Shown: one piece after another, positions 1 through 64,000 of the stretch
Position numbering within the stretch: position 1 is the first letter of the stretch
Layout: the number at the start of each line of letters is the position of its first letter
IMG/VR virus record: IMGVR_UViG_3300023184_000026
Location: 1-64,000 of that record
Source: a virus
Length of the DNA stretch: 64,000 bases
Strand: one strand, 5' to 3'
Notes under the pieces: model-generated
Told to the model about the DNA's origin: nothing
Database searches by the model: none
The model's input: only the letters and a program-made list of their open reading frames with translations
Position numbers and translations under genes: made by a program

Positions 1-445
1 GTGGTTCTTCTGGCACAGCAGGAACAAGTGGATCTTCTGGAACAAGTGGAACGAGCGGTACTGACGGCACAAGTGGTTCGTCTGGCACAGCTGGAACGTC
101 AGGTTCAAGTGGCGCATCAGGAACAAGCGGTTCGTCTGGCACAGCCGGAACATCGGGTATAAGCGGCACAGCAGGAACAAGTGGATCTTCTGGCACAAGT
201 GGTTCTTCTGGTACAAGCGGTTCAAGTGGCGCATCAGGAACAAGTGGTTCGTCTGGCACAAGTGGTTCTTCTGGCACAGCAGGAACAAGTGGATCTTCTG
301 GAACAAGTGGAACGAGCGGTACTGACGGCACAAGTGGTTCGTCTGGCACAGCTGGAACGTCAGGTTCAAGTGGCGCATCAGGAACAAGCGGTTCGTCTGG
401 CACAGCCGGAACATCGGGTATAAGCGGCACAGCAGGAACAAGTGG
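1..445 (+). repeat. Long direct repeat in collagen-like coding region
   Basis: Bases 1-184 recur, by eye without mismatch, at 262-445. The period is 261 bp, which is 87 codons and keeps the frame. It is a recent in-frame duplication inside the Gly-Ser-Thr shaft; shorter related units continue to about base 795. Confidence 0.8.
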
Positions 446-1664
446 TTCTTCTGGTACATCGGGTTCAAGTGGCGCATCAGGAACAAGTGGTTCGTCTGGC
501 ACAGCTGGAACATCAGGTTCAAGTGGCGCATCAGGAACAAGTGGTTCGTCTGGCACAGCTGGAACAAGTGGCTCTTCTGGTACAAGTGGAACATCTGGTA
601 TAAGTGGCTCTTCTGGTACAAGTGGAACAAGTGGATCGTCTGGAATAAGCGGTTCAAGTGGAACATCTGGTATAAGTGGAACAAGTGGATCGTCTGGAAT
701 AAGCGGCACAGCTGGAACAAGTGGTTCAAGTGGCACAAGCGGTGCCGCAGGAACAAGTGGCTCTTCTGGTACAAGTGGAACAAGTGGATCTTCCGGAATA
801 GGTTTCAATACCATAAACAATGCTGGTGCGGGCAGAGTAATTCTTTCTGATGGCTCTGTTAATGCAGCAACCGCGTCCGCAAATCTTGTATATTCAAACA
901 ATAATTTTTCAATTACTGGCAGTGTTGTTGTAACTGGTTCACTTGCTGTATCCGGAGGTTTTAGTGTTTCTGGCGACAGCGGCAGTGTAATGTTTTCTGG
1001 TAATGCCGATACATTTGAATTTACTGGATCAATGTTGGTGAATGGTAGTATTGTAGTAACAGGCAGTATCAACGGAAATGTTTCTGGTTCATTGTTTGGT
1101 ACATCCAGTTATGCTATAACCGCAGCAACAGCTTCATATGTTCTTAATGCTGTAAGTAGTTCATTTGCTACATCTGCATCATTCTCTCAAACATCAAGTT
1201 TGGCCAGAACAGCCTCTTATATAGCATGGGCAAATGTAGATGAAATAGCAACAGACATATTTGTTGGTACATCAAGTTATGCAACGCTGGCAAGAACAGC
1301 AAGTTATGTAAATAATGCTATATCAGCTTCATATGTTCTGCAATCAGTCAGTGCATCATTTGCTACTACGGCAAGTTATGCAATGAACAGTGGCGCGGGT
1401 GGTACAACTTTAATTTCGGGTTCTACCTACTATATCACCAGCAGTTGGGCACAAACAGCTTCATATGCTAATACAGCAAGTTATATTGTTTGGGCAAATG
1501 TATATGAAAATAATACAGACACATTCTTGGGTACATCAAGTTTTGCTATATCAGCATCATTTGCTATATCAGCTTCGTTTTCACAAACAGCAAGTTATGT
1601 TCTTAATGCAGTAAGTAGTTCATTTGCTATTACATCAAGTTATATTGATGGTGGGTTCTATTAA
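1..1664 (+). CDS. Collagen-like tail fibre, 5' end missing
   Basis: The reading frame is open from base 3 to the stop at 1662-1664, so the gene begins before the window; the ATG at 990 is only an internal Met. The first ~265 residues are Gly-X-Y triplets made almost wholly of G, S, T and A (GTSGSSGTAG type), a collagen-like shaft without proline. From about base 795 it changes to a beta-rich fibre region with short repeats of the type ITGSVVVTGSLAVSG, then GTSSYA/TASYVLNAVSSSFA repeats typical of phage fibre stalks. It ends in YIDGGFY. Neighbouring genes are also adhesins, so a receptor-binding or whisker fibre is likely. No C-terminal chaperone is visible. Family assignment rests on composition and repeat pattern, not on a named domain. 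Confidence 0.85.
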   Translation, partial: GSSGTAGTSGSSGTSGTSGTDGTSGSSGTAGTSGSSGASGTSGSSGTAGTSGISGTAGTSGSSGTSGSSGTSGSSGASGTSGSSGTSGSSGTAGTSGSSGTSGTSGTDGTSGSSGTAGTSGSSGASGTSGSSGTAGTSGISGTAGTSGSSGTSGSSGASGTSGSSGTAGTSGSSGASGTSGSSGTAGTSGSSGTSGTSGISGSSGTSGTSGSSGISGSSGTSGISGTSGSSGISGTAGTSGSSGTSGAAGTSGSSGTSGTSGSSGIGFNTINNAGAGRVILSDGSVNAATASANLVYSNNNFSITGSVVVTGSLAVSGGFSVSGDSGSVMFSGNADTFEFTGSMLVNGSIVVTGSINGNVSGSLFGTSSYAITAATASYVLNAVSSSFATSASFSQTSSLARTASYIAWANVDEIATDIFVGTSSYATLARTASYVNNAISASYVLQSVSASFATTASYAMNSGAGGTTLISGSTYYITSSWAQTASYANTASYIVWANVYENNTDTFLGTSSFAISASFAISASFSQTASYVLNAVSSSFAITSSYIDGGFY

Positions 1665-1701
1665 AAATTGTAATGAAAATAAATAACGTTACATACATTA
1701 T

Positions 1702-4272
1702 ATGCCGCTCACAATAAAAAGAACAAATCCGGTTGCTGCGGGGAATAATAATTTTCAATTTGCAAGAAGAACTTCAACGGCGGTTGGTAATAGTGTGCTT
1801 TTTAATGGAAGTACTCAATATTTGAGTGTTCCTGGTAGTGCGGCGTTTGCATTCGGAACAGGAAGTTTTACTACAGAATGGTGGCAATATATGACCAGTC
1901 AGCCATCAAACCCTCGTGTATTTTCAATAGGAAATTATCCATCTGCAACAATAGGTGTTAGTATAGAAGGTGGTACTTTTTACGTGTGGGAAAATTCTGG
2001 TGTTAGATTTAGTTATTCATTAACAGCGGACGGATATTTAAATCGCTGGTTACATTTTGCAATATCCAGAAATAACGGAACTACTTCAATTTTTAAAAAT
2101 GGAATTCAAATAGGCGCGTCATATCCTGATACTAATAATATCAATAATACTTCTACCACGTTGTCTATTGGTCAAGAAAGTACGCCGACGGCAAATAGTT
2201 ATTTTCCTGGATATATTAGTAACTTCCGTATCTTAAATGGTACTGCACTTTATACAGCATCATTTACAGTACCAACAGCTCCTCTCACGGCCATAGCAAA
2301 CACATCATTGCTTACATGTAATGCTGCTACAATATTTGATAGCAGTACAAACAATTTTACTATTACTAACAACAATGGTGCAACAGTGTCATCAGTTGTA
2401 CCATTTAATGCTATAGGTTATGGATACAAGTTTAAAAATACTAGCAATGTCGCGAGTGTTTTAGCAGGAACACAAAAAGCAATATTTGGGTATGGAAGTA
2501 CAGGAACTAATACAGCAATAACCAATCTTGTAAGTAATACGGGCGTTGTGGCAACTGATACAGCGGGCGTTGGTACAGCTAGATATCATTTAGCAGCAGC
2601 TGGGTATGGAAATGATAAAGCAATATTTGGATATGGGGTTGTTACTACTTATTCGTCGTTGACCAACCTCGTTAGCAACACGGGCGTTGTAGCAACTGAC
2701 ACAACCGGTGTAGGAACTGCGAGAGCATATCTAGCAGCGGCTGGCTATGGTATAGACAAAGCTATTTTTGGATACGGGGCCGACAATTCGAATGCTTTTT
2801 CAATAACCAATAAAGTGAGCAACACTGGCGTTGTAGCAACTGATACAAGCGGTGTTGGTACTGGTAGATATTGGCCAGCGGCGGCGGGCTATGGAATTGA
2901 TAAAGCAATATTTGGATATGGATCTAGCGGTGGTTTTGTTTCAATGACCAATAAAGTGAGCAACACCGGTGTTGTAGCCACAGACACAACGGGTGTAGGA
3001 TCGGCAAGATATAATCTAGCAGCAGCGGGATATGGCACAGACAAAGCACTATTTGGATATGGAGACGCTAATGGCGTCGCTGTTTCAATGACCAATAAAG
3101 TGAGCAACACCGGCATTGTAGCAACCGACACGACGGGGGTGGGGACTTCAAGGCACCAGTTGGCAGCGGCGGGTTATGGGTCAGACAAAGCAATTTTTGG
3201 ATATGGATATACGAGTGTGGTTCTTTCTATGACAAATCTTGTGAGCAACACGGGTGTGGTGTCAACAGACACAACCGGCGTCGGCACTTCAAGATCTGTT
3301 TTAGCGGCGGCAGGTTTTTCAATAACTACAGTACCAGCACCAAGTGGATTAAAATTTAAGAAAGTATTTGCTGATCCTATTACTGTATACTTAACACAAA
3401 AAGCTATATTTGGATATGGAAATAATGGTAGCAATTTATCAATGACCAATCTGGTTAGTAACACAGGTGTTGTAGCAACTGATACGACAGGTGTTGGTAC
3501 AGCAAGAGGATATCTTGCGGCTGCAAGTTACGGAAATGATAAAGCTGTGTTTGGATATGGAGATAATGGCGTTGGTACTTATTATTCAATGACCAATCTC
3601 GTAAGTAACACGGGTGTTGTAGCAAGTGACACAACAGGTGTTGGTACAGCAAGATCGTATCTAGCGGCAGCGGGTTATGGGTCAGACAAATCTATTTTTG
3701 GATATGGATATACGAGTGCCGCTGTTTCAATGACCAATCTTATTAGTAACACCGGCGTTGTATCCACCGATACAACGGGAGTTGGTACAGTAAGAAATAA
3801 TTTAGCAGCGGCTGGTTATGGGACAAATAAAGCTATATTTGGGTATGGAAGCACAACCGGCGGACTTGGAGGTAACGTGTCGGTGACCAATCTTGTTAGT
3901 AACACGGGTGTTGTAGCAACTGATACGACAGGTGTTGGTACAGCAAGACTAGCATTAGCCGCATCAGGTTATGGCACAGACAAAGCTATATTTGGATATG
4001 GACAACAAAGTGGCGGTTATTCATCAATGACCAATCTTGTCAGTAACACAGGTGTGGTAGCAACTGATACGACAGGTGTTGGTACAGTAAGACAAGGATT
4101 AGCCGCAGCAGGTTATGGAAGTGACAAAGCTATATTTGGATATGGAATTGGAGCCGGTGCGGTTTTATCAATGAGCAACCTCGTTAGTAATACCGGAGTT
4201 GTAGCAACAGACACAGCGGGTGTTGGCACAGCAAGACAATATCCAAAAGCAGCGGGTTATTCATTAACATAA
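1702..4272 (+). CDS. LamG-like plus double six-repeat beta-propeller adhesin
   Basis: This 856-residue protein has two parts. Residues ~33-235 look like a concanavalin/LamG jelly-roll (FNGSTQYLSVPG, then FTTEWWQY, WLHFAISRN and the GYISNFRILNGTALY motif common in phage LamG adhesins). Residues ~257-856 hold two blocks, each with exactly six ~47-residue repeats of the form KAIFGYG...TNLVSNTGVVATDTTGVGTAR..LAAAGYG. The blocks are joined by a ~35-residue linker around base 3310-3400, and each ends in a changed last copy (AAGFSIT, AAGYSLT). Six such beta-rich repeats suggest a six-bladed Kelch-like propeller per block. The same repeat block closes the RCC1 protein at 9655-11979. The likely role is a tail-fibre tip or receptor or glycan-binding protein; ligand unknown. 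Confidence 0.75.
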   Translation: MPLTIKRTNPVAAGNNNFQFARRTSTAVGNSVLFNGSTQYLSVPGSAAFAFGTGSFTTEWWQYMTSQPSNPRVFSIGNYPSATIGVSIEGGTFYVWENSGVRFSYSLTADGYLNRWLHFAISRNNGTTSIFKNGIQIGASYPDTNNINNTSTTLSIGQESTPTANSYFPGYISNFRILNGTALYTASFTVPTAPLTAIANTSLLTCNAATIFDSSTNNFTITNNNGATVSSVVPFNAIGYGYKFKNTSNVASVLAGTQKAIFGYGSTGTNTAITNLVSNTGVVATDTAGVGTARYHLAAAGYGNDKAIFGYGVVTTYSSLTNLVSNTGVVATDTTGVGTARAYLAAAGYGIDKAIFGYGADNSNAFSITNKVSNTGVVATDTSGVGTGRYWPAAAGYGIDKAIFGYGSSGGFVSMTNKVSNTGVVATDTTGVGSARYNLAAAGYGTDKALFGYGDANGVAVSMTNKVSNTGIVATDTTGVGTSRHQLAAAGYGSDKAIFGYGYTSVVLSMTNLVSNTGVVSTDTTGVGTSRSVLAAAGFSITTVPAPSGLKFKKVFADPITVYLTQKAIFGYGNNGSNLSMTNLVSNTGVVATDTTGVGTARGYLAAASYGNDKAVFGYGDNGVGTYYSMTNLVSNTGVVASDTTGVGTARSYLAAAGYGSDKSIFGYGYTSAAVSMTNLISNTGVVSTDTTGVGTVRNNLAAAGYGTNKAIFGYGSTTGGLGGNVSVTNLVSNTGVVATDTTGVGTARLALAASGYGTDKAIFGYGQQSGGYSSMTNLVSNTGVVATDTTGVGTVRQGLAAAGYGSDKAIFGYGIGAGAVLSMSNLVSNTGVVATDTAGVGTARQYPKAAGYSLT
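2470..4270 (+). repeat. Twelve ~141-bp repeats in two blocks of six
   Basis: Each unit begins near AAAGCAATATTTGGATATGG (KAIFGYG). Copies diverge mainly in a 6-12 codon loop after FGYG and in silent sites, while the TNLVSNTGVVATDTTGVGTAR core is nearly fixed. A third six-copy block lies at about 11112-11976, so the repeats are substrates for recombination between two adhesin genes. Confidence 0.85.
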
Positions 4273-4358
4273 CATATTTATGCCATATATACTATTATAC
4301 ATTATATAAAAATATATACTATATTAAAAAAAAAATAAGTTGAAACATATATTATTGA

Positions 4359-4367
4359 ATATTTATA
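4359..4367 (+). promoter_or_regulatory. ATATTTATA box, 4 nt before ATG
   Basis: The 9-mer ATATTTATA is followed by AACA and then the ATG at 4372. The same box with the same 4-nt gap occurs before the genes at 19047, 30929 and 37482, and as ATATTTATT before 45305. It is read here as a candidate late promoter -10 element giving leaderless mRNA; the role is inferred. Confidence 0.5.
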
Positions 4368-4371
4368 AACA

Positions 4372-4683
4372 ATGCCGCAGAACATAATACATTTAAGAAG
4401 TTTAGCTACAGGCTCAATACCAACCACAGCATCTCTTGGTGTGGGTCAATTTGCTATCAATGTACCAGATGGTCGTATATTTTTAAGAAAATCCGGCAGT
4501 GTAAGTGATACTATTGAAACTGTATTTACTTCAAATTCAGATAATAGTGGCAGTTTTAGATTAACAGGTAGTTTGAGTATCAGTGGTAGTATATCTGCTG
4601 ATAGCATCGCGGTAAATCTCGACGGAGGAAATCCAAGTAGTGTATATGGTGGTTCAACACCTATAGATGCTGGTCCAGTATAA
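4372..4683 (+). CDS. Small fibre-associated structural protein
   Basis: A 103-residue protein. Its start reads LATGSIPTTASLGVGQFAINVPDGRIFLRKSG, a pattern seen in short tail-fibre-linked proteins of T4-like phages and similar in logic to the MTD-type N terminus of the next gene (GEIGIELDTNKFKIGNG). The second half carries beta-stalk text (GSFRLTGSLSISGSISADS) like the fibre at 1-1664. It is encoded just before the giant collagen-like fibre and is preceded by the ATATTTATA box. It may be a fibre adaptor or attachment subunit, but no specific function can be named. Confidence 0.7.
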   Translation: MPQNIIHLRSLATGSIPTTASLGVGQFAINVPDGRIFLRKSGSVSDTIETVFTSNSDNSGSFRLTGSLSISGSISADSIAVNLDGGNPSSVYGGSTPIDAGPV

Positions 4684-4717
4684 TATAAAAACAATTTATA
4701 GAAATAAATAAAATCGT

Positions 4718-7700
4718 ATGGCAACACAAATACAATTACGCAGAGGTACAGAAAGTCAATGGACGAACGCCAATCCAGTTTTGATGCAGGGCGAAATTGG
4801 CATTGAACTTGATACAAATAAATTCAAGATTGGTAACGGAGTCACTGCGTGGAATTCTTTATCATATGGCTCCACTTATGGTGGCACAAGTGGAACCAAC
4901 GGTAGTAGCGGTTCAAGTGGAACAAGCGGAGCCAACGGTAGTAGCGGTTCAAGTGGATCAAGCGGTACAAGTGGATCATCGGGTACAAGTGGTACAAGTG
5001 GTTCAAGTGGCACAGCTGGATCAAGTGGCAGCAGTGGTACAAGTGGTGCAGCGGGCACATCTGGTTCAAGTGGAACGTCTGGTGTAACAGGTGCGGGTGG
5101 ATCAAGTGGATCATCGGGTACAAGTGGATCAGCCGGATCAAGTGGCAGCAGTGGATCAGCTGGAACAAGTGGCAGCAGTGGCACATCAGGAACAAGTGGC
5201 ACAGCCGGATCAAGTGGTGCCGGTGGATCATCAGGTTCAAGCGGCACAAGTGGATCAGCTGGATCAAGTGGTTCTTCTGGCACAGCAGGAACATCTGGTT
5301 CAAGTGGTACATCAGGAACAAGCGGCTCTTCTGGAACAAGCGGTACAAGTGGATCATCGGGTTCAAGTGGCACATCTGGTGCAACAGGTGCGGGTGGCAC
5401 AGCTGGTACAAGTGGATCATCGGGTTCAAGTGGCACAGCAGGAACAAGTGGCAGCAGTGGCACAAGTGGCACGGCAGGAACAAGTGGCAGCAGTGGCACA
5501 GCTGGATCAAGTGGCAGCAGTGGCACAAGTGGTGCAGCAGGCGCGGGTGGATCATCGGGTTCAAGCGGTACAAGTGGATCATCGGGTTCAAGTGGCACAG
5601 CAGGAACAAGTGGCAGCAGTGGCACAGCAGGAACAAGTGGCAGCAGTGGCACAGCAGGAACAAGTGGCAGCAGTGGCACAAGTGGTGCAGCAGGTACAAG
5701 TGGCACAGCCGGATCAAGTGGATCGTCTGGTACAAGCGGAACTTCTGGTGTAACAGGTGCCGGTGGATCATCAGGTACAAGTGGTTCAAGTGGCACAAGT
5801 GGAACAAGTGGAACATCAGGCAGCAGTGGCACAAGTGGTGCCGCTGGTGCAGCTGGCACAAGTGGTTCAAGTGGCACAAGTGGAACAAGTGGAACATCAG
5901 GCAGCAGTGGCACAAGTGGTGCCGCTGGTGCAGCTGGCACAAGTGGTTCAAGTGGTGCCGCTGGTGCAGCTGGCACAAGTGGCACAAGCGGTTCAAGTGG
6001 CACAAGTGGAACATCAGGCAGCAGTGGCACAAGTGGTGCAGCTGGTACAGCTGGCACAGGTGGTTCAAGTGGCACAAGTGGAACATCAGGCAGCAGTGGC
6101 ACAAGTGGTGCAGCTGGTACAGCTGGCACAAGTGGCACAAGCGGTTCAAGTGGCACAAGTGGAACATCAGGCAGCAGTGGCACAAGTGGTGCAGCTGGTG
6201 CAGCTGGCACAAGTGGCACAAGCGGTTCAAGTGGCACAAGTGGAACATCAGGCAGCAGTGGCACAAGTGGTGCCGCTGGTGCAGCTGGCACAAGTGGCAC
6301 AAGCGGTTCAAGTGGCACAAGTGGAACATCAGGCAGCAGTGGCACAAGTGGTGCCGCTGGTGCAGCTGGTACAAGTGGCACAAGCGGTTCAAGTGGCACA
6401 AGTGGAACATCAGGCAGCAGTGGCACAAGTGGTGCCGCTGGTGCAGCTGGCACAAGTGGCACAAGCGGTTCAAGTGGCACAAGTGGAACATCAGGCAGCA
6501 GTGGCACAAGTGGTGCCGCTGGTGCAGCTGGTACAAGTGGCACAAGCGGTTCAAGTGGCACAAGTGGAACATCAGGCAGCAGTGGCACAAGTGGTGCCGC
6601 TGGTACAGCTGGCACAGGTGGTTCAAGTGGCACAAGTGGAACATCAGGCAGCAGTGGCACAAGTGGTGCAGCTGGTACAAGTGGCACAAGCGGTTCAAGT
6701 GGCACAAGTGGAACATCAGGCAGCAGTGGCACAAGTGGTGCCGCTGGTACAGCTGGCACAGGTGGTTCAAGTGGCACAAGTGGAACATCAGGCAGCAGTG
6801 GCACAAGTGGTGCAGCTGGTACAGCTGGCACAAGTGGAACATCAGGCAGCAGTGGCACAAGTGGTGCAGCTGGTACAGCTGGCACAAGTGGTTCAAGCGG
6901 CACAAGTGGTGCCGCTGGCGCAGCTGGTACAGCTGGCACATCAGGCAGCAGTGGTACAAGTGGCGCAGCGGGCAGTCCGGGTGGAAATGGTACATCAGGT
7001 TCAAGTGGTACAAGTGGTGCCGCTGGCGCAGCTGGTACAAGTGGCACATCTGGTAGCAGTGGCACAAGTGGTGCCGCTGGCGCAGCTGGTACAAGTGGCA
7101 CATCTGGTAGCAGTGGCACAAGTGGTGCCGCTGGCGCAGCTGGTACAAGTGGCACATCTGGTAGCAGTGGCACAAGCGGTGCCGCTGGCGCAGCTGGTAC
7201 AAGTGGCAGTGCCGGTAGTGCCGGTAGTGCTGGTACATCTGGCAGTGCCGGTAGTGCCGGTAGTGCTGGTAGAACTGGATCAAGTGGCACAAGCGGAGTC
7301 AACGGAGCCAACGGAACCAGTGGATCAAGTGGCACAAGTGGTGCCGCTGGCGCAGCTGGTACAAGTGGCACAAGTGGTTCAAGTGGCACAAGTGGAACAT
7401 CAGGCAGCAGTGGCACAAGTGGTGCAGCTGGTACAGCTGGCACAAGTGGTTCAAGCGGCACAAGTGGTGCCGCTGGCGCAGCTGGTACAGCTGGCACATC
7501 AGGCAGCAGTGGTACAAGTGGCGCAGCGGGCAGTCCGGGTGGAAATGGTACATCAGGTTCAAGTGGTACAAGTGGTGCCGCTGGCGCAGCTGGTACAAGT
7601 GGCACATCTGGTAGCAGTGGCACAAGTGGTGCCGCTGGCGCAGCTGGTACAAGTGGCACATCAGGTTCAAGTGGCACAAGCGGTGCCGCTGGCGCAGCTG

Positions 7701-9265
7701 GTACATCTGGCAGTGCCGGTAGTGCCGGTAGTGCCGGTAGTGCTGGTACATCTGGCAGTGCCGGTAGTGCCGGTAGTGCCGGTAGTGCTGGTAGAACTGG
7801 ATCAAGTGGCACAAGCGGAGTCAACGGAGCCAACGGAACCAGTGGAACCAGTGGATCAAGTGGCACAAGTGGTGCCGCTGGCGCAGCTGGTACAAGTGGT
7901 ACATCAGGCAGCAGTGGCACAAGTGGTGCCGCTGGCGCAGCTGGTACAAGTGGCACATCAGGTTCAAGTGGCACAAGCGGTGCCGCTGGCGCAGCTGGTA
8001 CAAGTGGCACATCAGGCAGCAGTGGTATAAGTGGCGCAGTGGGCAATCCGGGTGCAAATGGTACATCTGGCAGTGCTGGCACAAGCGGTGCCGCTGGCGC
8101 AGCTGGTACAAGTGGCAGTGCTGGCACAAGCGGTGCCGGAACCATATCTGGCGGCACAGCAAATTATGTTGCAAAATTTACCAATGCAACAACAATATCA
8201 AATAGTCAATTATATGACAACGCAACAAATGTTGGTATTAATACAACTACACCAAATGCTAAATTGGATGTATATGGAAATTTTATTGCGACAGGAAGTG
8301 TATCTGCATTTACAACCGGCGATGCCATTAAAGTGCGAGCATCTACCGGAACAACTCAAGTATACGGTACATATCAAAATACAAGTGGTAGACTTGCCGT
8401 TGGAGTTGAAAGTAGTGTAGGCGGCACTATGATAGTAGGGGCACCGGCATATGCTGGGTTTATAGGAGCCAGCGGCGGCACGAACATACTGGCCTTTGGT
8501 ACAGGTGATAATACCAGAATGATTATAGACGGTTCTGGCAATATTGGTATTGGAACAACTACACCAAATGCTAAATTGGATATAACTGGAAATACAATTA
8601 TATCAGGTTCTTCAAACGATACATTGACACTTTATAGAAGCACTGTAGCCGCAACCAGAATCGCGTGCATCAACAGTTTTGGAACGGGTTGGGCTGGTGT
8701 TAGTGGCGCTGGAATGGTGCTTGGTGGACAAGCTGGTATGGCTACCACCATATACGGCGGAGGAGTGGTCGCCGCGTACATAGATACTAGCGGAAATGTA
8801 GCTATTGGAAAAAGTACACCAATCAATGCTAAATTGGATGTAAGTGGCGATACAATAATAACAGGTTCTGCAACTATCACAACATCACTTGGTGTTGGTA
8901 CTGCTGCATCTGCTACAACAGGAGAAATTCGCGCTACAAATAATGTCACTGCTTACTATTCTGATGATCGTCTTAAAAATAATCTTGGTAATATTCCAGA
9001 TTCACTAAATAAAGTATTATCTCTTAATGGATTTTATTTTGAAGCCAATGAAACTGCACAAAATCTTGGTTATACAAAACAAAAAGAAGTGGGTGTATCT
9101 GCTCAACAAGTACAAGCAATATTGCCAGAAATTATTGCACCAGCACCAATTGATTCCAAGTATATGACAGTAAGATATGAAAAACTTATTCCACTACTTA
9201 TTGAAGCAATCAAAGAACAAAATTCTATGATAGTAGATTTGCAGAAAAAAATAAATAGATTATAA
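4718..9265 (+). CDS. Giant collagen-like tail fibre with S74 intramolecular chaperone
   Basis: A 1515-residue fibre. Residues 1-50 (QIQLRRGTESQWTNANPVL, GEIGIELDTNKFKIGNGVTAWNSL) match the N-terminal module known from major-tropism-determinant-like phage fibres. Residues ~53-1145 are collagen-like Gly-X-Y triplets dominated by GTS, GSS and GAA, with almost no proline. Residues ~1150-1400 hold beta-helical stalk repeats, including three copies of a (T)PNAKLD(V/I) motif. The last ~110 residues are a Peptidase_S74-type chaperone: SDDRLKNN at the predicted autocleavage Ser, GVSAQQVQAILPE, and a terminal coiled coil (EAIKEQNSMIVDLQKKINRL). In this family the chaperone drives trimer folding and is then cut off. 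Huge ORFs in other frames here are artefacts of the stop-free repeat. Confidence 0.9.
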   Translation: MATQIQLRRGTESQWTNANPVLMQGEIGIELDTNKFKIGNGVTAWNSLSYGSTYGGTSGTNGSSGSSGTSGANGSSGSSGSSGTSGSSGTSGTSGSSGTAGSSGSSGTSGAAGTSGSSGTSGVTGAGGSSGSSGTSGSAGSSGSSGSAGTSGSSGTSGTSGTAGSSGAGGSSGSSGTSGSAGSSGSSGTAGTSGSSGTSGTSGSSGTSGTSGSSGSSGTSGATGAGGTAGTSGSSGSSGTAGTSGSSGTSGTAGTSGSSGTAGSSGSSGTSGAAGAGGSSGSSGTSGSSGSSGTAGTSGSSGTAGTSGSSGTAGTSGSSGTSGAAGTSGTAGSSGSSGTSGTSGVTGAGGSSGTSGSSGTSGTSGTSGSSGTSGAAGAAGTSGSSGTSGTSGTSGSSGTSGAAGAAGTSGSSGAAGAAGTSGTSGSSGTSGTSGSSGTSGAAGTAGTGGSSGTSGTSGSSGTSGAAGTAGTSGTSGSSGTSGTSGSSGTSGAAGAAGTSGTSGSSGTSGTSGSSGTSGAAGAAGTSGTSGSSGTSGTSGSSGTSGAAGAAGTSGTSGSSGTSGTSGSSGTSGAAGAAGTSGTSGSSGTSGTSGSSGTSGAAGAAGTSGTSGSSGTSGTSGSSGTSGAAGTAGTGGSSGTSGTSGSSGTSGAAGTSGTSGSSGTSGTSGSSGTSGAAGTAGTGGSSGTSGTSGSSGTSGAAGTAGTSGTSGSSGTSGAAGTAGTSGSSGTSGAAGAAGTAGTSGSSGTSGAAGSPGGNGTSGSSGTSGAAGAAGTSGTSGSSGTSGAAGAAGTSGTSGSSGTSGAAGAAGTSGTSGSSGTSGAAGAAGTSGSAGSAGSAGTSGSAGSAGSAGRTGSSGTSGVNGANGTSGSSGTSGAAGAAGTSGTSGSSGTSGTSGSSGTSGAAGTAGTSGSSGTSGAAGAAGTAGTSGSSGTSGAAGSPGGNGTSGSSGTSGAAGAAGTSGTSGSSGTSGAAGAAGTSGTSGSSGTSGAAGAAGTSGSAGSAGSAGSAGTSGSAGSAGSAGSAGRTGSSGTSGVNGANGTSGTSGSSGTSGAAGAAGTSGTSGSSGTSGAAGAAGTSGTSGSSGTSGAAGAAGTSGTSGSSGISGAVGNPGANGTSGSAGTSGAAGAAGTSGSAGTSGAGTISGGTANYVAKFTNATTISNSQLYDNATNVGINTTTPNAKLDVYGNFIATGSVSAFTTGDAIKVRASTGTTQVYGTYQNTSGRLAVGVESSVGGTMIVGAPAYAGFIGASGGTNILAFGTGDNTRMIIDGSGNIGIGTTTPNAKLDITGNTIISGSSNDTLTLYRSTVAATRIACINSFGTGWAGVSGAGMVLGGQAGMATTIYGGGVVAAYIDTSGNVAIGKSTPINAKLDVSGDTIITGSATITTSLGVGTAASATTGEIRATNNVTAYYSDDRLKNNLGNIPDSLNKVLSLNGFYFEANETAQNLGYTKQKEVGVSAQQVQAILPEIIAPAPIDSKYMTVRYEKLIPLLIEAIKEQNSMIVDLQKKINRL
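4880..8145 (+). repeat. Gly-X-Y collagen-like coding repeat array
   Basis: About 3.2 kb of 9-18 bp units (GGCACAAGTGG, GGTTCAAGTGG, GGTGCCGCTGG) with higher-order copies. One unit of about 117 bp ending in GTSGTSGSSGTSGTSGSSG recurs between 5990 and 6800. A block with a unique SPGGNG plus SAGSAG plus RTGSSGTSGVNGANG series occurs twice, at about 6890-7315 and 7450-7845, the second with longer SAG runs. Confidence 0.85.
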
Positions 9266-9379
9266 AAATAATAGAAAAAATAAATCTACCATATATATTG
9301 TAAATTTACAAATACAAATATAGTTATATATAAACAGCAAATATTATCGGCGTTAAAAAAACAAAACAAACAAAACATC

Positions 9380-9604
9380 ATGTCAAGCATACCAGGAATT
9401 TCCGACACACCACCAACACCAGAACAAATTGCAGAAGCTCGTGCCAACGCATTAGCTGCCAGTCATCCAGCATCATGGGTATGGGACGAAACTGCTGTTA
9501 GTTTTGTGCCACCTGTGGCATGGCCAACTGATGGACTGCCTAAGTTATGGGACGAAGCTTCACAATCTTTTATACCGTTTCCGGGGTTTCCGATAACTAG
9601 CTAA
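9380..9604 (+). CDS. Short WDE-repeat protein
   Basis: A 74-residue acidic protein with two related segments, WVWDETAVSFVPPVAWPTDG and KLWDEASQSFIPFPGFP. Similar short 'tail' proteins with W-(D/N)-E-x(3-4)-F/W-x-P units occur beside fibre genes in T4-like cyanophages; that link is from memory. It sits between two adhesin genes after a 114-bp AT-rich gap. Function unknown; probably a small virion or fibre component. Confidence 0.6.
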   Translation: MSSIPGISDTPPTPEQIAEARANALAASHPASWVWDETAVSFVPPVAWPTDGLPKLWDEASQSFIPFPGFPITS

Positions 9605-9643
9605 AAATATATTATAAAATAATAATATACAACACAGGTTATA

Positions 9644-9651
9644 TATAAATA
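9644..9651 (+). promoter_or_regulatory. T4-type late box TATAAATA before adhesin gene
   Basis: TATAAATA, identical to the T4 late promoter element, lies 3 nt before the ATG at 9655. A second sense-strand copy (26197-26204) abuts the start of the gp26-like gene. Most other late-region genes carry the reverse-complement-like TATTTATA instead. Confidence 0.45.
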
Positions 9652-9654
9652 TAC

Positions 9655-11979
9655 ATGGCACTACCAGCATCAGGTCCAATTTCAATGAGTATGGTAAATA
9701 CCGAACTGGGGTATTCAGCCACTGCTGTAATAACATTAAATGATGCAGCAGTAAGAACTTTATTTGGTGTAGCAAGTGGTGCAATAGCCTTGAGTGATGG
9801 ATATGGAAAAAGTGCTGCAATAGTTTATGTATATACAGGAATAATAGACACAATTGGATACAGAAAATATGGTAGATATTTTGATGGTATCAACAGTTCT
9901 ACGAGCGCAGAAGTAACAGGAACATATGGTTATGGAGAATCTTGTGATTGTTGTGGCACTGATGAGAATAGCAACTGTCAAGGCTGTAACTTTTATTCAT
10001 ACACCGGTGCTCCGATCAGCAGCTCGTTCAAAACCAACGCAACCGGTGGATATTTTGATGCAGGAACAGATTCTGCTTTTGTTGATTTTACTGTTGGCAC
10101 TGGACCAACCAAGCCATCGTTCGGTGGAGACTGTCAATCCCTCATTCCATCAATAGGCTACTACGCAGGTTCACAGTCCGGAATCAAAACCAATGGTACA
10201 TTGTGGGCATGGGGGACAAATGATTACGGCCAACTGGGAGATGGTACAACAACCACCCGCAGCAGTCCTGTTCAAATTGGTACTGGTACGAATTGGCGAT
10301 ATGTGCGAATGGGAACACTTGCGACTTTTGCAATCAAGACAGATGGCACATTGTGGTCATGGGGATATGGTGGCCAAGTGGATTTAGGAAATGGTATAAT
10401 TAGCCGCAGCAGTCCCGTTCAAATTGGTGCTGGCACAGATTGGAACTATGTGTCATCCAACGGTTGGCAAGCGGGGGTTCACGCAATAAAGACCAATGGC
10501 ACATTGTGGGGATGGGGGGGGAATGGTTACGGCACTGTGGGAGATGGTACAACAACCAGCCGCAGCAGTCCTGTTCAAATTGGTGCTGGCACAGATTGGG
10601 CAACTGTTTCTCATGGAACGTATTCGACGTTTGCCATCAAGACCAATGGCACATTGTGGGTATGGGGATACAATTATTCCGGTCAGTTAGGTGATGGCAC
10701 CATTATAAACCGCAGCAGTCCTGTTCAAATTGGTGCTGGCACAAATTGGCGATCTGTTGTTGGTACCAATGGATATCAGAACAATGCCACAAAAACGGAT
10801 GGCACATTTTGGGCATGGGGGGCTGGTTATTACGGCATTCCCACGAATGGCTATTCCTTCGCTTCTTCACCGGTTCAGGTGGGTTCCGGAACCATACACG
10901 CAGTTGTTCCGGAGAGTTCAATGAAGTCTTTCGATTATGGTGTTCCAGTAATAACCACCAATGGAAATTTGATAGAATACAACAACGGTTATAACAGCGG
11001 GACTTTTATAACTACTTATAGCGGAAGTGGTGCAACAAAAGTTTGGTATGAATCCGAAACCGAAGCATTTATTATGAAAAACGCAGTGACTGGGTCTTAC
11101 TTGTATATAACACAAAAAGCTATATTTGGATATGGAGTCGTAACAGGAGTTCTTTCAATGACCAATCTTGTAAGTAACAATGGTGTTGTATCAACAGACA
11201 CAACGGGCGTTGGTACGCAAAGAGCATATCTAGCAGCAGCAAGTTATGGGTCGGACAAAGCAATATTTGGATACGGATTTACCGGTGCCGTTTCTTCGCT
11301 GACTAATAAAGTAAGCAACACAGGCGTTGTAGCAACTGATACAACGGGAGTTGGTACGGCTAGATGGGGTCTAGCAGCCGCTGGTTATGGGTCAGACAAA
11401 GCAATTTTTGGATATGGATGGAATGGTACTAGTACTTATTACTCAATAACCAACAAAGTAAGCAACACCGGCGTTGCAGCAACAGACACAACTGGAGTTG
11501 GTACGGAAAGAAACGGTCCAGCAGCAGCCGGTTTTGGAACACAAAGAGCTATATTTGCATATGGTGGCAATAGTAGTAATTATTTATCAACGATTAATCT
11601 AGTAGGCAATACCGGAGGTGTAACAAGTGATATAACAAATGTTGGTACGGCAAAAACTGCACCGAGTGCGGCCAGTTATGGATTAGGCAAAGCTATTTTT
11701 GGATATGGATATGATGTTGTCGCTGGCAGCGTATCAACAACCAATCTTGTGAGCAACACGGGAGTTATAGCAACTGATACGACGGGTGTTGGAACAGCAA
11801 GACAGTATCTAGCAGCAGCGGGCTATGGCATAGATAAAGCTATATTTGGATATGGATATAATGGTAGTATCTTATCAATGACCAATAAAGTAAGCAACAC
11901 TGGTGTTGTGGAAGTTGACACAACGGGTGTTGGTACAGCAAGATACGGTCCAGCCGCAGCAGGTTATTCACTAAGTTAA
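9655..11979 (+). CDS. RCC1-repeat plus six-repeat beta-propeller adhesin
   Basis: A 774-residue protein. Residues 1-60 (ISMSMVNTELGYSATAVITLNDAAVRTLFG) resemble the attachment region of phage fibre proteins. A Cys cluster follows (ESCDCCGTDENSNCQGC, ~residues 98-115), possibly metal-binding or disulphide-linked. Residues ~175-440 are RCC1 repeats: at least five copies of IKTNGTLWAWG...GQLGDGTTTTRSSPVQIGTGTNW. From ~485 to the end there are six KAIFGYG repeats (base ~11112 on), the same family as in the gene at 1702-4272, ending AAGYSLS. So two different propeller types are fused in one chain. Likely a receptor-binding fibre tip. Confidence 0.75.
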   Translation: MALPASGPISMSMVNTELGYSATAVITLNDAAVRTLFGVASGAIALSDGYGKSAAIVYVYTGIIDTIGYRKYGRYFDGINSSTSAEVTGTYGYGESCDCCGTDENSNCQGCNFYSYTGAPISSSFKTNATGGYFDAGTDSAFVDFTVGTGPTKPSFGGDCQSLIPSIGYYAGSQSGIKTNGTLWAWGTNDYGQLGDGTTTTRSSPVQIGTGTNWRYVRMGTLATFAIKTDGTLWSWGYGGQVDLGNGIISRSSPVQIGAGTDWNYVSSNGWQAGVHAIKTNGTLWGWGGNGYGTVGDGTTTSRSSPVQIGAGTDWATVSHGTYSTFAIKTNGTLWVWGYNYSGQLGDGTIINRSSPVQIGAGTNWRSVVGTNGYQNNATKTDGTFWAWGAGYYGIPTNGYSFASSPVQVGSGTIHAVVPESSMKSFDYGVPVITTNGNLIEYNNGYNSGTFITTYSGSGATKVWYESETEAFIMKNAVTGSYLYITQKAIFGYGVVTGVLSMTNLVSNNGVVSTDTTGVGTQRAYLAAASYGSDKAIFGYGFTGAVSSLTNKVSNTGVVATDTTGVGTARWGLAAAGYGSDKAIFGYGWNGTSTYYSITNKVSNTGVAATDTTGVGTERNGPAAAGFGTQRAIFAYGGNSSNYLSTINLVGNTGGVTSDITNVGTAKTAPSAASYGLGKAIFGYGYDVVAGSVSTTNLVSNTGVIATDTTGVGTARQYLAAAGYGIDKAIFGYGYNGSILSMTNKVSNTGVVEVDTTGVGTARYGPAAAGYSLS

Positions 11980-12006
11980 TAATCGCCGCCACACATTAAT
12001 AATTTT

Positions 12007-12390
12007 ATGCCAAGCCCATATTATGATAGAGAAGCAGGTACACCAATTGGTGAAGTTCGCAATGAAGTTTTCAATAAATATGGAAATGCTGCATATGAAT
12101 CTTCTCAATATGGTTGGCATCATGAACATATCAGCAACACAGAAACAAAGATGTATAATCTTGTTCAAGCAGATACTGTGAAATTTTTGGTTGCTACAAT
12201 AAAATATAGGATGGTGGATATGCGACCAATAAATCCAATCACAAAAGCATTGATGTTTCCAGACACACCAGAAATATTGATTCCCGATATACAAAATCCA
12301 ATATCAATTGATCTACAATGGACAGATGCTAATATACCATTTATTGGAAAAGATGAATGTGACAAACAAGGTATAACTTATACTTTGTAA
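12007..12390 (+). CDS. Unknown structural-region protein
   Basis: A 127-residue protein (MPSPYYDREAGTPIGEVRNE..., FPDTPEILIPDIQNPISIDLQWTDANIPF). I do not recognise a family. No signal peptide or membrane segment is visible. It follows the RCC1 adhesin by 27 bp on the same strand, which fits a small baseplate or fibre-associated protein. Its last 13 bp overlap the 3' end of the convergent glycosyltransferase gene. Confidence 0.6.
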   Translation: MPSPYYDREAGTPIGEVRNEVFNKYGNAAYESSQYGWHHEHISNTETKMYNLVQADTVKFLVATIKYRMVDMRPINPITKALMFPDTPEILIPDIQNPISIDLQWTDANIPFIGKDECDKQGITYTL

Positions 12391-13436
12391 TTGCTCAAAT
12401 CTTTTTTTAGCTGCTCAAAAGGAGCGTTCCAATTGTTATATTCTGTTTGGCGATATAATGTCACACTATCATACCAAGGGCTTTTGTTTCCTGGTAATAC
12501 CCACATATAATATGGTAATATTGGTACAATTATCCATGTTGGTTTGCCCATAGCAGCAGATAAATGAGCCACAGATGTACAAGATGTTATTATCAAGTCT
12601 AGTCCAGATATAATTTCAGCAGTGTCACGCCATGTTTTCATTTCATATCTCAAATCTATAAATTGTCCAGTATCCAACAAATCATCATCTCTTTGCAAAC
12701 TATAAAATGAAAATTGTTTTAGTTCAGTCAATTCAAGCATATGTTTTGTTGGAAATCGACGATGTTGTTCATGCTCAAATTTTGGACTGCCTGCCCATCG
12801 CAATCCCACTTTGATTTTGTTGTGTTTATTTGGTAAATATTTTGGTGAAAAATAATTCAAATATGGTTTGCCGCTCAAATCATTATATTCATATTTTAGA
12901 GCATATGGAGCTGACATAGCTTGTACCCAATAATCATAATGACTATGAACACAAACATTCTTGTCTAATATTGCAGATACATATGGTATGTTCTTAAATA
13001 TTGGATACAATTCTTTGTTGCAGCCCAATAATACTTTTGCACCACGTTCATGAAAATCTTTGACAAATCTCACATTGATGATTTCATCACCCAAACCTCC
13101 TTCACCATGAAACAACAAAGTTTTGTCTTTTAATGACTGACCATTGTATAATGTGCCATATGGATTTTTTGCACCACCAAATCCATCAAAAATTCTACCA
13201 GAGTTTAATCCTTCATAGCCTTTGAATAAATTACCACGTCGCATGTTGTGCCAACCCAAATTAAATCTTACTCTGGGATCATTGTCGCCAAGACTATATA
13301 GTATTTTTTCAGAACCATCTAGGTCTCCTTTGATGGACAATGCAAATGCTGCATCAAGTCCTTCATTTTGTCTTTTGAATTCTGCTTCGTCCATTTTTCT
13401 ATCATTAGACATATTTATGCTTGACAAGTCAATCAC
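12378..13436 (-). CDS. GT9-like glycosyltransferase with short TPR-like N terminus
   Basis: A 352-residue protein on the minus strand. Residues ~15-95 form a TPR-like helical region (GDLDGSEKILYSLGDNDPRVRFNLGWHNMRRGNLFKGYEGLNSGR). The rest follows the GT9 (ADP-heptosyltransferase-like, GT-B) pattern used in TPR-glycosyltransferases: GEGGLGDEIINVRFVKDFHERGAKVLLG, VGLRWAGSPKFEHEQHRRFP, and the donor-site segment ITSCTSVAHLSAAMGKPTWIIVP. It is divergent from the GT2-like gene at 13460. A later start (MSNDRK, 13412) is possible and has CATAAATATG at the start in its own sense. Likely modifies a sugar on a virion protein or host surface; substrate unknown. Confidence 0.75.
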   Translation of the reverse strand: MIDLSSINMSNDRKMDEAEFKRQNEGLDAAFALSIKGDLDGSEKILYSLGDNDPRVRFNLGWHNMRRGNLFKGYEGLNSGRIFDGFGGAKNPYGTLYNGQSLKDKTLLFHGEGGLGDEIINVRFVKDFHERGAKVLLGCNKELYPIFKNIPYVSAILDKNVCVHSHYDYWVQAMSAPYALKYEYNDLSGKPYLNYFSPKYLPNKHNKIKVGLRWAGSPKFEHEQHRRFPTKHMLELTELKQFSFYSLQRDDDLLDTGQFIDLRYEMKTWRDTAEIISGLDLIITSCTSVAHLSAAMGKPTWIIVPILPYYMWVLPGNKSPWYDSVTLYRQTEYNNWNAPFEQLKKDLSNYKV

Positions 13437-13459
13437 AATGTGATGAATTTAAAGAAATT

Positions 13460-14236
13460 ATGAAACTAGATATTATTATAAAAACATGTGATGTAAAAAA
13501 TATGCATGGTTCAACACAAGAACGTTTTTGCAAAACTGACAAACTAACTTTAATAAAAAAGTGTTTATCCAGCATTGTGATTGCATCCAACAATCGTCCA
13601 TATGAAACCAAACTGACTGTGGTTGATGATGGCAGTTCAACAGAAACAATAAATTCTATTGCAAAAATTCTACAAGCCAGTCAGCACAAAGTTGAAATGA
13701 TTTGTCGTCAAAATAACAACTATAATGATGCCACACTACAATATTTTCAATTGGCCAGAGACAGTGAAGCAACATTGGTATATCTAGTAGAAGATGATTA
13801 TTTGCATCTTCCAATGATGTTGGGAGAAATGGAGGGTTTTTATAATCTCGCGTTTGAACAACTTGGTCAGAAAAAAGACATAGTTATTCATCCATTTGAT
13901 GATCCTGCTAATTATATATCACCCAGAAACATAGCACCATGCAATGTGGTATTGGGAAAAAACAAACATTGGCGTACAAATTATTATACTACTTGTACAT
14001 TTTTTACAACACCGGGCGTAATTAGACGCGGATGGGAACATTTTGAGAATTTTGCTAACAATTATGGATCTAATCCCGAAATTAACGAAGATTCAACCAT
14101 CAATCAAGTATGGCAACAACCAAACATACAATTATTTACGCCATTAACAAGCCTTGCTTTGCATATGCAATTTGAAGAAAACAGAGATCGTTTAATAAAT
14201 TGGAAACAACTATGGGACTTGATTCCTGAACTATGA
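13460..14236 (+). CDS. GT-A (family 2-like) glycosyltransferase
   Basis: Start chosen at MKLDIIIKTCD, because an upstream start at 13421 would overlap the divergent gene. The ~258-residue protein shows the GT-A hallmarks: a nucleotide-binding VVDDGSS (~residue 56), the metal-binding VEDDYLH (~residue 113), and an ED-type acceptor-site segment (NPEINEDSTINQVW). The stop codon overlaps the next ATG as ATGA. With the GT9-like neighbour it forms a two-gene glycosylation module beside Ser/Thr-rich fibres. Confidence 0.75.
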   Translation: MKLDIIIKTCDVKNMHGSTQERFCKTDKLTLIKKCLSSIVIASNNRPYETKLTVVDDGSSTETINSIAKILQASQHKVEMICRQNNNYNDATLQYFQLARDSEATLVYLVEDDYLHLPMMLGEMEGFYNLAFEQLGQKKDIVIHPFDDPANYISPRNIAPCNVVLGKNKHWRTNYYTTCTFFTTPGVIRRGWEHFENFANNYGSNPEINEDSTINQVWQQPNIQLFTPLTSLALHMQFEENRDRLINWKQLWDLIPEL

Positions 14237-14382
14237 GTGCAATAGAAAATCTGCGGCGCGCCGCCAACAAAAGAGAGTATACTAAACCATATATGGAATA
14301 TTATACACCGGAGTTATTAGAAAAGTACAGAAATTCTATACAGAAGATTTTACAAACTTTAATTATAACATATGAGCAATGA
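14233..14382 (+). CDS. Small coupled ORF, 49 residues
   Basis: A short ORF starting MSAIENLRRAANKREYTKPY and ending ILQTLIITYEQ. Its ATG overlaps the previous stop as ATGA and its end overlaps the next gene by 11 bp, so it would be translationally coupled on both sides. It is basic and likely helical. No homologue recognised; the tight packing is the main support. Confidence 0.5.
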   Translation: MSAIENLRRAANKREYTKPYMEYYTPELLEKYRNSIQKILQTLIITYEQ

Positions 14383-14635
14383 ACCAGAAGTAAAAATGAA
14401 CAACAATCCAATCAGCCTCATGTTCAATTTGAGTGAGTCTGTATTGAAATCTTTAGAGGGTATGGCAAAAAATGGCGTACTTATGGCAACAGAAGAAAAA
14501 GCACAATCTCGTATGCAGATATGTTCAACTTGCACTTGTTTTGAAGTAGCATCAGCACGCTGCAAACTTTGTGGCTGCTTTATGACCACAAAAGTAAGAT
14601 TAGATAATAGCAAGTGTCCAGCCAATAAATGGTAA
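14372..14635 (+). CDS. Small zinc-ribbon-like protein of T4-like phages
   Basis: An 87-residue protein with four Cys in two knuckles, CSTCTCF (~residues 51-57) and CKLCGCFM (~64-71), followed by TKVRLDNSKCPANKW. The C-terminal pattern C-x2-CGCFM-x-K-x(9)-CP-x-NKW is a familiar signature of short conserved hypothetical proteins in T4-like phages. It is probably a structural zinc-binding protein. The exact role is unknown. Confidence 0.75.
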   Translation: MSNEPEVKMNNNPISLMFNLSESVLKSLEGMAKNGVLMATEEKAQSRMQICSTCTCFEVASARCKLCGCFMTTKVRLDNSKCPANKW

Positions 14636-14637
14636 GT

Positions 14638-14715
14638 TTTTAGTTATTATATATATTGTTTGATTATATATATCCATATATATGAATGAAACAATAAACG
14701 TTATAAAACTATATG
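14638..14715 (+). repeat. Duplicated upstream region, copy 1
   Basis: The stretch from TTTTAGTTATTATATATATTG to TTATAAAACTATATGG recurs at 15358-15443 before the next gene, with a small indel (AAACG against TCAACAATAAATG) and a few changes. It includes the start codon region, so each copy probably carries promoter and translation signals for its own gene. Confidence 0.8.
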
Positions 14716-15342
14716 GCATCAAACTTAAATTCAGAATTCAATTATAAATACCAAGTCATTGGTTGTACTCCTTGGGAAAAACTCAAAACACTACAAGGAT
14801 TTTTGGTTGGTCGCAAACGAGCTGCTGTACTTGAAAAATGTGCTGATCTTAAATACAAAGCTAAACTGGAAGAATATAAGCATCTGCTGACAGTACCTGC
14901 ACTACCACATATATTATTGAATCTAGAGGCTGAGATACTAGAATTGGAGTCACATTTAGATGATCAAAAACATGCGTTTGAGCTTAATCGTAATGAAATT
15001 AAAATACTAGAAAATCTAATAGCAGAACTATATGAAATTTGTGAACCTACTCGTATAGCTGGTTACTCAGATGATCAAATGTTTGAAGCCAATGCCAATC
15101 TTGAATTTACTGTAAATGTTGGTCGTGAATTACAATCTGAAATTATTGCAAATGGACGACCAAGTCCAGCTAAACTATTGAATGCAATGAGCAATCCTCA
15201 AACATTAGAAATGTTAAAATCAGTGGGTTTGGTTCCAGAAGGCACAATATTACTAGAAGACAATACTCTTTTATTGGCTTTAAAAAATAAAGAAAATCTT
15301 TTAGAAAAACCAACAGATCCATTGCTGAATCTGACCAATTGA
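14713..15342 (+). CDS. Helical virion-region protein
   Basis: A 209-residue, mostly helical protein with heptad-like stretches (residues ~38-115: KCADLKYKAKLEEYKHLL, then LLNLEAEILELESHLDDQ). The C-terminal part has ANGRPSPAKLLNAMSNPQTLEMLKSVGL and EDNTLLLALKNK. I do not recognise the family. Its leader is duplicated before the next gene, which suggests the two are co-expressed late. A scaffold or neck-type role is possible but not shown. Confidence 0.65.
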   Translation: MASNLNSEFNYKYQVIGCTPWEKLKTLQGFLVGRKRAAVLEKCADLKYKAKLEEYKHLLTVPALPHILLNLEAEILELESHLDDQKHAFELNRNEIKILENLIAELYEICEPTRIAGYSDDQMFEANANLEFTVNVGRELQSEIIANGRPSPAKLLNAMSNPQTLEMLKSVGLVPEGTILLEDNTLLLALKNKENLLEKPTDPLLNLTN

Positions 15343-15357
15343 TAATAAATTAACAAC

Positions 15358-15443
15358 TTTTAGTTATTATATATATTGTTTGAATGTATATATCCATATA
15401 TATGAATGAAACAATTCAACAATAAATGTTATAAAACTATATG
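15358..15443 (+). repeat. Duplicated upstream region, copy 2
   Basis: Second copy of the ~80-bp leader found at 14638-14715. Both end in GTTATAAAACTATATGG overlapping the start codon. Similar endings, CGTTATATAAATATGG and CGTTACATACATTATATG, precede the genes at 26204 and 1702. Confidence 0.8.
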
Positions 15444-15824
15444 GAACTAAATCAACCAGCTCAAGCACCTCAATCAAATTTTGGAATGCCATCGCAGCCC
15501 AACACAGGAATGCAATTTCCTCAAAGCGCCGCCAATCAAAATATTCCAAATTTTAATATTCCTTCTCAAAATCTTGGACCTGTCGTATTTGATCAAAACG
15601 AACTGTCTGAAATGAATAATATTCGTGAAGTATATGATCAATTGACCATTGCACTTGGTCAAGTTGAAATGCAAAAACGCGAAATAAACAAGAACGAAAA
15701 ACGAACATTAGAAAGATTGACTGCCATTGAGGCACAAGAAAAGGTGTTTTTGGACAAGATTGTTGCCAAGTATGGAGAAGGCACTTTTGATGTTAATACA
15801 GGCATATTTACTCCAAAACGTTGA
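15441..15824 (+). CDS. Asn/Pro/Gln-rich N terminus with coiled coil
   Basis: A 127-residue protein. The first ~50 residues are low complexity (NQPAQAPQSN, PSQPNTGMQFPQS). Residues ~55-110 form a charged coiled coil (REVYDQLTIALGQVEMQKREINKNEKRTLERL). It ends in a short conserved-looking tail (YGEGTFDVNTGIFTPKR). It is followed directly by a terminator. Function unknown; a small virion assembly protein is plausible from position next to the sheath gene. Confidence 0.65.
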   Translation: MELNQPAQAPQSNFGMPSQPNTGMQFPQSAANQNIPNFNIPSQNLGPVVFDQNELSEMNNIREVYDQLTIALGQVEMQKREINKNEKRTLERLTAIEAQEKVFLDKIVAKYGEGTFDVNTGIFTPKR

Positions 15825-15850
15825 TATTTGTAAAAATACTATAATACTAT

Positions 15851-15880
15851 AATCCTCCATTAATTTGGAGGATTTTTTAT
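15851..15880 (+). terminator. Rho-independent terminator
   Basis: AATCCTCC at 15851-15858 pairs with GGAGGATT at 15867-15874, followed by a T run. It separates the small-gene unit from the sheath unit. Confidence 0.85.
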
Positions 15881-15899
15881 TGTTTCAATTTCTCCGGTC

Positions 15900-15908
15900 A
15901 TATTTATA
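15900..15908 (+). promoter_or_regulatory. ATATTTATA box upstream of sheath gene
   Basis: The box lies 36 nt before the sheath ATG. Unlike the close 4-nt cases, this leader contains AGGAG (15925-15929), one of the few Shine-Dalgarno-like sequences in the window, though 15 nt from the ATG. Confidence 0.5.
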
Positions 15909-15944
15909 TTTGCAACTTTTATACAGGAGTAAAAAAATTAATAT

Positions 15945-18900
15945 ATGGCAATCGAACAAAATGGAAATTATAGCCCTTCAGAACGTATCGTTTCACCTGG
16001 TGTATTCACCAGAGAAATTGATCAATCGTTTCTTGCACAGGGTGTGGCAGCAATCGGCGGCGTGGTAGTCGCCCCTTTCCCAAAAGGACCGGGGTTTTCA
16101 CCAACCGTAGTTACCAGCGAGGCGGACTTAGCTAATATCTTCGGCGATACCGATGGTACATTGTATGGTCCAATTACCGCACAACAATATATTCGTCAGC
16201 AAGGTCAAGTCACCGTCGTTCGCGTCGGTGGATTGTCTGGCTACGAACAGAAAAAAGCATTGTTTGTCACTGCAATTGCTGGACAATACTCTCGTTTTCA
16301 AGAAAATTCAATTGTTTCTGGATCGTTGTTGTCCGGTACAATTTATCCAAATTCTGTTGTTAATAGTCGATTTAATATCACAGGAAGCGTAAACGCAACA
16401 TTTGAAAGTGGATATTATATGAATGAATCAAATGTTATCGGAACACTTCAACTCAGAACGTTTTTAAGTTCATCAACAAATCTTTATGGTGCGGTGACTG
16501 GTTCTGACGGATGTTTGGATTATTTCCGCGCAACTGCGTCTATCAATAATACTCCGTTCCTTGTCAGTGGATCGTCTCCTTGGAATAATACAAGACTGTC
16601 TGAATTGACAATTTCCAGAGTAAACGGAGCTTGTGATTTTGTTCTGGAAATTTCCGGAATTCTAACTGGTTCATATGGTCCGTTTAATCCAAATGGATTT
16701 CAACCAGGCGTTGGTTTGACTGAAGACGGTTGTGAAAGCTCTTCATATGCAACTGGAAGCGACAGTGTTCTTCTTGCAGTTCTTGCCAACACAGCATATG
16801 ATACAGGACAAAACTTATACGGATTCAGCGGTTCTTTGTTACACACATCGTCCGCAGAATCAATTACTGCTGATTTTTCATTGGACCTGAATACCATTTA
16901 TACAGACACCGAAGGAAACACCGCAAGTTCATCATATGGAACATATCAGTTCTCGCTTGATGGAAATTCCAACAAGTATATCACAAATGTATTTGGTACA
17001 GATCCAGTCGCCGGATATTATCCAGTAGCTGCTCTTCAAAAGAAAGAAGCGGCGTATACGTATGTAAACTTCAAACACAAAACAAAGAAAATAATAACTG
17101 AAATGTTGGAATCTGGAAGTTGGAAGATTTCCGTTAGTTTCCGCGATGCTATGGATTTCCAAGATGGTATATTACCAGCCGATGGAACATCAACATACGA
17201 CCTAACAAACGCATATACTCCTTATATTCGTTCACAGGCAATCGCTGGATATAACACCGCTGATGCGCAGGCTTATGATCTATTCAAGGTTCATACTTTG
17301 AGCGATGGCACCACATCAAACTTGATGTATAAAGTTGAAATCAGCAATGTTCGCAGTCCGGGATCAATATCAGGTACAAAGTACGGATCATTTACTCTTG
17401 GTTTACGTGGCTATGGAGACACTGATCTAAAACCAAATTATTTGGAACGTTACGATAATTTGAATATTGATCCAGACAGCCCAAACTTTGTTGCTCGTCG
17501 AATTGGTGATACATACAACTATATAGACTTCAATGGTAAAATAATTGAAAATGGAACTTTTCCACAAAAGAGTAAATATATTCGCGTTGAAACAGCAACA
17601 TCACCATGGCCAGTCGGTTCAATTCCATTTGGATTTGGTCCATATACATCACCAATCGGTGGAGATTATGCTCGTCTTGGTAAATTAGCAGCAATGCAAT
17701 ATTGCAGTGCATCTATATATACCCTACAAGTTGGTCGTTATGCATCAGGTGTGGTATTTAATCCAGCACCTGGCCAAGCAGATGCGGAATTGGCGGGATT
17801 ATATCCAAACGGATCGTCGGTTGGACCTGAACTTGACAACAAGCAATATTTTGCACCAGTTCCACAAGGCGCATCTGTTAATTCAAATGTAGCATTTGAT
17901 CTGGAAAATGACTGCGGAATATCTCCACTATATGTTGCTTCCCAAGAATCCTTAAATGTTAAGAAACGTCGTTTCATTCTTGGTTTCCAAGGTGGATTTG
18001 ATGGTCAATCTCCATCAATGCCGATTCTTATCGGAGATGATATTCTTCCAACAAATCAACAAGGACTGGATTGTTCTACATCAACAAGTCGCGGGACTTA
18101 TGCGTATAGACAAGCTATTTCTGCATTGAGCAATGCCGACGAGTTTGATTTCAATCTCGTGGTTGCACCTGGTATCAATTATGACGATCATTCATACGTC
18201 GCAACATCAATCGTTGATGTATGTGAGCGCCGTGGTGATGCGTTTTATATCATGGACATTGCACCAAATCAAACAGCTGGTGCTGCTGCTATTCAAAATG
18301 TTGTTGATTTGGCCGGTGAATTTGATACAAATTATGCAGCATCGTATTATCCTTGGGTCAAGATCAGCGAATCAAACAGCAACAAGATAATGACAGTTCC
18401 TCCGTCGGTTGTTATGATGGGCGTATATGCTTCAAACGACAAGGTAGCGGCTGAATGGTTTGCTCCTGCCGGTCTAAACCGTGGTGGTATTGCAACTGCC
18501 ATATCGGTGGCTGACAGATTGTCTCACACCGAACGTGATAGTCTATATGAAGGTCGCGTCAATCCAATTGCTGCGTTTCCAGGACAAGGTGTTGTGGCGT
18601 GGGGTCAAAAGACACTACAACGTCAGCCTTCCGCTTTGGATCGCATCAATGTACGTCGTTTGTTGATTGCATTGAAGAAGTTCATTGCGTCGTCAAGTCG
18701 CTATCTGGTGTTTGAACAAAACGTCAGTACGACACGCCAACGTTTCTTGAATATTGTAAATCCATACTTGGAGAGCGTACAACAACGTTCCGGTATCTAT
18801 TCATTCAAAGTAGTTATGGACGATAGTAACAATACTCCAGATATAGTTGATCGTGGTATATTGTATGGTCAAATATTCATCCAGCCAACACGCACTGCGG

Positions 18901-18959
18901 AATTCATTGTACTTGATTTCAATGTACTACCAACGGGTGCTACTTTTCCTGGAGCCTAA
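15945..18959 (+). CDS. 18: Tail sheath protein, gp18-like, with large insertion
   Basis: The protein forms the contractile outer tail. The N-terminal 100 residues show the sheath start (SPGVFTREIDQSF, VVVAPFPKGPGFSPTVVTSEADL, QYIRQQGQVTVVRVGG). The C-terminal ~270 residues carry the conserved polymerisation core (LNRGGIATAISVADRLSHTERDSLYEGRVNPIAAFPGQGVVAWGQKTLQ; RRLLIALKKFIASSSRYLVFE). At 1004 residues it is about a third longer than T4 gp18 (659). The extra length lies mainly between ~100 and ~650, a beta-rich region that would face outward by analogy. Codon use is less AT-biased than in neighbours, as expected of an abundant product. The tube gene follows at 22233, separated by several other genes. 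Confidence 0.93.
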   Translation: MAIEQNGNYSPSERIVSPGVFTREIDQSFLAQGVAAIGGVVVAPFPKGPGFSPTVVTSEADLANIFGDTDGTLYGPITAQQYIRQQGQVTVVRVGGLSGYEQKKALFVTAIAGQYSRFQENSIVSGSLLSGTIYPNSVVNSRFNITGSVNATFESGYYMNESNVIGTLQLRTFLSSSTNLYGAVTGSDGCLDYFRATASINNTPFLVSGSSPWNNTRLSELTISRVNGACDFVLEISGILTGSYGPFNPNGFQPGVGLTEDGCESSSYATGSDSVLLAVLANTAYDTGQNLYGFSGSLLHTSSAESITADFSLDLNTIYTDTEGNTASSSYGTYQFSLDGNSNKYITNVFGTDPVAGYYPVAALQKKEAAYTYVNFKHKTKKIITEMLESGSWKISVSFRDAMDFQDGILPADGTSTYDLTNAYTPYIRSQAIAGYNTADAQAYDLFKVHTLSDGTTSNLMYKVEISNVRSPGSISGTKYGSFTLGLRGYGDTDLKPNYLERYDNLNIDPDSPNFVARRIGDTYNYIDFNGKIIENGTFPQKSKYIRVETATSPWPVGSIPFGFGPYTSPIGGDYARLGKLAAMQYCSASIYTLQVGRYASGVVFNPAPGQADAELAGLYPNGSSVGPELDNKQYFAPVPQGASVNSNVAFDLENDCGISPLYVASQESLNVKKRRFILGFQGGFDGQSPSMPILIGDDILPTNQQGLDCSTSTSRGTYAYRQAISALSNADEFDFNLVVAPGINYDDHSYVATSIVDVCERRGDAFYIMDIAPNQTAGAAAIQNVVDLAGEFDTNYAASYYPWVKISESNSNKIMTVPPSVVMMGVYASNDKVAAEWFAPAGLNRGGIATAISVADRLSHTERDSLYEGRVNPIAAFPGQGVVAWGQKTLQRQPSALDRINVRRLLIALKKFIASSSRYLVFEQNVSTTRQRFLNIVNPYLESVQQRSGIYSFKVVMDDSNNTPDIVDRGILYGQIFIQPTRTAEFIVLDFNVLPTGATFPGA

Positions 18960-18981
18960 TATAGTATAAAAAGTTAAACTC

Positions 18982-19008
18982 AAAAGCCCACCGAAAGGTG
19001 GGCTTTTT
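18982..19008 (+). terminator. Rho-independent terminator after sheath
   Basis: AAAAGCCCACC, loop GAAA, then GGTGGGCTTTTTT: an 11-bp stem with a tetraloop and a T run, right after the sheath stop. Confidence 0.95.
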
Positions 19009-19033
19009 TATTGATATATTGAGTAGTATTGAT

Positions 19034-19042
19034 ATATTTATA
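19034..19042 (+). promoter_or_regulatory. ATATTTATA box, 4 nt before ATG
   Basis: ATATTTATA, then AGAT, then the ATG at 19047. It lies 25 nt past the sheath terminator, so a new transcription unit must start here. Confidence 0.55.
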
Positions 19043-19046
19043 AGAT

Positions 19047-19637
19047 ATGCATATATTACTGAAGAATATCTTGAAAGAAGCAGTGGCCAAAGAAGATGGT
19101 GAAAATCCATTAAAAATTCAATTATACGTGGATATGGACGGAGTTCTCGTTGATTTGGATGGTGGGTTTAAAAAAATAACAACAATGACACCAAAAGAAT
19201 ATTCGAAAAAAAATGGAAAAAATGCTTTTTGGGATGTTGTAGAAAAGAATCCAAATTTTTGGTTGGATCTGAATCCTCTACCGGACGCAAAAATTTTGTG
19301 GGACTTTATAAAAGATAATTTTAAAAATCCGTCGCCCATAATACTAAGCGCGGGACAAGGTTCCAATGTTAAAAAACAAAAAGAAGCTTGGATAAGAAAA
19401 TATATTGATTCAACGGTTGAGGTAAGAATTGCAACCTCTGGTTATTTGAAATCAAACTATGCCACAAAAATTCCGAATGTTATGAATGTGTTGTTGGATG
19501 ACACCGGTCCCGTTGACGTAGAAGACGGCAGGCCGGATAACATAACAGCATGGGAAAATGTGTCTGGCAACATTGCCATTCATCACACAGACACAGCGAG
19601 CAGTATACAAAAAATTAGAGATATACTCTCAATATGA
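19047..19637 (+). CDS. HAD-superfamily phosphatase-like protein with N-terminal helix tag
   Basis: A 196-residue protein. Residues 1-17 (MHILLKNILKEAVAKED) match the recurrent short helix of this genome and contain L-K-E-A, a T4-prohead-protease-like site. From ~25 a HAD domain follows: motif I VDMDGVLVDLDGG (nucleophile and acid Asp), a motif II region IILSAGQ, and a late LLDDTGPVDV acidic motif, in a layout like 5'-nucleotidase/NIF-type HAD proteins. The substrate is unknown. Its stop overlaps the next ATG (ATGA). The tag suggests possible capsid packaging. Confidence 0.7.
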   Translation: MHILLKNILKEAVAKEDGENPLKIQLYVDMDGVLVDLDGGFKKITTMTPKEYSKKNGKNAFWDVVEKNPNFWLDLNPLPDAKILWDFIKDNFKNPSPIILSAGQGSNVKKQKEAWIRKYIDSTVEVRIATSGYLKSNYATKIPNVMNVLLDDTGPVDVEDGRPDNITAWENVSGNIAIHHTDTASSIQKIRDILSI

Positions 19638-19882
19638 GCAATTTAAAACTGAAGTCTATTTTATTAAAAGAACAGTTTCATATCACCGACGTGATAGCTT
19701 TGGAAAAAGCATCCGGTGATTTCGCAAAGATGCTTATTAATAATAAAATTATTGGTTCGCATCACAAAAATATGACTGCTGCCGATACAAATATAAATCA
19801 ATATACAGAAGATATTGCAGAAGTTGTTCGCAACGAAATTATAAAATGGATGGATATGGCAAACAGACGAGGTGGAAGATGA
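19634..19882 (+). CDS. Small tagged protein
   Basis: An 82-residue protein starting MSNLKLKSILLKEQF, a looser version of the recurrent N-terminal helix. The rest (DNTNINQYTEDIAEVVRNEIIKWMDM region) is helical, with no family I can name. It is coupled on both sides by ATGA overlaps with the HAD gene and the nucleotidyltransferase-HAD gene, so the three are likely made together. Confidence 0.6.
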   Translation: MSNLKLKSILLKEQFHITDVIALEKASGDFAKMLINNKIIGSHHKNMTAADTNINQYTEDIAEVVRNEIIKWMDMANRRGGR

Positions 19883-21681
19883 AATACCCTTTATACAGAG
19901 ATACTTTATGTCCAAAACTTTGGAACATCAATGAAGATGGTGCCAAACTTGATAATATAGTGCGCAAAGGATTGTTAAAAATCGCGCAAGATTTTGTGGC
20001 CAATCTCAAGAAAGAAAATAATATACATATAAAGATATATGATATTGTTATCATTGGCAGCATCACCAATTATAATTGGACAGATTATAGTGATATTGAC
20101 TTGCATGTTGTCACAGATTTTAAAGATTTAGATATGACAGCAGATGATGCTCAAACACTATTTGATGCTATAAAAGTGGGTTGGAACAACAAACATAATA
20201 TTACCATGAAAGGGCATGATGTTGAAATATATGTTCAAGACACAGCACATATACCTACTTCAGCCAGTTCATATAGTGTGTTGAAAAATGATTGGATTCA
20301 AGAACCTATTAAAGAAAGTCCAACTTTCAACAAAGAACTTATAAAAAAGAAGTATAAAGAATACAAAAAGAAGATAACAACACTATTGTCAAAACATGAT
20401 GAAAATGCTCTAAAGAGTCTGTTGGACAAGCTTTATAAGTATCGTCAGTCTGGTTTGGACAGTGGTGGCGAATTGAGTGAAGAAAATATAGTATTCAAGA
20501 TTATTCGTGCTCATGGATATTTGGATAAAATCAAAGACAATATAGCCAAGAACTATGATGATAAAATGAGCGTCAAAGAAATGATACAAGAAGCACTAAA
20601 AGAAAATGCAGTACCAAACGACGCTGAGACAAAGGATCAAGTTCACGTGTTTGACTTTGATGATACTCTTGGCATTACCGACAATCCAAATGGAATTATG
20701 CTATACAAAGATGGACAGCCAGCGCATAAAGATATTAACACATCCATGCAATGGGTGCGTGCTGCTGGCTTAGAAAACCATCTAGTGTCGCCAAGAGGAA
20801 AATCTTCATCTATAATAATGTCTACAGATCCAAAACGTCAAGGTGCTATTTTCTATGTAGATTCTTCTGGACTGGCAAAGTTGACTACACTCAAAACCAT
20901 AGTATATGATCCATCAAAAGGAGAACCAAAGATTCCGGATAAAGGTGAAGCTGCTTTGATAGATTTTACACCATCGAGCGACGTAGATTCATCTACCACA
21001 AAACCAATCAAGTCAACCATAGACAAGCTGAAATCACTCAACTCAACTGGAGCAAAAACCGCAGTTATGACTGCCAGACAGGGTAGTGGAAGTACAACTG
21101 GACTTGATGGAAAAACGGTGAATGTGACAAACGAAAAAGATATACAAAAATTCTTGTCATCAAAAGGCGCAACTCCAAACTATGGAATAGTTGGAGTTAA
21201 GGGAAAAGACAAAGGTGATGAAATAGAAAAAAGATTTATATCTAGCCAAAAAGACAATCCTCCTAAAGAAATTCACTTTTATGACGATTCTAGGAATAAT
21301 ACTGTCAATGTATCAAAGCTTGGTGGGAAAATTCCATCCGAACTTTACATTTATGGACCCGGTCATTTTTCAGATGGAAGTGTAAATCCAAATACTCCAA
21401 ACCAATCTTTTTCAGAAAAAGATGCAGACAAGAAAAAAGATGAAAAAGAGAGAGTTTCTGAGGTCATTAGAAAGATGATACGCAAAGAAATTGCGATGAA
21501 CAAAAGCGAATATGATTCGGCGGTAGATGATGTTGTAGATGAAATATATGGTTATACAACAAAATATAAAAAATATCCAGATATAAATCCAATTTTAGAA
21601 AAACTGGCTAGTAGATTCAATTTAGATATTGAAACTGTTTATTCTGACGTTGCCAGAGGATTTCACAAACTGACGACATAA
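19879..21681 (+). CDS. Nucleotidyltransferase-HAD fusion protein
   Basis: Start chosen at MKYPLYRDTLCPKLW, whose ATG overlaps the previous stop. The ~600-residue protein is modular. Residues ~55-90 carry a Pol-beta-type nucleotidyltransferase motif (IGSITNYNWTDYSDIDLHVV, with the G-S and D-x-D of the catalytic site). A helical region follows to ~225. A linker then repeats the tag helix (MSVKEMIQEALKEN, with I-Q-E-A). A HAD-like domain follows (VFDFDDTLG at ~258, AVMTARQG, and HFYDDSRNN). A further tag-like helix (VSEVIRKMIRKEIA) precedes a C-terminal helical domain. Domain calls are by motif; substrates unknown. Confidence 0.7.
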   Translation: MKYPLYRDTLCPKLWNINEDGAKLDNIVRKGLLKIAQDFVANLKKENNIHIKIYDIVIIGSITNYNWTDYSDIDLHVVTDFKDLDMTADDAQTLFDAIKVGWNNKHNITMKGHDVEIYVQDTAHIPTSASSYSVLKNDWIQEPIKESPTFNKELIKKKYKEYKKKITTLLSKHDENALKSLLDKLYKYRQSGLDSGGELSEENIVFKIIRAHGYLDKIKDNIAKNYDDKMSVKEMIQEALKENAVPNDAETKDQVHVFDFDDTLGITDNPNGIMLYKDGQPAHKDINTSMQWVRAAGLENHLVSPRGKSSSIIMSTDPKRQGAIFYVDSSGLAKLTTLKTIVYDPSKGEPKIPDKGEAALIDFTPSSDVDSSTTKPIKSTIDKLKSLNSTGAKTAVMTARQGSGSTTGLDGKTVNVTNEKDIQKFLSSKGATPNYGIVGVKGKDKGDEIEKRFISSQKDNPPKEIHFYDDSRNNTVNVSKLGGKIPSELYIYGPGHFSDGSVNPNTPNQSFSEKDADKKKDEKERVSEVIRKMIRKEIAMNKSEYDSAVDDVVDEIYGYTTKYKKYPDINPILEKLASRFNLDIETVYSDVARGFHKLTT

Positions 21682-21695
21682 TCACCTATTAAAAA

Positions 21696-21722
21696 GCCCC
21701 GATTTCTCGGGGCTTCTTTTTT
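21696..21722 (+). terminator. Bidirectional terminator between convergent genes
   Basis: GCCCCGA (21696-21702) pairs with TCGGGGC (21707-21713), with A run before and T run after. It can serve the plus-strand operon and the minus-strand EF-hand gene. Confidence 0.9.
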
Positions 21723-21746
21723 TAAGTGAATTATTTCTTCACGAAC

Positions 21747-21962
21747 TTATTGCTTCTTTTTACCAGCGGGAGGAGGCGGCAACTTTGCTGCATCTTCTGG
21801 TGTAATCTTTGCTCGTTCTTCTTTGTCCAACTTACCATCCTTGTTTGTGTCATACTTTGCGACGATTGCTTTTTGCTCATCAGTCAGCGGCGGTCGTTCT
21901 TTCTTTTCTGCGGCTACAACTGACAATACTGATACCAATGCTAATAGGATATACTTCTTCAT
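21747..21962 (-). CDS. Exported single EF-hand protein
   Basis: A ~71-residue protein from MKKYILLALVSVLSVVAA (a start at 21983, seven residues upstream, is also possible). The first 18 residues are a clear Sec signal peptide ending VVAA. The mature part holds one canonical EF-hand loop, DTNKDGKLDKEE (D, N, D at positions 1, 3, 5 and E at 12), then TPEDAAKLPPPPAGKKKQ. It probably binds Ca2+ in the periplasm or outside. It is one of the few minus-strand genes, lies alone between a terminator and a ~250-bp spacer, and looks like a host-derived cargo gene (moron). Similar tiny proteins are familiar from Verrucomicrobiota and Planctomycetota; that is from memory. Confidence 0.75.
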   Translation of the reverse strand: MKKYILLALVSVLSVVAAEKKERPPLTDEQKAIVAKYDTNKDGKLDKEERAKITPEDAAKLPPPPAGKKKQ

Positions 21963-21983
21963 ATTTTTCTTTTGTTGCATCAA

Positions 21984-22232
21984 CCGTTATTGATTGACAG
22001 TATTTATTGTTATACATTTGGTTGGTATAGTCAATACTATTTGTACTATATTAAATTATTCTTTCCAAGTCATAATTGCACAATGAACACTATTTATTAA
22101 TGTGTCAACACCATTCATAAAATTCCCAACACTATCTTATTATAAGATTAAATAATTTTGATAATAATCAAACTATTTTATATTTTATCGTATATTTATA
22201 ATCAAAGAACAAACAATTAAACACCCAATATT
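21984..22232. promoter_or_regulatory. AT-rich spacer between divergent genes
   Basis: A ~250-bp noncoding stretch. It holds ATATTTATA at 22192-22200, 32 nt before the tail-tube ATG. In minus-strand sense an AATAAATA lies about 45 bp upstream of the EF-hand start. The middle contains short inverted AT runs (CTTATTATAAG at 22136-22146). No ORF or RNA gene seen. Confidence 0.5.
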
Positions 22233-22730
22233 ATGGCAGAACTAATAGACCAAAATCAAATTTTCTTTACAGCATTTGAGCCAAAAGTGGCCAATCGTTT
22301 CATAATGAATATCGACGGTATACCCGCGTATACTATAAAAGCAGCAGGTCGTCCCAATATCAACGTTGGTGTTATAACAATGGATCATATCAATTTGAAG
22401 CGCAAGTTGAAAGGCAAGAGCGAATGGCAAGACATTAATATCACTTTGTATGATCCAATCGTTCCGTCTGCTGCTCAAGCATGCATGGAATGGGTGCGTC
22501 TGGCACATGAATCTGTCACTGGTCGCAACGGGTATGCCGACATGTACAAGAAGGACGTACAAATTCAAGTTCTTGGTCCTGTTGGAGATATTGTTGAAAA
22601 GTGGGACATCAAGGGTGCGTTTCCTTCACAAGTTGATTTCAATGCAACTGCGCTGGATTGGTCAAGTGCAGGAGATGCGTTGACAATAAGTGTCACACTG
22701 AGCATGGACTATTGTATTCTGCAATTTTAA
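22233..22730 (+). CDS. 19: Tail tube protein, gp19-like
   Basis: A 165-residue protein that forms the inner tail tube. Length matches T4 gp19 (163). The family pattern is present: ANRFIMNIDGIPAYTIKAAGRPN near the start, a central YDPIVPSAAQACMEWVRL, and the conserved C-terminal WDIKGAFPSQVDFNATALDWSSAGDALTISVTLSMDYC. It has its own ATATTTATA box and ends at a terminator, consistent with strong separate late expression. Confidence 0.92.
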   Translation: MAELIDQNQIFFTAFEPKVANRFIMNIDGIPAYTIKAAGRPNINVGVITMDHINLKRKLKGKSEWQDINITLYDPIVPSAAQACMEWVRLAHESVTGRNGYADMYKKDVQIQVLGPVGDIVEKWDIKGAFPSQVDFNATALDWSSAGDALTISVTLSMDYCILQF

Positions 22731-22760
22731 TATAATAAGTCAAAGTTTGATTCTACACCT

Positions 22761-22793
22761 GAAAACCACCAAAAAATCGGTGGTTTTCTTTTT
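22761..22793 (+). terminator. Rho-independent terminator after tail tube
   Basis: GAAAACCACC (22761-22770) pairs with GGTGGTTTTC (22779-22788), followed by TTTTTT. Confidence 0.92.
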
Positions 22794-22942
22794 TATATAT
22801 TGTTATAAGAACTTGTCATTGAGCATTTTGTTCTTGACATCTGTTCATATCTGACTATACAATCTTGATTCCAAGCCACACAAATCACACAATAAATGCA
22901 AACACTGTGTAACTTAAATACACTTTTTTTATAAACTTATTG

Positions 22943-22951
22943 ATATTTATA
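22943..22951 (+). promoter_or_regulatory. ATATTTATA box
   Basis: The box lies 22 nt before the ATG at 22974. The rest of the 243-bp gap from 22731 holds the terminator and AT-rich sequence with no ORF. Confidence 0.5.
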
Positions 22952-22973
22952 TATACTTAAGAATAGAAAATCT

Positions 22974-23603
22974 ATGAATAAAGATCGACTAAAACAACTG
23001 GTAAGACAAATAGTAAAAGAAGCAATTGGATTGGGAGTGGCTGAAACCAATCTACAAGAAGGAACTCCACCAAATTTTCCAGCCGCTCTTAAAAAGAAAT
23101 TGTTGAATCAATACAAAGATGTTCCACAAAAAGCTTATGCTACAATGTGGAAGATGTATAATGCTAAAAATGAAGGTAATCAGCGTGTTTGTGAAATGTG
23201 GGCTGCTTGGGAATCCAAGGGAATGAATGAAGCTGTATCTGGTATGAATGTAGCTTATATTGCTAATGTTGATAACAATGTTTGCTCATTGACTGGTGAT
23301 GAAATTGCTGAAATTGTTAAAAAACATGGTGTTAAAATGCAATGGATTGGCGATGCAGCATTTGGCACAGAAACACTTCGTAATTATAAATTTAAGATTT
23401 CAGGTCCAACTGGAGAAATTGATACTTTAGTTGATGAACTAGCAGAAGAAAATGGTATTGAATTTCAGGATTCTAAATTGGAAGAACGTGATGAAGAACA
23501 TGATGAAACAGACATGAATAATCCAGAAGAAAAGCGTGAAGTTGAATTGGCTAAAAAAGCCAAAGCCGCTGCTGAAGAAATATTAAAAATGCACGGCAAA
23601 TGA
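22974..23603 (+). CDS. Tagged modular protein with 'KAYATMWK' module
   Basis: A 209-residue protein. Residues 1-19 (MNKDRLKQLVRQIVKEAIG) are a clear copy of the tag helix with the protease-like I-V-K-E-A. Residues ~30-80 hold PPNFPAALKKKLLNQYKDVPQKAYATMWKMYNAKNEGNQRVCEMW, a short module I recall from many uncharacterised marine and freshwater phage proteins. Residues ~90-165 form an alpha/beta domain, and an acidic then Lys/Ala-rich tail follows. It overlaps the next gene as ATGA. Function unknown; an internal capsid protein is possible. Confidence 0.7.
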   Translation: MNKDRLKQLVRQIVKEAIGLGVAETNLQEGTPPNFPAALKKKLLNQYKDVPQKAYATMWKMYNAKNEGNQRVCEMWAAWESKGMNEAVSGMNVAYIANVDNNVCSLTGDEIAEIVKKHGVKMQWIGDAAFGTETLRNYKFKISGPTGEIDTLVDELAEENGIEFQDSKLEERDEEHDETDMNNPEEKREVELAKKAKAAAEEILKMHGK

Positions 23604-24097
23604 AAAAATTTGAACTAAGAAATCTTATCAAAGAAATTGTTCAGCGTAAACTGAATGAAAATATTGGTCAGAACGCTGATGCTGTGAATAAAATTGTTGG
23701 TGAAAATTCTATAAAAGATGTGAAGATAATGACTCATGCTGGTTCACACAATTTAGAAATTGTAGAAATTTATGAAAACAACGGTGTTTTGTATTTTAGT
23801 GTAAATACAGATTCAGTTGAACAAAATGAAACTATTCAAGAAATTGGTGAAGTTGGCGCGATGGGTATTGCTTCACCAGAATCTGGTATGAAAGACTCAG
23901 ACAAAAAATCATTGGCTACATATCAAGCCGCTTTGGATAAATTCACCAATGACATTCGAAAAATTGATGCTGATGTTGCCAAGTTACAGGCACCGGTCCA
24001 AAGAAAAATAGAAGGACTTGAACGTAAAAAAGCAAGTTTGGCAAAGAAACAAGGTCAAATCGTGGACAGAATCAACGGCATCAAAGACAAACAATAA
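23600..24097 (+). CDS. Tagged protein with C-terminal coiled coil
   Basis: A 165-residue protein beginning MKKFELRNLIKEIVQRKLNE, the tag helix in its fullest form. A small beta-rich part follows (SIKDVKIMTHAGSHNLEIVEIYENNGVLYFSVNTD). Residues ~100-165 form a basic coiled coil (DKFTNDIRKIDADVAKLQ, GLERKKASLAKKQGQIVD). No known family recognised. It is co-transcribed with tagged genes on both sides. Confidence 0.65.
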   Translation: MKKFELRNLIKEIVQRKLNENIGQNADAVNKIVGENSIKDVKIMTHAGSHNLEIVEIYENNGVLYFSVNTDSVEQNETIQEIGEVGAMGIASPESGMKDSDKKSLATYQAALDKFTNDIRKIDADVAKLQAPVQRKIEGLERKKASLAKKQGQIVDRINGIKDKQ

Positions 24098-24100
24098 ATT

Positions 24101-25156
24101 ATGAAAAAATCTGAACTAAAAGATTTGATCAAAGAAATGCTACAAGATCAACATCCATTGCCACAAGACACGCATGCTACTGATTTGAATGAGTTGGTTG
24201 ACAATTCTGTTATGATTCAAACCAGCAAAGGACCATATAAATTTTGGGCAGATGAAGATCGTGAAGAAGACAATATCAAGTTGTTTCATTATGTCAAAGG
24301 ACCGGACGGCAAAGAATACGACGTGAACATAAGTCCATATGAAATTAATTGGAAATCCCCAGATATGATTGAAAAAGTAAAGAAGTGGATTGAATCTGAT
24401 ATGCCAAATACAAAAATCAGAGAAAATAATTTACAAGAAAACAAAACTACCATGAAAAAATCTGAACTAAAAGCACTACTAAAAGTAATTGTTCAAGAAG
24501 TTGTTGCAACAAAGCAAAAACGTATTGACGAAACCAAAAGATTATCTGGATTCAAGAAACCATCCACATCAAAAAATATGGGCAGTCTCAAAGAAGACAT
24601 CTTGAGCATGATTCGCGAAGCTATTGATGAATCGGACATTGAAGAAATTCGTGTTAAAGGTGCTGTGGGCAGCAAGTTTAAAGTGCAAGATTCAAGTTCT
24701 CCAACCGGCTGGGCAGTCAAAGGTCACAAGACCATTCCAGATGGCACACCAACCGAAGCTCCAAAAGGACCATATATTCCAAAAGGAATTGCTGGTATGG
24801 GTCGTCCAAAGAAAGTTGCACCAGTTTCAAGTGTCGGTGGATCTGACTTTGATACAGCAACTCGTGGTGCAATTGAAAATATTTTGACCGCCGCTCCCAA
24901 CACAACAGACAGCGATATTATACAACAATTGTCTTCAAGTGCAAGCGAAGAAGAAGTATCTCTCAATCTAGATCCAGCGTTTGTCAAGAAAACCGCAGAT
25001 GAATTGAGAAAAGAACTTTCTGCTGACACAGACAATCAACTAGACGACGCTCCAGAAAGTGATCTTGCTGCTATGTCATCTTCAGAAGAAAAAAGAAAAG
25101 CTGCACAGCGCGCCTTTATTATTAAGAAACTACAAGCAAAACGAGCAATCAAATAA
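24101..25156 (+). CDS. Protein with three tag-type helices
   Basis: A 351-residue protein with the tag helix at its start (MKKSELKDLIKEMLQ), again almost identically at Met118 (base 24452, MKKSELKALLKVIVQEVV), and a third time near residue 168 (LKEDILSMIREAIDE, with I-R-E-A). Between the first two lies a compact domain (MIQTSKGPYKFWADEDREEDNIKLFHYVKGPDGKEYDVNISPYEINW). After the third come VKGAVGSKFKVQDSSSPTGWAVKGHKTIPDGTP and a helical C terminus. Met118 could also serve as an internal start. The layout looks like fused tagged proteins or a cleavable polyprotein. Confidence 0.65.
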   Translation: MKKSELKDLIKEMLQDQHPLPQDTHATDLNELVDNSVMIQTSKGPYKFWADEDREEDNIKLFHYVKGPDGKEYDVNISPYEINWKSPDMIEKVKKWIESDMPNTKIRENNLQENKTTMKKSELKALLKVIVQEVVATKQKRIDETKRLSGFKKPSTSKNMGSLKEDILSMIREAIDESDIEEIRVKGAVGSKFKVQDSSSPTGWAVKGHKTIPDGTPTEAPKGPYIPKGIAGMGRPKKVAPVSSVGGSDFDTATRGAIENILTAAPNTTDSDIIQQLSSSASEEEVSLNLDPAFVKKTADELRKELSADTDNQLDDAPESDLAAMSSSEEKRKAAQRAFIIKKLQAKRAIK

Positions 25157-25160
25157 TATC

Positions 25161-26129
25161 ATGAAAAAACTAGTCATATCATTTCTGGCTCTGTTGCTGT
25201 TGACAGGCTGTCCAAGTATACCAAAAATGCCTAGTTTTGGAAAGAAACCGGAAAAATCCGAACAAACAGCAAAAGAGCCAGAAGTAAATGTGGCGGCAGT
25301 TGTTGCTGCACAAGCCGCAAAACAAGCAATGGAAAAAGCCGAAGCAGCAGAAAAGAAAGCAGCAGATGACAGAAAGAATATGGAGGCTGAATATGCCAAG
25401 TTAAAGGCGGAAACACAAAAGGCATATGATGAGTTGAAAAAGAAAGACCAAGACAACTTTGATCATATTGGCGAGTTGAATTATGGTATATACCATGTTA
25501 CACAAGAAAAGAAAAAGATAGACATCAACACAACCATTGCTCATTTGCGCAGCAAAGAAATAATGATGCGCACAGACAGATTGAATGACGCTGAAAAAGC
25601 TGAGATACAAAAAGAAGTTGCGGATGAAAAATCAAAAACAGTTGATCAATTGTATATCAAATACAAACAAACCATTGATTTGGCTGTGAATCAAAAAGCT
25701 CAATTGGATGATGCTGAAGCAATAATTGTTCAAAAAGAAAAAGAAAAGTCGCAACTAAAAGAATCCAATCGTATTGCAATTGAAAAAATAGAAGCCGAAA
25801 AGAAAATAGAAGTTGATCGCATTCGTGCTGATGCAGTAGATCAAGTTCGTTTATTAAAAGAAGCACAACAACAAGAACTTATGGTATGGTTGGTTAGATT
25901 GTTGGGCGGTATTGGAATATTGTTTGTGATTCTTGGTGTGTTGTTCAAGAGCTTCAATATGATATTTTCTGGCATCACATTTCTGGGTCTTGCATATATG
26001 GCAACAACAATTCCTATGTGGATTATAGGAGCAATAGCGGCTGGTTCTATATTATTGATGGGTGTTATTCAATTGATTACTGCAAACAAAAAGAAAGCAG
26101 CTGAATCGGACTCAAAGAAAAAGATATAA
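25161..26129 (+). CDS. Outer-membrane lipoprotein with long coiled coil and C-terminal TM helices (u-spanin-like topology)
   Basis: Start chosen at MKKLVISFLALLLLTGC, a type II signal peptide with lipobox L-T-G-C17; Pro at +2 does not signal inner-membrane retention. Residues ~45-238 are Ala/Lys/Glu-rich, near-continuous helix and coiled coil. Residues ~240-310 contain two or three hydrophobic helices (LMVWLVRLLGGIGILFVILG; GITFLGLAYMATTIPMWIIG; AIAAGSILLMGVIQLI), then a basic tail. Lipid anchor, coiled coil and C-terminal membrane anchor together match the layout of unimolecular spanins, which fuse the outer and inner membranes at lysis. It is much longer than T1 gp11 and has extra TM helices, so an envelope or exclusion role is also possible. 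Confidence 0.6.
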   Translation: MKKLVISFLALLLLTGCPSIPKMPSFGKKPEKSEQTAKEPEVNVAAVVAAQAAKQAMEKAEAAEKKAADDRKNMEAEYAKLKAETQKAYDELKKKDQDNFDHIGELNYGIYHVTQEKKKIDINTTIAHLRSKEIMMRTDRLNDAEKAEIQKEVADEKSKTVDQLYIKYKQTIDLAVNQKAQLDDAEAIIVQKEKEKSQLKESNRIAIEKIEAEKKIEVDRIRADAVDQVRLLKEAQQQELMVWLVRLLGGIGILFVILGVLFKSFNMIFSGITFLGLAYMATTIPMWIIGAIAAGSILLMGVIQLITANKKKAAESDSKKKI

Positions 26130-26203
26130 ATAATATCTTAGTTTTTATATATACACAAAACTTTTTGTAGTTCATATATATAACAAACAACCGTTATATA
26201 AAT

Positions 26204-27055
26204 ATGGATAATACAATACCAGTATCAAGACAAGCAGCACCTGTTTCAACATCGGTGCATACACAAAACCAACAGGCAGTCACGCCAGCCGAAACAAAGT
26301 TGGATTTTCCAGTTGAATATATAGACATTCCATCAGAAGGCTATTTTTATCCAACATCTTCTCCATTGTCATCAGGTCGCATTCAATTGAAACACATGAC
26401 CGCAAGAGAAGAAGATATTCTTACCAACCAAAATCTTATTAAAAAGGGAGTTGTACTTGATGAATTGTTGAAAGCAATCATTGTTACTCCAAATGTTAAA
26501 CTTGATGATATTGTGGTTGGTGATAAAAATGCTATATTTGTAGCCGCTCGAAGGCTTGCATATGGTGACAAATATTCTGCAAAAATTACATGTCCAAAAT
26601 GTGGAGAAGAAAATGAAGTAGAAATTAATCTTGGAGATGTAAAGTTCAAAGAATTTGATTTTACCAAATATACAAAAGGTGAAAATGCATTTAATTTTGA
26701 ACTACCAATATCTAAAAAGAATCTTACATATAGACTTCTTACTCACAAAGATGAAAATGATATTGATGCTGAATTGAAAGGTTTGGCAAAAATATCAAAA
26801 ACAAACGCACCAGAAATGACCACGCGTTTAAAATATACCATCATAGCAATTGATGGAAACAATGATAGAGGATTGATTAAAAAGTTTGTGGATAATATGC
26901 TTGCCAAAGACAGCATATCTTTTCGCAAACACATAAAACAAAATACTCCAGACATGGACATGACATTTGATTTTACATGTACCGCGTGCGGACACAACGA
27001 GCGGATGGCATTGCCATTGGGTGTGGACTTCTTTTGGCCTTCCTCTGGAGTATAA
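26204..27055 (+). CDS. 26: Baseplate hub protein, gp26-like, with two zinc knuckles
   Basis: A 283-residue protein of the T4 gp26-type baseplate family. It shows the N-terminal IDIPSEGYFYP, IQLKHMTAREEDILTNQNLIKKGVVLDELL and VGDKNAIFVAARRLAYG. A CPKCGEENEV knuckle (~residues 129-132) and a second, CTACGHNERMALPLGVDFFWP (~259-262), could together bind zinc. A TATAAATA runs into the start codon. It lies just upstream of the tape measure, as expected of a hub or assembly factor. A second ORF overlaps its 3' end in another frame. Confidence 0.8.
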   Translation: MDNTIPVSRQAAPVSTSVHTQNQQAVTPAETKLDFPVEYIDIPSEGYFYPTSSPLSSGRIQLKHMTAREEDILTNQNLIKKGVVLDELLKAIIVTPNVKLDDIVVGDKNAIFVAARRLAYGDKYSAKITCPKCGEENEVEINLGDVKFKEFDFTKYTKGENAFNFELPISKKNLTYRLLTHKDENDIDAELKGLAKISKTNAPEMTTRLKYTIIAIDGNNDRGLIKKFVDNMLAKDSISFRKHIKQNTPDMDMTFDFTCTACGHNERMALPLGVDFFWPSSGV

Positions 27056-27263
27056 AATAGCCCTACACGAAGAGGTATTTAACCTCTGTTATTATAGTAA
27101 TGGTGCATTCAGTCATTCTGAGGCATATGCTCTGCCTGTATATTTGCGAAGATTTTATATAAAAAAGCTGGCAGACACCAAAAAGAACGAGGCTGATCAG
27201 CACAAGTCTTCTGAGAATGTACAAAATTCTACTGGAAAAATACATCGTCCAGCTATACGATAA
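27021..27263 (+). CDS. Overlapping hub-linked small protein, no ATG start
   Basis: Bases 27021-27263 encode LPLEYKIALHEEVFNLCYYSNGAF, then YALPVYLRRFYIKKLADTKKNEADQ, in the frame +1 to the gp26-like gene. The LHEEVF...LPVYLRRFYIKKL pattern recalls a small conserved protein found just after gp26-like genes in T4-like phages (from memory). This frame has no ATG before the conserved part. GTG at 27021 is the best separate start; an upstream TTG exists at 26967. Alternatively it is a +1 frameshift extension of the gp26-like protein, in the position where tail assembly chaperones are made before the tape measure. Confidence 0.6.
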   Translation: MWTSFGLPLEYKIALHEEVFNLCYYSNGAFSHSEAYALPVYLRRFYIKKLADTKKNEADQHKSSENVQNSTGKIHRPAIR

Positions 27264-27319
27264 TGGTAAAAATGTCGGTTATTATATACTTATATAGGAT
27301 ATAATAAATATCATATAAC

Positions 27320-30300
27320 ATGGCCGATGATCCAAAAAATTCGCGTTTGAGTATTGACACTGAATCAACAAGGGTTCTCGCCGATCTTCTTAAAAAGGCT
27401 GCGGAACACACCAAAGCTTTAGATGAACGATTTGAAAATATTAAAGAAACGCTGAAAGAAGAAACTCAATATCTCAGTGAAAATTATGATTTATCCAGAA
27501 AAATGGCGGGTGAATTGGGGAAACAAGAAAGAGCACACGAAAGTTTAAGAGATCTGGTAAAAGATACAAACAAGCAACTTGCAGACCAACCCAAAAAAAT
27601 ACAAGCCGCAACAACCGCTCAAACAGATGCCACGGATAATTTACAAAGAGCAACAACAGAACAACAGGCAAAACAAACCGCCGTTACTGAGTCATCTAAT
27701 CAGCTTTCAAGAAGCAGAGATGAACTTAAAATCGCAAAAGCTCATGGTTTGGATGCGGATATAATAAAAGCATTAAAAGACGAACTCAAAGAAAAACAGA
27801 AAGCACATGGTCTTGCTCAAAAAGAGTATAAATTGTCAACAGATTTGGTAAAAACTGCAAATGAAAATCTTGTTATTGCCAACACAAATTTAGCAACAGA
27901 ACAAGCCACCCTAGGGAAGTTGGGAGAACAATCAAGAATTTATACGGAACAGCTTTCTATTATCGGCGCATCAAAGGCAGCATTGTCAGATCAAGTACGA
28001 GTCCTCAATTCAATAGATAGACTGCTTGGTTCAAGTGGAGAAGAATACGGAAAAATAAAATCATTGGTAATGGATGTTGCCAAAGGTGGATTGACTGCAT
28101 GGCTGGCATTATTGCAAGCTTCATTAGAACGCTGGAAAGAATTGGATAAAGCAGCTGGAGAATTTAGAATCAAAACCGGATTTTTAGTTTCTCAAACAAG
28201 AGAGTTGAATAATTCTGCAAGAGAAGTAAATGTTGAAATGGCTCAGATTGGAGTTGGATTGGATGAAGCATATGGAGCAGCATCTGCATTAACCAATCAA
28301 TTTCAAGTAATTGGTATAGTAACCAAAGACATGATAAAAGATACTGCTCAAATGGCAGCAAATTTAGGAATATCGGTTGAAGATTCTGCCAAGATAAGAA
28401 GCATTTTTACTTCAATATCAAAATCGTCTGGAATTACTGCCACTCAAATGATGGGTGCAGCCGCACGACTTGCTGAAATGGGAGGAGTTGCTCCTGCTAT
28501 GGTAATGAAGGATATTGCAGAAGCATCCGAAGATTCTTTAAAATTCTTATCAAAAAGTCCTTTAGCTTTGATGAAAGCTGCGGTTGAAGCCAGAAGACTT
28601 GGAACAACCATCAATTCTTTATCAAAGTCATCCAGAGGATTTTTAAATTTCCAAGATTCAATAACATCTGAATTAACAGCATCAGCCATGGTTGGAAAAT
28701 CTCTAAACTTCCAAGCTGCCAGAAGAGCTGCATTTGAAAAAGACATTGTAAAATCAAGACAACTTGCATTGAAAGAAATTTCAAAACTTGGAGATTTTAA
28801 TAAGTTGGATATTCTACAACAAGAAGAAGTTGCAAAGGCAGCTCATATGACAGTTGACGAAATTATTCAACAGCAAAATCAGACAAAAATATTAGCTGCA
28901 TTAGAAAAAGAACGCCCAGAAATGTTTAAAGAATATATGGCGATGCAGAAAAAACTAAGAGAGGATGAAAAGGCTGGAACAAATGATCTTGTAAAGCAAG
29001 GAGAAGAACTTGTAAAGAGACAGATGCGTCAGACCGAATTAAACAAACTCACAAATTCTTTCAAACAAATTTGGACCGATATATCAGACGCATTGCTTCC
29101 AATTGCAAATATTATAATGCCTATTATAATAACGGCGGTTAGATTACTTATAATACCAATAAAAATTATAGCTGGATTGGTAAGAGGATTTTTGAGTGCG
29201 TTTGATGGAATAGGAAAATCACTCAGATCAGGTGAGTCCGGAGCAATGTCATTGGAAAAAGTGATGGTAAAAATAGGATCTGCAACTGAAACGGTTTCAA
29301 TTTGGATGGAAAAGATTGGTGAAACCGTTGCAAGATTGATCAATTTATTTGCTATATTTAAAATATCAATTGGAAAGGCAGCTGATGCGTTCAAGCCATT
29401 TAACGCTATCGAAAGATTTTTTAGAGGAATTTCTCTTGGATTTTTAAACATGTCAAGCGGCACAAAGACTTTTGCACAGTCATTTTCTCATTTTGCAAGA
29501 GAAGGAACAATTTTAGGAAATATTTTTAAGAACATATCGTCGTTTATTACGAAGTCAAAAATGAATATGTCTGCGTGGTTTGGGGAAGCCAGCAAAATTG
29601 GTGGCGTGTTTAAGGGCATAAAGACCCTTATGTCTGCGTGGTTTGGGGAAGCCAGCAAAATTGGTGGCGTGTTTAAGGGCATAAAGACCCTTATGTCTGC
29701 GTGGTTTGGGGAAGCCAGCAAAATTGGTGGCGTGTTTAAGGGCATAAAGACCCTTATGTCTGCGTGGTTTGGGGAAGCCAGCAAAATTGGTGGCATGCTT
29801 AAGGGCATAAAAGATATGGCGGGTAAAGTTGGTGCTTCTATCGCAAGATGGTTTTCTGGCAGAACATTTTTTTCCCGAATAAAAAATATATTTTCTACAA
29901 TAAAAAATTTATTTGGCGGAGGAAGTGCGTCAATGTTTAAACCATTGCTTAGTATATTTAGCGGTGTGGGTGGAGTGTTTGGACCAATATTTAAAGGACT
30001 GAGTACACTTTTTAAATTTGCAGGAGTGTTTGCTAAATTCCTTGGACCAATTGGACTAATAATAAACGCCGTTCAAGTATTATGGGAACTTGGATCGCAA
30101 TTGATGGACATATGGTCCGACGACAATCTTAATATAGGTCAAAAGATTTTAAAATCAATTCTTGCAATTCCTGGTGCAATCTTTGATGTATTGATTTCTC
30201 CATTTATTGATATTGGAGTATGGGTTTTAAGAAAATTCGGATTTGATATTCCCAATGAAATGGTCGTTGGTATAAAATCCGTTTCAAAAAAAATATTTCA

Positions 30301-30916
30301 AGCCATCACAATGCCTTTTGCTTGGGCACTCGATTTGCTATATGACACATTTTTGGGAAAGTCTCCTTCGCAGATAGGACTTGGTATAGTTGACGGACTT
30401 ACATCTGTTGGTTCAATGATATTTGATGCGCTATCAAGTCCGTTCAAGAAAGTTATGAATTTTGTGTCTGGAATATTTGGAAAAAACGTTGGCATAGCGC
30501 GTATGATTGTGAATGCAATAAAATCAATGGGTGGAACAATTTTCAACACGCTTTCTTCAGCATTCAAAAAAGTTATGGAATTTGTAAGTAGCATTCCATT
30601 AATTGGTAGATTTTTTGGAGGAAAAGACGCATCAAAAGCTGCTATTGAAGCAAAATCAATAGTAGAAAGTAAGATCAATCATATGGTTGAAATCGTAAAT
30701 ATGGATGAACTCAAGATGAGTATAGATAAATTAACAGATGCAATATCCTCACTTGGCGGCGCAGCCGGTGGTGCAACACCTGTAGTTAATGTTAATAATA
30801 ATTCTGATGCGATGATATCAAAGCTTGATGAGCTAATAGACCTACTGACGGGTGGCGCAGTTGCTGTACACATGGATGGAACGTTGGTGTCAAAGGCGCT
30901 TGCAAGGGTATCATAA
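27320..30916 (+). CDS. Tail tape measure protein
   Basis: A 1198-residue protein, the longest gene between hub and baseplate genes, with the classic tape-measure make-up. Residues 1-215 are coiled coil (KKAAEHTKALDERFENIKETLKEE...). The middle is Ala/Met-rich helix (TATQMMGAAARLAEMGGVAPAMVMKD). Residues ~590-1110 are hydrophobic, Phe/Ile/Gly-rich segments. Four nearly identical 21-residue repeats (SAWFGEASKIGGVFKGIKTL) lie at ~750-833. The C terminus is Gly/Ala-rich. It sets tail length and is ejected with DNA. T4 gp29 is its positional counterpart; sequence is too divergent to claim orthology. Confidence 0.85.
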   Translation: MADDPKNSRLSIDTESTRVLADLLKKAAEHTKALDERFENIKETLKEETQYLSENYDLSRKMAGELGKQERAHESLRDLVKDTNKQLADQPKKIQAATTAQTDATDNLQRATTEQQAKQTAVTESSNQLSRSRDELKIAKAHGLDADIIKALKDELKEKQKAHGLAQKEYKLSTDLVKTANENLVIANTNLATEQATLGKLGEQSRIYTEQLSIIGASKAALSDQVRVLNSIDRLLGSSGEEYGKIKSLVMDVAKGGLTAWLALLQASLERWKELDKAAGEFRIKTGFLVSQTRELNNSAREVNVEMAQIGVGLDEAYGAASALTNQFQVIGIVTKDMIKDTAQMAANLGISVEDSAKIRSIFTSISKSSGITATQMMGAAARLAEMGGVAPAMVMKDIAEASEDSLKFLSKSPLALMKAAVEARRLGTTINSLSKSSRGFLNFQDSITSELTASAMVGKSLNFQAARRAAFEKDIVKSRQLALKEISKLGDFNKLDILQQEEVAKAAHMTVDEIIQQQNQTKILAALEKERPEMFKEYMAMQKKLREDEKAGTNDLVKQGEELVKRQMRQTELNKLTNSFKQIWTDISDALLPIANIIMPIIITAVRLLIIPIKIIAGLVRGFLSAFDGIGKSLRSGESGAMSLEKVMVKIGSATETVSIWMEKIGETVARLINLFAIFKISIGKAADAFKPFNAIERFFRGISLGFLNMSSGTKTFAQSFSHFAREGTILGNIFKNISSFITKSKMNMSAWFGEASKIGGVFKGIKTLMSAWFGEASKIGGVFKGIKTLMSAWFGEASKIGGVFKGIKTLMSAWFGEASKIGGMLKGIKDMAGKVGASIARWFSGRTFFSRIKNIFSTIKNLFGGGSASMFKPLLSIFSGVGGVFGPIFKGLSTLFKFAGVFAKFLGPIGLIINAVQVLWELGSQLMDIWSDDNLNIGQKILKSILAIPGAIFDVLISPFIDIGVWVLRKFGFDIPNEMVVGIKSVSKKIFQAITMPFAWALDLLYDTFLGKSPSQIGLGIVDGLTSVGSMIFDALSSPFKKVMNFVSGIFGKNVGIARMIVNAIKSMGGTIFNTLSSAFKKVMEFVSSIPLIGRFFGGKDASKAAIEAKSIVESKINHMVEIVNMDELKMSIDKLTDAISSLGGAAGGATPVVNVNNNSDAMISKLDELIDLLTGGAVAVHMDGTLVSKALARVS
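29567..29818 (+). repeat. Four 63-bp tandem repeats in the tape measure
   Basis: Units start at 29567, 29630, 29693 and 29756, each from ATGTCTGCGTGGTTTGGGG to CATAAAGACCCTT. The first three are identical by eye; the fourth changes near its end. The repeats keep the reading frame (21 codons). Confidence 0.95.
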
Positions 30917-30924
30917 TATTTATA
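30916..30924 (+). promoter_or_regulatory. ATATTTATA box, 4 nt before ATG
   Basis: It overlaps the tape-measure stop region; AAAT separates it from the ATG at 30929. Confidence 0.5.
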
Positions 30925-30928
30925 AAAT

Positions 30929-32938
30929 ATGTCACTCAACACCGCATTAAAGTCTATTGGAAAATTTATACTTAATGTATTAACAAATCCATCGGATGGT
31001 ATTTATCCAATAAAAAGATTAACCAATGATGATAGAACAAAAATATATTATGCAAAAGAAGATAGAATATTTAATCCAGATTATTTAACCAAGAATGATC
31101 TTCCGTCAGATTTGACTGCTCGCATTGGTCTGGATAAAAATATGATGGCTCCCAGTTTCAATTATAAGACGGCCAAACTAAGTTCTAAGGAATACATTGG
31201 ATTACAATTGGACAATGGTAAAATTCAAGGAACTGCAACTGGTCCATTTGCAAACTTTGTTTTGCTTAAAGGAGACGCCAAGTATGGTTCATTGAGATAC
31301 AAAACTGCGATGGATGGATATGTTAATTTCTCGAGAATATGGTCAGATCCAAGTTTTAATAATTATGGTACCTCCGGAACAGGTACGATCGAATGGGAAT
31401 ATAGACCGGAGTATTCTAATGGAAGTGAACGCCGGTCAAAATATTATGGAGCATATCATTTTTTTAGAGATGATAGAAACAAAAACCTCGAAGCATATGG
31501 CACAGCCAACCGTTCCAATTTATTCTATAATGACACTGCCACATTTGCAGGAAATATACCATCTACGTTGATACCGGTGTCTGCGTTCCATAAATACTAC
31601 CCAAACAGTATAGACCCAAACAAAAAAGATTCATATTACGCATCACCTGATGCAATTAAAAATCAAACTATTGGCGCTTACATTCAATTCTCCACGTCCC
31701 AGACCAATACGATACAGTCGCGAATCGTGGGAGTAGATGCAAATTCCGGAACAACAATAATGTCGTCGGTTTTCGTCCTCCCCGCCAGCGAAACAAATAT
31801 AATAAGTATTTATAAAAGAATGTTTAGAAACCCAAAACCGGGCAATGAAACAGCCGGTAGTACTGGTCAATTTAGAGCATCTGCTGAAAGATATACTACA
31901 AATCTAGACATAGGAGTTAACGAATACAACAATTATGCTGCAATATATCCAGAAAATAGCAAAGCAGATGTTGTTGAAAAATCTACTGTGTTGTCTGGTC
32001 CATTCTTGGATTATCTCAAAGAAAATGGAGGAGTTGTAGATGAGATCAAGATAGATAATCGCAGCTTTGCAAAAGCAAACACGGATATAAACGAAATAGG
32101 TGAGCAAGATGAATACAATTCACTTTTGCCAACAAAAAATAAACGAGATATGTATTTAAATGATAGCGATCAATCCAAAGATCTCATATTTTTTTATTTT
32201 TACGATTTGGTCAACGAGATATATATACCTTTCAGAGCAACAATTTCTAGTATAACAGACAACAATACAGCGGATTGGGAAACGGTAAAATATATGGGCA
32301 GAGCAGATAATCTTTATATATACAAAGGATTTTCTCGCGATGCAACTTTCACTTTCAAAGTATATGCCAATAGCATAAGAGAACTTGTTCCTATGTGGAA
32401 AAGAATAAATTATCTTGTGGGACTGACCCGACCAAGCGGTTATACAGGCAAAGCCACAGTAACCAACAAAACTCTTGAAAATATTAGAACAGCGGAAAAT
32501 GCAACACAGGCTTTATTGGACAGCTCTGGAACTGACGAGCAGAGACAAGCTTTGTCGGAAGTACTAACAAATTTGAATAACGCGATTGCAACAACTGGGG
32601 CAGAAAGTCAATTTATAGTTCCACCTATGATACGTTTTAGAATTGGAGATTTATATGATGACCAGCCAGCCATATTAAGAAACGTGGCCATATCAATACC
32701 AGATGATGCTACTTGGGAAACATTAAGAGATGATACTTATAAATATTTTTTTGGTAAAACTAAAGAACTTACAATCGACGCAACTTCCAAGCAACTTCCC
32801 AATATTATAGACGTGACTGTGCAACTTGCATTGATTGAAAGAAAACAGTCAATTACCAACGAAAATCATTTTGGTCCAAAGGAACGCGAAAATGACTGGG
32901 AAATGAAGATGGGAAGCGGAGATTTTGTAGCCAGTTGA
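30929..32938 (+). CDS. Baseplate/tube-junction protein, gp48/gp54-like
   Basis: A 669-residue protein. Its C-terminal third has the pattern seen in baseplate tube-cap proteins: FRATISSITDN...VKYMGRADNLYIYKGFSRDATFTFKVYANSIRELVPMWKRINYLVGLTRPSGYTG, then PPMIRFRIGDLYDDQPAILRNVAISIPDDATWE. The N-terminal part contains virion-like beta sequence (GPFANFVLLKGDAKYGS). Position directly after the tape measure and before the LysM/gp53-like gene fits T4 gp48 or gp54 roles, where the tube is initiated on the baseplate. Orthology to one of the two is not resolved. Confidence 0.6.
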   Translation: MSLNTALKSIGKFILNVLTNPSDGIYPIKRLTNDDRTKIYYAKEDRIFNPDYLTKNDLPSDLTARIGLDKNMMAPSFNYKTAKLSSKEYIGLQLDNGKIQGTATGPFANFVLLKGDAKYGSLRYKTAMDGYVNFSRIWSDPSFNNYGTSGTGTIEWEYRPEYSNGSERRSKYYGAYHFFRDDRNKNLEAYGTANRSNLFYNDTATFAGNIPSTLIPVSAFHKYYPNSIDPNKKDSYYASPDAIKNQTIGAYIQFSTSQTNTIQSRIVGVDANSGTTIMSSVFVLPASETNIISIYKRMFRNPKPGNETAGSTGQFRASAERYTTNLDIGVNEYNNYAAIYPENSKADVVEKSTVLSGPFLDYLKENGGVVDEIKIDNRSFAKANTDINEIGEQDEYNSLLPTKNKRDMYLNDSDQSKDLIFFYFYDLVNEIYIPFRATISSITDNNTADWETVKYMGRADNLYIYKGFSRDATFTFKVYANSIRELVPMWKRINYLVGLTRPSGYTGKATVTNKTLENIRTAENATQALLDSSGTDEQRQALSEVLTNLNNAIATTGAESQFIVPPMIRFRIGDLYDDQPAILRNVAISIPDDATWETLRDDTYKYFFGKTKELTIDATSKQLPNIIDVTVQLALIERKQSITNENHFGPKERENDWEMKMGSGDFVAS

Positions 32939-32953
32939 ACATAAAAAAGCAAA

Positions 32954-33253
32954 ATGAATAGATATACACAAAATAATAATATATCCAAAAGATACGATGG
33001 TAAACGCGTATACAAAACCACTCGATATCCAAAAATTCCAATAGGATTTGATGACATATATATAATAGCAAGTGATACAGATTATCTTGACAGTCTTGCA
33101 TATAAGTTTTATAAAGACAGTACGCTATGGTGGGTAATTGCTCAAGCCAATGGCATAAAGGCAACATTAAAAGCACCCACAGGCCAGCAAGTAAGAATAC
33201 CGCAGAACATAAATTTAATTGTAAATAATTTTAATAGAGAAAATAGCATATAA
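32954..33253 (+). CDS. 53: gp53-like LysM baseplate protein
   Basis: A 99-residue protein with a LysM-like core: IIASDTDYLDSLAYKFYKDSTLWWVIAQANGI and a GQQVRIPQNI-type end. The N terminus (YDGKRVYKTTRYPKIP) is the usual extension of gp53-type wedge proteins. T4 gp53 is about twice as long, so this is a minimal version. It is packed between two baseplate genes with 6-15 bp gaps. Likely joins wedges or binds peptidoglycan-type sugar during assembly. Confidence 0.75.
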   Translation: MNRYTQNNNISKRYDGKRVYKTTRYPKIPIGFDDIYIIASDTDYLDSLAYKFYKDSTLWWVIAQANGIKATLKAPTGQQVRIPQNINLIVNNFNRENSI

Positions 33254-33258
33254 TAGTT

Positions 33259-35622
33259 ATGAGCGACATTATTTCCGTAGTACCGTGGGGATTACATCCA
33301 TTACCAACTTGGGTATATGAAGAAATGCAACGCAGAGGACAAGAGTATGATATCAACATACTTGCAGACGAAGGTCCATATAGCGGACCAAGAACCGCGT
33401 GGGTGCGATTTTTTTCAAACGGAAAATCAAAATTGGAAGGTGCAAGTGAACTTGACGGATTTGTTTTGGGCGGAGTATACGACTTTGAGGAAAGTTTTGG
33501 ATTTACACCTGATAAAAAAAATACTATAGGAGTAGATGCGCGGGGTTTACCACATAAAATAAAAACCGACACGTCTGTGTCAGAAGGTAGAGATAAAAAA
33601 TTCATAAACAGATCCGATTTTTCACACCGCCCACCGCCAAGCGTGGATTCGGTCACTTGCGAGATGGCGGGATCAAACGCAGGTTTTCCAAACGCATGCA
33701 GAAAAGTAACGATTAATTGGAAGTGTCATTCGCTTGCTCAATTGAACTATCTCACACCATACTTCCTCACACCCAGAATAACATGCTTGGTTGAATGGGG
33801 GTGGAGCAATTACGATACAAATTCGCTAGTTGATCTAACAGATTTGGATTGGATAAATAAGATGTTCACCGATCCGTCATATACATTGGAATATTTAAAA
33901 TCATCAAATGGAAACTATGATGCTGGTATAGGATTTGTAGTTGATTATACAATAAAAATGAATGAAGCCGGTGGATATGATTGTTCAACGACCATAATAA
34001 ATGCAAGCCGACTTGTTGAAGGTGAACAACTCAATAATAAAACCGTGACAATCAAGGATGGAAATAACCAACTACCAATAAAAAATTTTAAGGAATTTGT
34101 TAGTCGAGATTTAAAAAATATTGATTCGGATAAACCAAAAATGGTAAACATGCGAAACAATTTAAACATCGGCGAAAAAGCATATGATGATGAAGGATAC
34201 CAAACAGATTATAGAGACAACATAAAAGAAACTATTTTTAGAATAAAAAATGACGATAGTTCATCCAACAAACCGGGAATGTGGCTAAGAATGGATTTGG
34301 TGGCAAACATTATTAATTCTTTTTTTGAAGTCACAATGTCCGACCCATGCAATGGAAAAATACGAAACTTTGACATATCCGAAACAAAAATAGCAGCAAG
34401 TCCGTTCATAAAATCCGTCGGAAAGAATATTCTTGTTCCCAATCAATACGCCCCAAGATTTATATTTAAAGATACCGCAGCAAAGACTGCAACAGTCGAA
34501 GATGCGACATATACCAATCTTTTCAAGCAAAGATCCGAAAGAATAACAGAGGAATATAAACTAGATTCAATAAAATTTGATGATTTAAAGTCAGTTATAA
34601 ATCCATATGGAAAATCTTTTCCAGTATATGAAGATGTTGATGTATATACTGATATATATGAAGATGTAGAGCCCGAATTTTCACAGGCATTAAAGTCTGG
34701 ATATTGGGGATATTTAAAAGATATATTTATAAAGTCGGACCATTTTGTATCATTGGTAGAAAAAAATGATTCGTTATTAAAATTAATTGAACAACTTTTG
34801 CAGGACATCAACGAAGCATTGTGTCAAATATGTCAGCTGAAACTTATTCCGGCTGAATATGGAAATGAAAAATATTCTGTATATGATGAAAATTTACCAG
34901 CAATATCAACTGTTAGTGACGCCGCCAGACTTCCAAGAATTTCATTGGGATCTGTAAATAACAATTCAATAAAATCTATTTCATTTGATGTTAAAGTAAG
35001 TTCTGAGATGATGAGCCAATTGGTAATGCAAAGCGCAAATCCTGGCAATGATAGAGATGGATCAACTCAGACAAAAAACGTTAAGGCCGATCCCATAGAA
35101 AGTAGATATTCCGACGGTGATCGGTTGTATGAAAAAGGAAATTTGTCAAGTGCAGTCGCATCAGATATAACACCCGGCAAGCAACAACAGCTGAATGCAC
35201 AGCAACTTCAAGAACTTGCTCAACAGCAAAAAGAAGAAGCAGCTGCGCTTAAGAAAAAGCAATTGGAAAGGTCCGAAGAGAAATTCAAAGATTGTATTTA
35301 TTACAAAAAAGATTCCTCTGGCAAACTCCAAAAATATTATATATGCGAGCCAGAAAAGCAATTCATGAATTATGTATTATCTATACCCGACACAAAAGCT
35401 GTGTATCAGAACAACGCAATAATGCCAAACACAACTTTGACTTTGGAACTTCTTGGAATATCCGGAATGAATTTTTTATCACAATTTACTATAGACCATG
35501 CACCAGAAACATATTGTTATTCCAATGCGGTGTGGCAGGTATCAGACACTAAACAATCTATAGAAGACAAGAATTGGACAACAACTATAGTGGCGCAAGT
35601 GAGACCACTCACAGTGTTATGA
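33259..35622 (+). CDS. Large baseplate-region structural protein
   Basis: A 787-residue protein I cannot place in a named family. Features: VPWGLHPLPTWVYEEMQRRG at the start, a beta-rich middle (VTINWKCHSLAQLNYLTPYFLTPRITCLVEWGWSNYD), a long helical Gln/Lys-rich insert near 635-680 (QQLNAQQLQELAQQQKEEAAALKKKQ), and a final beta segment (IMPNTTLTLELLGISGMNFLSQFTIDHAPETYCYSNAVWQV). The C-terminal part resembles hub or spike-adjacent proteins in general style. Genomic position supports a baseplate hub or wedge subunit. Confidence 0.6.
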   Translation: MSDIISVVPWGLHPLPTWVYEEMQRRGQEYDINILADEGPYSGPRTAWVRFFSNGKSKLEGASELDGFVLGGVYDFEESFGFTPDKKNTIGVDARGLPHKIKTDTSVSEGRDKKFINRSDFSHRPPPSVDSVTCEMAGSNAGFPNACRKVTINWKCHSLAQLNYLTPYFLTPRITCLVEWGWSNYDTNSLVDLTDLDWINKMFTDPSYTLEYLKSSNGNYDAGIGFVVDYTIKMNEAGGYDCSTTIINASRLVEGEQLNNKTVTIKDGNNQLPIKNFKEFVSRDLKNIDSDKPKMVNMRNNLNIGEKAYDDEGYQTDYRDNIKETIFRIKNDDSSSNKPGMWLRMDLVANIINSFFEVTMSDPCNGKIRNFDISETKIAASPFIKSVGKNILVPNQYAPRFIFKDTAAKTATVEDATYTNLFKQRSERITEEYKLDSIKFDDLKSVINPYGKSFPVYEDVDVYTDIYEDVEPEFSQALKSGYWGYLKDIFIKSDHFVSLVEKNDSLLKLIEQLLQDINEALCQICQLKLIPAEYGNEKYSVYDENLPAISTVSDAARLPRISLGSVNNNSIKSISFDVKVSSEMMSQLVMQSANPGNDRDGSTQTKNVKADPIESRYSDGDRLYEKGNLSSAVASDITPGKQQQLNAQQLQELAQQQKEEAAALKKKQLERSEEKFKDCIYYKKDSSGKLQKYYICEPEKQFMNYVLSIPDTKAVYQNNAIMPNTTLTLELLGISGMNFLSQFTIDHAPETYCYSNAVWQVSDTKQSIEDKNWTTTIVAQVRPLTVL

Positions 35623-36008
35623 TATACAACGATACATTGAAAAATTCATATGGAGAATTTGATGGAGTTGGCACATTGACAATAATGGCAAGATATAAAC
35701 CAGCACCAACTAGCAAAGATTATGAGAATGGATATATTGTTAGATATTTTGCCAAAAAGATAAATGAAAATTTGGTTATTGAAATAAAAAATACTACTGC
35801 ATCTCAAAACACAAGTCCGTTGTATAAAATTACAAGTATCAAATGGAAAATCTCAGGCCAGAAACATGATGTATTTTTAAACGGTATTATGAACAATGCC
35901 GGTGTGATGGATCAAAATAGATCCGAAATTGACAGAGTGATGCGAGAAGATGAAGTTGATCTATCTCGCACTTTGAACAACCTTTTGGAGTATTGGCAGG
36001 GTCGTTGA
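35619..36008 (+). CDS. Small baseplate-region protein
   Basis: Start chosen at MIYNDTLKNS, whose ATG overlaps the previous stop (ATGA). 129 residues: a beta-rich first half (GVGTLTIMARYKPAPTSKDYENGYIVRYFAKKINENLVIEI) and a helical C terminus (EIDRVMREDEVDLSRTLNNLLEYWQG). No family recognised. Last gene of the tail operon before the polymerase-like gene. Confidence 0.65.
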   Translation: MIYNDTLKNSYGEFDGVGTLTIMARYKPAPTSKDYENGYIVRYFAKKINENLVIEIKNTTASQNTSPLYKITSIKWKISGQKHDVFLNGIMNNAGVMDQNRSEIDRVMREDEVDLSRTLNNLLEYWQGR

Positions 36009-36050
36009 TATCTGTTTGACAAACGCACAAATTTCATTCAACGTGAATAT

Positions 36051-37418
36051 GTGCAAATTGTAGAAACAGATTTTGACTTGGACTTGTTGATGTCTCATAT
36101 CACATCAGATATTATGGTGATAGATGCAGTGTATATGGACGCAGAAAAGCATATTGCAAATAATGAAGTTAGTGTTTTGTTCTTTTACTTTTTGGTATCA
36201 AAATCATATTGGTGCGTGCCAATAAAACACAATGAAGGTACAACTCCACCAGAATCTTTGTATAAAATCAAAGAAGCATTGAAAATCAGTATTCGCAACA
36301 AGTTTGTTATAGACAAAAAGAATATGGTGCAATTGATGGGTGAAGATTATGATTTTGTGGATGTTAATTTAATAAAGTATTTGAGCGAAGGTAAAATTGA
36401 TAACGCCGACTATAATACCAATGCTCACAAGTTTGTTGAAAATAATTTTAGAAATGTACCAGATGTAAACATGTGTGTGCCATTATTAAAGCATGCTCGC
36501 TCGTTCATGGAAAAAATAAAAGGTATTAATGAACTAGACACAAGTATTATACAAGAAGATGGATTCAAGTTTGTAAATAATACCACCACAAACTGCTTTG
36601 CAGAACTTGAAGCCAATGGCATATGTGTGAATGAAGATTTTACTGAAGAATTTGGCAATGAACAAACCAAGCATGTTAAAAACGGGCTTGTATATACACA
36701 GTATAACTTGTTGACTTCAACGGGCAGACCAAGCAACAGATTTGCAAGTGTAAATTATGCTGCTTTAAATAAAAGTGATGATAGCAGAACATGTTTTGTG
36801 AGCAGACATGGCAATGATGGTATGCTTGTTATGATGGATTATAATGCTTTTCATCCTCGTCTTATTGCTCATTTGGTCAACTTTCATATGGAAAAGAATG
36901 AAAATCCATATGCTTATCTATCCAAGTATTATTTTAACAAGAAAGATGCTAATGAAGAAGATATTGCAGTAGCCAAAGCATACACCTTTCCACAGATTTA
37001 TGGAGGGTTTGATAAGAAATGGCTGCACATACCATACTTTGCCAAGATTCAAGAATATATTGACCATAGATGGAAGTTCTATAATGAGAATGGATATATT
37101 GAAACTCCCAAATATAAAAGAAAAATCAAGACTTGTCATATTCCACAAGCCAATCCAAGCAAATTGTTTAATTATATATTACAAGCATTTGAAACCGAGA
37201 TGGCAGTAGATGTTTTAGGTGATCTATTAGAATACCTAAAAAACAAGAAAAGTAAGACTGTGCTATATACATATGACAGTATATTGTTTGATATGCACAA
37301 AGATGATAAGATGGATACTATAAAAAGATTAAAAAGCATCATGGAACGCGACAAGTTTCCGGTCAAAGTATATATTGGTAAAAATTACAAAGATATGAAG
37401 CATATTGATCTTGCTTGA
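36051..37418 (+). CDS. Short divergent family-A-like DNA polymerase
   Basis: 455 residues from a GTG start; no in-frame ATG lies before it. The C-terminal half follows the family-A palm and fingers order: TSTGRPSNRFASVNYAAL (~residue 224), motif A MMDYNAFHPRLIAHL with Asp263, motif B VAKAYTFPQIYGG (~308-320), QAFETEMAVDVL, and motif C YTYDSILFD with Asp409 in place of the usual HDE. So both metal-binding Asp are present. The ~200-residue N-terminal part has no visible exonuclease motifs. T4-like phages normally use a family-B polymerase (gp43); one may lie outside this window. It could act in repair or gap filling, or be the replicative enzyme. Confidence 0.7.
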   Translation: MQIVETDFDLDLLMSHITSDIMVIDAVYMDAEKHIANNEVSVLFFYFLVSKSYWCVPIKHNEGTTPPESLYKIKEALKISIRNKFVIDKKNMVQLMGEDYDFVDVNLIKYLSEGKIDNADYNTNAHKFVENNFRNVPDVNMCVPLLKHARSFMEKIKGINELDTSIIQEDGFKFVNNTTTNCFAELEANGICVNEDFTEEFGNEQTKHVKNGLVYTQYNLLTSTGRPSNRFASVNYAALNKSDDSRTCFVSRHGNDGMLVMMDYNAFHPRLIAHLVNFHMEKNENPYAYLSKYYFNKKDANEEDIAVAKAYTFPQIYGGFDKKWLHIPYFAKIQEYIDHRWKFYNENGYIETPKYKRKIKTCHIPQANPSKLFNYILQAFETEMAVDVLGDLLEYLKNKKSKTVLYTYDSILFDMHKDDKMDTIKRLKSIMERDKFPVKVYIGKNYKDMKHIDLA

Positions 37419-37468
37419 TATTTATAATATAGTTGTATATATCATAGACGGTTTTGTGGTATATATGA

Positions 37469-37477
37469 ATATTTATA
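37469..37477 (+). promoter_or_regulatory. ATATTTATA box, 4 nt before ATG
   Basis: ATATTTATA, then TACC, then ATG at 37482. A second ATATTTATA lies at 37418-37426, at the polymerase stop. Confidence 0.55.
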
Positions 37478-37481
37478 TACC

Positions 37482-39020
37482 ATGGACAAAAACAAGATCA
37501 TAAGCGACATTTTGAATGAATGGGCAATGCGTTCACATGATGGATTGGTGTCTGGGCATGACACACCGGAGAATGCAGAAATATTTGAAGATATGCTACT
37601 TGAGTATGGATTGTCTGAATCTGAAATTGGAGAAGTCACGGCCCCAGTGTTTACCGAGGGTGAAGAACCCAAAGTATATGGTGATGACCGTGATTATATT
37701 TTTAAAGTAATTGATCCAAAAGACCGCAAAAAGATACTGCATTTTATATCAGTTGGACATCCAAACCAGGATAAATATCCAGATAAATCCATATATAAAG
37801 GTCCACGAGAATTTCCAGACAAGACTTATAAGATAGGAAATAAAGAAAATCAGAGCGATGCTTTGGTAAAAGCCGAGAAAGATGAAAAATTAAAATCGTT
37901 GAGAAATCGTAAATCGGTGTCTATAGCAAATGTACAAAAATTGAAAAGAGTATTTGAAACTTTTCCAAACCAATCTTTGGTAAAAAAATACAAATCCATG
38001 TATGATAGTATACCAACGATTGAAGAAGCCATTGAAATATACAAGGGAACTAAATACCCAGAATTTCAATCATTGATCAATGCAATTGATGATGTTAAAT
38101 TTGCTGGCGGCGGTCGCGGAGAAATACCTATTGTTTTTATTCTGAAAGGCGCAAGGTCTGGTGGCGGAACTGAAATGGATATTTTGTTTGCTGAACTTGC
38201 GGATAAACAAGGTGGGGTGGAAGTCAAAGAAGTGACGGGTGCCACAATTGCAATAAGCGCGCCGACTTTGACCGGGTTTTCAAATTCAAAGTTTAATATT
38301 GCAATACATGAACTTGCTCTTGCTGTAAACAAAACGCCAAAAATGAAAGACTTTATGCTCAAGGTATTGAACGATACGGGCGTAAGTAATGGGGGTCTGT
38401 ATCCTGATATCGGAACTGACTCGGATTTGAAAAAACACGAAACTGCAATCAATTCTTTTTTTGAAGATCCAAAAGTAGGCGAAGTTTCAAAATTTTTACT
38501 AGATTCAATTTTTTTAATATCCGAGAAGATAATTCAAAGAAAAAATAATCCAGACAACAAAGAAAAAAAATCAATTGGTTCGGTGGAAATTGACATTGGA
38601 AATAAACACCGTGAATTTAAAGTACCCGACGACAAAGTACCTGAACTAAGTGCAGCAATAGATTCCACACGAGGAGAAGAAACTACATTGAATGTGCCGA
38701 TATCTCCCAAGGATGAAGAAGGTGATGAAGCAATCGCAGACAAGGCAATGAAGCTGGCTTTTTTTAGAGAGAATTGGGATGAAAAAAGAGTACAGGACGA
38801 AGTTATAAATCTTGTAATAGGAAAGTACAAGAGAATGATCATCATTAATAAAAAGAAGGGAACCAACGACGCAGTGTTGTACGATGAGTCCAAGATCAAA
38901 ACATTGGAGTTTGTAGCACTTGGATTTGGAAAATTATACATGTATGTACCCGGAATGGGCAGAAGCAAATCACAAGCCGCAGGCGATGTGGGTGCAGCCG
39001 CAGCAACCCCAACTTCATAA
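37482..39020 (+). CDS. Unknown tagged protein with possible nuclease-like motif
   Basis: 512 residues. Begins MDKNKIISDILNEWAMR, a variant of the tag helix. Residues ~205-260 hold a Gly-rich stretch then GGGTEMDILFAELADKQGGVEVKEV; the order E-x-D ... E-V-K is what a PD-(D/E)xK nuclease site looks like, but this is a weak match. The remainder is helical and charged, ending in a short Ala-rich tail (AAGDVGAAAATPTS). No family recognised. Its own promoter-like box suggests late expression despite lying next to replication genes. Confidence 0.6.
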   Translation: MDKNKIISDILNEWAMRSHDGLVSGHDTPENAEIFEDMLLEYGLSESEIGEVTAPVFTEGEEPKVYGDDRDYIFKVIDPKDRKKILHFISVGHPNQDKYPDKSIYKGPREFPDKTYKIGNKENQSDALVKAEKDEKLKSLRNRKSVSIANVQKLKRVFETFPNQSLVKKYKSMYDSIPTIEEAIEIYKGTKYPEFQSLINAIDDVKFAGGGRGEIPIVFILKGARSGGGTEMDILFAELADKQGGVEVKEVTGATIAISAPTLTGFSNSKFNIAIHELALAVNKTPKMKDFMLKVLNDTGVSNGGLYPDIGTDSDLKKHETAINSFFEDPKVGEVSKFLLDSIFLISEKIIQRKNNPDNKEKKSIGSVEIDIGNKHREFKVPDDKVPELSAAIDSTRGEETTLNVPISPKDEEGDEAIADKAMKLAFFRENWDEKRVQDEVINLVIGKYKRMIIINKKKGTNDAVLYDESKIKTLEFVALGFGKLYMYVPGMGRSKSQAAGDVGAAAATPTS

Positions 39021-39032
39021 AAAATAAAGACA

Positions 39033-39908
39033 ATGAATAATTTCATAAATAATATAATAACAGAAGCATCGTTGGATTGCAGAATTCCAAATGGAATGGT
39101 AAACTTGAAAAACACAGAACATATTCAAGTAGTTGCCGAGGCGATGTATGATGCTTGTGGAAATGAACAAGCGGTGAATGAGTTTGTTGAAAAATTCATG
39201 GATGAAGGTAAGTATCCAGAACGTCAGGCATACAATAAGGATGGATGGTTGGTGACATTTCCATCCGCCGAGTATAAACAAAAAGCACTAAAAAAAGGCA
39301 CACATTTTTCTTCTGATCCAACTCGCGGAAAAGGTGGAATGAATTTGTATTACAAAAAACGGGGTAAGCAAAAGAGACAAACACAGCAGGTGGCATCTAC
39401 CACACAGCAAGAAGAACCAGCAATTGCCAAATCACCAAGCAAAAAATTATCACCAATTGCAGACCCCGTCTCCACCAAACCGCAGGGTTCACCACAACCA
39501 CCGAGTTCATCTACAAGATCTGCAAGATTGGATGCACTGACAAAAAAACCCGACCTAGCGACACCAGCAAGATCGCCCACCGCGCCAACCGTCGCATCAA
39601 AAGAACCGACAGCACCTGTATCAAAAAAATCAGATTCTCCGACAGATGCGGATTTCATATCTACAAAGTCGGCAGAAACTCCTGCGATAGACGTTCCTGT
39701 GGTTACAACTCCACCCGCACAATACGCAGCGGCTTCAACAAAATTTGCAATTCAACGTGGATGGACATCTACTCCATATGGAGAATATAAAGACGGCGAA
39801 GGCAATCCGGTTGCTGTAGTAGGACTATCTGGTGAAGTTGTTCCGATACGAAATAATGATCGCGAAGAATACAAAATCTTTGCTGAAAAAATTATTCCAA
39901 AAGCATAA
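39033..39908 (+). CDS. Unknown tagged protein with disordered middle
   Basis: 291 residues. Begins MNNFINNIITEASLD, whose I-T-E-A-S fits a T4-type prohead-protease site. Residues ~65-105 hold KDGWLVTFPSAEYKQKALKKGTHFSSDPTRGKGG, a short module I recall from other phage proteins. Residues ~110-235 are Pro/Ser/Thr/Ala-rich and probably disordered. The C terminus is a small domain (FAIQRGWTSTPYGEYKDGEGNPVAVVGLSGEVVPI). Function unknown; follows another tagged gene by 12 bp. Confidence 0.6.
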   Translation: MNNFINNIITEASLDCRIPNGMVNLKNTEHIQVVAEAMYDACGNEQAVNEFVEKFMDEGKYPERQAYNKDGWLVTFPSAEYKQKALKKGTHFSSDPTRGKGGMNLYYKKRGKQKRQTQQVASTTQQEEPAIAKSPSKKLSPIADPVSTKPQGSPQPPSSSTRSARLDALTKKPDLATPARSPTAPTVASKEPTAPVSKKSDSPTDADFISTKSAETPAIDVPVVTTPPAQYAAASTKFAIQRGWTSTPYGEYKDGEGNPVAVVGLSGEVVPIRNNDREEYKIFAEKIIPKA

Positions 39909-39913
39909 CACAG

Positions 39914-40309
39914 ATGCCAGAATATAATGCACAACTGTTGTGTACGTTTGCGAAATATCAAACTTACGAAAATGAAATAACTGCATTAAGCAGCTATTAT
40001 CAAATCGTAGACAATAAAGTGTATGTATTACAAAGTGGAGACAATATTGACGATATATTTTTGACTTATAATGTAGTAAAGAATGGCAGTGAGTTTTATC
40101 CACATACCATGAGCGTGCATCGTAAAAAAGAATATAACATTATCTATAGCATAAATGCTTTGAATGAGTTGATCAAACTTGAGAATAATGGAGTAATGTC
40201 ATCTTCACATCAAATATCTTGGAACAATTATCGTAGCTGTTTTATCACATCGCGTGACGGAAAAGTAAAAATCACGCCAACAAAATTAGTCAAAATTATT
40301 AAAATATAA
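39914..40309 (+). CDS. Unknown small protein
   Basis: 131 residues (QLLCTFAKYQTYENEITALSSYYQIVDNKVYVLQSGDNIDDIFLTYNVV...). Mixed alpha/beta composition with no motif I recognise. It follows the tagged gene by 5 bp and is the last gene before the 200-bp SSB leader, so it probably ends that unit. Confidence 0.55.
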   Translation: MPEYNAQLLCTFAKYQTYENEITALSSYYQIVDNKVYVLQSGDNIDDIFLTYNVVKNGSEFYPHTMSVHRKKEYNIIYSINALNELIKLENNGVMSSSHQISWNNYRSCFITSRDGKVKITPTKLVKIIKI

Positions 40310-40509
40310 TTACTAAATTTTCTGGGTATTTAACCTATGAATTTATACTTATATTTGAATTAACAAATGACTAATTAACGATTAAAAAATGAGCATATTG
40401 CTTATTATAGATTGACCATTGTCATTTGTTGATGCATTGTATCAACCTTGACCTAGTTGATGCATTTCAAATTGGTCAAACAAGATTAAACATTAACAAA
40501 TAAAAAATT
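40310..40509 (+). promoter_or_regulatory. Structured leader of the SSB gene
   Basis: 200 bp without a gene. GTTGATGCATT occurs twice (40428-40438, 40456-40466). The first copy can form a hairpin with ATCAAC at 40441-40446. TTGACC (40412-40417) is mirrored by GGTCAA (40474-40479), enclosing the repeats. ATTAACAAATAA (40492-40503) precedes the ATG by 6 nt, as at the gp41 gene. T4 gp32 is known to repress its own translation through its leader; a similar control here is inferred. Confidence 0.5.
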
Positions 40510-41328
40510 ATGGCATTAGATCTATCAAAAATTAAATCGCGTCTTGATTCTCTCAAGAGCAACACAACAAAATCCACTTCATTGTGGAAACCACAAGGTA
40601 AACAAACGATCCGTATTGTTCCTTACTCACACAATCCTGAAAATCCGTTCATTGAACTGCTTTTTCATTACAACATGAACGGTAAGACATATTTGTCTCC
40701 ATCTTCGTTTGGTCGTCCAGATCCAATCGTTGAGTTTGCCAGCAAGCTCAAGAAGACTGGCAGCAAAGAAGAATGGAAACAGGGTCGTGCATTGGAACCA
40801 AAACTTCGTACATATGTTCCTATTCTTGTTCGCGGTCAAGAATCTGAAGGTGTGAAATTCTGGGGTATGGGCAAGCAAGTATATCAAGAAATTCTTGCCA
40901 TCATTGCTGATCCTGACTATGGTGATATTACTGACCTAAAATCTGGTCGAGATATTACTGTGGAATTCAAAACCGCAGAAGAAACCGGAAAGTCATTTCC
41001 AGAAACTACAATTCGCGTCAAGCCAAACGCAACTGTTGCGTTTGATGTGAATGATGGTGCAGTCAAGGAAAAGGTCAAGAATCAGAAGAACGTCACAGAC
41101 CTGTTTCCTGAATTGACTTATGATGAACTGGCATCTGTTATGGATACTTGGCTCAATGCCTCAGAAGCAAATCCAGACGGTGATTCTGCACCAGAAACAA
41201 CCGACACTGCATCGGAAGAACCTGCTGTAAAGCCGGTTGTGAGTGCAACCGCCAAGGCTTCTGTCAAGGCTCCTGCCAACACAAAGGCAATTGCTGACGA
41301 GTTTAATGATTTGTTCAACAACGCCTAA
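40510..41328 (+). CDS. 32: Single-stranded DNA-binding protein, gp32-like
   Basis: 272 residues (T4 gp32 has 301). Family features: the basic N terminus LSKIKSRLDSLKS, the core TIRIVPYSHNPENPFIELLFHYNM and YLSPSSFGRPDPIVEFASKL, then WKQGRALEPKLRTYVPILVRGQE and a GVKFWGMGKQVYQEIL strand region. It ends in an Ala/Thr/Glu-rich linker and the acidic tip ADEFNDLFNNA used by such proteins to contact replication partners. It has no Cys, so the zinc site of T4 gp32 is absent. It coats ssDNA for the polymerase, UvsX and helicase encoded nearby. Confidence 0.88.
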   Translation: MALDLSKIKSRLDSLKSNTTKSTSLWKPQGKQTIRIVPYSHNPENPFIELLFHYNMNGKTYLSPSSFGRPDPIVEFASKLKKTGSKEEWKQGRALEPKLRTYVPILVRGQESEGVKFWGMGKQVYQEILAIIADPDYGDITDLKSGRDITVEFKTAEETGKSFPETTIRVKPNATVAFDVNDGAVKEKVKNQKNVTDLFPELTYDELASVMDTWLNASEANPDGDSAPETTDTASEEPAVKPVVSATAKASVKAPANTKAIADEFNDLFNNA

Positions 41329-41360
41329 TAAGCGTTGATCAATCAATAAACTAAATTATA

Positions 41361-41399
41361 AAAGGGTGTACTGTTGTACACAATGGTACACCCTTTTTA
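41361..41399 (+). terminator. Rho-independent terminator after SSB
   Basis: AAAGGGTGTAC (41361-41371) pairs with GTACACCCTTT (41386-41396), T run after. Confidence 0.9.
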
Positions 41400-41421
41400 A
41401 CTTTTAAAAATAATAATTATT

Positions 41422-42654
41422 ATGGAAAAAGAAAAAAAGAAAAAGTCCGTAGAAGTAGAAATTACATCCGGTCGAGACGAATTGGCAGAAGCATTGGCCG
41501 AGTCTATCAACAAGAACAGTGACGGTAAAGTTGCTTTCTTTCTTGACGCCGAAGATGATCCTTCTCAAATAGTTGATTGGGTTTCTAGCGGAAACAGTTT
41601 GGTTGATTTGGCTATTGCCAATCGTCCAAACGCGGGTTTGCCCGTGGGTCGAATCACTGAACTAACTGGTCTTGAAGCATCCGGAAAAAGTTTAATGGGT
41701 GCTCATTTGCTTGCAGAAACACAACGCAAGGGAGGTATGGCAGTTTTCATTGACACGGAAACATCCGTTTCAACTGAATTCTTGACTGCAATTGGAGTTG
41801 ATGTACCAAAAATGTTGTATATCAATGTTGATACTGTCGAAGATATCTTTGATAAAATCGAGGAAATCATCGGTTATGTTCGCAAGAGCAGCAAGAATCG
41901 TCTTGTTACAATTCTGGTTGATTCGGTTGCTGCTGCTTCCACAAAAAAGGAAATGGCAAGCGATCACGGTGCTGATGGTTATGCCACTGGCAAAGCCATC
42001 GCAATCAGCAAAGCAATGAGAAAGATCACAGGGCTGATTGCCAAACAGCGTATTTGTTTGGCTTTCACCAATCAACTTCGCCAAAAGGTTGGCTTTGTGG
42101 GACTGGGCGATCCATACACAACCAGTGGTGGCAAGGCTCTTGCTTTCCACGCCTCGTTGCGTTTGCGTCTAAAGAGCATCGGTCAAATCAAAAACAACGA
42201 CAAGCAAGCAATTGGTATCAAAACCAAATGCACGGTTATCAAAAACCGCATGGGACCACCAATGCGTTCTGTTGAGTTTGATATCTATTTTGACCGTGGT
42301 ATTGACAACTATGGAAATTGGTTGGAAAAATTGATTGAATGGGATGTTGTTACCAACGCCAAGAAGGTCAAAGTTGCGGGTGAGAAAAAAACCAAGAAGC
42401 AATTGGAAGAAGAAAAAGAAGAAGACAAGAAAGCAAAGAATCTTCAATTCATCATGGAGGTTGCTGGTAAAGAACCAGAAACCGTTGTGTTTGAAAAGAG
42501 AGACTTGCCAAAGTTGCTTGTTGATCGCCCCGAATGTAAAGAATACTTGTATTCTAAGATTTGCGAGCAATTCGTAATGAAATACAAGGCACCGAATAGT
42601 GAAATGGCAGATGATATTTCATATGATTCGGAAGCAGAAGGAATGGAAGATTAA
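41422..42654 (+). CDS. uvsX: UvsX/RecA-type recombinase
   Basis: 410 residues. RecA-fold signatures: Walker A GLEASGKS (~residues 83-90), a VFIDTETSVS acidic strand, Walker B region VTILVDSVAAAS, the DNA-loop region around GADGYATGKAIAISKAM, and CLAFTNQLRQKVG...TTSGGKALAFHASLRL, typical of RecA/UvsX L2. The C-terminal ~90 residues are charged (EEEKEEDKKAKN) then variable. It makes filaments on ssDNA and drives strand exchange and recombination-dependent replication. It follows the SSB gene after a terminator. Confidence 0.92.
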   Translation: MEKEKKKKSVEVEITSGRDELAEALAESINKNSDGKVAFFLDAEDDPSQIVDWVSSGNSLVDLAIANRPNAGLPVGRITELTGLEASGKSLMGAHLLAETQRKGGMAVFIDTETSVSTEFLTAIGVDVPKMLYINVDTVEDIFDKIEEIIGYVRKSSKNRLVTILVDSVAAASTKKEMASDHGADGYATGKAIAISKAMRKITGLIAKQRICLAFTNQLRQKVGFVGLGDPYTTSGGKALAFHASLRLRLKSIGQIKNNDKQAIGIKTKCTVIKNRMGPPMRSVEFDIYFDRGIDNYGNWLEKLIEWDVVTNAKKVKVAGEKKTKKQLEEEKEEDKKAKNLQFIMEVAGKEPETVVFEKRDLPKLLVDRPECKEYLYSKICEQFVMKYKAPNSEMADDISYDSEAEGMED

Positions 42655-42664
42655 AGAAATTAAT

Positions 42665-42690
42665 CGTGTGGAGTGAAATACCTCCACACG
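42665..42690 (+). terminator. Perfect 9-bp hairpin between genes
   Basis: CGTGTGGAG and CTCCACACG with an 8-nt loop, 10 nt after the uvsX stop. There is no T run (GTTCTC follows), so it may be an RNA-stability or processing hairpin instead of a terminator. Confidence 0.5.
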
Positions 42691-42708
42691 GTTCTCAAAT
42701 AAAATATT

Positions 42709-42945
42709 ATGGCTACAAAAAAAGAAAACAAGAAAAAAATTCCTCTCGAAGAATTGAGTTATGAGAGTTTTGAAAAGATGACTGAAGAAGAAGTGTTTAA
42801 AACATATTCGGCTGACATTAAAGATTATGGGCGTTGGCTTTGGAGAGAGCAAGATAAAGGTGGTCCCACATATTCTTTGCAGCAATGCATTGAACAAGCA
42901 AAGCAGGAGTTGATGGAAGGTAATTGGGGTCCAGCATCCGAATAA
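42709..42945 (+). CDS. Small acidic/basic protein of the replication region
   Basis: 78 residues: Lys-rich start (MATKKENKKKIP) and an acidic helical body ending YSLQQCIEQAKQELMEGNWGPASE. Unknown family. Sits between uvsX and a similar small gene with a 4-bp gap, so probably co-transcribed. Confidence 0.6.
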   Translation: MATKKENKKKIPLEELSYESFEKMTEEEVFKTYSADIKDYGRWLWREQDKGGPTYSLQQCIEQAKQELMEGNWGPASE

Positions 42946-42949
42946 TATT

Positions 42950-43306
42950 ATGGCAACAAAAAATAGATATATTACATCAAATTTTACACCCGCTGAACCA
43001 GAAGAATTTCAGAAATGGTGCAAAGAAAAGAAGATTGAAATTCATAAAACTGGATATGGAGATAATGTATATTTGACTACAAATAAATGCAATCTTAGAT
43101 ATGATGAGCAACTTGTTCGTTTTACAAAACATGACAATGTAGCACTTCGCACTGTTATGCTTTGTGAAATACGATTCAAAGGAAATGAACTAATGGGATC
43201 AACATTCTGTAAAGTAGATGACAGTGGTATAAAAGAAGTTGGTGGATTATCATATCTACACAATATGCAAAGATTCTTCAACGCCATATTGGAACAAACA
43301 AAGTAA
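42950..43306 (+). CDS. Unknown small protein of the replication region
   Basis: 118 residues with a compact alpha/beta look (TAPEEFQKW-type start FTPAEPEEFQKWCKEKKIEIHKTGYGDNVYLTTNKCNLRYDEQLVRF, then KVDDSGIKEVGGLSYLHNMQRFFNAIL). No family recognised. It directly abuts the exonuclease gene (stop TAA, then ATG). Confidence 0.6.
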   Translation: MATKNRYITSNFTPAEPEEFQKWCKEKKIEIHKTGYGDNVYLTTNKCNLRYDEQLVRFTKHDNVALRTVMLCEIRFKGNELMGSTFCKVDDSGIKEVGGLSYLHNMQRFFNAILEQTK

Positions 43307-44371
43307 ATGCAAGATCCAACAAAAAAGAAATTCGCATCAATATTCTCTCAGATAAAATCTGAACATGCTTCATTGCCTGTAAACACAAAGAAAGAAAAAA
43401 ATAGTGATATTCTTGTGGTTGATGGAACCAACAATTTTATTCGTTGTTGGACCGTAGTGCCAACTTTGAGTGATAATGGTGAGCATGTTGGTGGCGTGTC
43501 TGGGTTTTTGAGTAGTTTGGGTTATGCTATCAAACTGTTGCGTCCAACCAGAGTCATTGTTGTATTTGACGGCAAAGGTGGCAGTGAACGTCGCAGAAAG
43601 TTATATCCACAATATAAAGATGGTAGAAAGGTTATGAAACGACTCAATCGTGCATATGAAGATATGAGCGATGGAAATACTGAACAAAAATCGGTTGTAG
43701 AGCAAATGGGCAAACTTGTATCTTTTCTACAAGAACTGCCAGTGAGTATTGTATCAATTGATTATATTGAAGCAGATGACACAATTGGATATATTGCCAC
43801 ACAGATGTATAAAGATAGTAGAATCACTATCATGAGTGCTGATAAAGATTTTCTACAACTGGTAAATGATCGTGTACAAATTTGGAGTCCAATCAAGAAA
43901 AAGATTTATGGAGTACAGGATGTAATCAATGAGTATGGTATTCATCCCAGCAACTTTATTTATTATCGTATACTAGAAGGAGATTCTTCTGATAATATTG
44001 ATGGTGTAAGCGGCATTGGACTAAAAACTGCGATCAAAAGATTTCCTATGCTCGTTGAATCAACCGAGACTTCGGTAGAAAATATTCTACTTCGAGCCAA
44101 AGATTGTATCAATGAGTCTAAAGTATATGCTACGGTTATTGAAAATTCAGAAATTGTACAACGTAACTATACGCTGATGCAACTGAAAGAACCGAGTTTT
44201 GCACCATCTTTGCAAATGAAGATTGACGAATCGGTACAACGCATATATGATTTCAACAAGTTTCGGTTTATTCAGAAACTAACCACATATGGTATGCATA
44301 CAAGTATACCAAATTTTCATGTGTGGTTGCAAGAAGTGTTCTATCCTTTATCGGTGTTGGCCACTTCTTAA
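43307..44371 (+). CDS. rnh: RNase H/FEN-type 5'-3' exonuclease
   Basis: 354 residues. PIN/FEN nuclease with the expected acidic residues: ILVVDGTNNFIRCW, VIVVFDGKGGSERRRKLYPQYKDGR, IEADDTIGYIA (~residue 155), and MSADKDFLQLV. A helix-3-turn-helix DNA-binding motif follows (EGDSSDNIDGVSGIGLKTAIKRFP, ~225-240). This is the organisation of T4 RNase H, which removes Okazaki primers and flaps. It sits next to uvsX and the helicase. Confidence 0.9.
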   Translation: MQDPTKKKFASIFSQIKSEHASLPVNTKKEKNSDILVVDGTNNFIRCWTVVPTLSDNGEHVGGVSGFLSSLGYAIKLLRPTRVIVVFDGKGGSERRRKLYPQYKDGRKVMKRLNRAYEDMSDGNTEQKSVVEQMGKLVSFLQELPVSIVSIDYIEADDTIGYIATQMYKDSRITIMSADKDFLQLVNDRVQIWSPIKKKIYGVQDVINEYGIHPSNFIYYRILEGDSSDNIDGVSGIGLKTAIKRFPMLVESTETSVENILLRAKDCINESKVYATVIENSEIVQRNYTLMQLKEPSFAPSLQMKIDESVQRIYDFNKFRFIQKLTTYGMHTSIPNFHVWLQEVFYPLSVLATS

Positions 44372-44391
44372 TTTTACATTCTAATTAACAA

Positions 44392-44432
44392 TTGACTAAA
44401 TAACAAATACGAAATATCGTATTAACAAATAA
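44392..44432 (+). promoter_or_regulatory. Sigma70-like promoter with overlapping hairpin and leader motif
   Basis: TTGACT (44392-44397), 17 nt, TATCGT (44415-44420). The -10 side lies inside an inverted repeat AATACGA (44406-44412)/TCGTATT (44417-44423), a possible operator. ATTAACAAATAA (44421-44432) then precedes the ATG by 5 nt, as in the SSB leader. Confidence 0.45.
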
Positions 44433-44437
44433 CTATT

Positions 44438-45271
44438 ATGGCACCAGTAATCATCGACAATCTACATAAATTTGGCTTGGAATTCCAAGTAAAAATTGTA
44501 GCAAGTATTTTAACTGACAAAGTATTTCTTGAAAGAATATGCGACATTATTGATGTGGATGCTTTTGAAAACGAAGCCCATCAATGGATTCTCAAAGAAA
44601 TTATTCAATATCATATTCAATACAAAGACTTGCCAACACCGCAAGTATTCAAGGTTCGTATTGACACTATTGAAAACGATGCATTCAAATCATCTGTGGT
44701 ACAGCAACTAACACAAGTTTACACAAAAATCAGTGAAAAAGATTTGCAGTTTGTGCGCGAACAATTTCTTGAATTCTGTAAGAATCAAAAGTTGAAGAGT
44801 GCCATTATTGAATCAGTTGATCATCTAAAAACTGGTGAATATGATAAAATAAAGGGGCTGGTTGACAAGGCAATGAAGGCTGGCATGGAACGCAATCTTG
44901 GACACAACTACCATAAAGAAGTTGCTGGTCGTATGAGTGAAATGTGCCGCAAGACTATATCAACGGGTTGGGAAGTCATTGACAGCCTCATGGATGGTGG
45001 TCTTGGACCTGGTGAACTTGGTATTATTGTGGCTCCAGCGGGCATTGGAAAGTGCGTCGGCCCAAACACAAAAATTGATATTCAATATTATGAAACGGGT
45101 ATTCCAATAAAAGGAAATTCTGGCAAAGAATATATACTATGGTTTAAACCATTTGATAAATTTGAGTTTGATGGCAGAATGCTATTTGGTTGGCAAGTTG
45201 ACAATATTTTGTTTGAATTGGAGCAACTAAAGTTGCAGGTGCTGGATTCGGAAAAACAACATAAAAAATGA
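44438..45271 (+). CDS. 41: gp41-like replicative helicase, N-terminal half fused to intein N-fragment
   Basis: 277 residues. Residues 1-205 are the N-terminal domain and start of the RecA-like motor of a DnaB/gp41 helicase (TISTGWEVIDSLMDGGLGPGELGIIVAPAGIGK). The Walker A is broken right after the Lys: residue 206 is Cys (base 45053), opening the intein block A, CVGPNTKIDIQYYETG. The remaining ~70 residues (to EKQHKK) are the N-intein fragment; no block B, no catalytic TxxH, so it cannot splice alone. The completing half is at 46224-47414, with a homing-endonuclease gene between. Trans-splicing would give a ~465-residue helicase, close to T4 gp41 (475). Confidence 0.9.
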   Translation: MAPVIIDNLHKFGLEFQVKIVASILTDKVFLERICDIIDVDAFENEAHQWILKEIIQYHIQYKDLPTPQVFKVRIDTIENDAFKSSVVQQLTQVYTKISEKDLQFVREQFLEFCKNQKLKSAIIESVDHLKTGEYDKIKGLVDKAMKAGMERNLGHNYHKEVAGRMSEMCRKTISTGWEVIDSLMDGGLGPGELGIIVAPAGIGKCVGPNTKIDIQYYETGIPIKGNSGKEYILWFKPFDKFEFDGRMLFGWQVDNILFELEQLKLQVLDSEKQHKK

Positions 45272-45291
45272 AGTTTTTGTGTTAATTGTTG

Positions 45292-45300
45292 ATATTTATT
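45292..45300 (+). promoter_or_regulatory. ATATTTATT box, 4 nt before endonuclease ATG
   Basis: A one-base variant of the ATATTTATA box, with TGGT then ATG at 45305. The selfish gene thus appears to have its own promoter, separate from the helicase halves. Confidence 0.45.
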
Positions 45301-45304
45301 TGGT

Positions 45305-46237
45305 ATGAACATATTAACATGCAAAATTTGCGGATTCTCCGCATCGTCATTAGTTTCTCATATACGTCATAAACATGCTACTAATGGAACCGATTACAAA
45401 ATAAAATTTGGAAACGTCCCATTGTCAGTAATGTCTGATCAACAGAAAAAAAAATTGTCAGACATAAATATAAAAAAATGTAAAGATCCCGCCCATATCA
45501 AACGTATGTCGGATGTACAAAAAATGGGCGGATCAATTTACACCAAATTATATTGGACGACACGAGGATTTTCGGATATAGAAGCCAAGAAAAAAATAAA
45601 AGAAATACAAACTTCAAATTCAAAAAAATCAGTTGCCAAAGGAAATTGGGGGAAGCGATCTTGGATGTTGGTGGAGTATTGGATTTCTAAAGGTTATACC
45701 GAAGATATGGCAAAGACGGAAATTTCTAAAAGACAAGCCAAATTGTCTGCAAAATCTTCAAAATTTTTGGGACATACGCGAACAGCTGAGTCGTGTGAGA
45801 AGATATCGTCGTCCATGCGTAAAAAAATTGATGAAATTGGAACGGGGCAATGGGCTTCTCACTTTGGAAAATTTTCCGGTAGAAGTAAAGCGGAAATAAA
45901 ATTTTATAATTATATTAAAGAAAATATAGAACCCACGGCAACGGCAAATGAACCAATCGGTGCATATATTGTCGATGTCATAGTTAATAAAAAAATAATT
46001 GAATTTTATGGGGATTTTTGGCACGCAAATCCAACTATTTATAAATCAAACGAAATATTAGCCGGTTATATGGAAACACCTCGTTCGGTCCAAGAGATTT
46101 GGAATAAGGATGCGAAAAGAGTGGACACACTTCGAACGATGGGGTATGATGTGCTAGAAGTGTGGGAATCGGATTGGAACGAGCAAAAAAATCAATCAAT
46201 CAACAAAATAAAACAATTTTTATATGGTAATTCGTAA
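45305..46237 (+). CDS. Free-standing Vsr-like homing endonuclease
   Basis: 310 residues. Residues 1-30 hold a zinc-finger-like CKICGFSASSLVSHIRHKH, followed by a MucR-like DYKIKFGNVPLS. The middle has helical DNA-binding repeats (MSDVQKMGGSIYTKLYW; KISSSMRKK). The C-terminal third has the hallmark KIIEFYGDFWHANPTIY, then EIWNKDAKRVDTLRTMGYDVLEVWESDW, the Vsr-type (EDxHD) fold found in homing endonucleases inserted between split-intein halves. It overlaps the C-half gene by 14 bp. Its job would be to cut helicase genes lacking the insertion. Confidence 0.88.
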   Translation: MNILTCKICGFSASSLVSHIRHKHATNGTDYKIKFGNVPLSVMSDQQKKKLSDINIKKCKDPAHIKRMSDVQKMGGSIYTKLYWTTRGFSDIEAKKKIKEIQTSNSKKSVAKGNWGKRSWMLVEYWISKGYTEDMAKTEISKRQAKLSAKSSKFLGHTRTAESCEKISSSMRKKIDEIGTGQWASHFGKFSGRSKAEIKFYNYIKENIEPTATANEPIGAYIVDVIVNKKIIEFYGDFWHANPTIYKSNEILAGYMETPRSVQEIWNKDAKRVDTLRTMGYDVLEVWESDWNEQKNQSINKIKQFLYGNS

Positions 46238-47414
46238 ACGACTAACAACAGAAGAAATTTCTATGAAAGACCTATTTCATAAAATTGGCGTTGAAGATAA
46301 AGAATTGGCAGCATTGACTGTGCCTTTTCCACTATCCGTACATACGCCGTATGGATACAAACACATTGTGACTGCGTTTAGAACGGAGAAACAAAAAACA
46401 GTCACCACGTATTTTAAAAATAATACAACATTGAAAACATCCGATCATCACCAATTAAAAGTTAATGGCGATTGGAAAAAAGTAAAAGATATTATTGAGT
46501 CGGATGTAGTTGAGACAGAATCTGGCACAACCTCCATAAAGAAAAAGCATTATGGAAATGATGAAATATTATATGACATATCAGTTGAGGACGTACATTG
46601 CTATTACAGCAACGGAATTTTATCTCACAACTCGTGGTTACTATGTTCATTGGGTGCCAGAGCAATGAAATCGGGAAAGAATATTGCTCACTTCACACTG
46701 GAACTAAATGAAAATTATGTTGGTCTTCGTTATGATTGTTGTTTTACAGGAATTGAGTTTCAAGAAATTAAACATCGTCAATCCGACGTTGAAGAAAAAA
46801 TCAAAGACATCAAAGGAAAACTTTTTGTAAAGTATTTTCCATTGAAGACAGTAAGTGCTCAATCATTAAAGTTTCATATTGAACGCATACAAGCATTGGA
46901 AGGAATTCATATTGATGAAATGGTGGTTGATTATGCCGACATTTTGCGTCCTCTTGAAAAAGAAACCAACAGCAATAGCTATAGCGAGGCTGGTGGTATA
47001 TATGAAGAACTGCGTCAGGCTGCTGGTGAACTACAGATTCCAGTATGGACTGCTTCACAAACCAATCGCGGCGGTGGTCAAGAAGATGTTGTTCAAGCCC
47101 ATAACATCGCCGATTCATATCGTAAGATCATGACTGCCGACTTTGTGTTGAGTGTTGCCCGTAATACAACAGACAAAGCCAACAACACTGCTCGTTGTCA
47201 TGTTATCAAAAATAGATTTGGACCGGATGGTATTACCTTGTATGCCAATATGAACACCAGCACTGGTCAAATTGATTTGTATGACGCCAAATCCAAAGAA
47301 TCTATGGCAATCCAATCCACTATGGAAGGTGATGATAATAGTGTAAAGAACATGTTGAAAAATAAATGGAACAGTGGTCGCCAAAAGCAAAATGGCGAAA
47401 ACACCAATTTGTAA
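46224..47414 (+). CDS. 41: Intein C-fragment fused to C-terminal half of gp41-like helicase
   Basis: 396 residues. Residues 1-136 are the intein C-fragment: VHTPYGYKHIVTAF, block B-like LKTSDHHQLKV, WKKVKDIIESDVVE, and the terminal blocks DEILYDISVEDVHCYYSNGILSHN with the penultimate His and last Asn. Ser137 (base 46632) is the +1 extein residue and restores Walker A as GIGK-S. Residues 137-396 are the RecA-like motor: Walker B MVVDYADILRPLE, then WTASQTNRGG and an Arg-finger region VIKNRFGPDG. Met14 (46263) is an alternative start. Block B in the C-half shows that the split is near the intein N terminus, unlike canonical split inteins. Confidence 0.9.
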   Translation: MVIRKRLTTEEISMKDLFHKIGVEDKELAALTVPFPLSVHTPYGYKHIVTAFRTEKQKTVTTYFKNNTTLKTSDHHQLKVNGDWKKVKDIIESDVVETESGTTSIKKKHYGNDEILYDISVEDVHCYYSNGILSHNSWLLCSLGARAMKSGKNIAHFTLELNENYVGLRYDCCFTGIEFQEIKHRQSDVEEKIKDIKGKLFVKYFPLKTVSAQSLKFHIERIQALEGIHIDEMVVDYADILRPLEKETNSNSYSEAGGIYEELRQAAGELQIPVWTASQTNRGGGQEDVVQAHNIADSYRKIMTADFVLSVARNTTDKANNTARCHVIKNRFGPDGITLYANMNTSTGQIDLYDAKSKESMAIQSTMEGDDNSVKNMLKNKWNSGRQKQNGENTNL

Positions 47415-47500
47415 GAAAATATTCTAAAATTTTTTTACAAATTTATTTTTTATAAAATGTATTTATTCACCACACAACACCCAAACAAAAATTAACTTTT

Positions 47501-48475
47501 ATGACTATTTTCGACGAACAAATTGCACGCAAACCGAATCGCTATCCTTGGGCACAAGAATATATAGACGCAATGTGGGCAGGACATTGGACTCCAAATG
47601 AGTTCACATTTACATCTGACTTGCAACAATACAAGACTGAGATGACTCTACAAGAACAACTCATTATCAAGAACACATTGAGTGCTATTGGTCAAATTGA
47701 AATTTCTGTAAAGAAGTTTTGGACAAAGTTGGGTGACACACTTCCACATCCAGCATTATCTGATTTGGGTATTACTATGGGAAACATTGAAGTTATTCAC
47801 AACAATGCATATGAAAAACTATTGGATGTGCTACAATTGCAAGATATATTTGAAGAAAATCTAAAGTTGGATATTATTCAAGGACGAATCAAGTATTTAC
47901 GCAAGTATCTTGATAAGAACTATGAAAATGATAAAAAACAATTTGTATACTCTCTTATTCTATTCACATTGTATGTAGAGAACGTGTCATTATTTAGTCA
48001 GTTTTATATCATCAATTGGTTTAATCGCTACAAGGGTCTACTCAAAGACACTGCACAACAAGTTGCATATACAGCCAAAGAAGAAACATTGCATGGTCTT
48101 GCTGGCGTTAAGATCGTAAATACAATTCGACAAGAAATGCCGGAATTATTTGACGCCGAATTGGAAGAACGCATTCTGCACGAAGCCAAAGAATCCTACG
48201 ACGCCGAATCTAAAATCATTGATTGGATGATTGGTGACTACAAAGATTCAAGAATCAGTGCAGATATTCTCAAAGGATATGTACAAAAGAGATTAAATGA
48301 TTCACTAGAAATGATTGGATTCAAAAAGATTTTTAATGTGTCTCAAGAAATTATTGATTTGACTATGTGGATGGATGAAGATGTAATGGGCAATACTATG
48401 ACTGATTTTTTTCACAAGCGTCCTGTAGAGTACTCCAAGAAAACACAGTCTATCACATTCGACGATCTATTTTAA
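47501..48475 (+). CDS. nrdB: Class I ribonucleotide reductase, small subunit
   Basis: 324 residues. Metal-ligand and radical-site pattern: IGQIEISVKKFW (first acidic ligand, Glu), GNIEVIHNNAY with E-x2-H and the radical Tyr four residues after the His, YVENVSLFSQFY, and KEETLHGLAGVKIV with E-x2-H. The C terminus (SITFDDLF) is the usual tail that docks on the large subunit. It lies 5 bp before nrdA, so the order is B then A. It makes the tyrosyl/dimetal radical needed for dNTP synthesis from host NDPs. Confidence 0.93.
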   Translation: MTIFDEQIARKPNRYPWAQEYIDAMWAGHWTPNEFTFTSDLQQYKTEMTLQEQLIIKNTLSAIGQIEISVKKFWTKLGDTLPHPALSDLGITMGNIEVIHNNAYEKLLDVLQLQDIFEENLKLDIIQGRIKYLRKYLDKNYENDKKQFVYSLILFTLYVENVSLFSQFYIINWFNRYKGLLKDTAQQVAYTAKEETLHGLAGVKIVNTIRQEMPELFDAELEERILHEAKESYDAESKIIDWMIGDYKDSRISADILKGYVQKRLNDSLEMIGFKKIFNVSQEIIDLTMWMDEDVMGNTMTDFFHKRPVEYSKKTQSITFDDLF

Positions 48476-48480
48476 TATAT

Positions 48481-50130
48481 ATGAGCAAAGACATTTATTG
48501 GCTAAACAAAGACAGCGTAACATTTCTTGAAAGAGGATATCTACCCAAGGGTCAAACACCCGAAGAACGAATTATTGAAATATCAAAGGCTGCTGAAAAA
48601 ATTCTAAAGAAAAAAGGATTTGCTGAAAAGTTTGAGTCTTATATGCACAAGGGATGGTATAGTTTATCATCGCCAGTGTGGGCAAATTTTGGCAATGGGC
48701 GAGGATTGTCTATTTCATGCAATGGGTCGTATGTGTCTGACACAATGAATTCTATTCTAGAAAAGACTGCTGAAGTAGGTATGCTCACAAAGTATGGTGC
48801 TGGAACGTCTGGATATTTTGGAGAACTGCGAGCCAGAGGCACACCAATCAGCGTTGGTGGGTCCAGTTCTGGTCCTGTTCATTTTATGGAAATGTTTGAC
48901 AGCGTGACCAGAGTTGTTTCACAATCAAATGTTCGTAGAGGTTCATTTGCTGCATATTTGCCAATTGACCACCCAGATATTATGGAATTTCTCGGTATCC
49001 GTGAAGAAGGTCATGCTATTCAAGATTTGAGTATTGGTGTTTGTGTCAATAACAAGTTCATGAAGAAGATGATTGATGGAGACAAAGACGCTCGATCAAT
49101 TTGGGCAAAAGTGCTCAAAAAGCGTTTTGAAAGTGGTTATCCATATATCTTTTTCAGCGACAATGTAAACAATAACGCTCCTCAAGTATACAAAGATAAA
49201 AAGATGAAGATTTATGCTTCTAATCTTTGTAGCGAAATTTGTTTGAGTTCGTCGGCAGATGAAACATTTGTTTGCAATTTATCATCTATGAACTTGCTTC
49301 ATTATGATGATTGGAAAACAACAGACGCCGTTGAAACATTGACATACTTTCTTGATGCTGTGATGGAAGATTATATTCATGCAACTGAAAATATTCCGTT
49401 TCTCAAGGCTGCTCATAACTTTGCCAAAAATCAAAGAGCACTTGGTATTGGAGTTCTTGGTTGGCATTCATATCTGCAAAGCAAAATGATTGCGTTTGAA
49501 AGTTTAGAAGCCAAACTACTCAATACTCAAATCCATCGTGTTATTCGCGACAAGAGTATTGCTGCAAGTAAAGAAATGGCAGAAGAATATGGTGAACCAG
49601 CATTGTTGAAGGGGTATGGGTTGAGAAACGTCACCACAATGGCAATCGCACCAACCACAAGCAGTTCATTTATTTTGGGTCAAGTATCTCCTTCTGTTGA
49701 ACCGCTCAACAGCAATTATTATACAAAAGATTTGGCTAAAGGTAAGTTCACTTATCGCAATCCATATCTTGAAAATGTACTAGAAAAACATAGCAAGAAC
49801 ACTCAAGAAGTGTGGAAGAGTATTCTGCACAAGGGTGGTTCTGTGCAGCACCTTGAATTTTTGAGCGATCATGAAAAAGAAGTGTTCAAGACATTTGGTG
49901 AAATCAGTCAAAAGGAAATTGTAATACAGGCTGCTGCTCGTCAAAAGTTTATTGATCAGGGGCAAAGTATAAACTTACAGATTCATCCCAAGACTTCGGT
50001 CAAAGAAGTCAACCAATTGATTATATTCGCTTGGGAACAGGGCATAAAGTGCCTATATTATCAACGCGGCACAAACCCAGCCCAAGAACTTGGACGAAGT
50101 ATCCTTGATTGTAAGAGTTGTGAGGCTTAA
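48481..50130 (+). CDS. nrdA: Class I ribonucleotide reductase, large subunit, short form
   Basis: 549 residues against about 760 in T4 or E. coli NrdA. Active-site Cys are present: SISCNGSYV, NLCSEICLSS (thiyl Cys with N and E), and TFVCNLSSMNL. The radical-path YYQRGTN and the C-terminal DCKSCEA pair that is re-reduced by thioredoxin or glutaredoxin are there as well. It starts directly at the catalytic barrel region (WYSLSSPVWANFG), so the ATP-cone that senses dATP is missing; it should not be shut off by dATP. Followed by a terminator. Confidence 0.93.
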   Translation: MSKDIYWLNKDSVTFLERGYLPKGQTPEERIIEISKAAEKILKKKGFAEKFESYMHKGWYSLSSPVWANFGNGRGLSISCNGSYVSDTMNSILEKTAEVGMLTKYGAGTSGYFGELRARGTPISVGGSSSGPVHFMEMFDSVTRVVSQSNVRRGSFAAYLPIDHPDIMEFLGIREEGHAIQDLSIGVCVNNKFMKKMIDGDKDARSIWAKVLKKRFESGYPYIFFSDNVNNNAPQVYKDKKMKIYASNLCSEICLSSSADETFVCNLSSMNLLHYDDWKTTDAVETLTYFLDAVMEDYIHATENIPFLKAAHNFAKNQRALGIGVLGWHSYLQSKMIAFESLEAKLLNTQIHRVIRDKSIAASKEMAEEYGEPALLKGYGLRNVTTMAIAPTTSSSFILGQVSPSVEPLNSNYYTKDLAKGKFTYRNPYLENVLEKHSKNTQEVWKSILHKGGSVQHLEFLSDHEKEVFKTFGEISQKEIVIQAAARQKFIDQGQSINLQIHPKTSVKEVNQLIIFAWEQGIKCLYYQRGTNPAQELGRSILDCKSCEA

Positions 50131-50148
50131 ATATTATAAAAACAACAC

Positions 50149-50177
50149 AAACCGCCAATAACATGGCGGTTTTTTTG
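50149..50177 (+). terminator. Rho-independent terminator after nrdA
   Basis: AAACCGCCA (50149-50157) pairs with TGGCGGTTT (50164-50172), then a T run. A CTATTTATA box at 50187-50195 follows, starting the next unit 21 nt before the ATG at 50217. Confidence 0.92.
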
Positions 50178-50216
50178 TGCACCTAACTATTTATATACTA
50201 AACGCATATATACACT

Positions 50217-50927
50217 ATGAACAACAGAGATCTTATCAAAAAAGCCATCAAGAAATTAGTATTACAAGAAATTGCCAACAATCAATTTGGCACACCAATT
50301 CAATATGACAAAAAAGATATAGTGGGCATAGACGCATTGAATAAATCACTGGGTAAAGAATCAACAGTTATGCAAATTCGTGGTACAGGCAAAACGATGG
50401 GAGCAACAAAAAATCAAGAAGTTCAATTGAATAAAAATTGCGATGCTTGTTATGATGTTGTATCAGTTACCAATGAATCTGAACGCAAGATTGCTCGTGG
50501 CGTATCGCTTGAAGCTGCTATGGAACTTGTAAAGAAACATGCCGGTGATTCTGAAAAGACATATGTTCAAAAAGCATATGACAAAAGTCTAAAAGGATTT
50601 GGACTGAAGACAGCCGAAAGAGATGCAGACATGAAGTTGGAAGATACTATGGATGATGCTGATGAAGAATTGCAGATTGATATTGCAGATGACAATACTG
50701 AAAAAGCAGATGTTAAAGCAGACAAAGAAAATGGTCCAATCAACAAAGATGTATCTGCATCAATGGGTGGAGAAATGGTAGATAAGATTGAAAAGATTAT
50801 TGATCGTATCTTAAAGAACAAAGCTGATGCGAAAACAGCTCACTTAAAAACTGATAAAGACATGGAAAGTTCAGACAAACTGACCACAAAGCTAAAAGAT
50901 ACTCCTGCTCTCAAAGAAAAGAAATAA
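50217..50927 (+). CDS. Tagged acidic protein
   Basis: 236 residues. Begins MNNRDLIKKAIKKLVLQEIA, a tag helix. A small middle domain follows (VQLNKNCDACYDVVSVTNESERKIARGVSLEAAMELVKKHAGD), then a long acidic/Lys-rich helical tail. Unknown family; the middle resembles short modules in other phage structural-region proteins. It precedes the Cys-rich modular protein by 3 bp. Confidence 0.6.
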   Translation: MNNRDLIKKAIKKLVLQEIANNQFGTPIQYDKKDIVGIDALNKSLGKESTVMQIRGTGKTMGATKNQEVQLNKNCDACYDVVSVTNESERKIARGVSLEAAMELVKKHAGDSEKTYVQKAYDKSLKGFGLKTAERDADMKLEDTMDDADEELQIDIADDNTEKADVKADKENGPINKDVSASMGGEMVDKIEKIIDRILKNKADAKTAHLKTDKDMESSDKLTTKLKDTPALKEKK

Positions 50928-50930
50928 TCT

Positions 50931-52307
50931 ATGTACGATAAGATTGAACAAGAACTCACCGAACTTGATGAAAATCTTCATAAATGGTTCAAAGAGAAAT
51001 GGGTAAGATTTGGACCTGATGGCAAGATCCGAGGCGATTGTGCCAGAGAAAAGTCAAGCGAAGGCAAGCCAAAATGCCGTCCATTAAAATCTGCACAAGG
51101 TATGGGTAAAAAAGCCAGAGCAACTGCTGCACGCAGAAAACGCCGTGAAGATCCAAACCCAGACCGTAAAGGTAAAGCAAAGAATGTAAAAACCGAAGAA
51201 ATCACCCCGAAAAATTTTGACAATTTAAATTATATTGGCAACTGCAAGGACGATGATGTGATTGAGCATATTTTTGGTGATGCCACTAATTTTGCCCAAG
51301 CAGTGGAAAAATATGGAAATGAATTTACAGTCAAGGATTTGGTGGTAAAGTATGATCCAGAAGCAGATATTCATAGTTTCTATTACAAGAATAATGAAAT
51401 GAACGAGCACAAATGCCCAATCTGCGGAGGTGAACTTGTATCAGAAGCACTAATGAACGAAAAGAAAGATGCTTGTTATTATAAGGTCAAATCACGCTAC
51501 AAAGTGTGGCCAAGTGCATATGCATCTGGTGCGCTCGTAAAGTGTCGTAAGAAAGGTGCCAAAAACTGGGGTAATAAATCAGAAGGATTTGAAAAAGTTG
51601 ATGAAGCATGTTGGAAAGGCTATCACAAAGATGGTATGAAAACTATGTTTGGTAAAAAATATCCAAACTGCGTTAAAAACGAAGCCGAACAACAACAAGA
51701 AGAACTAGAGGAAAAATGGAGCGAAAAATACAAGAGTAGTATAGATTGCAGTCATCCAAAAGGATTTAGTCAAAAAGCACATTGCCAAGGTCGCAAAAAA
51801 ACTAATGAATCTATTATGAAAAAAGAACAACTAAAAAACCTGATAAGAGAAATGATAGAAGAAATGTATAATGAACAATCCAAGATGCAAGATGAATGCT
51901 TGGAATGTTATGAATCTGCAATGCAAGAAGGAACAAACGAAATTTGGGAAGATTGTTATCGCAAAACTAATTTAGATATGATTCCAGAAGGTGATGAACA
52001 TACATGCGAAGGTGATGAATTTTATGAAATATATGGAGATATGAAATACGACCCGGAAAAAATAGAAGAAGCAGAATATCATGGTCGTAAAGTTAAACTT
52101 GGTGTTCCTATGAAGGGTGATGTAAAAAAATCAAAAGTTTATGTCAAGAACCCAAAAGGTAATGTTGTAAAAGTTAATTTTGGTGATCCAAACATGCGTA
52201 TAAAAAAGAGCAATCCAAAGCGTAGAAAGAGTTTTAGAGCAAGACATAATTGTTCTACGGCAAAAGATAGAACATCGGCAAGATATTGGAGTTGCAGAGC
52301 ATGGTAA
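50931..52307 (+). CDS. Mosaic Cys-rich basic protein made of short phage modules
   Basis: 458 residues, a string of short conserved motifs: FKEKWVRFGPDGKIRGDCA with KPKCRPL (~20-55); CPICGGELVSEAL (~161-175); KKDACYYKVKSRYKVWPSAYASGALVKCRKKGAKNWG (~180-216); DEACWKGYHKDGMK...KYPNCV (~225-250); KYKSSIDCSHPKGFSQKAHCQG (~265-287); an internal tag helix from Met296 (base 51816, MKKEQLKNLIREMIEEMYNE); and a C-terminal RRKSFRARHNCSTAKDRTSARYWSCRAW. I recall several of these from unrelated-length proteins of pelagiphages, cyanophages and giant viruses, all without known function. Paired Cys suggest small metal- or disulphide-held folds; high basic content suggests nucleic acid contact. Confidence 0.75.
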   Translation: MYDKIEQELTELDENLHKWFKEKWVRFGPDGKIRGDCAREKSSEGKPKCRPLKSAQGMGKKARATAARRKRREDPNPDRKGKAKNVKTEEITPKNFDNLNYIGNCKDDDVIEHIFGDATNFAQAVEKYGNEFTVKDLVVKYDPEADIHSFYYKNNEMNEHKCPICGGELVSEALMNEKKDACYYKVKSRYKVWPSAYASGALVKCRKKGAKNWGNKSEGFEKVDEACWKGYHKDGMKTMFGKKYPNCVKNEAEQQQEELEEKWSEKYKSSIDCSHPKGFSQKAHCQGRKKTNESIMKKEQLKNLIREMIEEMYNEQSKMQDECLECYESAMQEGTNEIWEDCYRKTNLDMIPEGDEHTCEGDEFYEIYGDMKYDPEKIEEAEYHGRKVKLGVPMKGDVKKSKVYVKNPKGNVVKVNFGDPNMRIKKSNPKRRKSFRARHNCSTAKDRTSARYWSCRAW

Positions 52308-52337
52308 AAATTTAAATAACATTTGTTTATACCCAAA

Positions 52338-52367
52338 AATCCCCACCATATAAAAGTGGGGTTTTTT
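52338..52367 (+). terminator. Rho-independent terminator
   Basis: CCCCAC (52341-52346) pairs with GTGGGG (52356-52361), extended by A/T pairs, with TTTTTT after. Confidence 0.85.
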
Positions 52368-52379
52368 ATGATATGGTAC

Positions 52380-52409
52380 TTGACTTTCTATAAAATGTGT
52401 GCATAGTTA
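52380..52409 (+). promoter_or_regulatory. Sigma70-like promoter of split cobS-like gene
   Basis: TTGACT (52380-52385), 18 nt, TAGTTA (52404-52409). It shares TTGACTTT..TAT....ATGT..GCATA with the promoter before rIIA (56317-56346). The predicted start would fall close to the ATG at 52415. Confidence 0.5.
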
Positions 52410-52414
52410 TGCAC

Positions 52415-52714
52415 ATGAGTAAAACAAAGAAATATTCAATCAACGAAGTCAAAGACATCATTGATACTTGCTATTCACTCAAGCCCGAAAAGCTATTTAT
52501 GGGCGAATTGAAATGGAAGTATCTTGTACGCAGTGCTTTGCGTGGCAAAAATATTCTGTTGCTTGGACCGGCTGGTCAAGGCAAAACATTGGCAGTTCAA
52601 TGCTTGGTTGATGCGATGGAGGAAGTTATTGAGGAAGAAGTTACGGAAGAACAACTGAATGTGTTTAAAACCGAACCGTCCGTGGTTATTGTAAAAATAG
52701 AAGAAATCAAATGA
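52415..52714 (+). CDS. cobS: CobS-like AAA+ ATPase, N-terminal fragment
   Basis: 99 residues from MSKTKKYSINEVKD (GTG at 52397 is a possible longer start). It ends shortly after Walker A: LLLGPAGQGKTLAVQCLVDAMEE (~residues 51-70), then EEVTEEQLNVFKTEPSVVIVKIEEIK and a stop. The matching continuation, from RPFCPINLGSSQDARA on, is at 53518-54285. Between them lies an opposite-strand GIY-YIG gene. No intein block A or catalytic Cys is present. Cyanophage CobS proteins are single chains with only a dozen residues between Walker A helix and the NLG-x-QD-x-RA motif. Confidence 0.75.
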   Translation: MSKTKKYSINEVKDIIDTCYSLKPEKLFMGELKWKYLVRSALRGKNILLLGPAGQGKTLAVQCLVDAMEEVIEEEVTEEQLNVFKTEPSVVIVKIEEIK

Positions 52715-53468
52715 TCTCTAATTTGAAATTGGATCTGTTATTATGTAACAGTTTATATCTGGTCAATTCTGGATACATAGACAACAAAAATTCATCAACC
52801 CTTTTTGTTCCAACCAATATAATCGTCTCTCCGAACACATTCGTAAATTTATACCGGTTGGCATCTTTTCTTGGGGTAGCCAATTTTATTCCTTGATGAG
52901 ATTCACTCAATCTTTTTTTCATTTTCATGTCCCATAAAATTCCGCGTCTAGATGGCATTATGATTTCTCCCAATTTCAATTTACTTTTCAGCGTGTCAGA
53001 TAGTTTTTTTACTCTAATATCTGTGTCTTTTGTTTTTCCCTTATTCCAGACGGTTGGCCTGTTTCTCAACTTTTTTATTATATTTTCTTTATTTGGATTA
53101 TTGTTATATGTGTCTCCACCTTCTCCACCGATAGTTATATTATAAAGAGGACCATCGTTGGAAATTTTTCTACCTATGACACGTATCAACTCAATTTCCA
53201 ATCTTGATGACTCATCCTTTGTTAAATTTTCATATAATACTTTTACTATTGGGGTGTTCTTACTATCAATAAGTTGTTTTATTTTTGCTCTTATGCAGGT
53301 CCGCGTATCACCCCGTCTCGCTTTTATAAAATGACTATTCCATCTATTATAATTACCCTTTCCTATATAAATTGGCGTTGCTGAAAATTCATGTTCTCCA
53401 TATTTTATATTACAGGGGATTGTTATATCTAATATCACATACACATATTTATTCATTTTAGTTCCCAA
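52707..53468 (-). CDS. GIY-YIG homing endonuclease (antisense insertion)
   Basis: 253 residues on the minus strand. N-terminal GIY-YIG nuclease: KYVYVILDI, PIYIGKGNYNRWNSH (Y-I-G-K-G), and a catalytic-Glu helix SRLEIELIRVIGR, followed by GPLYNITIGGEGGDTY, the loop common in phage GIY-YIG enzymes. The C-terminal part has NUMOD3-like DNA-binding text (RRGILWDMKMKKRLSESHQGIK) and a basic tail. Its stop overlaps the end of the CobS-like N-fragment. It sits exactly in the gap of the split AAA+ gene, so it most likely broke it. Confidence 0.85.
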   Translation of the reverse strand: MGTKMNKYVYVILDITIPCNIKYGEHEFSATPIYIGKGNYNRWNSHFIKARRGDTRTCIRAKIKQLIDSKNTPIVKVLYENLTKDESSRLEIELIRVIGRKISNDGPLYNITIGGEGGDTYNNNPNKENIIKKLRNRPTVWNKGKTKDTDIRVKKLSDTLKSKLKLGEIIMPSRRGILWDMKMKKRLSESHQGIKLATPRKDANRYKFTNVFGETIILVGTKRVDEFLLSMYPELTRYKLLHNNRSNFKLEII

Positions 53469-53517
53469 GTTGATGTAAAAATAAATATAAAACGATTATA
53501 CCAAAACATTAAATTTT

Positions 53518-54285
53518 ATGAAAAAATACAAGATAAAATATAAAAAAAGAAGACCTTTTTGTCCAATAAATTTGGGGAGTTCTCAGGACGCCCGCGCAAT
53601 TTTAATTGGAAACACTCAGTTCTCCAAAGAGACGGGAACATTTTTTCAGGAGTCTCCATTTGTGAAAGCCATTTTAACTCCAAATTCGATCATCATGCTT
53701 GACGAGTTAAGCCGTGCAAATCCAGACGCCGTGAATATATTGATGCCCGTCCTTGATAACCAGAGATACTTGAGATTGGATGAGTGGGGCGGGAAGATCG
53801 TAAAGGTAGCAGAAGGCGTCTGTTTCATTGCCACGGCAAATATTGGCAATGATTATACCGCTACACGAGTCATGGACAAAGCTTTGACCGATCGTTTCAC
53901 GGTTAAGATTGAAGTTGATATTCTTTCTTCTGAAGAAGAACTGAAGTTGATAAAGGTGGTTTGTCCTGATGCCGATATTCATCTCATGGACAAGATTGCA
54001 CAAATTGCTGCTACAACTCGTGAGTTTACAAAGCAAGGAAAGTTGAGTCGTTTTGTTTCTACTCGTTCTGTTGTAGAAATGGCCGAACTTACCGTGGATG
54101 GATTTAGCTTGGTAGAGTTGGCTGAAATGGTCATTTACCCCGACTATCCAGACGATGGTGGTTTGGACAGTGAACGCACAATGGTCAAACAAGTTGTACA
54201 AAAACATGTTGCGGTCAAAGCCGATCCATTGAACAAAGTGTTCAACACAAACAAACAGAATAAAGACGATTTGCCCCCGTTTTGA
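53518..54285 (+). CDS. cobS: CobS-like AAA+ ATPase, C-terminal fragment
   Basis: 255 residues. Residues 1-15 (MKKYKIKYKKRRPFC) are a Lys-rich start unlike the rest. From ~16 the MoxR/CobS pattern is full: INLGSSQDARAILIGNTQFSKETGTFFQESPFVKAI, Walker B IIMLDELSRANPDAVNILMPVLDN (~58-80), sensor 1 CFIATANIGNDYTATRVMDKALTDRF (~102-128), and sensor 2 region KLSRFVSTRSVVEMAEL. Walker A is on the separate fragment at 52415. Lacking Walker A, it can act only if the two parts assemble. The next gene overlaps it and encodes the VWA partner. Confidence 0.8.
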   Translation: MKKYKIKYKKRRPFCPINLGSSQDARAILIGNTQFSKETGTFFQESPFVKAILTPNSIIMLDELSRANPDAVNILMPVLDNQRYLRLDEWGGKIVKVAEGVCFIATANIGNDYTATRVMDKALTDRFTVKIEVDILSSEEELKLIKVVCPDADIHLMDKIAQIAATTREFTKQGKLSRFVSTRSVVEMAELTVDGFSLVELAEMVIYPDYPDDGGLDSERTMVKQVVQKHVAVKADPLNKVFNTNKQNKDDLPPF

Positions 54286-56297
54286 TGAAAACAAAAATTT
54301 TAGCAGATCATTCCAAGTTTTGGCTTGGCGACGATTTCAATACTCAAAAGTTTGATGCCAGTTCCACAATGGCGTTGCTGAAACTTTCGGCATATCGCCG
54401 TGCTATTGGCAACTTTGTATATATTCTTACTGGAAAGAACATTCCTGTTCGTTTCGCCGAGAACTCAACATCCATGACTGATGGTAAAGTTATTTACATT
54501 GGTGGTGAATTGACCAAGGGTGAATTTGATCCAACGGTTGGATTGTCGTTGCACGAAGCCATGCATATTGTCAAAAGCGACTTTGACTTGATCAAGACCA
54601 TGTGGGGAAAAATTCCTCGCAGTTTGACTGCTGCTGCAAAAGGTCATTTTGATCAAAACTATATTAGTGAATTGGCGAAATATATTCTCAATGTAGTTGA
54701 AGATAGATATATTGATGCATGTGCATATGAAAGTGCACCGGGCTATCGTGGATATTATCAAGCATTATATGACCGTTATTTCAATCTGCCCGAAATTGGT
54801 GAAGCATTGAAGTCCGATGCTTATAGAAATGCTACTGTCAAAAACTATAAGTTTCGTTTCACCAATATCACCAATGTTAATACCGACTTGGATGCCTTAC
54901 CAGCTTTGCGTAAGATTGGTGAACTATTGGATTTAAATAATATTCTGAGGACTGAACTTGAGAATCCAAAGAACCGCTTAGAACTTGCGTATGAAATCAC
55001 AGAAGAAATACTCAAGAGTGTTGTAGAAGAAACAGAAAATCCCAAGCAACAAGACAAAAATAAAGACAATCAAGATAAGCAATCTGGCGGTGATGAACCA
55101 TCCGATGATAAATCAGAACAGTCAGATTCCAACGATGATGTTGATGATGTATTGGGAGGTACGCCTTCTTCTGCCAATCCTATTCAAGACGATGCTGATG
55201 AAACACCGGATGAAAATCCGTCTAAAGATTTGTCCAACGCCGAAAAGAAAAAGGTCGATAAACTCATTGAGAAACAAGAACAAATTGTTACACGCGAAGT
55301 CAAGCAATCTGCATTTGATAAAGATACAATCAAAAAACTTCAAATCCTTGAACAAAGCTCCGTTGATATTGTACAGGTGGGAGATGAAACTGTTCCAAAG
55401 GTTGATTGTATTGTGGTAAAAAACATGACTCGTGAACTCATGATGACATCGGAATTTCCTTACACCAGCAAGTTTTCTCGCGAAACTGGAAATCCCGCTT
55501 CTACGCGAGGAGTACAGCAGGGAATTATTATCGGAACCATGCTTGGTAGAAAATTGCAAATTCGCAGTGAAGTAAAAACCACAAAATTTACTCGCCTACA
55601 AAAAGGTAAGATTGATAAACGTTTGTTGGCATCTATTGGATTTCAAGGAGAAAATTTGTTTTACCAAACCACCACAGACAAATATAAGAATGCTCATTTG
55701 CATGTAACTGTGGATGCTTCTTCTTCAATGGAAACAAAGTGGGAAAAAACAATGACAACACTTGTTGCAATTGCGAAGGCTGTTAGTATGATCAGTAATG
55801 TAAATTTGAGTATTTCATTTAGAAGTGGAGTTTCTAAAGATCGTGGTGGATATGAAACTCCTTATATTGTTTTGGCATATGATTCGCGTAAAGACAAGTT
55901 CAATAAGATTGTTCAATTATTTCCATTGTTATTTCCACATGGTTCTACTCCAGAAGGACTTGCATTTCAGGCAATTATCAAGCATATTCCTGCTTCTACA
56001 CATGAAATGGATAGTTATTTTGTAAATCTGTCTGATGGCGAACCTGCATTTGGTGTGAGTTATTATGGAAACGTCGCAGCAGAACACACAAAGAAGCAAA
56101 TAAATAAAATTCGTGAAATTGGCGTATCTGTTTTGAGCTATTTTGTTGAATGTAATAATACAAACAGCAAACTTTCTGAGAAAAATTCCAACTTGTTTCG
56201 TACCATGTATGGCAAAGATGCACAATTCGTTGATGTTCAGAATGTTGTGCAGATTGCTCATACATTGAATAAAATGTTTCTTTCTAAAGAAAGTTGA
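54285..56297 (+). CDS. CobT-like VWA protein with metallopeptidase-like motif
   Basis: ~670 residues; ATG at 54285 overlaps the previous stop (a TTG at 54282 could also start it). The N-terminal domain has LSLHEAMHIVKS (~residue 90), an HExxH motif, with a second acidic cluster ILNVVEDRYIDACAY ~55 residues later, the pattern of a gluzincin-type metallopeptidase. A long acidic Asp/Ser/Gln linker spans ~255-325. A VWA domain follows with MIDAS residues: VDASSSMETKW (~478), then a Thr in LFPHGSTPEG and NLSDGEP. AAA+ (CobS/MoxR) and VWA (CobT) proteins work as pairs in chaperone- or chelatase-like remodelling. Its target is unknown. Confidence 0.75.
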   Translation: MKTKILADHSKFWLGDDFNTQKFDASSTMALLKLSAYRRAIGNFVYILTGKNIPVRFAENSTSMTDGKVIYIGGELTKGEFDPTVGLSLHEAMHIVKSDFDLIKTMWGKIPRSLTAAAKGHFDQNYISELAKYILNVVEDRYIDACAYESAPGYRGYYQALYDRYFNLPEIGEALKSDAYRNATVKNYKFRFTNITNVNTDLDALPALRKIGELLDLNNILRTELENPKNRLELAYEITEEILKSVVEETENPKQQDKNKDNQDKQSGGDEPSDDKSEQSDSNDDVDDVLGGTPSSANPIQDDADETPDENPSKDLSNAEKKKVDKLIEKQEQIVTREVKQSAFDKDTIKKLQILEQSSVDIVQVGDETVPKVDCIVVKNMTRELMMTSEFPYTSKFSRETGNPASTRGVQQGIIIGTMLGRKLQIRSEVKTTKFTRLQKGKIDKRLLASIGFQGENLFYQTTTDKYKNAHLHVTVDASSSMETKWEKTMTTLVAIAKAVSMISNVNLSISFRSGVSKDRGGYETPYIVLAYDSRKDKFNKIVQLFPLLFPHGSTPEGLAFQAIIKHIPASTHEMDSYFVNLSDGEPAFGVSYYGNVAAEHTKKQINKIREIGVSVLSYFVECNNTNSKLSEKNSNLFRTMYGKDAQFVDVQNVVQIAHTLNKMFLSKES

Positions 56298-56316
56298 TAT
56301 TTTTTATCAAAACGTC

Positions 56317-56346
56317 TTGACTTTATATATTATGTCGGCATACTAA
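56317..56346 (+). promoter_or_regulatory. Sigma70-like promoter before rIIA
   Basis: TTGACT (56317-56322), 18 nt, TACTAA (56341-56346), 22 nt before the ATG. Closely similar to the promoter at 52380. Confidence 0.55.
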
Positions 56347-56367
56347 TAGCATAGTAATAAAAAACAC

Positions 56368-58587
56368 ATGATTATCACACAAGAAAAATCCTCACCAGTC
56401 ATCAGCAATATTCTTTCTGCGCCGACTCGTTTCAAGATCAAGGCGTCTGCCAAGGCGTTCAAGATTTTGTCTGGTTTTTATAGCGAACCAATTCTCGCCA
56501 TTCCACGTGAACTTGGTGCCAATGCGTGGGACAGTCATGTCAAGGCCAAGAACACCGACAAGATGTTTGAGGTTCATGCACCCAACACACTGGAGCCCTG
56601 GTTCAGTGTTCGTGACTTTGGCACTGGTTTGACCCCAGAAGCTATTGACACTATCTATACTACATATTTTGAGTCCACAAAGACTGCTGATAATGATAGT
56701 GATGGTTGCATGGGACTGGGTAGCAAGACTCCGTTCAATTATACCGACAATTTCAATGTAACTTCTTTCTATAAGGGTAAGAAGCATGTTTACAACTGCT
56801 TTATTGATGAGTCTGGTTCGCCCAGCATTCTGCATGTTGTTACACAAGATTCTAATGAACATAATGGTGTAGAAATCAAGTTTGGTGTTAAGATTGGTGA
56901 TATTAGTATGTGGGTAGACAAGATTGTTCGTGCATATGAACCGTTTCGTTATCGTCCAACCATTGTTGGTGCCAATCTTGAATATAAGCCGCGTGAATAT
57001 ATCTATACTGGAAAGAGTTGGTCTATGCGCAAGAATGATGGCGGCTATTATAACCGTGGATGCAATGCGTTCATGGGCAACTATTGCTATCCTATCAACA
57101 CCAGTGCTTTGCGCAATGCTTTGCGCAATGTTCCCAATAACGATGCTTACAATATTGAACAAGCGTTGAACTATGGCAACTTTGACTTTTTCTTTGATAT
57201 TGGTGAACTGGAAGTTGCGCCCAATAAAGAACAGCTTCAGTATGAAGACAACAATGCTACTACGCTTGCTATTATTTCTGTACTACGAACTGCTGTGGCT
57301 GAACTAAAAGATATGGTTTATAAGAGCATTGAAACTCCCAAGAGTCGTTGGGAAGCTATGCATCTATACGCCAAATATAATGGCTACCAAAGTCAATATA
57401 GCCATATTCGTAATATCATTGGTGATATTCCAATCAAGTATAATGGATTGAATGTAACTCATGGCAGTGAAAATATCAATACTGTTCATAAAGCAACTGG
57501 AGCATTTGACTCAACAACCAATGTTGTTAGTGTATTTACGGTGTATATGCTTGATAGCGTCACTGGTCGTTTCAAGCGCACTTCAAATTATAGTACGTAT
57601 TCTGAAAACCGTGGTGTAGATATTTTTTATACAAATCTTTCCGCAATCAAGAGTGCTCGGCTGCGATATCACTTGCGTACAAAGTATGCTACTGGAGTAT
57701 TTCCGACTTGCTATATCATCACCGATGAATCCAAGAACAATGATACATTCAATAAGCATATGAATTATTTTGGTTGGAACAAAAATATTGTCACCAATAT
57801 TGAGTCTCTGCCCAAACCTCCGCCAACACCGCGTCAAAAAAAGACCGCTGGTACTGACGAAATTTTCTATGCAGATATCAGTGAGTTTATCAAGCCAACA
57901 AAGAAGCACCATAATGGAGCATATGTTTATTTTGGTAAAAAAGCCGCTACATTTGATTCTGCTGGTACATATTATTATGTTGATTTCTTTTATGCCGATC
58001 CTGTTTGGAACAATGGTAAGAATATTGAAGATCATATGTCTGAAGCTGTAAAATTGTTTGTAGACAACAAGCTCAATGGTTCTGAAACCATTATTTATGG
58101 CATCAATGTAAAGAACAAAAACTTGCTCAAGATTGGCAAATGGATCAATATTTTTGATGTTGTAAAGAAAGTTGTGCATGCTGACAAAGCCAAACATGAA
58201 CAAGATTTGTATCGCATGCAAAGTCGTGCTAAGTTTGAAACAGTCAGCGGTATTTATAACAAACTTACTCGCTGCCCGCAAATCGTGAGCAATATTACAA
58301 ACATTGACACTCGCAAAAAGTTCCAAACATTTGTAAAATCTTATAGCGAACTGCTCAAAGATAGTTCCAACAATGTCAAGTTTTTAGAATTGTTTGACAT
58401 CAGAGCAAATAAACATACCGAGTTGGATATTGATCCAACTGAGTTCAAGAAAATGTTGACTGAAAAGTATCTTGGTGTGTTCGATATTGGAGAACACTAC
58501 TCCACAGTTTCTGCACCGATTTATAAAATCATCAACTTTATTGACGAAAATTTTATTGACGAAAATTTTATTGACGAAAATAGCTAA
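56368..58587 (+). CDS. rIIA: rIIA-like protein (GHKL ATPase)
   Basis: 739 residues (T4 rIIA 725). The N-terminal GHKL/HATPase fold shows the N-box IPRELGANAWDSH (~50-60), the G1-box VRDFGTGLTPEAIDTIY (~83-100), and CMGLGSKTPFNYTDNFN (~115-130). The rest is rIIA-like, with Lys/Asn/Tyr-rich sequence. The C terminus ends in a three-fold IDENF repeat (bases ~58540-58584, 15-bp units). In T4, rIIA and rIIB protect against exclusion systems (such as lambda Rex) and affect lysis timing. It is followed by rIIB, which supports the call. Confidence 0.85.
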   Translation: MIITQEKSSPVISNILSAPTRFKIKASAKAFKILSGFYSEPILAIPRELGANAWDSHVKAKNTDKMFEVHAPNTLEPWFSVRDFGTGLTPEAIDTIYTTYFESTKTADNDSDGCMGLGSKTPFNYTDNFNVTSFYKGKKHVYNCFIDESGSPSILHVVTQDSNEHNGVEIKFGVKIGDISMWVDKIVRAYEPFRYRPTIVGANLEYKPREYIYTGKSWSMRKNDGGYYNRGCNAFMGNYCYPINTSALRNALRNVPNNDAYNIEQALNYGNFDFFFDIGELEVAPNKEQLQYEDNNATTLAIISVLRTAVAELKDMVYKSIETPKSRWEAMHLYAKYNGYQSQYSHIRNIIGDIPIKYNGLNVTHGSENINTVHKATGAFDSTTNVVSVFTVYMLDSVTGRFKRTSNYSTYSENRGVDIFYTNLSAIKSARLRYHLRTKYATGVFPTCYIITDESKNNDTFNKHMNYFGWNKNIVTNIESLPKPPPTPRQKKTAGTDEIFYADISEFIKPTKKHHNGAYVYFGKKAATFDSAGTYYYVDFFYADPVWNNGKNIEDHMSEAVKLFVDNKLNGSETIIYGINVKNKNLLKIGKWINIFDVVKKVVHADKAKHEQDLYRMQSRAKFETVSGIYNKLTRCPQIVSNITNIDTRKKFQTFVKSYSELLKDSSNNVKFLELFDIRANKHTELDIDPTEFKKMLTEKYLGVFDIGEHYSTVSAPIYKIINFIDENFIDENFIDENS

Positions 58588-58593
58588 AATATA

Positions 58594-58622
58594 TTGACAT
58601 TAATAAATAATCCACATAATAT
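58594..58622 (+). promoter_or_regulatory. Near-consensus sigma70 promoter before rIIB
   Basis: TTGACA (58594-58599), exactly 17 nt, TAATAT (58617-58622). The best match to a bacterial housekeeping promoter in the window. ATTAACTAATAA (58638-58649) then precedes the ATG at 58658 by 8 nt. Confidence 0.7.
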
Positions 58623-58657
58623 AGCATCATTGAATAGATTAACTAATAAAAAATAAT

Positions 58658-59881
58658 ATGAGTAACACACAAAACAGCATTCCGTATGTCATCAAGACCA
58701 ACGGCTCCGTCACGCTCTATCTAAAGAACGAGTGTTTGACTGTGGCACCAGACCACCCCAACTATAATAAAATCATTGACAGCATCAAAGCAGGAGATTT
58801 CAACAAAATTGAAAATCTTGTCAATGTTGCCAAGGCTGTATCTCAATACACTGGCAATCGTGTAAAGATTGAGAATGGTCAAATCTTGTATGGTGGTTTT
58901 GTTGTTCATAATACCCTAACCGACCGCATCATCAAAATGATGAGCGAAGGTTTCAAGTTTGATCATATGGTCAAGTTCCTTGAAAATCTTATGCAGAATC
59001 CTTCTGCTCGCGGCGTGAGTGAAACCTATTGGTTCCTTGAGAACTATGGTCTTCCTATCACAGACGATGGTTGCTTTTTGGCATATAAAGCGGTTCGCAG
59101 CGATTATACCGATATTTACTCCGGTAAGTTCTTGAATAGCGTTGGTTCGGTTGTTTCTATGCCTCGCAATATGGTTGATGACAACTATGGTATTGATTGC
59201 AGCAAGGGTCTGCATGTTGGTGCTCTTGATTATGTCGTTGGTTATGGTCACTTTGTCAAGGGCGAAGTCCGTTCTGCGAACGGAAACCGTTTGTTGATCG
59301 TCAAGGTCAACCCCAAGGATGTTGTGAGCGTTCCGAAATACGAGGGTCACACCAAGATGCGTGTGTGTGAATATACCGTTGCATCCGAAATCCTTGATGT
59401 TGTCAAGGAGTTGGACAAGGTTGTTTATACAAGCAACGCCGAAGAGATCAATACCGATTGGGATTATAATCAAGAACCCACCGATGGTGCATGTGAAGAT
59501 GATTACTCTTGTGACAGCAAATCTTCAACCACATCAAAGGTTGACACAACCTCGCCATGGAATGCGGAAGCTTATAGCGAAGGTTATGAACTTGGTGAGT
59601 CTGACCTCAACGGCGACATGCAATATGGAACCAGTCGTGATTATAGCCGAGAAAACTCTTATCGTATTGGTTATAATGACGGTTATAATCAACGTACAAA
59701 CCAAGCCGATTCGGATATTCCGGACGACGAACATGCAGACGATGATGAATATACTGATGGTTATATTCAAGGAGAACACGATGCCAGATATGATCTTCCA
59801 TATCAGACCAATCTAACCACCGATGCCAGCGATGAGCATCGTGATGGTTATTCGGATGGATTCAACGATCACGTGCGATAA
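58658..59881 (+). CDS. rIIB: rIIB-like protein with repetitive acidic C terminus
   Basis: 407 residues (T4 rIIB 312). The rIIB-like core is residues ~30-265: the loop GQILYGGFVVHNTLTDRIIKMMSEGFKFDHMVKFLENLMQNPS, then DGCFLAYKAVRSDYTDIYSGKF, and the characteristic CSKGLHVGALDYVVGYG...LLIVKVNPKDVVSVP. Residues ~300-405 are an added acidic region with repeats EGYELGESD, IGYNDGYNQ, DGYIQGEHDA and DGYSDGFNDH (G-Y-x2-G type). It acts with rIIA in T4; the tail's role is unknown. Confidence 0.88.
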   Translation: MSNTQNSIPYVIKTNGSVTLYLKNECLTVAPDHPNYNKIIDSIKAGDFNKIENLVNVAKAVSQYTGNRVKIENGQILYGGFVVHNTLTDRIIKMMSEGFKFDHMVKFLENLMQNPSARGVSETYWFLENYGLPITDDGCFLAYKAVRSDYTDIYSGKFLNSVGSVVSMPRNMVDDNYGIDCSKGLHVGALDYVVGYGHFVKGEVRSANGNRLLIVKVNPKDVVSVPKYEGHTKMRVCEYTVASEILDVVKELDKVVYTSNAEEINTDWDYNQEPTDGACEDDYSCDSKSSTTSKVDTTSPWNAEAYSEGYELGESDLNGDMQYGTSRDYSRENSYRIGYNDGYNQRTNQADSDIPDDEHADDDEYTDGYIQGEHDARYDLPYQTNLTTDASDEHRDGYSDGFNDHVR

Positions 59882-59929
59882 AAAGTTTGCCAGAAATAAA
59901 ATAAATAAATCAACTAACTAATAAAATAT

Positions 59930-60301
59930 ATGTCAAATAAAACAAATAAGACAAGTAAGAAAAACTCGTTCATCATTGAATGGCCCACAAGCCACTTTAC
60001 AATCGAGGACATTCAAGGTAAGTATCCAGATGCAGTCAATATCACCCTTCGCTTTCGTGTAAAGCAGGCTGTTGAAAACAAAGATGTTATGGTCATTGGC
60101 AAAATCAAACCCGCCATTGGTCGCCCAAAGCTTGTATTCTCTCGTGCAAATCCCAGCAAGGAATTGCTTGAATCCGCAAAAGCTGCTGGTGTTATTGCCG
60201 CCAGCGATACGCTGACAACGGTTTCGGTTGCTGAAGTGACGACCGACAATAAGAACAAATCTGTGGTTCAACCCGCGAGCGAAACTGCCCACGTGAGTTA
60301 A
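59930..60301 (+). CDS. Unknown small protein after rIIB
   Basis: 123 residues: basic start (MSNKTNKTSKKNSFIIEWP), then TIEDIQGKYPDAVNITLRFRVKQAVENKDVMVIGKIKPAIGRPKLVF, a possible DNA-binding-like fold with a basic loop, and a Ser/Thr/Val-rich tail. No family recognised. Preceded by ACTAACTAATAA at 59913-59924 and ended by a strong terminator, so it closes the rII unit. Confidence 0.65.
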   Translation: MSNKTNKTSKKNSFIIEWPTSHFTIEDIQGKYPDAVNITLRFRVKQAVENKDVMVIGKIKPAIGRPKLVFSRANPSKELLESAKAAGVIAASDTLTTVSVAEVTTDNKNKSVVQPASETAHVS

Positions 60302-60323
60302 TAGATCAACGACGATCGTGTGA

Positions 60324-60356
60324 AAAATCCGCCGAGTTAAAAGCTCGGCGGATTTT
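60324..60356 (+). terminator. Strong Rho-independent terminator
   Basis: AAAATCCGCCGAG (60324-60336) pairs with CTCGGCGGATTTT (60344-60356), a 13-bp perfect stem. A CTATTTATA box (60357-60365) follows at once, 3 nt before the next ATG. Confidence 0.95.
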
Positions 60357-60368
60357 CTATTTATATAT

Positions 60369-61025
60369 ATGAGCGCAAAAATATTAAGATTCAAACAGCC
60401 TACTTCTATAAATGATACTGTATTTTTCATTTTTGAAGTAATAAAAAATACTACATTTGCAATGTATGACTCTGGTATGGGAGATCCTATAAAGTACGGC
60501 AGTATCGCGATAATTTTGGGAAAATTGAATGAAGAAATAAAAAAAGTAAAAGAGAATAAACGAAAAAAATTTAAAGTGTATTGGATGATAAAAGATGCAT
60601 CCAACGGTTGGAAAGAACATATGCAGCCACCAGCCGGATATTTGCGCGGAGGTATTGTAGATGCAATAAATAATTCCGACGACAACTCGGTCCATGTAAA
60701 ATTATCAGCCCCAAGAGGATTCCCAAAATCGGCTATGGATCAAATTTATTGGTTCTCTCTTGGACCAACCGGAAAAAATCTGCATTTTTTGTATGATTCA
60801 CACATGGGATCTTCTTTATGGGGAGAAAATAGGCAAAAGATATTTGCATTTTTAAGAGAAATGGATGAACAAGTTAGATCCAACAAACGTGAAAAATATA
60901 TATTATGGTGTTTTGATAGAAAAAATGAAAATGAAATTTGGAAAAAAACAGCATTAAAATATCTTCCAAAATTTGATATAGACTCCACAAAAAAAACCAA
61001 GATCGTTGAAGAAAGTAAAAAATAA
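60369..61025 (+). CDS. Unknown protein
   Basis: 218 residues with no motif I recognise. It has a charged Lys-rich helix (LGKLNEEIKKVKENKRKKFKVYWM) followed by WKEHMQPPAGYLRGGIVDAIN and an alpha/beta C-terminal part (VHVKLSAPRGFPKSAMDQIYWFSLGPTGKNLHFLYDSHMGSSLWG). A TATTTATA box directly after a terminator suggests late, separate expression. Start supported by the box at 3 nt. Confidence 0.6.
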   Translation: MSAKILRFKQPTSINDTVFFIFEVIKNTTFAMYDSGMGDPIKYGSIAIILGKLNEEIKKVKENKRKKFKVYWMIKDASNGWKEHMQPPAGYLRGGIVDAINNSDDNSVHVKLSAPRGFPKSAMDQIYWFSLGPTGKNLHFLYDSHMGSSLWGENRQKIFAFLREMDEQVRSNKREKYILWCFDRKNENEIWKKTALKYLPKFDIDSTKKTKIVEESKK

Positions 61026-61085
61026 CACATCAAAACGAAAAAGGCTGGCCAATATACATTTTAAGCATATAATTGTTTCAGAATT

Positions 61086-61295
61086 ATGTATACCGATATT
61101 GTGGAAATTATCAAAAGCTGGTCAACAATTGTTCAGTTTATTTTCTTTTCAATTGTTGTATTTGCAATTTTGGCAATCGTGGGGATGATTGTTCATTCAT
61201 TGGCCGAGTTTTTTAATAAAACATTAATTGAACTTGTGAATAACAGACAATCTAACAAAATTCAAAAAACGAAGATTTTCAAAAGTTATGATTAA
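61086..61295 (+). CDS. Small single-pass membrane protein
   Basis: 69 residues: a short N-terminal helix (MYTDIVEIIKSWSTIV), one TM segment (FIFFSIVVFAILAIVGMIV), then a basic C-terminal cytoplasmic tail (NNRQSNKIQKTKIFKS). Size and layout would fit a holin- or antiholin-like protein or another small inner-membrane factor, but nothing specific supports lysis. It overlaps the next gene by 8 bp. Confidence 0.55.
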   Translation: MYTDIVEIIKSWSTIVQFIFFSIVVFAILAIVGMIVHSLAEFFNKTLIELVNNRQSNKIQKTKIFKSYD

Positions 61296-61551
61296 GATAT
61301 ATGTCAATCATGATGAAATATGTATGGGAAGATATTTCTCTGGGTCAGACCATAAACCAAGTATTCTTTGTGGAAACTGCAATCTATCATTTAGAATTGA
61401 GCATTTATTCAAAACTTCAAATGAAAAGCGTAGAGCCATAAATTGTCCACATTGTGGTAAATGGAACAAATTGACACAACTATATCAGTTTGATGGTGAT
61501 ATATACGAATTTTTTGATGACAAAGTGATAATTATAAGCACGCACATATGA
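61288..61551 (+). CDS. Small zinc-ribbon protein
   Basis: 87 residues with CGNCNLSFRIEHLF and CPHCGKWNKLT, two C-x2-C knuckles ~30 residues apart as in zinc ribbons. It is overlapped at both ends by neighbours (8 bp and ATGA-type 4 bp). Function unknown; possibly a nucleic-acid or protein-binding adaptor. Confidence 0.65.
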   Translation: MIKIYVNHDEICMGRYFSGSDHKPSILCGNCNLSFRIEHLFKTSNEKRRAINCPHCGKWNKLTQLYQFDGDIYEFFDDKVIIISTHI

Positions 61552-62198
61552 GTCTTATAATAAACAAAGCACCCCCACCAGACGGAAATCCAGAAGGTAT
61601 ATTAAATGCTCCATTAAATGCGTTATTCTTTAAAACTGGTTCTTTTTATAAGATTAACAATTCTGGCTCAGATGCTATTGGATGGGACGACGTTTATTTC
61701 TCCTATTTTTATGGACCATTTTCAATGCGCACAGCACAAGATATTGAATTGCTGGAAAACATAGAGTTGGGAACATACTTGTATGTAAAGACCACAGAGC
61801 AAGTTTATAATACAGGATGGAAACTATTGAGTAAAAAAAGCCCATTTTATCCTCAATTTAGTCCAACTCCAACAACAACGCCCACGGCAACTGTTACTCC
61901 AACTGTTACTCCAACTGTTACTGCAACATTCGTACTAACGCAAACACCAACTACGTCTCCTTCATTAACAGTAACAACGTCCATTACGCCAACAAATACT
62001 CCTACGCACACGCCTACCAGGACAATGACGGCAACCCCGACGACAACTTCGACTCAACTAAATCTATACACCGCCACTCCCACTCCAACCGCATTTCCTA
62101 CCAGAACTCCGACTCAAACAATTACAAAAACGCCAACAATAACCCCAACCAAATCCATCACGCCAACAGTCACGCCGACAATCACGGGGTCTGTATAA
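61548..62198 (+). CDS. Thr/Pro-rich mucin-like protein
   Basis: 216 residues. Residues 1-105 form a small domain (PPPDGNPEGILNAPLNALFFKTGSFYKINNSGS and ELGTYLYVKTTEQVYNTGWKLL). Residues ~106-216 are almost only Thr, Pro, Ser, Ala and Val in TPTxTPT units, a mucin-like stalk and typical O-glycan acceptor. It is followed at once by two glycosyltransferase genes, so it may be their substrate, for instance a decorated fibre or head fibre. No signal peptide seen. Confidence 0.7.
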   Translation: MSLIINKAPPPDGNPEGILNAPLNALFFKTGSFYKINNSGSDAIGWDDVYFSYFYGPFSMRTAQDIELLENIELGTYLYVKTTEQVYNTGWKLLSKKSPFYPQFSPTPTTTPTATVTPTVTPTVTATFVLTQTPTTSPSLTVTTSITPTNTPTHTPTRTMTATPTTTSTQLNLYTATPTPTAFPTRTPTQTITKTPTITPTKSITPTVTPTITGSV

Positions 62199-62209
62199 TT
62201 TTTAAATAT

Positions 62210-62974
62210 ATGATAAAATGGTTACAACAGATATCTGATGATATATCACATGAAGTTTCTATATTGATTCCAACATATAATAATGTGCAATTTTTGGAAG
62301 AGTGCATACATTCAATAGTTTCATCATCAAACAAATGTTGCAAATATGAAATATTACTTGGTATAGACAACTGCTACAAAACTCTTCAGCTAATTGATGC
62401 AAACACATTGTTTAAAAATAAGAATATAAAAATATATTATTTTCCAAAGAATGTTGGACCTTATATAATTCGTAATTCTCTTGCCAACAAAGCAAAACAT
62501 GATAATCTTCTATTTTTCGATTCTGATGATATCATGATGGCCAATACAATACAAACATTGATGGAAAATTTTGAGGGCAAAGAATTGCTTAAATTCAAAT
62601 TTTATAATTTTGAAAATAAGAATGGATATAAAACTCAAGATAAACTATCATTATCCGAGATATATGCCCACGCATCATTCTTGATAAAAAAGAATAAGTT
62701 TTACAAAATGAATGGATTTTTTGGATGGAAATGTGGAGCAGATGCCGAGTTTGCAGAAAGATACGAAGGGCAAGGCAATAATATCCAACATATGGATGTT
62801 CCACTCTTTTATAGAAGATATCATAATAATAATATTACAAGACTGCCAGAAACAGGACTAAATTCCAAGTTGAGAAGCAGATATGGAAAAATCATAATTG
62901 AAAACCGAATAAACCAGAAATGGAAAAACCCAAACAAACCAGAATTATTTGCTTCAAATTTAATAATTGTATGA
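62210..62974 (+). CDS. GT2-family glycosyltransferase
   Basis: 254 residues. Clear GT-A family 2 start EVSILIPTYNNVQFLEECIHSIVSSS, EILLGIDNC, FPKNVGPYIIRNSLANKAKHDNLLFFDSDDIM (DxD metal site at ~105), then CGADAEFAERYEGQG as acceptor region. Its stop overlaps the next ATG (ATGA). Likely adds a sugar to a virion protein or to the host envelope; the Thr/Pro-rich gene just upstream is a natural candidate substrate. Confidence 0.82.
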   Translation: MIKWLQQISDDISHEVSILIPTYNNVQFLEECIHSIVSSSNKCCKYEILLGIDNCYKTLQLIDANTLFKNKNIKIYYFPKNVGPYIIRNSLANKAKHDNLLFFDSDDIMMANTIQTLMENFEGKELLKFKFYNFENKNGYKTQDKLSLSEIYAHASFLIKKNKFYKMNGFFGWKCGADAEFAERYEGQGNNIQHMDVPLFYRRYHNNNITRLPETGLNSKLRSRYGKIIIENRINQKWKNPNKPELFASNLIIV

Positions 62975-64000
62975 ATGATTACGAATTGAATGAAGATATG
63001 CATCAATATCCTATTCGACCAAATTTGGAATTGGATTTGTGCAGTCAAATCTCTGAAGAGGATATCACTGTAATTTTACCAACAATGAACCCACCGACGG
63101 ATAATATTCACAGTTTTAGTAAAGAAAAAGATATGGCGATCATTACATGTTATTTTAATTGGTGTGGATTTATGAATCCAACGAGAAATTTTCACCGATT
63201 TTTGCGAGAAATGAAAAAGAATGATATACCAGTGTTTGGAGTGGAATTGTCAATAACAGACAATTTTGAAACAACCGGAATGTGCGGATGGTCACAACTC
63301 AAAGTTAAGAGAGAGAATGTGTGTTTTCAAAAAGAAGCATGTCTAAATTTGGTTGAAAAGAAAGTACCTGAACAATATACAAAAATTGCTTGGATTGATT
63401 GCGACTTGATATTCTTGAATGACAATTGGTATCACCAAGCATCCAAAAAATTGGATAAACACAAGCTAATACAATTATATACCCATGGATATAATACAGA
63501 CAAGTATGGTAGAACAGTGTTAGAATTTCCAAGTATCATGTATATGCGTGATAGAGTTCCGCACAGCGAGTGGGTAAAACATTCTGGTTATCCCGGTGGT
63601 GCATGGGCAGCAAGAAGAGAGTTGTGGAAACATGGTGGGTTATATCCATACGCTGTTATGGGAGGAGGAGACACTGTGTTTATATACTCAATGTATGATC
63701 ACAGTTTTGAAAAAAGTGCACATGAAAACATCGGAATAAAAAAGAACGCGGAGTCCAGTATCTATACGAGTTGGAAGAAGTCGGTTAATTCTTACGTTGG
63801 GAGAGATATTTCTTACATAGAAAACAAGTTTTTGCACGAATGGCACGGTGACAAGAAAAATCGTAATTATATAGATCGACACACAATTCTAAAGAATATT
63901 GATATAAAAAAGCAAGTTAAACTCAATGCTCGTGGTATAATAGAATTTTATAACATTACCGATTCCACTATTTACGATGAAATTTATAATTATTTTCTGG
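62971..64000 (+). CDS. Glycosyltransferase, 3' end beyond window
   Basis: Open from the ATG at 62971 to the window edge (at least 343 residues). GT-A traits: a KIAWIDCDLIFLND DxD motif, a YPGGAWAARRELWKHGGLYPYAVMGGGDTVF acceptor segment, and HEWHGDKKNRNYIDRH, the WHG-x(4)-R-x-Y motif seen in GalNAc-type transferases of phages. Coupled to the upstream GT2 gene by ATGA. The truncated end hides the C terminus. Confidence 0.8.
   Translation, partial: MNDYELNEDMHQYPIRPNLELDLCSQISEEDITVILPTMNPPTDNIHSFSKEKDMAIITCYFNWCGFMNPTRNFHRFLREMKKNDIPVFGVELSITDNFETTGMCGWSQLKVKRENVCFQKEACLNLVEKKVPEQYTKIAWIDCDLIFLNDNWYHQASKKLDKHKLIQLYTHGYNTDKYGRTVLEFPSIMYMRDRVPHSEWVKHSGYPGGAWAARRELWKHGGLYPYAVMGGGDTVFIYSMYDHSFEKSAHENIGIKKNAESSIYTSWKKSVNSYVGRDISYIENKFLHEWHGDKKNRNYIDRHTILKNIDIKKQVKLNARGIIEFYNITDSTIYDEIYNYFL

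Follow-up and report, generated by a model that had tools for sequence, protein, structure and literature searches.

The 458-residue open reading frame (ORF) at 50931-52307 on the plus strand of the 64,000-nucleotide stretch analysed here (the window; positions 1 to 64,000 of IMG/VR record IMGVR_UViG_3300023184_000026) is a mosaic of small basic modules, which we read, with a probability of about 0.6, as a polyprotein packaged into the head, where a gp21-type protease cuts it into small basic peptides that accompany the DNA. An ORF check of the window returned the same coordinates, and the gene is present as a single copy in the whole contig, a T4-type jumbo-phage sequence of 297,258 bases. 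No Pfam, NCBIfam or PDB family covers the whole protein, and an AlphaFold model of the full-length chain was uninformative (mean pLDDT 49, pTM 0.20). A PHROGs profile search matches residues 4-297 to phrog_727 (E 3.6e-48), which places the ORF with that family by profile, and its best database relatives are cyanophage proteins, for example Syn9 gp114. The parts of the ORF are listed below, arrows here and in the text standing directly after a hydrophobic-x-E site.

50931..52307, plus strand: mosaic polyprotein-like ORF, 458 residues, phrog_727, full-length relatives at loci L006-L024
50964..50972, plus strand: LDE, candidate gp21-type (hydrophobic-x-E) site before M1
50973..51206, plus strand: M1 (NLHKWFKEKWVRFGPDGK..CAR..CRP..RKRREDPNP), residues 15-92, net charge +15, two Cys
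51207..51398, plus strand: insert, residues 93-156, net charge -7, without counterpart in relatives
51399..51461, plus strand: MNE↓HKCPICGGELVSEALMNE, a CPxC knuckle between two hydrophobic-x-E sites (159, 177)
51462..51584, plus strand: M3 (KKDACYYKVKSRYKVWPSAYASGALVKCRKKGAKNWGNKSE), residues 178-218, net charge +10, two Cys
51597..51605, plus strand: VDE, candidate gp21-type site before M4
51606..51686, plus strand: M4 (ACWKGYHKDGMKTMFGKKYPNCVKNEA), residues 226-252, two Cys
51705..51713, plus strand: LEE, candidate gp21-type site before M5
51714..51809, plus strand: M5 (KWSEKYKSSIDCSHPKGFSQKAHCQGRKKTNE), residues 262-293, net charge +5, two Cys
51816..51884, plus strand: internal tag helix MKKEQLKNLIREMIEEMYNEQSK, residues 296-318, with LIRE and MIEE sites
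51885..52061, plus strand: M7, residues 319-377, acidic (net charge -15), Cys-rich, in close relatives only
52062..52070, plus strand: IEE, candidate gp21-type site before M8
52071..52304, plus strand: M8 (AEYHGRKVKLG..RRKSFRARHNC..RYWSCRAW), residues 381-458, net charge +19, two Cys

The chain consists of small basic two-cysteine modules joined by acidic linkers that end in hydrophobic-x-Glu. In a first step a helical tag, at residue 296 here and at N-termini elsewhere, would bring the chain into the prohead core, in the manner of the T4 capsid-targeting sequence (CTS); as the head matures, the phage's own S77 prohead protease would then cleave the module boundaries after L/I/V/M-x-E; and the basic mini-proteins so released would remain with the packaged DNA and reach the next host cell upon infection. 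Targeting by the tag is predicted from its motif, its position and its genome context, gp21-type cutting between modules would follow from the consensus sites, and we infer both that the mosaic protein itself is packaged in the head and that its peptides are delivered into the host. Of these steps, packaging has good support. As each module would work alone, their order and number would be free, which would explain the shuffling and the enzyme fusions described below. The same genome encodes a gp21/S77-type prohead protease (275753-276379 of the contig; PF03420 at 275840-276259, E 5.3e-26), and a gp23-like capsid gene lies near 280.6 kb, its product being closest to those of Microcystis phage Mel-JY01, an unannotated metagenomic phage and the Flavobacterium 'immuto' phages, all at <60% identity. 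The rule of two cysteines and basic charge, the boundary sites, the CTS-linked starts, the virion link and the recurrence of the tag are new findings. For the aquatic phages of the T4 superfamily as a whole, we consider it an even bet that exchangeable two-cysteine basic mini-proteins, strung into variable polyproteins, are loaded into the prohead, released by the protease at a site before every module and delivered with the genome as a combinatorial cargo system.

The modules were defined by segment-wise HMMs built from the mosaic ORF, each searched separately, and hits were counted in a set of 436 loci with 10,232 distinct ORFs. Every HMM found its own module in other proteins (M1 244 hits, M3 256, M4 239, M5 140 and M8 95), and this confirms the proposal of a preliminary description of this DNA that the ORF holds several separable modules; the tag helix that it named is confirmed as well. 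The six motifs of 15-40 residues listed there are better described as five shared modules with lengths of ~27-78 residues (M1 ~78, M3 41, M4 27, M5 32, M8 78); CPICGG (residues 162-167) and M7 (319-377) are common to a narrower set. It had also placed the modules singly in viral proteins of unknown function, and shuffling among such proteins is borne out by 67 distinct module orders across the 436 loci, in which modules are permuted, omitted, repeated or placed on separate small genes (e.g., M1-M4-M5-M3, M3-M1-M5, M5-M4-M3-M1 and M4-M1-M4-M3). Adjacent small genes encode modules in 38 loci; Roseobacter phage CRP-901, for example, has one gene each for M3, M1 and M8. Among isolate phages, M8 occurs apart from the other modules in Pelagibacter, Roseobacter, Flavobacterium and Methylophilales phages, M5 in 17 cyanophage records, and M3 and M4 in >300 records each. 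The possibility that the modules are parts of one known domain was tested and is excluded by the 67 orders and the separate genes. Further recurrent stretches, one of them DUF6321, lie between the modules, which are also found fused to cytidylyltransferase-like, GNAT, deaminase, NT5C and sigma-70 region 4 domains and to LysM, PG-binding, GH19 and zeta-toxin kinase domains. A cellular origin of the modules gained no support, because among 84,980 species scanned M3 turned up only in 21 MAG contigs, which are probably phage contigs; several MAG contigs (L422, L423, L426, L428, L430) have adjoining stand-alone M3 and M1 genes, e.g. LKRWFKEKWIDVRTGKPCGR..PSKRVSSKTPKT, which are a different branch of these modules.

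The preliminary description had placed the modules in both phage and giant-virus proteins. They do occur in phages; the giant-virus part is indirect and runs through weak resemblances of M8 to DUF5754/Tlr6F and of M3 to DUF5872. Twenty-five of 47 M8 sequences match DUF5754 weakly (best E 0.002), the copy in the mosaic ORF gives no match, and M8 stays below the Pfam gathering score of the family. The M3 regions of two relatives reach 17-18 bits against DUF5872, below the gathering score of 27.5, and the mosaic protein has no match to it at E up to 1. Since the curated cut-offs are not reached, we claim membership of neither family. DUF5754, or Tlr6F (PF19058), has been described in phages as well as in NCLDVs and polinton-like viruses (PMC12220804), and one phycodnavirus carries genes of both DUF5754 and DUF5872 (PMC12085832). 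Modelled alone, M8 is predicted to form beta strands and then two helices (pLDDT 86.7); no solved structure is a credible relative, and the matches are uncharacterised phage proteins only. PDB sequence searches with M8, M3 and M1 returned nothing useful, the M1 matches being designed proteins over 17 residues, and a literature search with the module sequences gave no match.

The five modules share a simple composition. Each of M1, M3, M4, M5 and M8 has exactly two near-invariant cysteines, both of which are kept in 797 of 799 complete copies (one copy has neither and one a single cysteine). All five families are basic: their median net charges range from +5 to +19, and neutral or acidic copies are very rare. 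The charge suggests nucleic-acid binding. The acidic parts of the mosaic protein are the linkers, the insert at residues 93-156 and M7.

A hydrophobic-x-E triplet commonly stands directly in front of a module, and the sites of the mosaic ORF are LDE↓NLHKWF, MNE↓HKCPIC, MNE↓KKDACY, VDE↓ACWKG, LEE↓KWSEK and IEE↓AEYHG. T4 gp21 cleaves after L/I-x-E (PMC9026906), and judged by sequence the hydrophobic-x-E triplet is a slightly relaxed form of this consensus; the M3 and M4 sites of the mosaic ORF, MNE and VDE, are relaxed forms. In the junction test the triplet was sought at a fixed offset before each module, upstream sequences being mutually <35% identical and V, M and F being counted at P3 besides L and I. 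It was present at 52 of 52 independent junctions before M5, 35 of 40 before M8, 74 of 100 before M1, 70 of 104 before M4 and 31 of 61 (51%) before M3, against permutation means of 1.9, 1.8, 6.3, 3.1 and 2.1, respectively, an excess whose exact size is somewhat optimistic because the offsets were picked from the data tested, although selection from a handful of offsets could not account for so wide a gap. The strict L/I-x-E form precedes 55/77 distinct internal copies of M5, 46/69 of M8, 96/171 of M4, 79/152 of M3 and 71/175 of M1; before M1 and M3, glycine often replaces the site. Downstream of the modules no offset exceeds 22% where junctions suffice, and there is no peak like the upstream one. 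The other recurrent stretches M10, M12, M14 and M17 have no strong hydrophobic-x-E peak in front, so the junction test does not always succeed.

Many N-terminal module copies are preceded by a T4-like CTS that ends at the module-front site (e.g., MKTYQEFISE↓AKKCWPGY, MKAYEFITE↓KWSQKY, MRASEIITE↓KCWKGY and MRAEEFISE↓DLRKWF); the T4 record shows IPII and IPIII both beginning MKTYQEFIAE↓A, and a CTS of 10 residues suffices for packaging in T4 (PMC9026906). CTS-like starts are carried by 60 of the 431 module ORFs, against 98 of 2605 among the remaining ORFs of these loci (odds ratio 4.1, p 2e-14), the ratio being somewhat inflated because the comparison group includes mechanical ORFs. The mosaic ORF itself begins MYDKIEQELTELDE↓N, with an LDE site and without the T4 signal, its tag being internal. 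At L190, L374, L412, L363 and other loci, many more genes begin MRAxEFIxE, among them a family with MRASEFVTERKKYKRKSR..GYGGYGYY, and this may be a start by which a large group of packaged proteins can be recognised in T4-like phages.

A mosaic protein packaged as a head or core component need not be cut between its modules. It could stay one chain from which only the targeting sequence or tag is removed, with hydrophobic-x-Glu acting as a structural linker or helix cap, and such a chain would fit the detection of module proteins in virions, acidic linkers that could be plain spacers, and boundary sites that are not universal (as before M3). We regard this as unlikely, although it is the strongest of the alternatives, as five unrelated modules carry the same motif at a fixed place and the cleavage site of the targeting sequence falls at the same offset in N-terminal copies (14/14 for M5 and 27/35 for M4). 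It is chiefly because the targeting-sequence end and the internal junction position coincide that we favour cleavage over a plain linker.

The tag helix, MKKEQLKNLIREMIEEMYNE from residue 296 of the mosaic ORF, has a MKKSELKxLIKEVVEEV-like consensus with a hydrophobic-x-E pattern and recurs at 12 places in the contig (tag profile, E < 1e-5). Besides the mosaic ORF, these are two clusters, at 22974-25156 and near 139.6-140.2 kb, a number of single sites, and 274387, which lies between a portal-like gene (271499) and the prohead protease gene (275753); 274702 (MNDTKQIIRELVEEVIEEM) and 278426 (MNTLKLKYLIERIVDE) are tag-like by eye, with a weak profile score or none. Features of the window that bear on the tag are the following.

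22974..23603, plus strand: tagged protein MNKDRLKQLVRQIVKE↓A..; in relatives, genes like it lie beside the mosaic gene
23600..24097, plus strand: tagged protein MKKFELRNLIKEIVQRKL, found by the tag profile
24101..25156, plus strand: tagged protein with tags at residues 1 and 118 (N-terminal and internal)
50188..50197, plus strand: TATTTATATA, ~20-29 nt upstream of 50217; motif also upstream of the tagged 22974
50217..50927, plus strand: neighbour gene with a tag-like N-terminal helix (MNNRDLIKKAIKKLVLQEIANNQ; LVLQE)

T4 CTSs are N-terminal, and an internal tag such as that of the mosaic ORF is unusual. In L025, L026, L031, L035 and L036 the tag begins a separate ORF carrying M4, M7 and M8, and for this reason the internal tag is most plausibly the start, retained or as a relic, of a gene that became fused. 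Translation of a separate product from the ATG at 51816 is disfavoured, no obvious ribosome-binding site being present, and fusion of a tagged gene is preferred on that ground. Among the listed close-relative loci with tags, 22 of 24 have tagged neighbour genes. The link to a packaged-protein system that the preliminary description had drawn is upheld by the CTS and putative gp21-type boundary sites, by virion mass spectrometry of relatives and by tags in the head operon; the 50217 protein, which it had singled out as the specific link, did not sustain that role, having a tag-like N-terminus but no detectable relatives in the phage collection and being missed by the tag profile.

The motif TATTTATATA occurs in six copies in the window against 0.34 expected, the others lying at 22944-22953, 37470-37479 and 60358-60367 (plus strand) and at 9642-9651 and 26195-26204 (minus strand), close upstream of gene starts that include both tagged-gene groups. 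A second motif, TATAAATA, has 19 copies against 5.5 expected, and both are possibly promoter elements. A 5'-3' deoxyribonucleotidase-like protein at 19047-19637 also has a tag-like N-terminal helix (MHILLKNILKEAVAKEDGEN) and may likewise be a packaged enzyme; in L420, modules are joined to NT5C.

Relatives with modules appear in the published mass-spectrometry proteomes of purified virions from two cyanophages. In S-CREM2, ORF160 (M1-M4-M3) was listed with 7 peptides and 13.1% coverage, too low to show cleavage, and ORF137 (M14-M9) with 4 peptides (PMC10665884, Table 3); these are its only module-bearing ORFs over most of the genome, a stretch in the long tail-fibre gene being omitted. In S-SZBM1, ORF139 (M4) is among the virion proteins and ORF192 (M9) is absent from the list (PMC9146016, Table 1). 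Three of four module-bearing proteins were thus detected, where 52 of ~219 and 30 of ~218 proteins were detected overall in S-CREM2 and S-SZBM1, respectively, a result that is suggestive, not strong, as it comes from two phages and larger proteins are favoured. Cytidylyltransferase-like enzymes have repeatedly been found in cyanophage virions (PMC3037559, PMC9602691, PMC10665884).

Detection in virions could also be carry-over, of which the S-CREM2 authors warn (PMC10665884), and the modules could then be nucleic-acid- or metal-binding additions to late proteins that act inside the infected cell. Basic charge, paired cysteines and fusion to many enzyme domains would all suit such additions. 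The T4-type CTS on N-terminal copies and the tags in the head operon nevertheless point to the prohead, and we hold this explanation to be improbable, more so than that of a single uncut chain.

The favoured reading, a packaged chain cut between its modules, has parallels in several known systems. The T4 internal proteins IPI, IPII and IPIII and Alt carry the MKTYQEFI-x-E signal that is also present on some module proteins, and T4 internal proteins resemble module proteins in presence in the virion and fast-evolving cargo, and in the L/I-x-E type of cleavage and the small basic products that are proposed for the latter. They differ in being single products cut at the N-terminus (Alt also at the C-terminus), whereas a module chain joins several exchangeable units, each preceded by a candidate site. 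The system would work like that of the T4 internal proteins, of which the mosaic protein would be a candidate member. The head and ejection proteins of phiKZ and SPN3US are likewise jumbo-phage products that are packaged and proteolytically matured, as is proposed for the mosaic protein, but they are large, have propeptides and show a different P3 preference, the prohead protease of these phages cleaving after S/A-x-E or A-x-E; they are not known to carry comparable modules. Syn9 gp114, encoded between terminase genes 16 and 17, has M1, M3 and M4 in the same order as the mosaic protein and differs in lacking M5, the tag, M7 and M8. T4 gp22, gp67 and gp68 are each one chain cut at multiple places inside the prohead by gp21, as would be the mosaic protein, but most of the T4 core protein fragments leave the head, and two-cysteine modules and shuffling are not described for them in a review (PMC9026906). 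A module chain serving as prohead scaffold or core in the manner of gp67 or gp68, cut, mostly expelled as T4 core fragments are (PMC9026906) and without a role in the next cell, is very improbable, given that module proteins are still detectable in mature virions and that fusions to cytidylyltransferase, GNAT, deaminase, sigma and wall-binding domains better suit delivered proteins.

Modules of this kind are found in hundreds of 'hypothetical proteins' of cyanophages, pelagiphages and jumbo phages. Should they prove to be head cargo, the first phage proteins to enter the host would be predictable from sequence alone, and enzymes that are fused to modules or have CTS-like starts could be assigned to the same delivery route. 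The system would also be a natural source of parts with which proteins could be packaged into phage heads.

Three further features were recorded. At 46224-47414 a 396-residue ORF has an intein-like start (PFPLSVHTPYGYKHIV..VEDVHCYYSNGILSHNS) followed by helicase-like sequence and adjoins a DnaB-like helicase fragment (44438-45271), so that it looks like an intein and/or a split helicase. An AAA/CobS-like gene at 52397-54285 is apparently split by a minus-strand GIY-YIG-like ORF (52707-53468), which appears to be a homing-endonuclease-type insertion. At 288-290 kb of contig G000 (locus L094), a predicted structural protein contains long low-complexity repeats of the GTSGTSG type.

Follow-up and report, generated by a model that had tools for sequence, protein, structure and literature searches.

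A phage MoxR-type AAA+ ATPase gene in two pieces, split within its ATP site by a GIY-YIG endonuclease gene and probably kept in working order by matching tails

The window analyzed here is a stretch of 64,000 nucleotides, which forms part of a 297,258-bp virus record (IMGVR_UViG_3300023184_000026, positions 1 to 64,000). It contains a MoxR/CbbQ-type AAA+ ATPase gene that is broken into two ORFs, with an endonuclease gene on the opposite strand between them and a putative partner gene downstream (Table 1). The motif set of the family, that is, Walker A, Walker B, the sensors, and the Arg finger, is present but divided between two polypeptides, and each half has retained its motifs, as the original prediction had described. 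The N half carries Walker A (GPAGQGKT), its residues 1-68 being native ATPase sequence, while the 255-residue C half contains Walker B (IIMLDE), sensor 1 (ATANIG), the arginines of DRF and STR, the lid domain, sensor-2-like residues, and a CbbQ-type C-terminal domain. The closest solved structures are those of NorQ and CbbQ.

Table 1. Features of the split ATPase locus, in window coordinates
Feature	Position	Strand	Description
N half, MoxR/CbbQ-type AAA+ ATPase	52415..52714	+	Pfam P-loop families; 99 aa from first conserved ATG
Acidic C-terminal tail of N half	52619..52711	+	residues 69-99, EEVIEEEVTEEQLNVFKTEPSVVIVKIEEIK, net charge -7
Antisense GIY-YIG endonuclease gene	52707..53468	-	Pfam PF22945 E 5e-6; PHROG 314 E 9e-13
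C half, AAA+ ATPase	53518..54285	+	AAA_5 E 2.7e-11; CbbQ_C E 1.2e-5
Basic N-terminal tail of C half	53518..53553	+	MKKYKIKYKKRR, net charge +8
Partner gene	54285..56297	+	HEAMH metallopeptidase-like motif, then vWA-like region with MIDAS DASSS
Divergent cassette (co-conversion tract), approximate boundaries	52605..53857	.	sliding identity, window vs L008/L009 and L004

The intact allele L009, a single ORF of 317 aa, is 96% identical to the window over residues 1-70 and 86% over residues 68-317. The two window ORFs jointly cover this single ORF, and the split is therefore not a chance arrangement. No second copy of the ATPase was found in the 297-kb record. The start of the C half has an A/T-rich context, as have other genes of the window, and lacks a Shine-Dalgarno sequence, as do 34 of the 35 window genes checked; the presence of a Shine-Dalgarno-like sequence at just one of these starts suggests a host that does not rely on this signal. 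The heptamer TATTTAT precedes 8 of 43 gene starts at a distance of no more than 30 bp (for example, those at 4372, 19047, 30929, 37482, 45305, and 60369), with 0.7 expected from shuffled upstream regions and 0.4 from its overall density, and is a candidate promoter or start signal. It is also found upstream of the sense-strand endonuclease genes in the related contigs L012 and L033.

The antisense ORF is matched by the PHROG 314 family "homing endonuclease", and its match to the Pfam family LEM-3_GIY-YIG falls just below the cut-off. Its first four residues may be untranslated, the first ATG being at 53456. The 3' end of the gene overlaps the final 8 bp of the N half, and 49 bp separate the endonuclease ORF from the start of the C half, in line with the earlier description of the gap as this gene plus some 50 bp. 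We found no close relative of the antisense gene in viral_contigs, and the window is the sole allele seen to carry it.

The partner gene has no Pfam match. It adjoins the ATPase gene in most relatives, and the order is the same in split and intact alleles. Judged by its HEAMH and DASSS motifs, it would form with the ATPase a match to the MoxR-vWA/metallopeptidase chaperone pair of jumbo phages, for which a role in virion assembly has been proposed (PMC7824862). Directly after the pair lies a homologue of the RIIA lysis inhibitor (56368-58587, PHROG 612, E 3e-96). The second split ATPase gene that had been reported within 10 kb is also real: it encodes a DnaB-like helicase (44438-47414), lies 8 kb upstream, and is interrupted at Walker A by a split intein (GIGK/C ... 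HN/S), with a DUF559/MTES_1575-type nuclease gene between the halves (45305-46237), i.e., a Dassa-type fractured gene. At the DNA level, the segment 46000-58600 yielded a single match, 47 bp at 51504-51550 that are 91.5% identical to Synechococcus phages Syn19 and Syn2 and fall within a short conserved protein motif of the ORF 50931-52307.

Comparison with intact relatives, which had been suggested as a means of placing the junction, was made by scanning viral contigs with the C half, giving 20 loci. The gene is a single ORF with an empty site in L008-L011, phages that match the window flanks with a DNA identity of up to 97-98% (somewhat less for L010 and L011), the vWA gene being 97% identical in the intact-allele phages of the same species level. 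The gene is broken at the same point as in the window in 14 contigs (L004-L007, L012-L017, L021-L023, and L033). In broader scans, 89 of 115 loci, a total that includes many repeats of the same contigs, read through the site as one intact ORF, so that the split is confined to one clade. Apart from repeats of the split contigs, the non-intact loci are accounted for by L208, which is chimeric, L219, whose Walker A is divergent, and L223, a contig that is cut. L208 was considered as a further split and rejected: at 1500-3100 of this very-low-coverage MAG contig, the ATPase C half is fused to unrelated genes, including an integrase-like ORF, probably as a chimera.

The 14 other split contigs, which represent three lineages, have in the gap a sense-strand GIY-YIG/NUMOD3 ORF; its sequence was read in L004, L006, L012, and L033, of which the remaining contigs are near-copies. 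This gene belongs to a different subfamily from the antisense gene, and the window gap shows neither DNA similarity to it nor residual DNA of it. The proposal that the antisense gene made the split is accordingly not supported and probably wrong: the sense-strand gene occupies the same point in all 14 contigs, and the window is nested among their alleles on the cassette tree described below. Since the relatives hold this different gene at the same split point, the antisense gene is, by parsimony, probably a later replacement; and since both branches of the earliest divergence within the split clade include the sense-strand endonuclease, this gene was probably the original one. Phages are known in which one endonuclease has taken the place of another while the site stayed fixed (PMC10448857). 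A hairpin just upstream of the start of the sense-strand gene was considered and found unconvincing (fold z-scores of -0.3, -1.1, and -2.4).

The main clue to how the split gene works, absent from the original prediction, is a pair of conserved tails at the break. Every split N half ends in 31 extra residues, and every split C half begins with about 12-14 extra residues ahead of the conserved (R/K)P...NLG strand; both are missing from the intact alleles. The tails evolve as protein. The N tail is ungapped over its 31 codons in four lineages, with frame 0 alone open, and the C tail can be aligned across the same four lineages. Profiles built without the window match its N tail at E 9e-12 and have its C tail as top match, although weakly (E 0.063). 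Both tails show an excess of synonymous changes, with Fisher p values of 0.006 and 1.5e-5 for the N tail in two sets of pairs and of 0.003-0.04 for the window C tail (0.003 against L012), tests that rest on few codons, the tails being short.

The net charges of the two tails are opposite in all four lineages, -6 to -7 for the N tail and +6 to +8 for the C tail. When 12-mers were scanned in 17 large window proteins, a charge of +8 occurred nowhere else, and 0.2% reached +5. In the alleles with the sense-strand endonuclease, the C tail shares its DNA with the 3' end of the endonuclease gene, read in another frame; in the window the tail is kept though it overlaps no endonuclease gene end. The tails thus appear to persist in the window after loss of the original endonuclease gene, and the pattern of conservation indicates that these additions at the break are kept by selection. 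No such tails were found beside related endonucleases in 75 other loci. The acidic tails of L033 and L004 weakly resemble FluMu_N of Mu-like phages over the latter half of that domain (PF17891 positions 26-48, E 0.0035 and 0.014, below the cut-off), and EVTEEQL is shared with Mu gp35. The idea that the tails are a split, permuted FluMu_N-like mini-domain was nevertheless set aside as a weak lead, because the matches are below the cut-off and the C tail has none.

The manner in which the split allele reached the window phage is suggested by the DNA around the break. Compared with the intact alleles of the same phages, the identity falls sharply near one cassette boundary and recovers near the other, the surrounding DNA being 97-98% identical; abrupt boundaries are also seen in L004. 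In a tree of the 97 residues adjoining the junction, all split alleles form one clade (support 99/93, present in all 200 bootstrap trees), whereas a tree of the next 112 residues requires five changes of the split/intact label. For the distal segment, monophyly of the split alleles is rejected by the AU test (p 7e-64); for the junction segment, the same test rejects trees in which the window and L004 join the intact alleles from their phage group (p 1e-5). The conflict between the two trees, together with the drop and recovery of identity, is what homing with co-conversion predicts, and the split allele appears to have spread in this way.

Both halves are under strong purifying selection while split. 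In the cassette, the C half of the split alleles has pS of 0.78-0.97 and pN of 0.07-0.14, its synonymous sites being near saturation, with pN/pS of 0.08-0.16, similar to the 0.05-0.31 of the intact alleles; the N half gives 0.23-0.31. The split alleles being one clade in the cassette, most of the measured divergence post-dates the split, and the low ratios over this divergence therefore show that the gene is not decaying. The original prediction had left two outcomes, a working assembly or a dying gene, and had named decay of one half in relatives among the observations that would refute it. Neither half has a stop or a frameshift in any of the four lineages, and assembly is clearly favored.

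The notion that the split inactivated the ATPase, leaving decaying remnants of a dispensable function, can appeal to a gene broken in two with each half missing part of the ATP site. It is largely refuted by this selection analysis, and the lack of a spare ATPase copy in the record and a C-half start context that resembles those of other genes speak against it as well, such that we regard it as very improbable. It is slightly harder still to credit that the halves are retained for separate new jobs. The halves are indeed separate ORFs, and the one with the P-loop has a size that would suit a regulator, but each contributes part of the catalytic residues of a single active site, all of them conserved, neither makes up a full AAA+ fold by itself, and the gene order with the vWA partner is unchanged by the split. 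An assembly artefact joining different phages might be suspected from the antisense gene, found in one contig only, and from the abrupt identity change at both cassette ends. However, neither the endonuclease ORF nor either tail is damaged, all three lie close together, the same split recurs in fourteen other contigs, and like boundaries in L004 are expected from co-conversion; we give this possibility hardly any weight.

Somewhat more serious, though still improbable, is the alternative that the gap is a self-splicing group I intron with an embedded endonuclease gene, whose spliced mRNA would encode a continuous ATPase. Large phages often carry group I introns with such genes, short examples of about 206 nt being found in Bacteroides jumbo phages (PMC12363816), and gene fragments of ICP1 are spliced (PMC10448857). 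Rfam scans of the gap at gathering and permissive thresholds found no group I intron core, nor was there a match elsewhere in the window or in the relatives, but the power of the scan is limited, since the permissive control found the T4 nrdB intron and missed the td intron with its inserted endonuclease ORF. A stronger argument comes from what the split alleles share. The sequence common to all of them consists of the tails only (about 135 nt), which evolve as protein; the remainder of the gap has been exchanged wholesale in the window, with no DNA similarity; and the non-endonuclease sequence outside native ATPase codons amounts to less than 180 nt, most of it tail codons. The earlier statement that no intein is present also stands: the tails, of 31 and about 13 aa, have lengths that exclude a split intein, there is no Cys/Ser at the N junction and no HN at the C junction, and no intein profile matches. 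Ribosome bypass as in T4 gene 60 was likewise rejected, given a gap of 803 nt, differing frames, and a stop codon.

We therefore return to the reading of a gene that works in pieces, which we hold with good, if not complete, confidence. A MoxR-type AAA+ gene of a phage would have received a sense-strand GIY-YIG homing endonuclease gene at the loop that links the post-Walker A helix to the strand behind it, giving two separately translated ORFs and adding one tail to each, a step supported by the observed single clade of split alleles, the shared tails, and the empty sites. The split allele would then have homed into related phages, taking along some 250-300 bp from the C half but only a small part of the N half, and in the window lineage an unrelated antisense GIY-YIG gene would, by parsimony, have replaced the original, both halves and their tails staying under selection. 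The halves have thus probably long been kept in working order by gaining matching tails, despite the endonuclease swap.

Because Walker A and Walker B of a single ATP site now lie on different polypeptides, an active subunit must contain both chains. We infer that they assemble through the tails into a single AAA+ subunit with ATPase activity. Charge and conservation suggest a contact between an acidic helix plus strand in the N tail and a basic strand in the C tail, which would bridge the two halves at the loop leading from the Walker A helix to the following strand. AlphaFold models of each half as a single chain are modest (pLDDT 73 and 63), with a helix in the N tail at residues 78-86 and a poorly folded isolated C half, and as models they fit tail-mediated assembly. 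The rebuilt ATPase would act with its vWA/metallopeptidase partner as a chaperone, perhaps in virion assembly. The assembly of the two fragments of Aeh1 NrdA (NrdA-a and NrdA-b), as reportedly described by Crona in 2011, needs new C- and N-terminal tails. We put forward more tentatively, as an idea with somewhat less than an even chance of being right, that the endonuclease-plus-tails cassette is a mobile element needing neither intron nor intein, in which the two tails are under selection as a docking module and render the fission of an important ATPase harmless, so that the split can be transmitted by homing and outlive its endonuclease.

To our knowledge, only a few genes have been shown to keep their function after a split by a free-standing endonuclease, and the origin and evolution of fragment-joining tails have been studied mainly in one phage. 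The present locus offers a natural experiment: the split is represented by four lineages that have diverged, one of them apparently without the original endonuclease, and unsplit alleles occur in the same group of phages. Selection acting on the tails can thereby be told apart from that acting on the endonuclease gene. Since the break lies inside an AAA+ ATP site, the locus also allows an easy check on whether a ring ATPase can function when split. A literature search of partial coverage found no earlier report of this case.

The kind of system is already known from Aeh1 nrdA/mobE, the T4 topoisomerase, and the phage 25 polymerase. According to one account (PMC2988022), Aeh1 NrdA, split by mobE, is active, T4 gene 60/39 (mobA) and phage 25 gene 43A/43B (seg43) are split genes with assembling products, and gp43A/B of Aeromonas phage 25 copurify and work; the enzymes and endonucleases of the T4 and phage 25 systems differ from those found here. 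Dassa-type fractured genes (Dassa 2009) likewise have two gene halves with an endonuclease gene between them, but they use split inteins, in place of which the ATPase has its short tails. As in the jumbo-phage MoxR-vWA pair (PMC7824862), the AAA+ gene of our locus precedes a gene that combines HExxH with a vWA-like region; the difference lies in the split, seen in this clade only, the gene in the 89 other loci reading through as one ORF. The closest likeness is to Aeh1 nrdA/mobE (NrdA-a/NrdA-b; Friedrich 2007, Crona 2011, the latter cited in PMC3267527), where a free-standing endonuclease gene also splits an enzyme gene into two ORFs and the product works as two polypeptides, which for the ATPase we infer. 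That case involves an HNH endonuclease and a reductase, whereas here a GIY-YIG endonuclease is combined with an AAA+ ATPase split inside its ATP site, the tails are conserved over four diverged lineages, the split allele has apparently moved between lineages, and one lineage has probably exchanged its endonuclease for an antisense one. What is new is thus the protein class, the break inside the ATP site, the spread between lineages, and the persistence of the tails after the endonuclease exchange.
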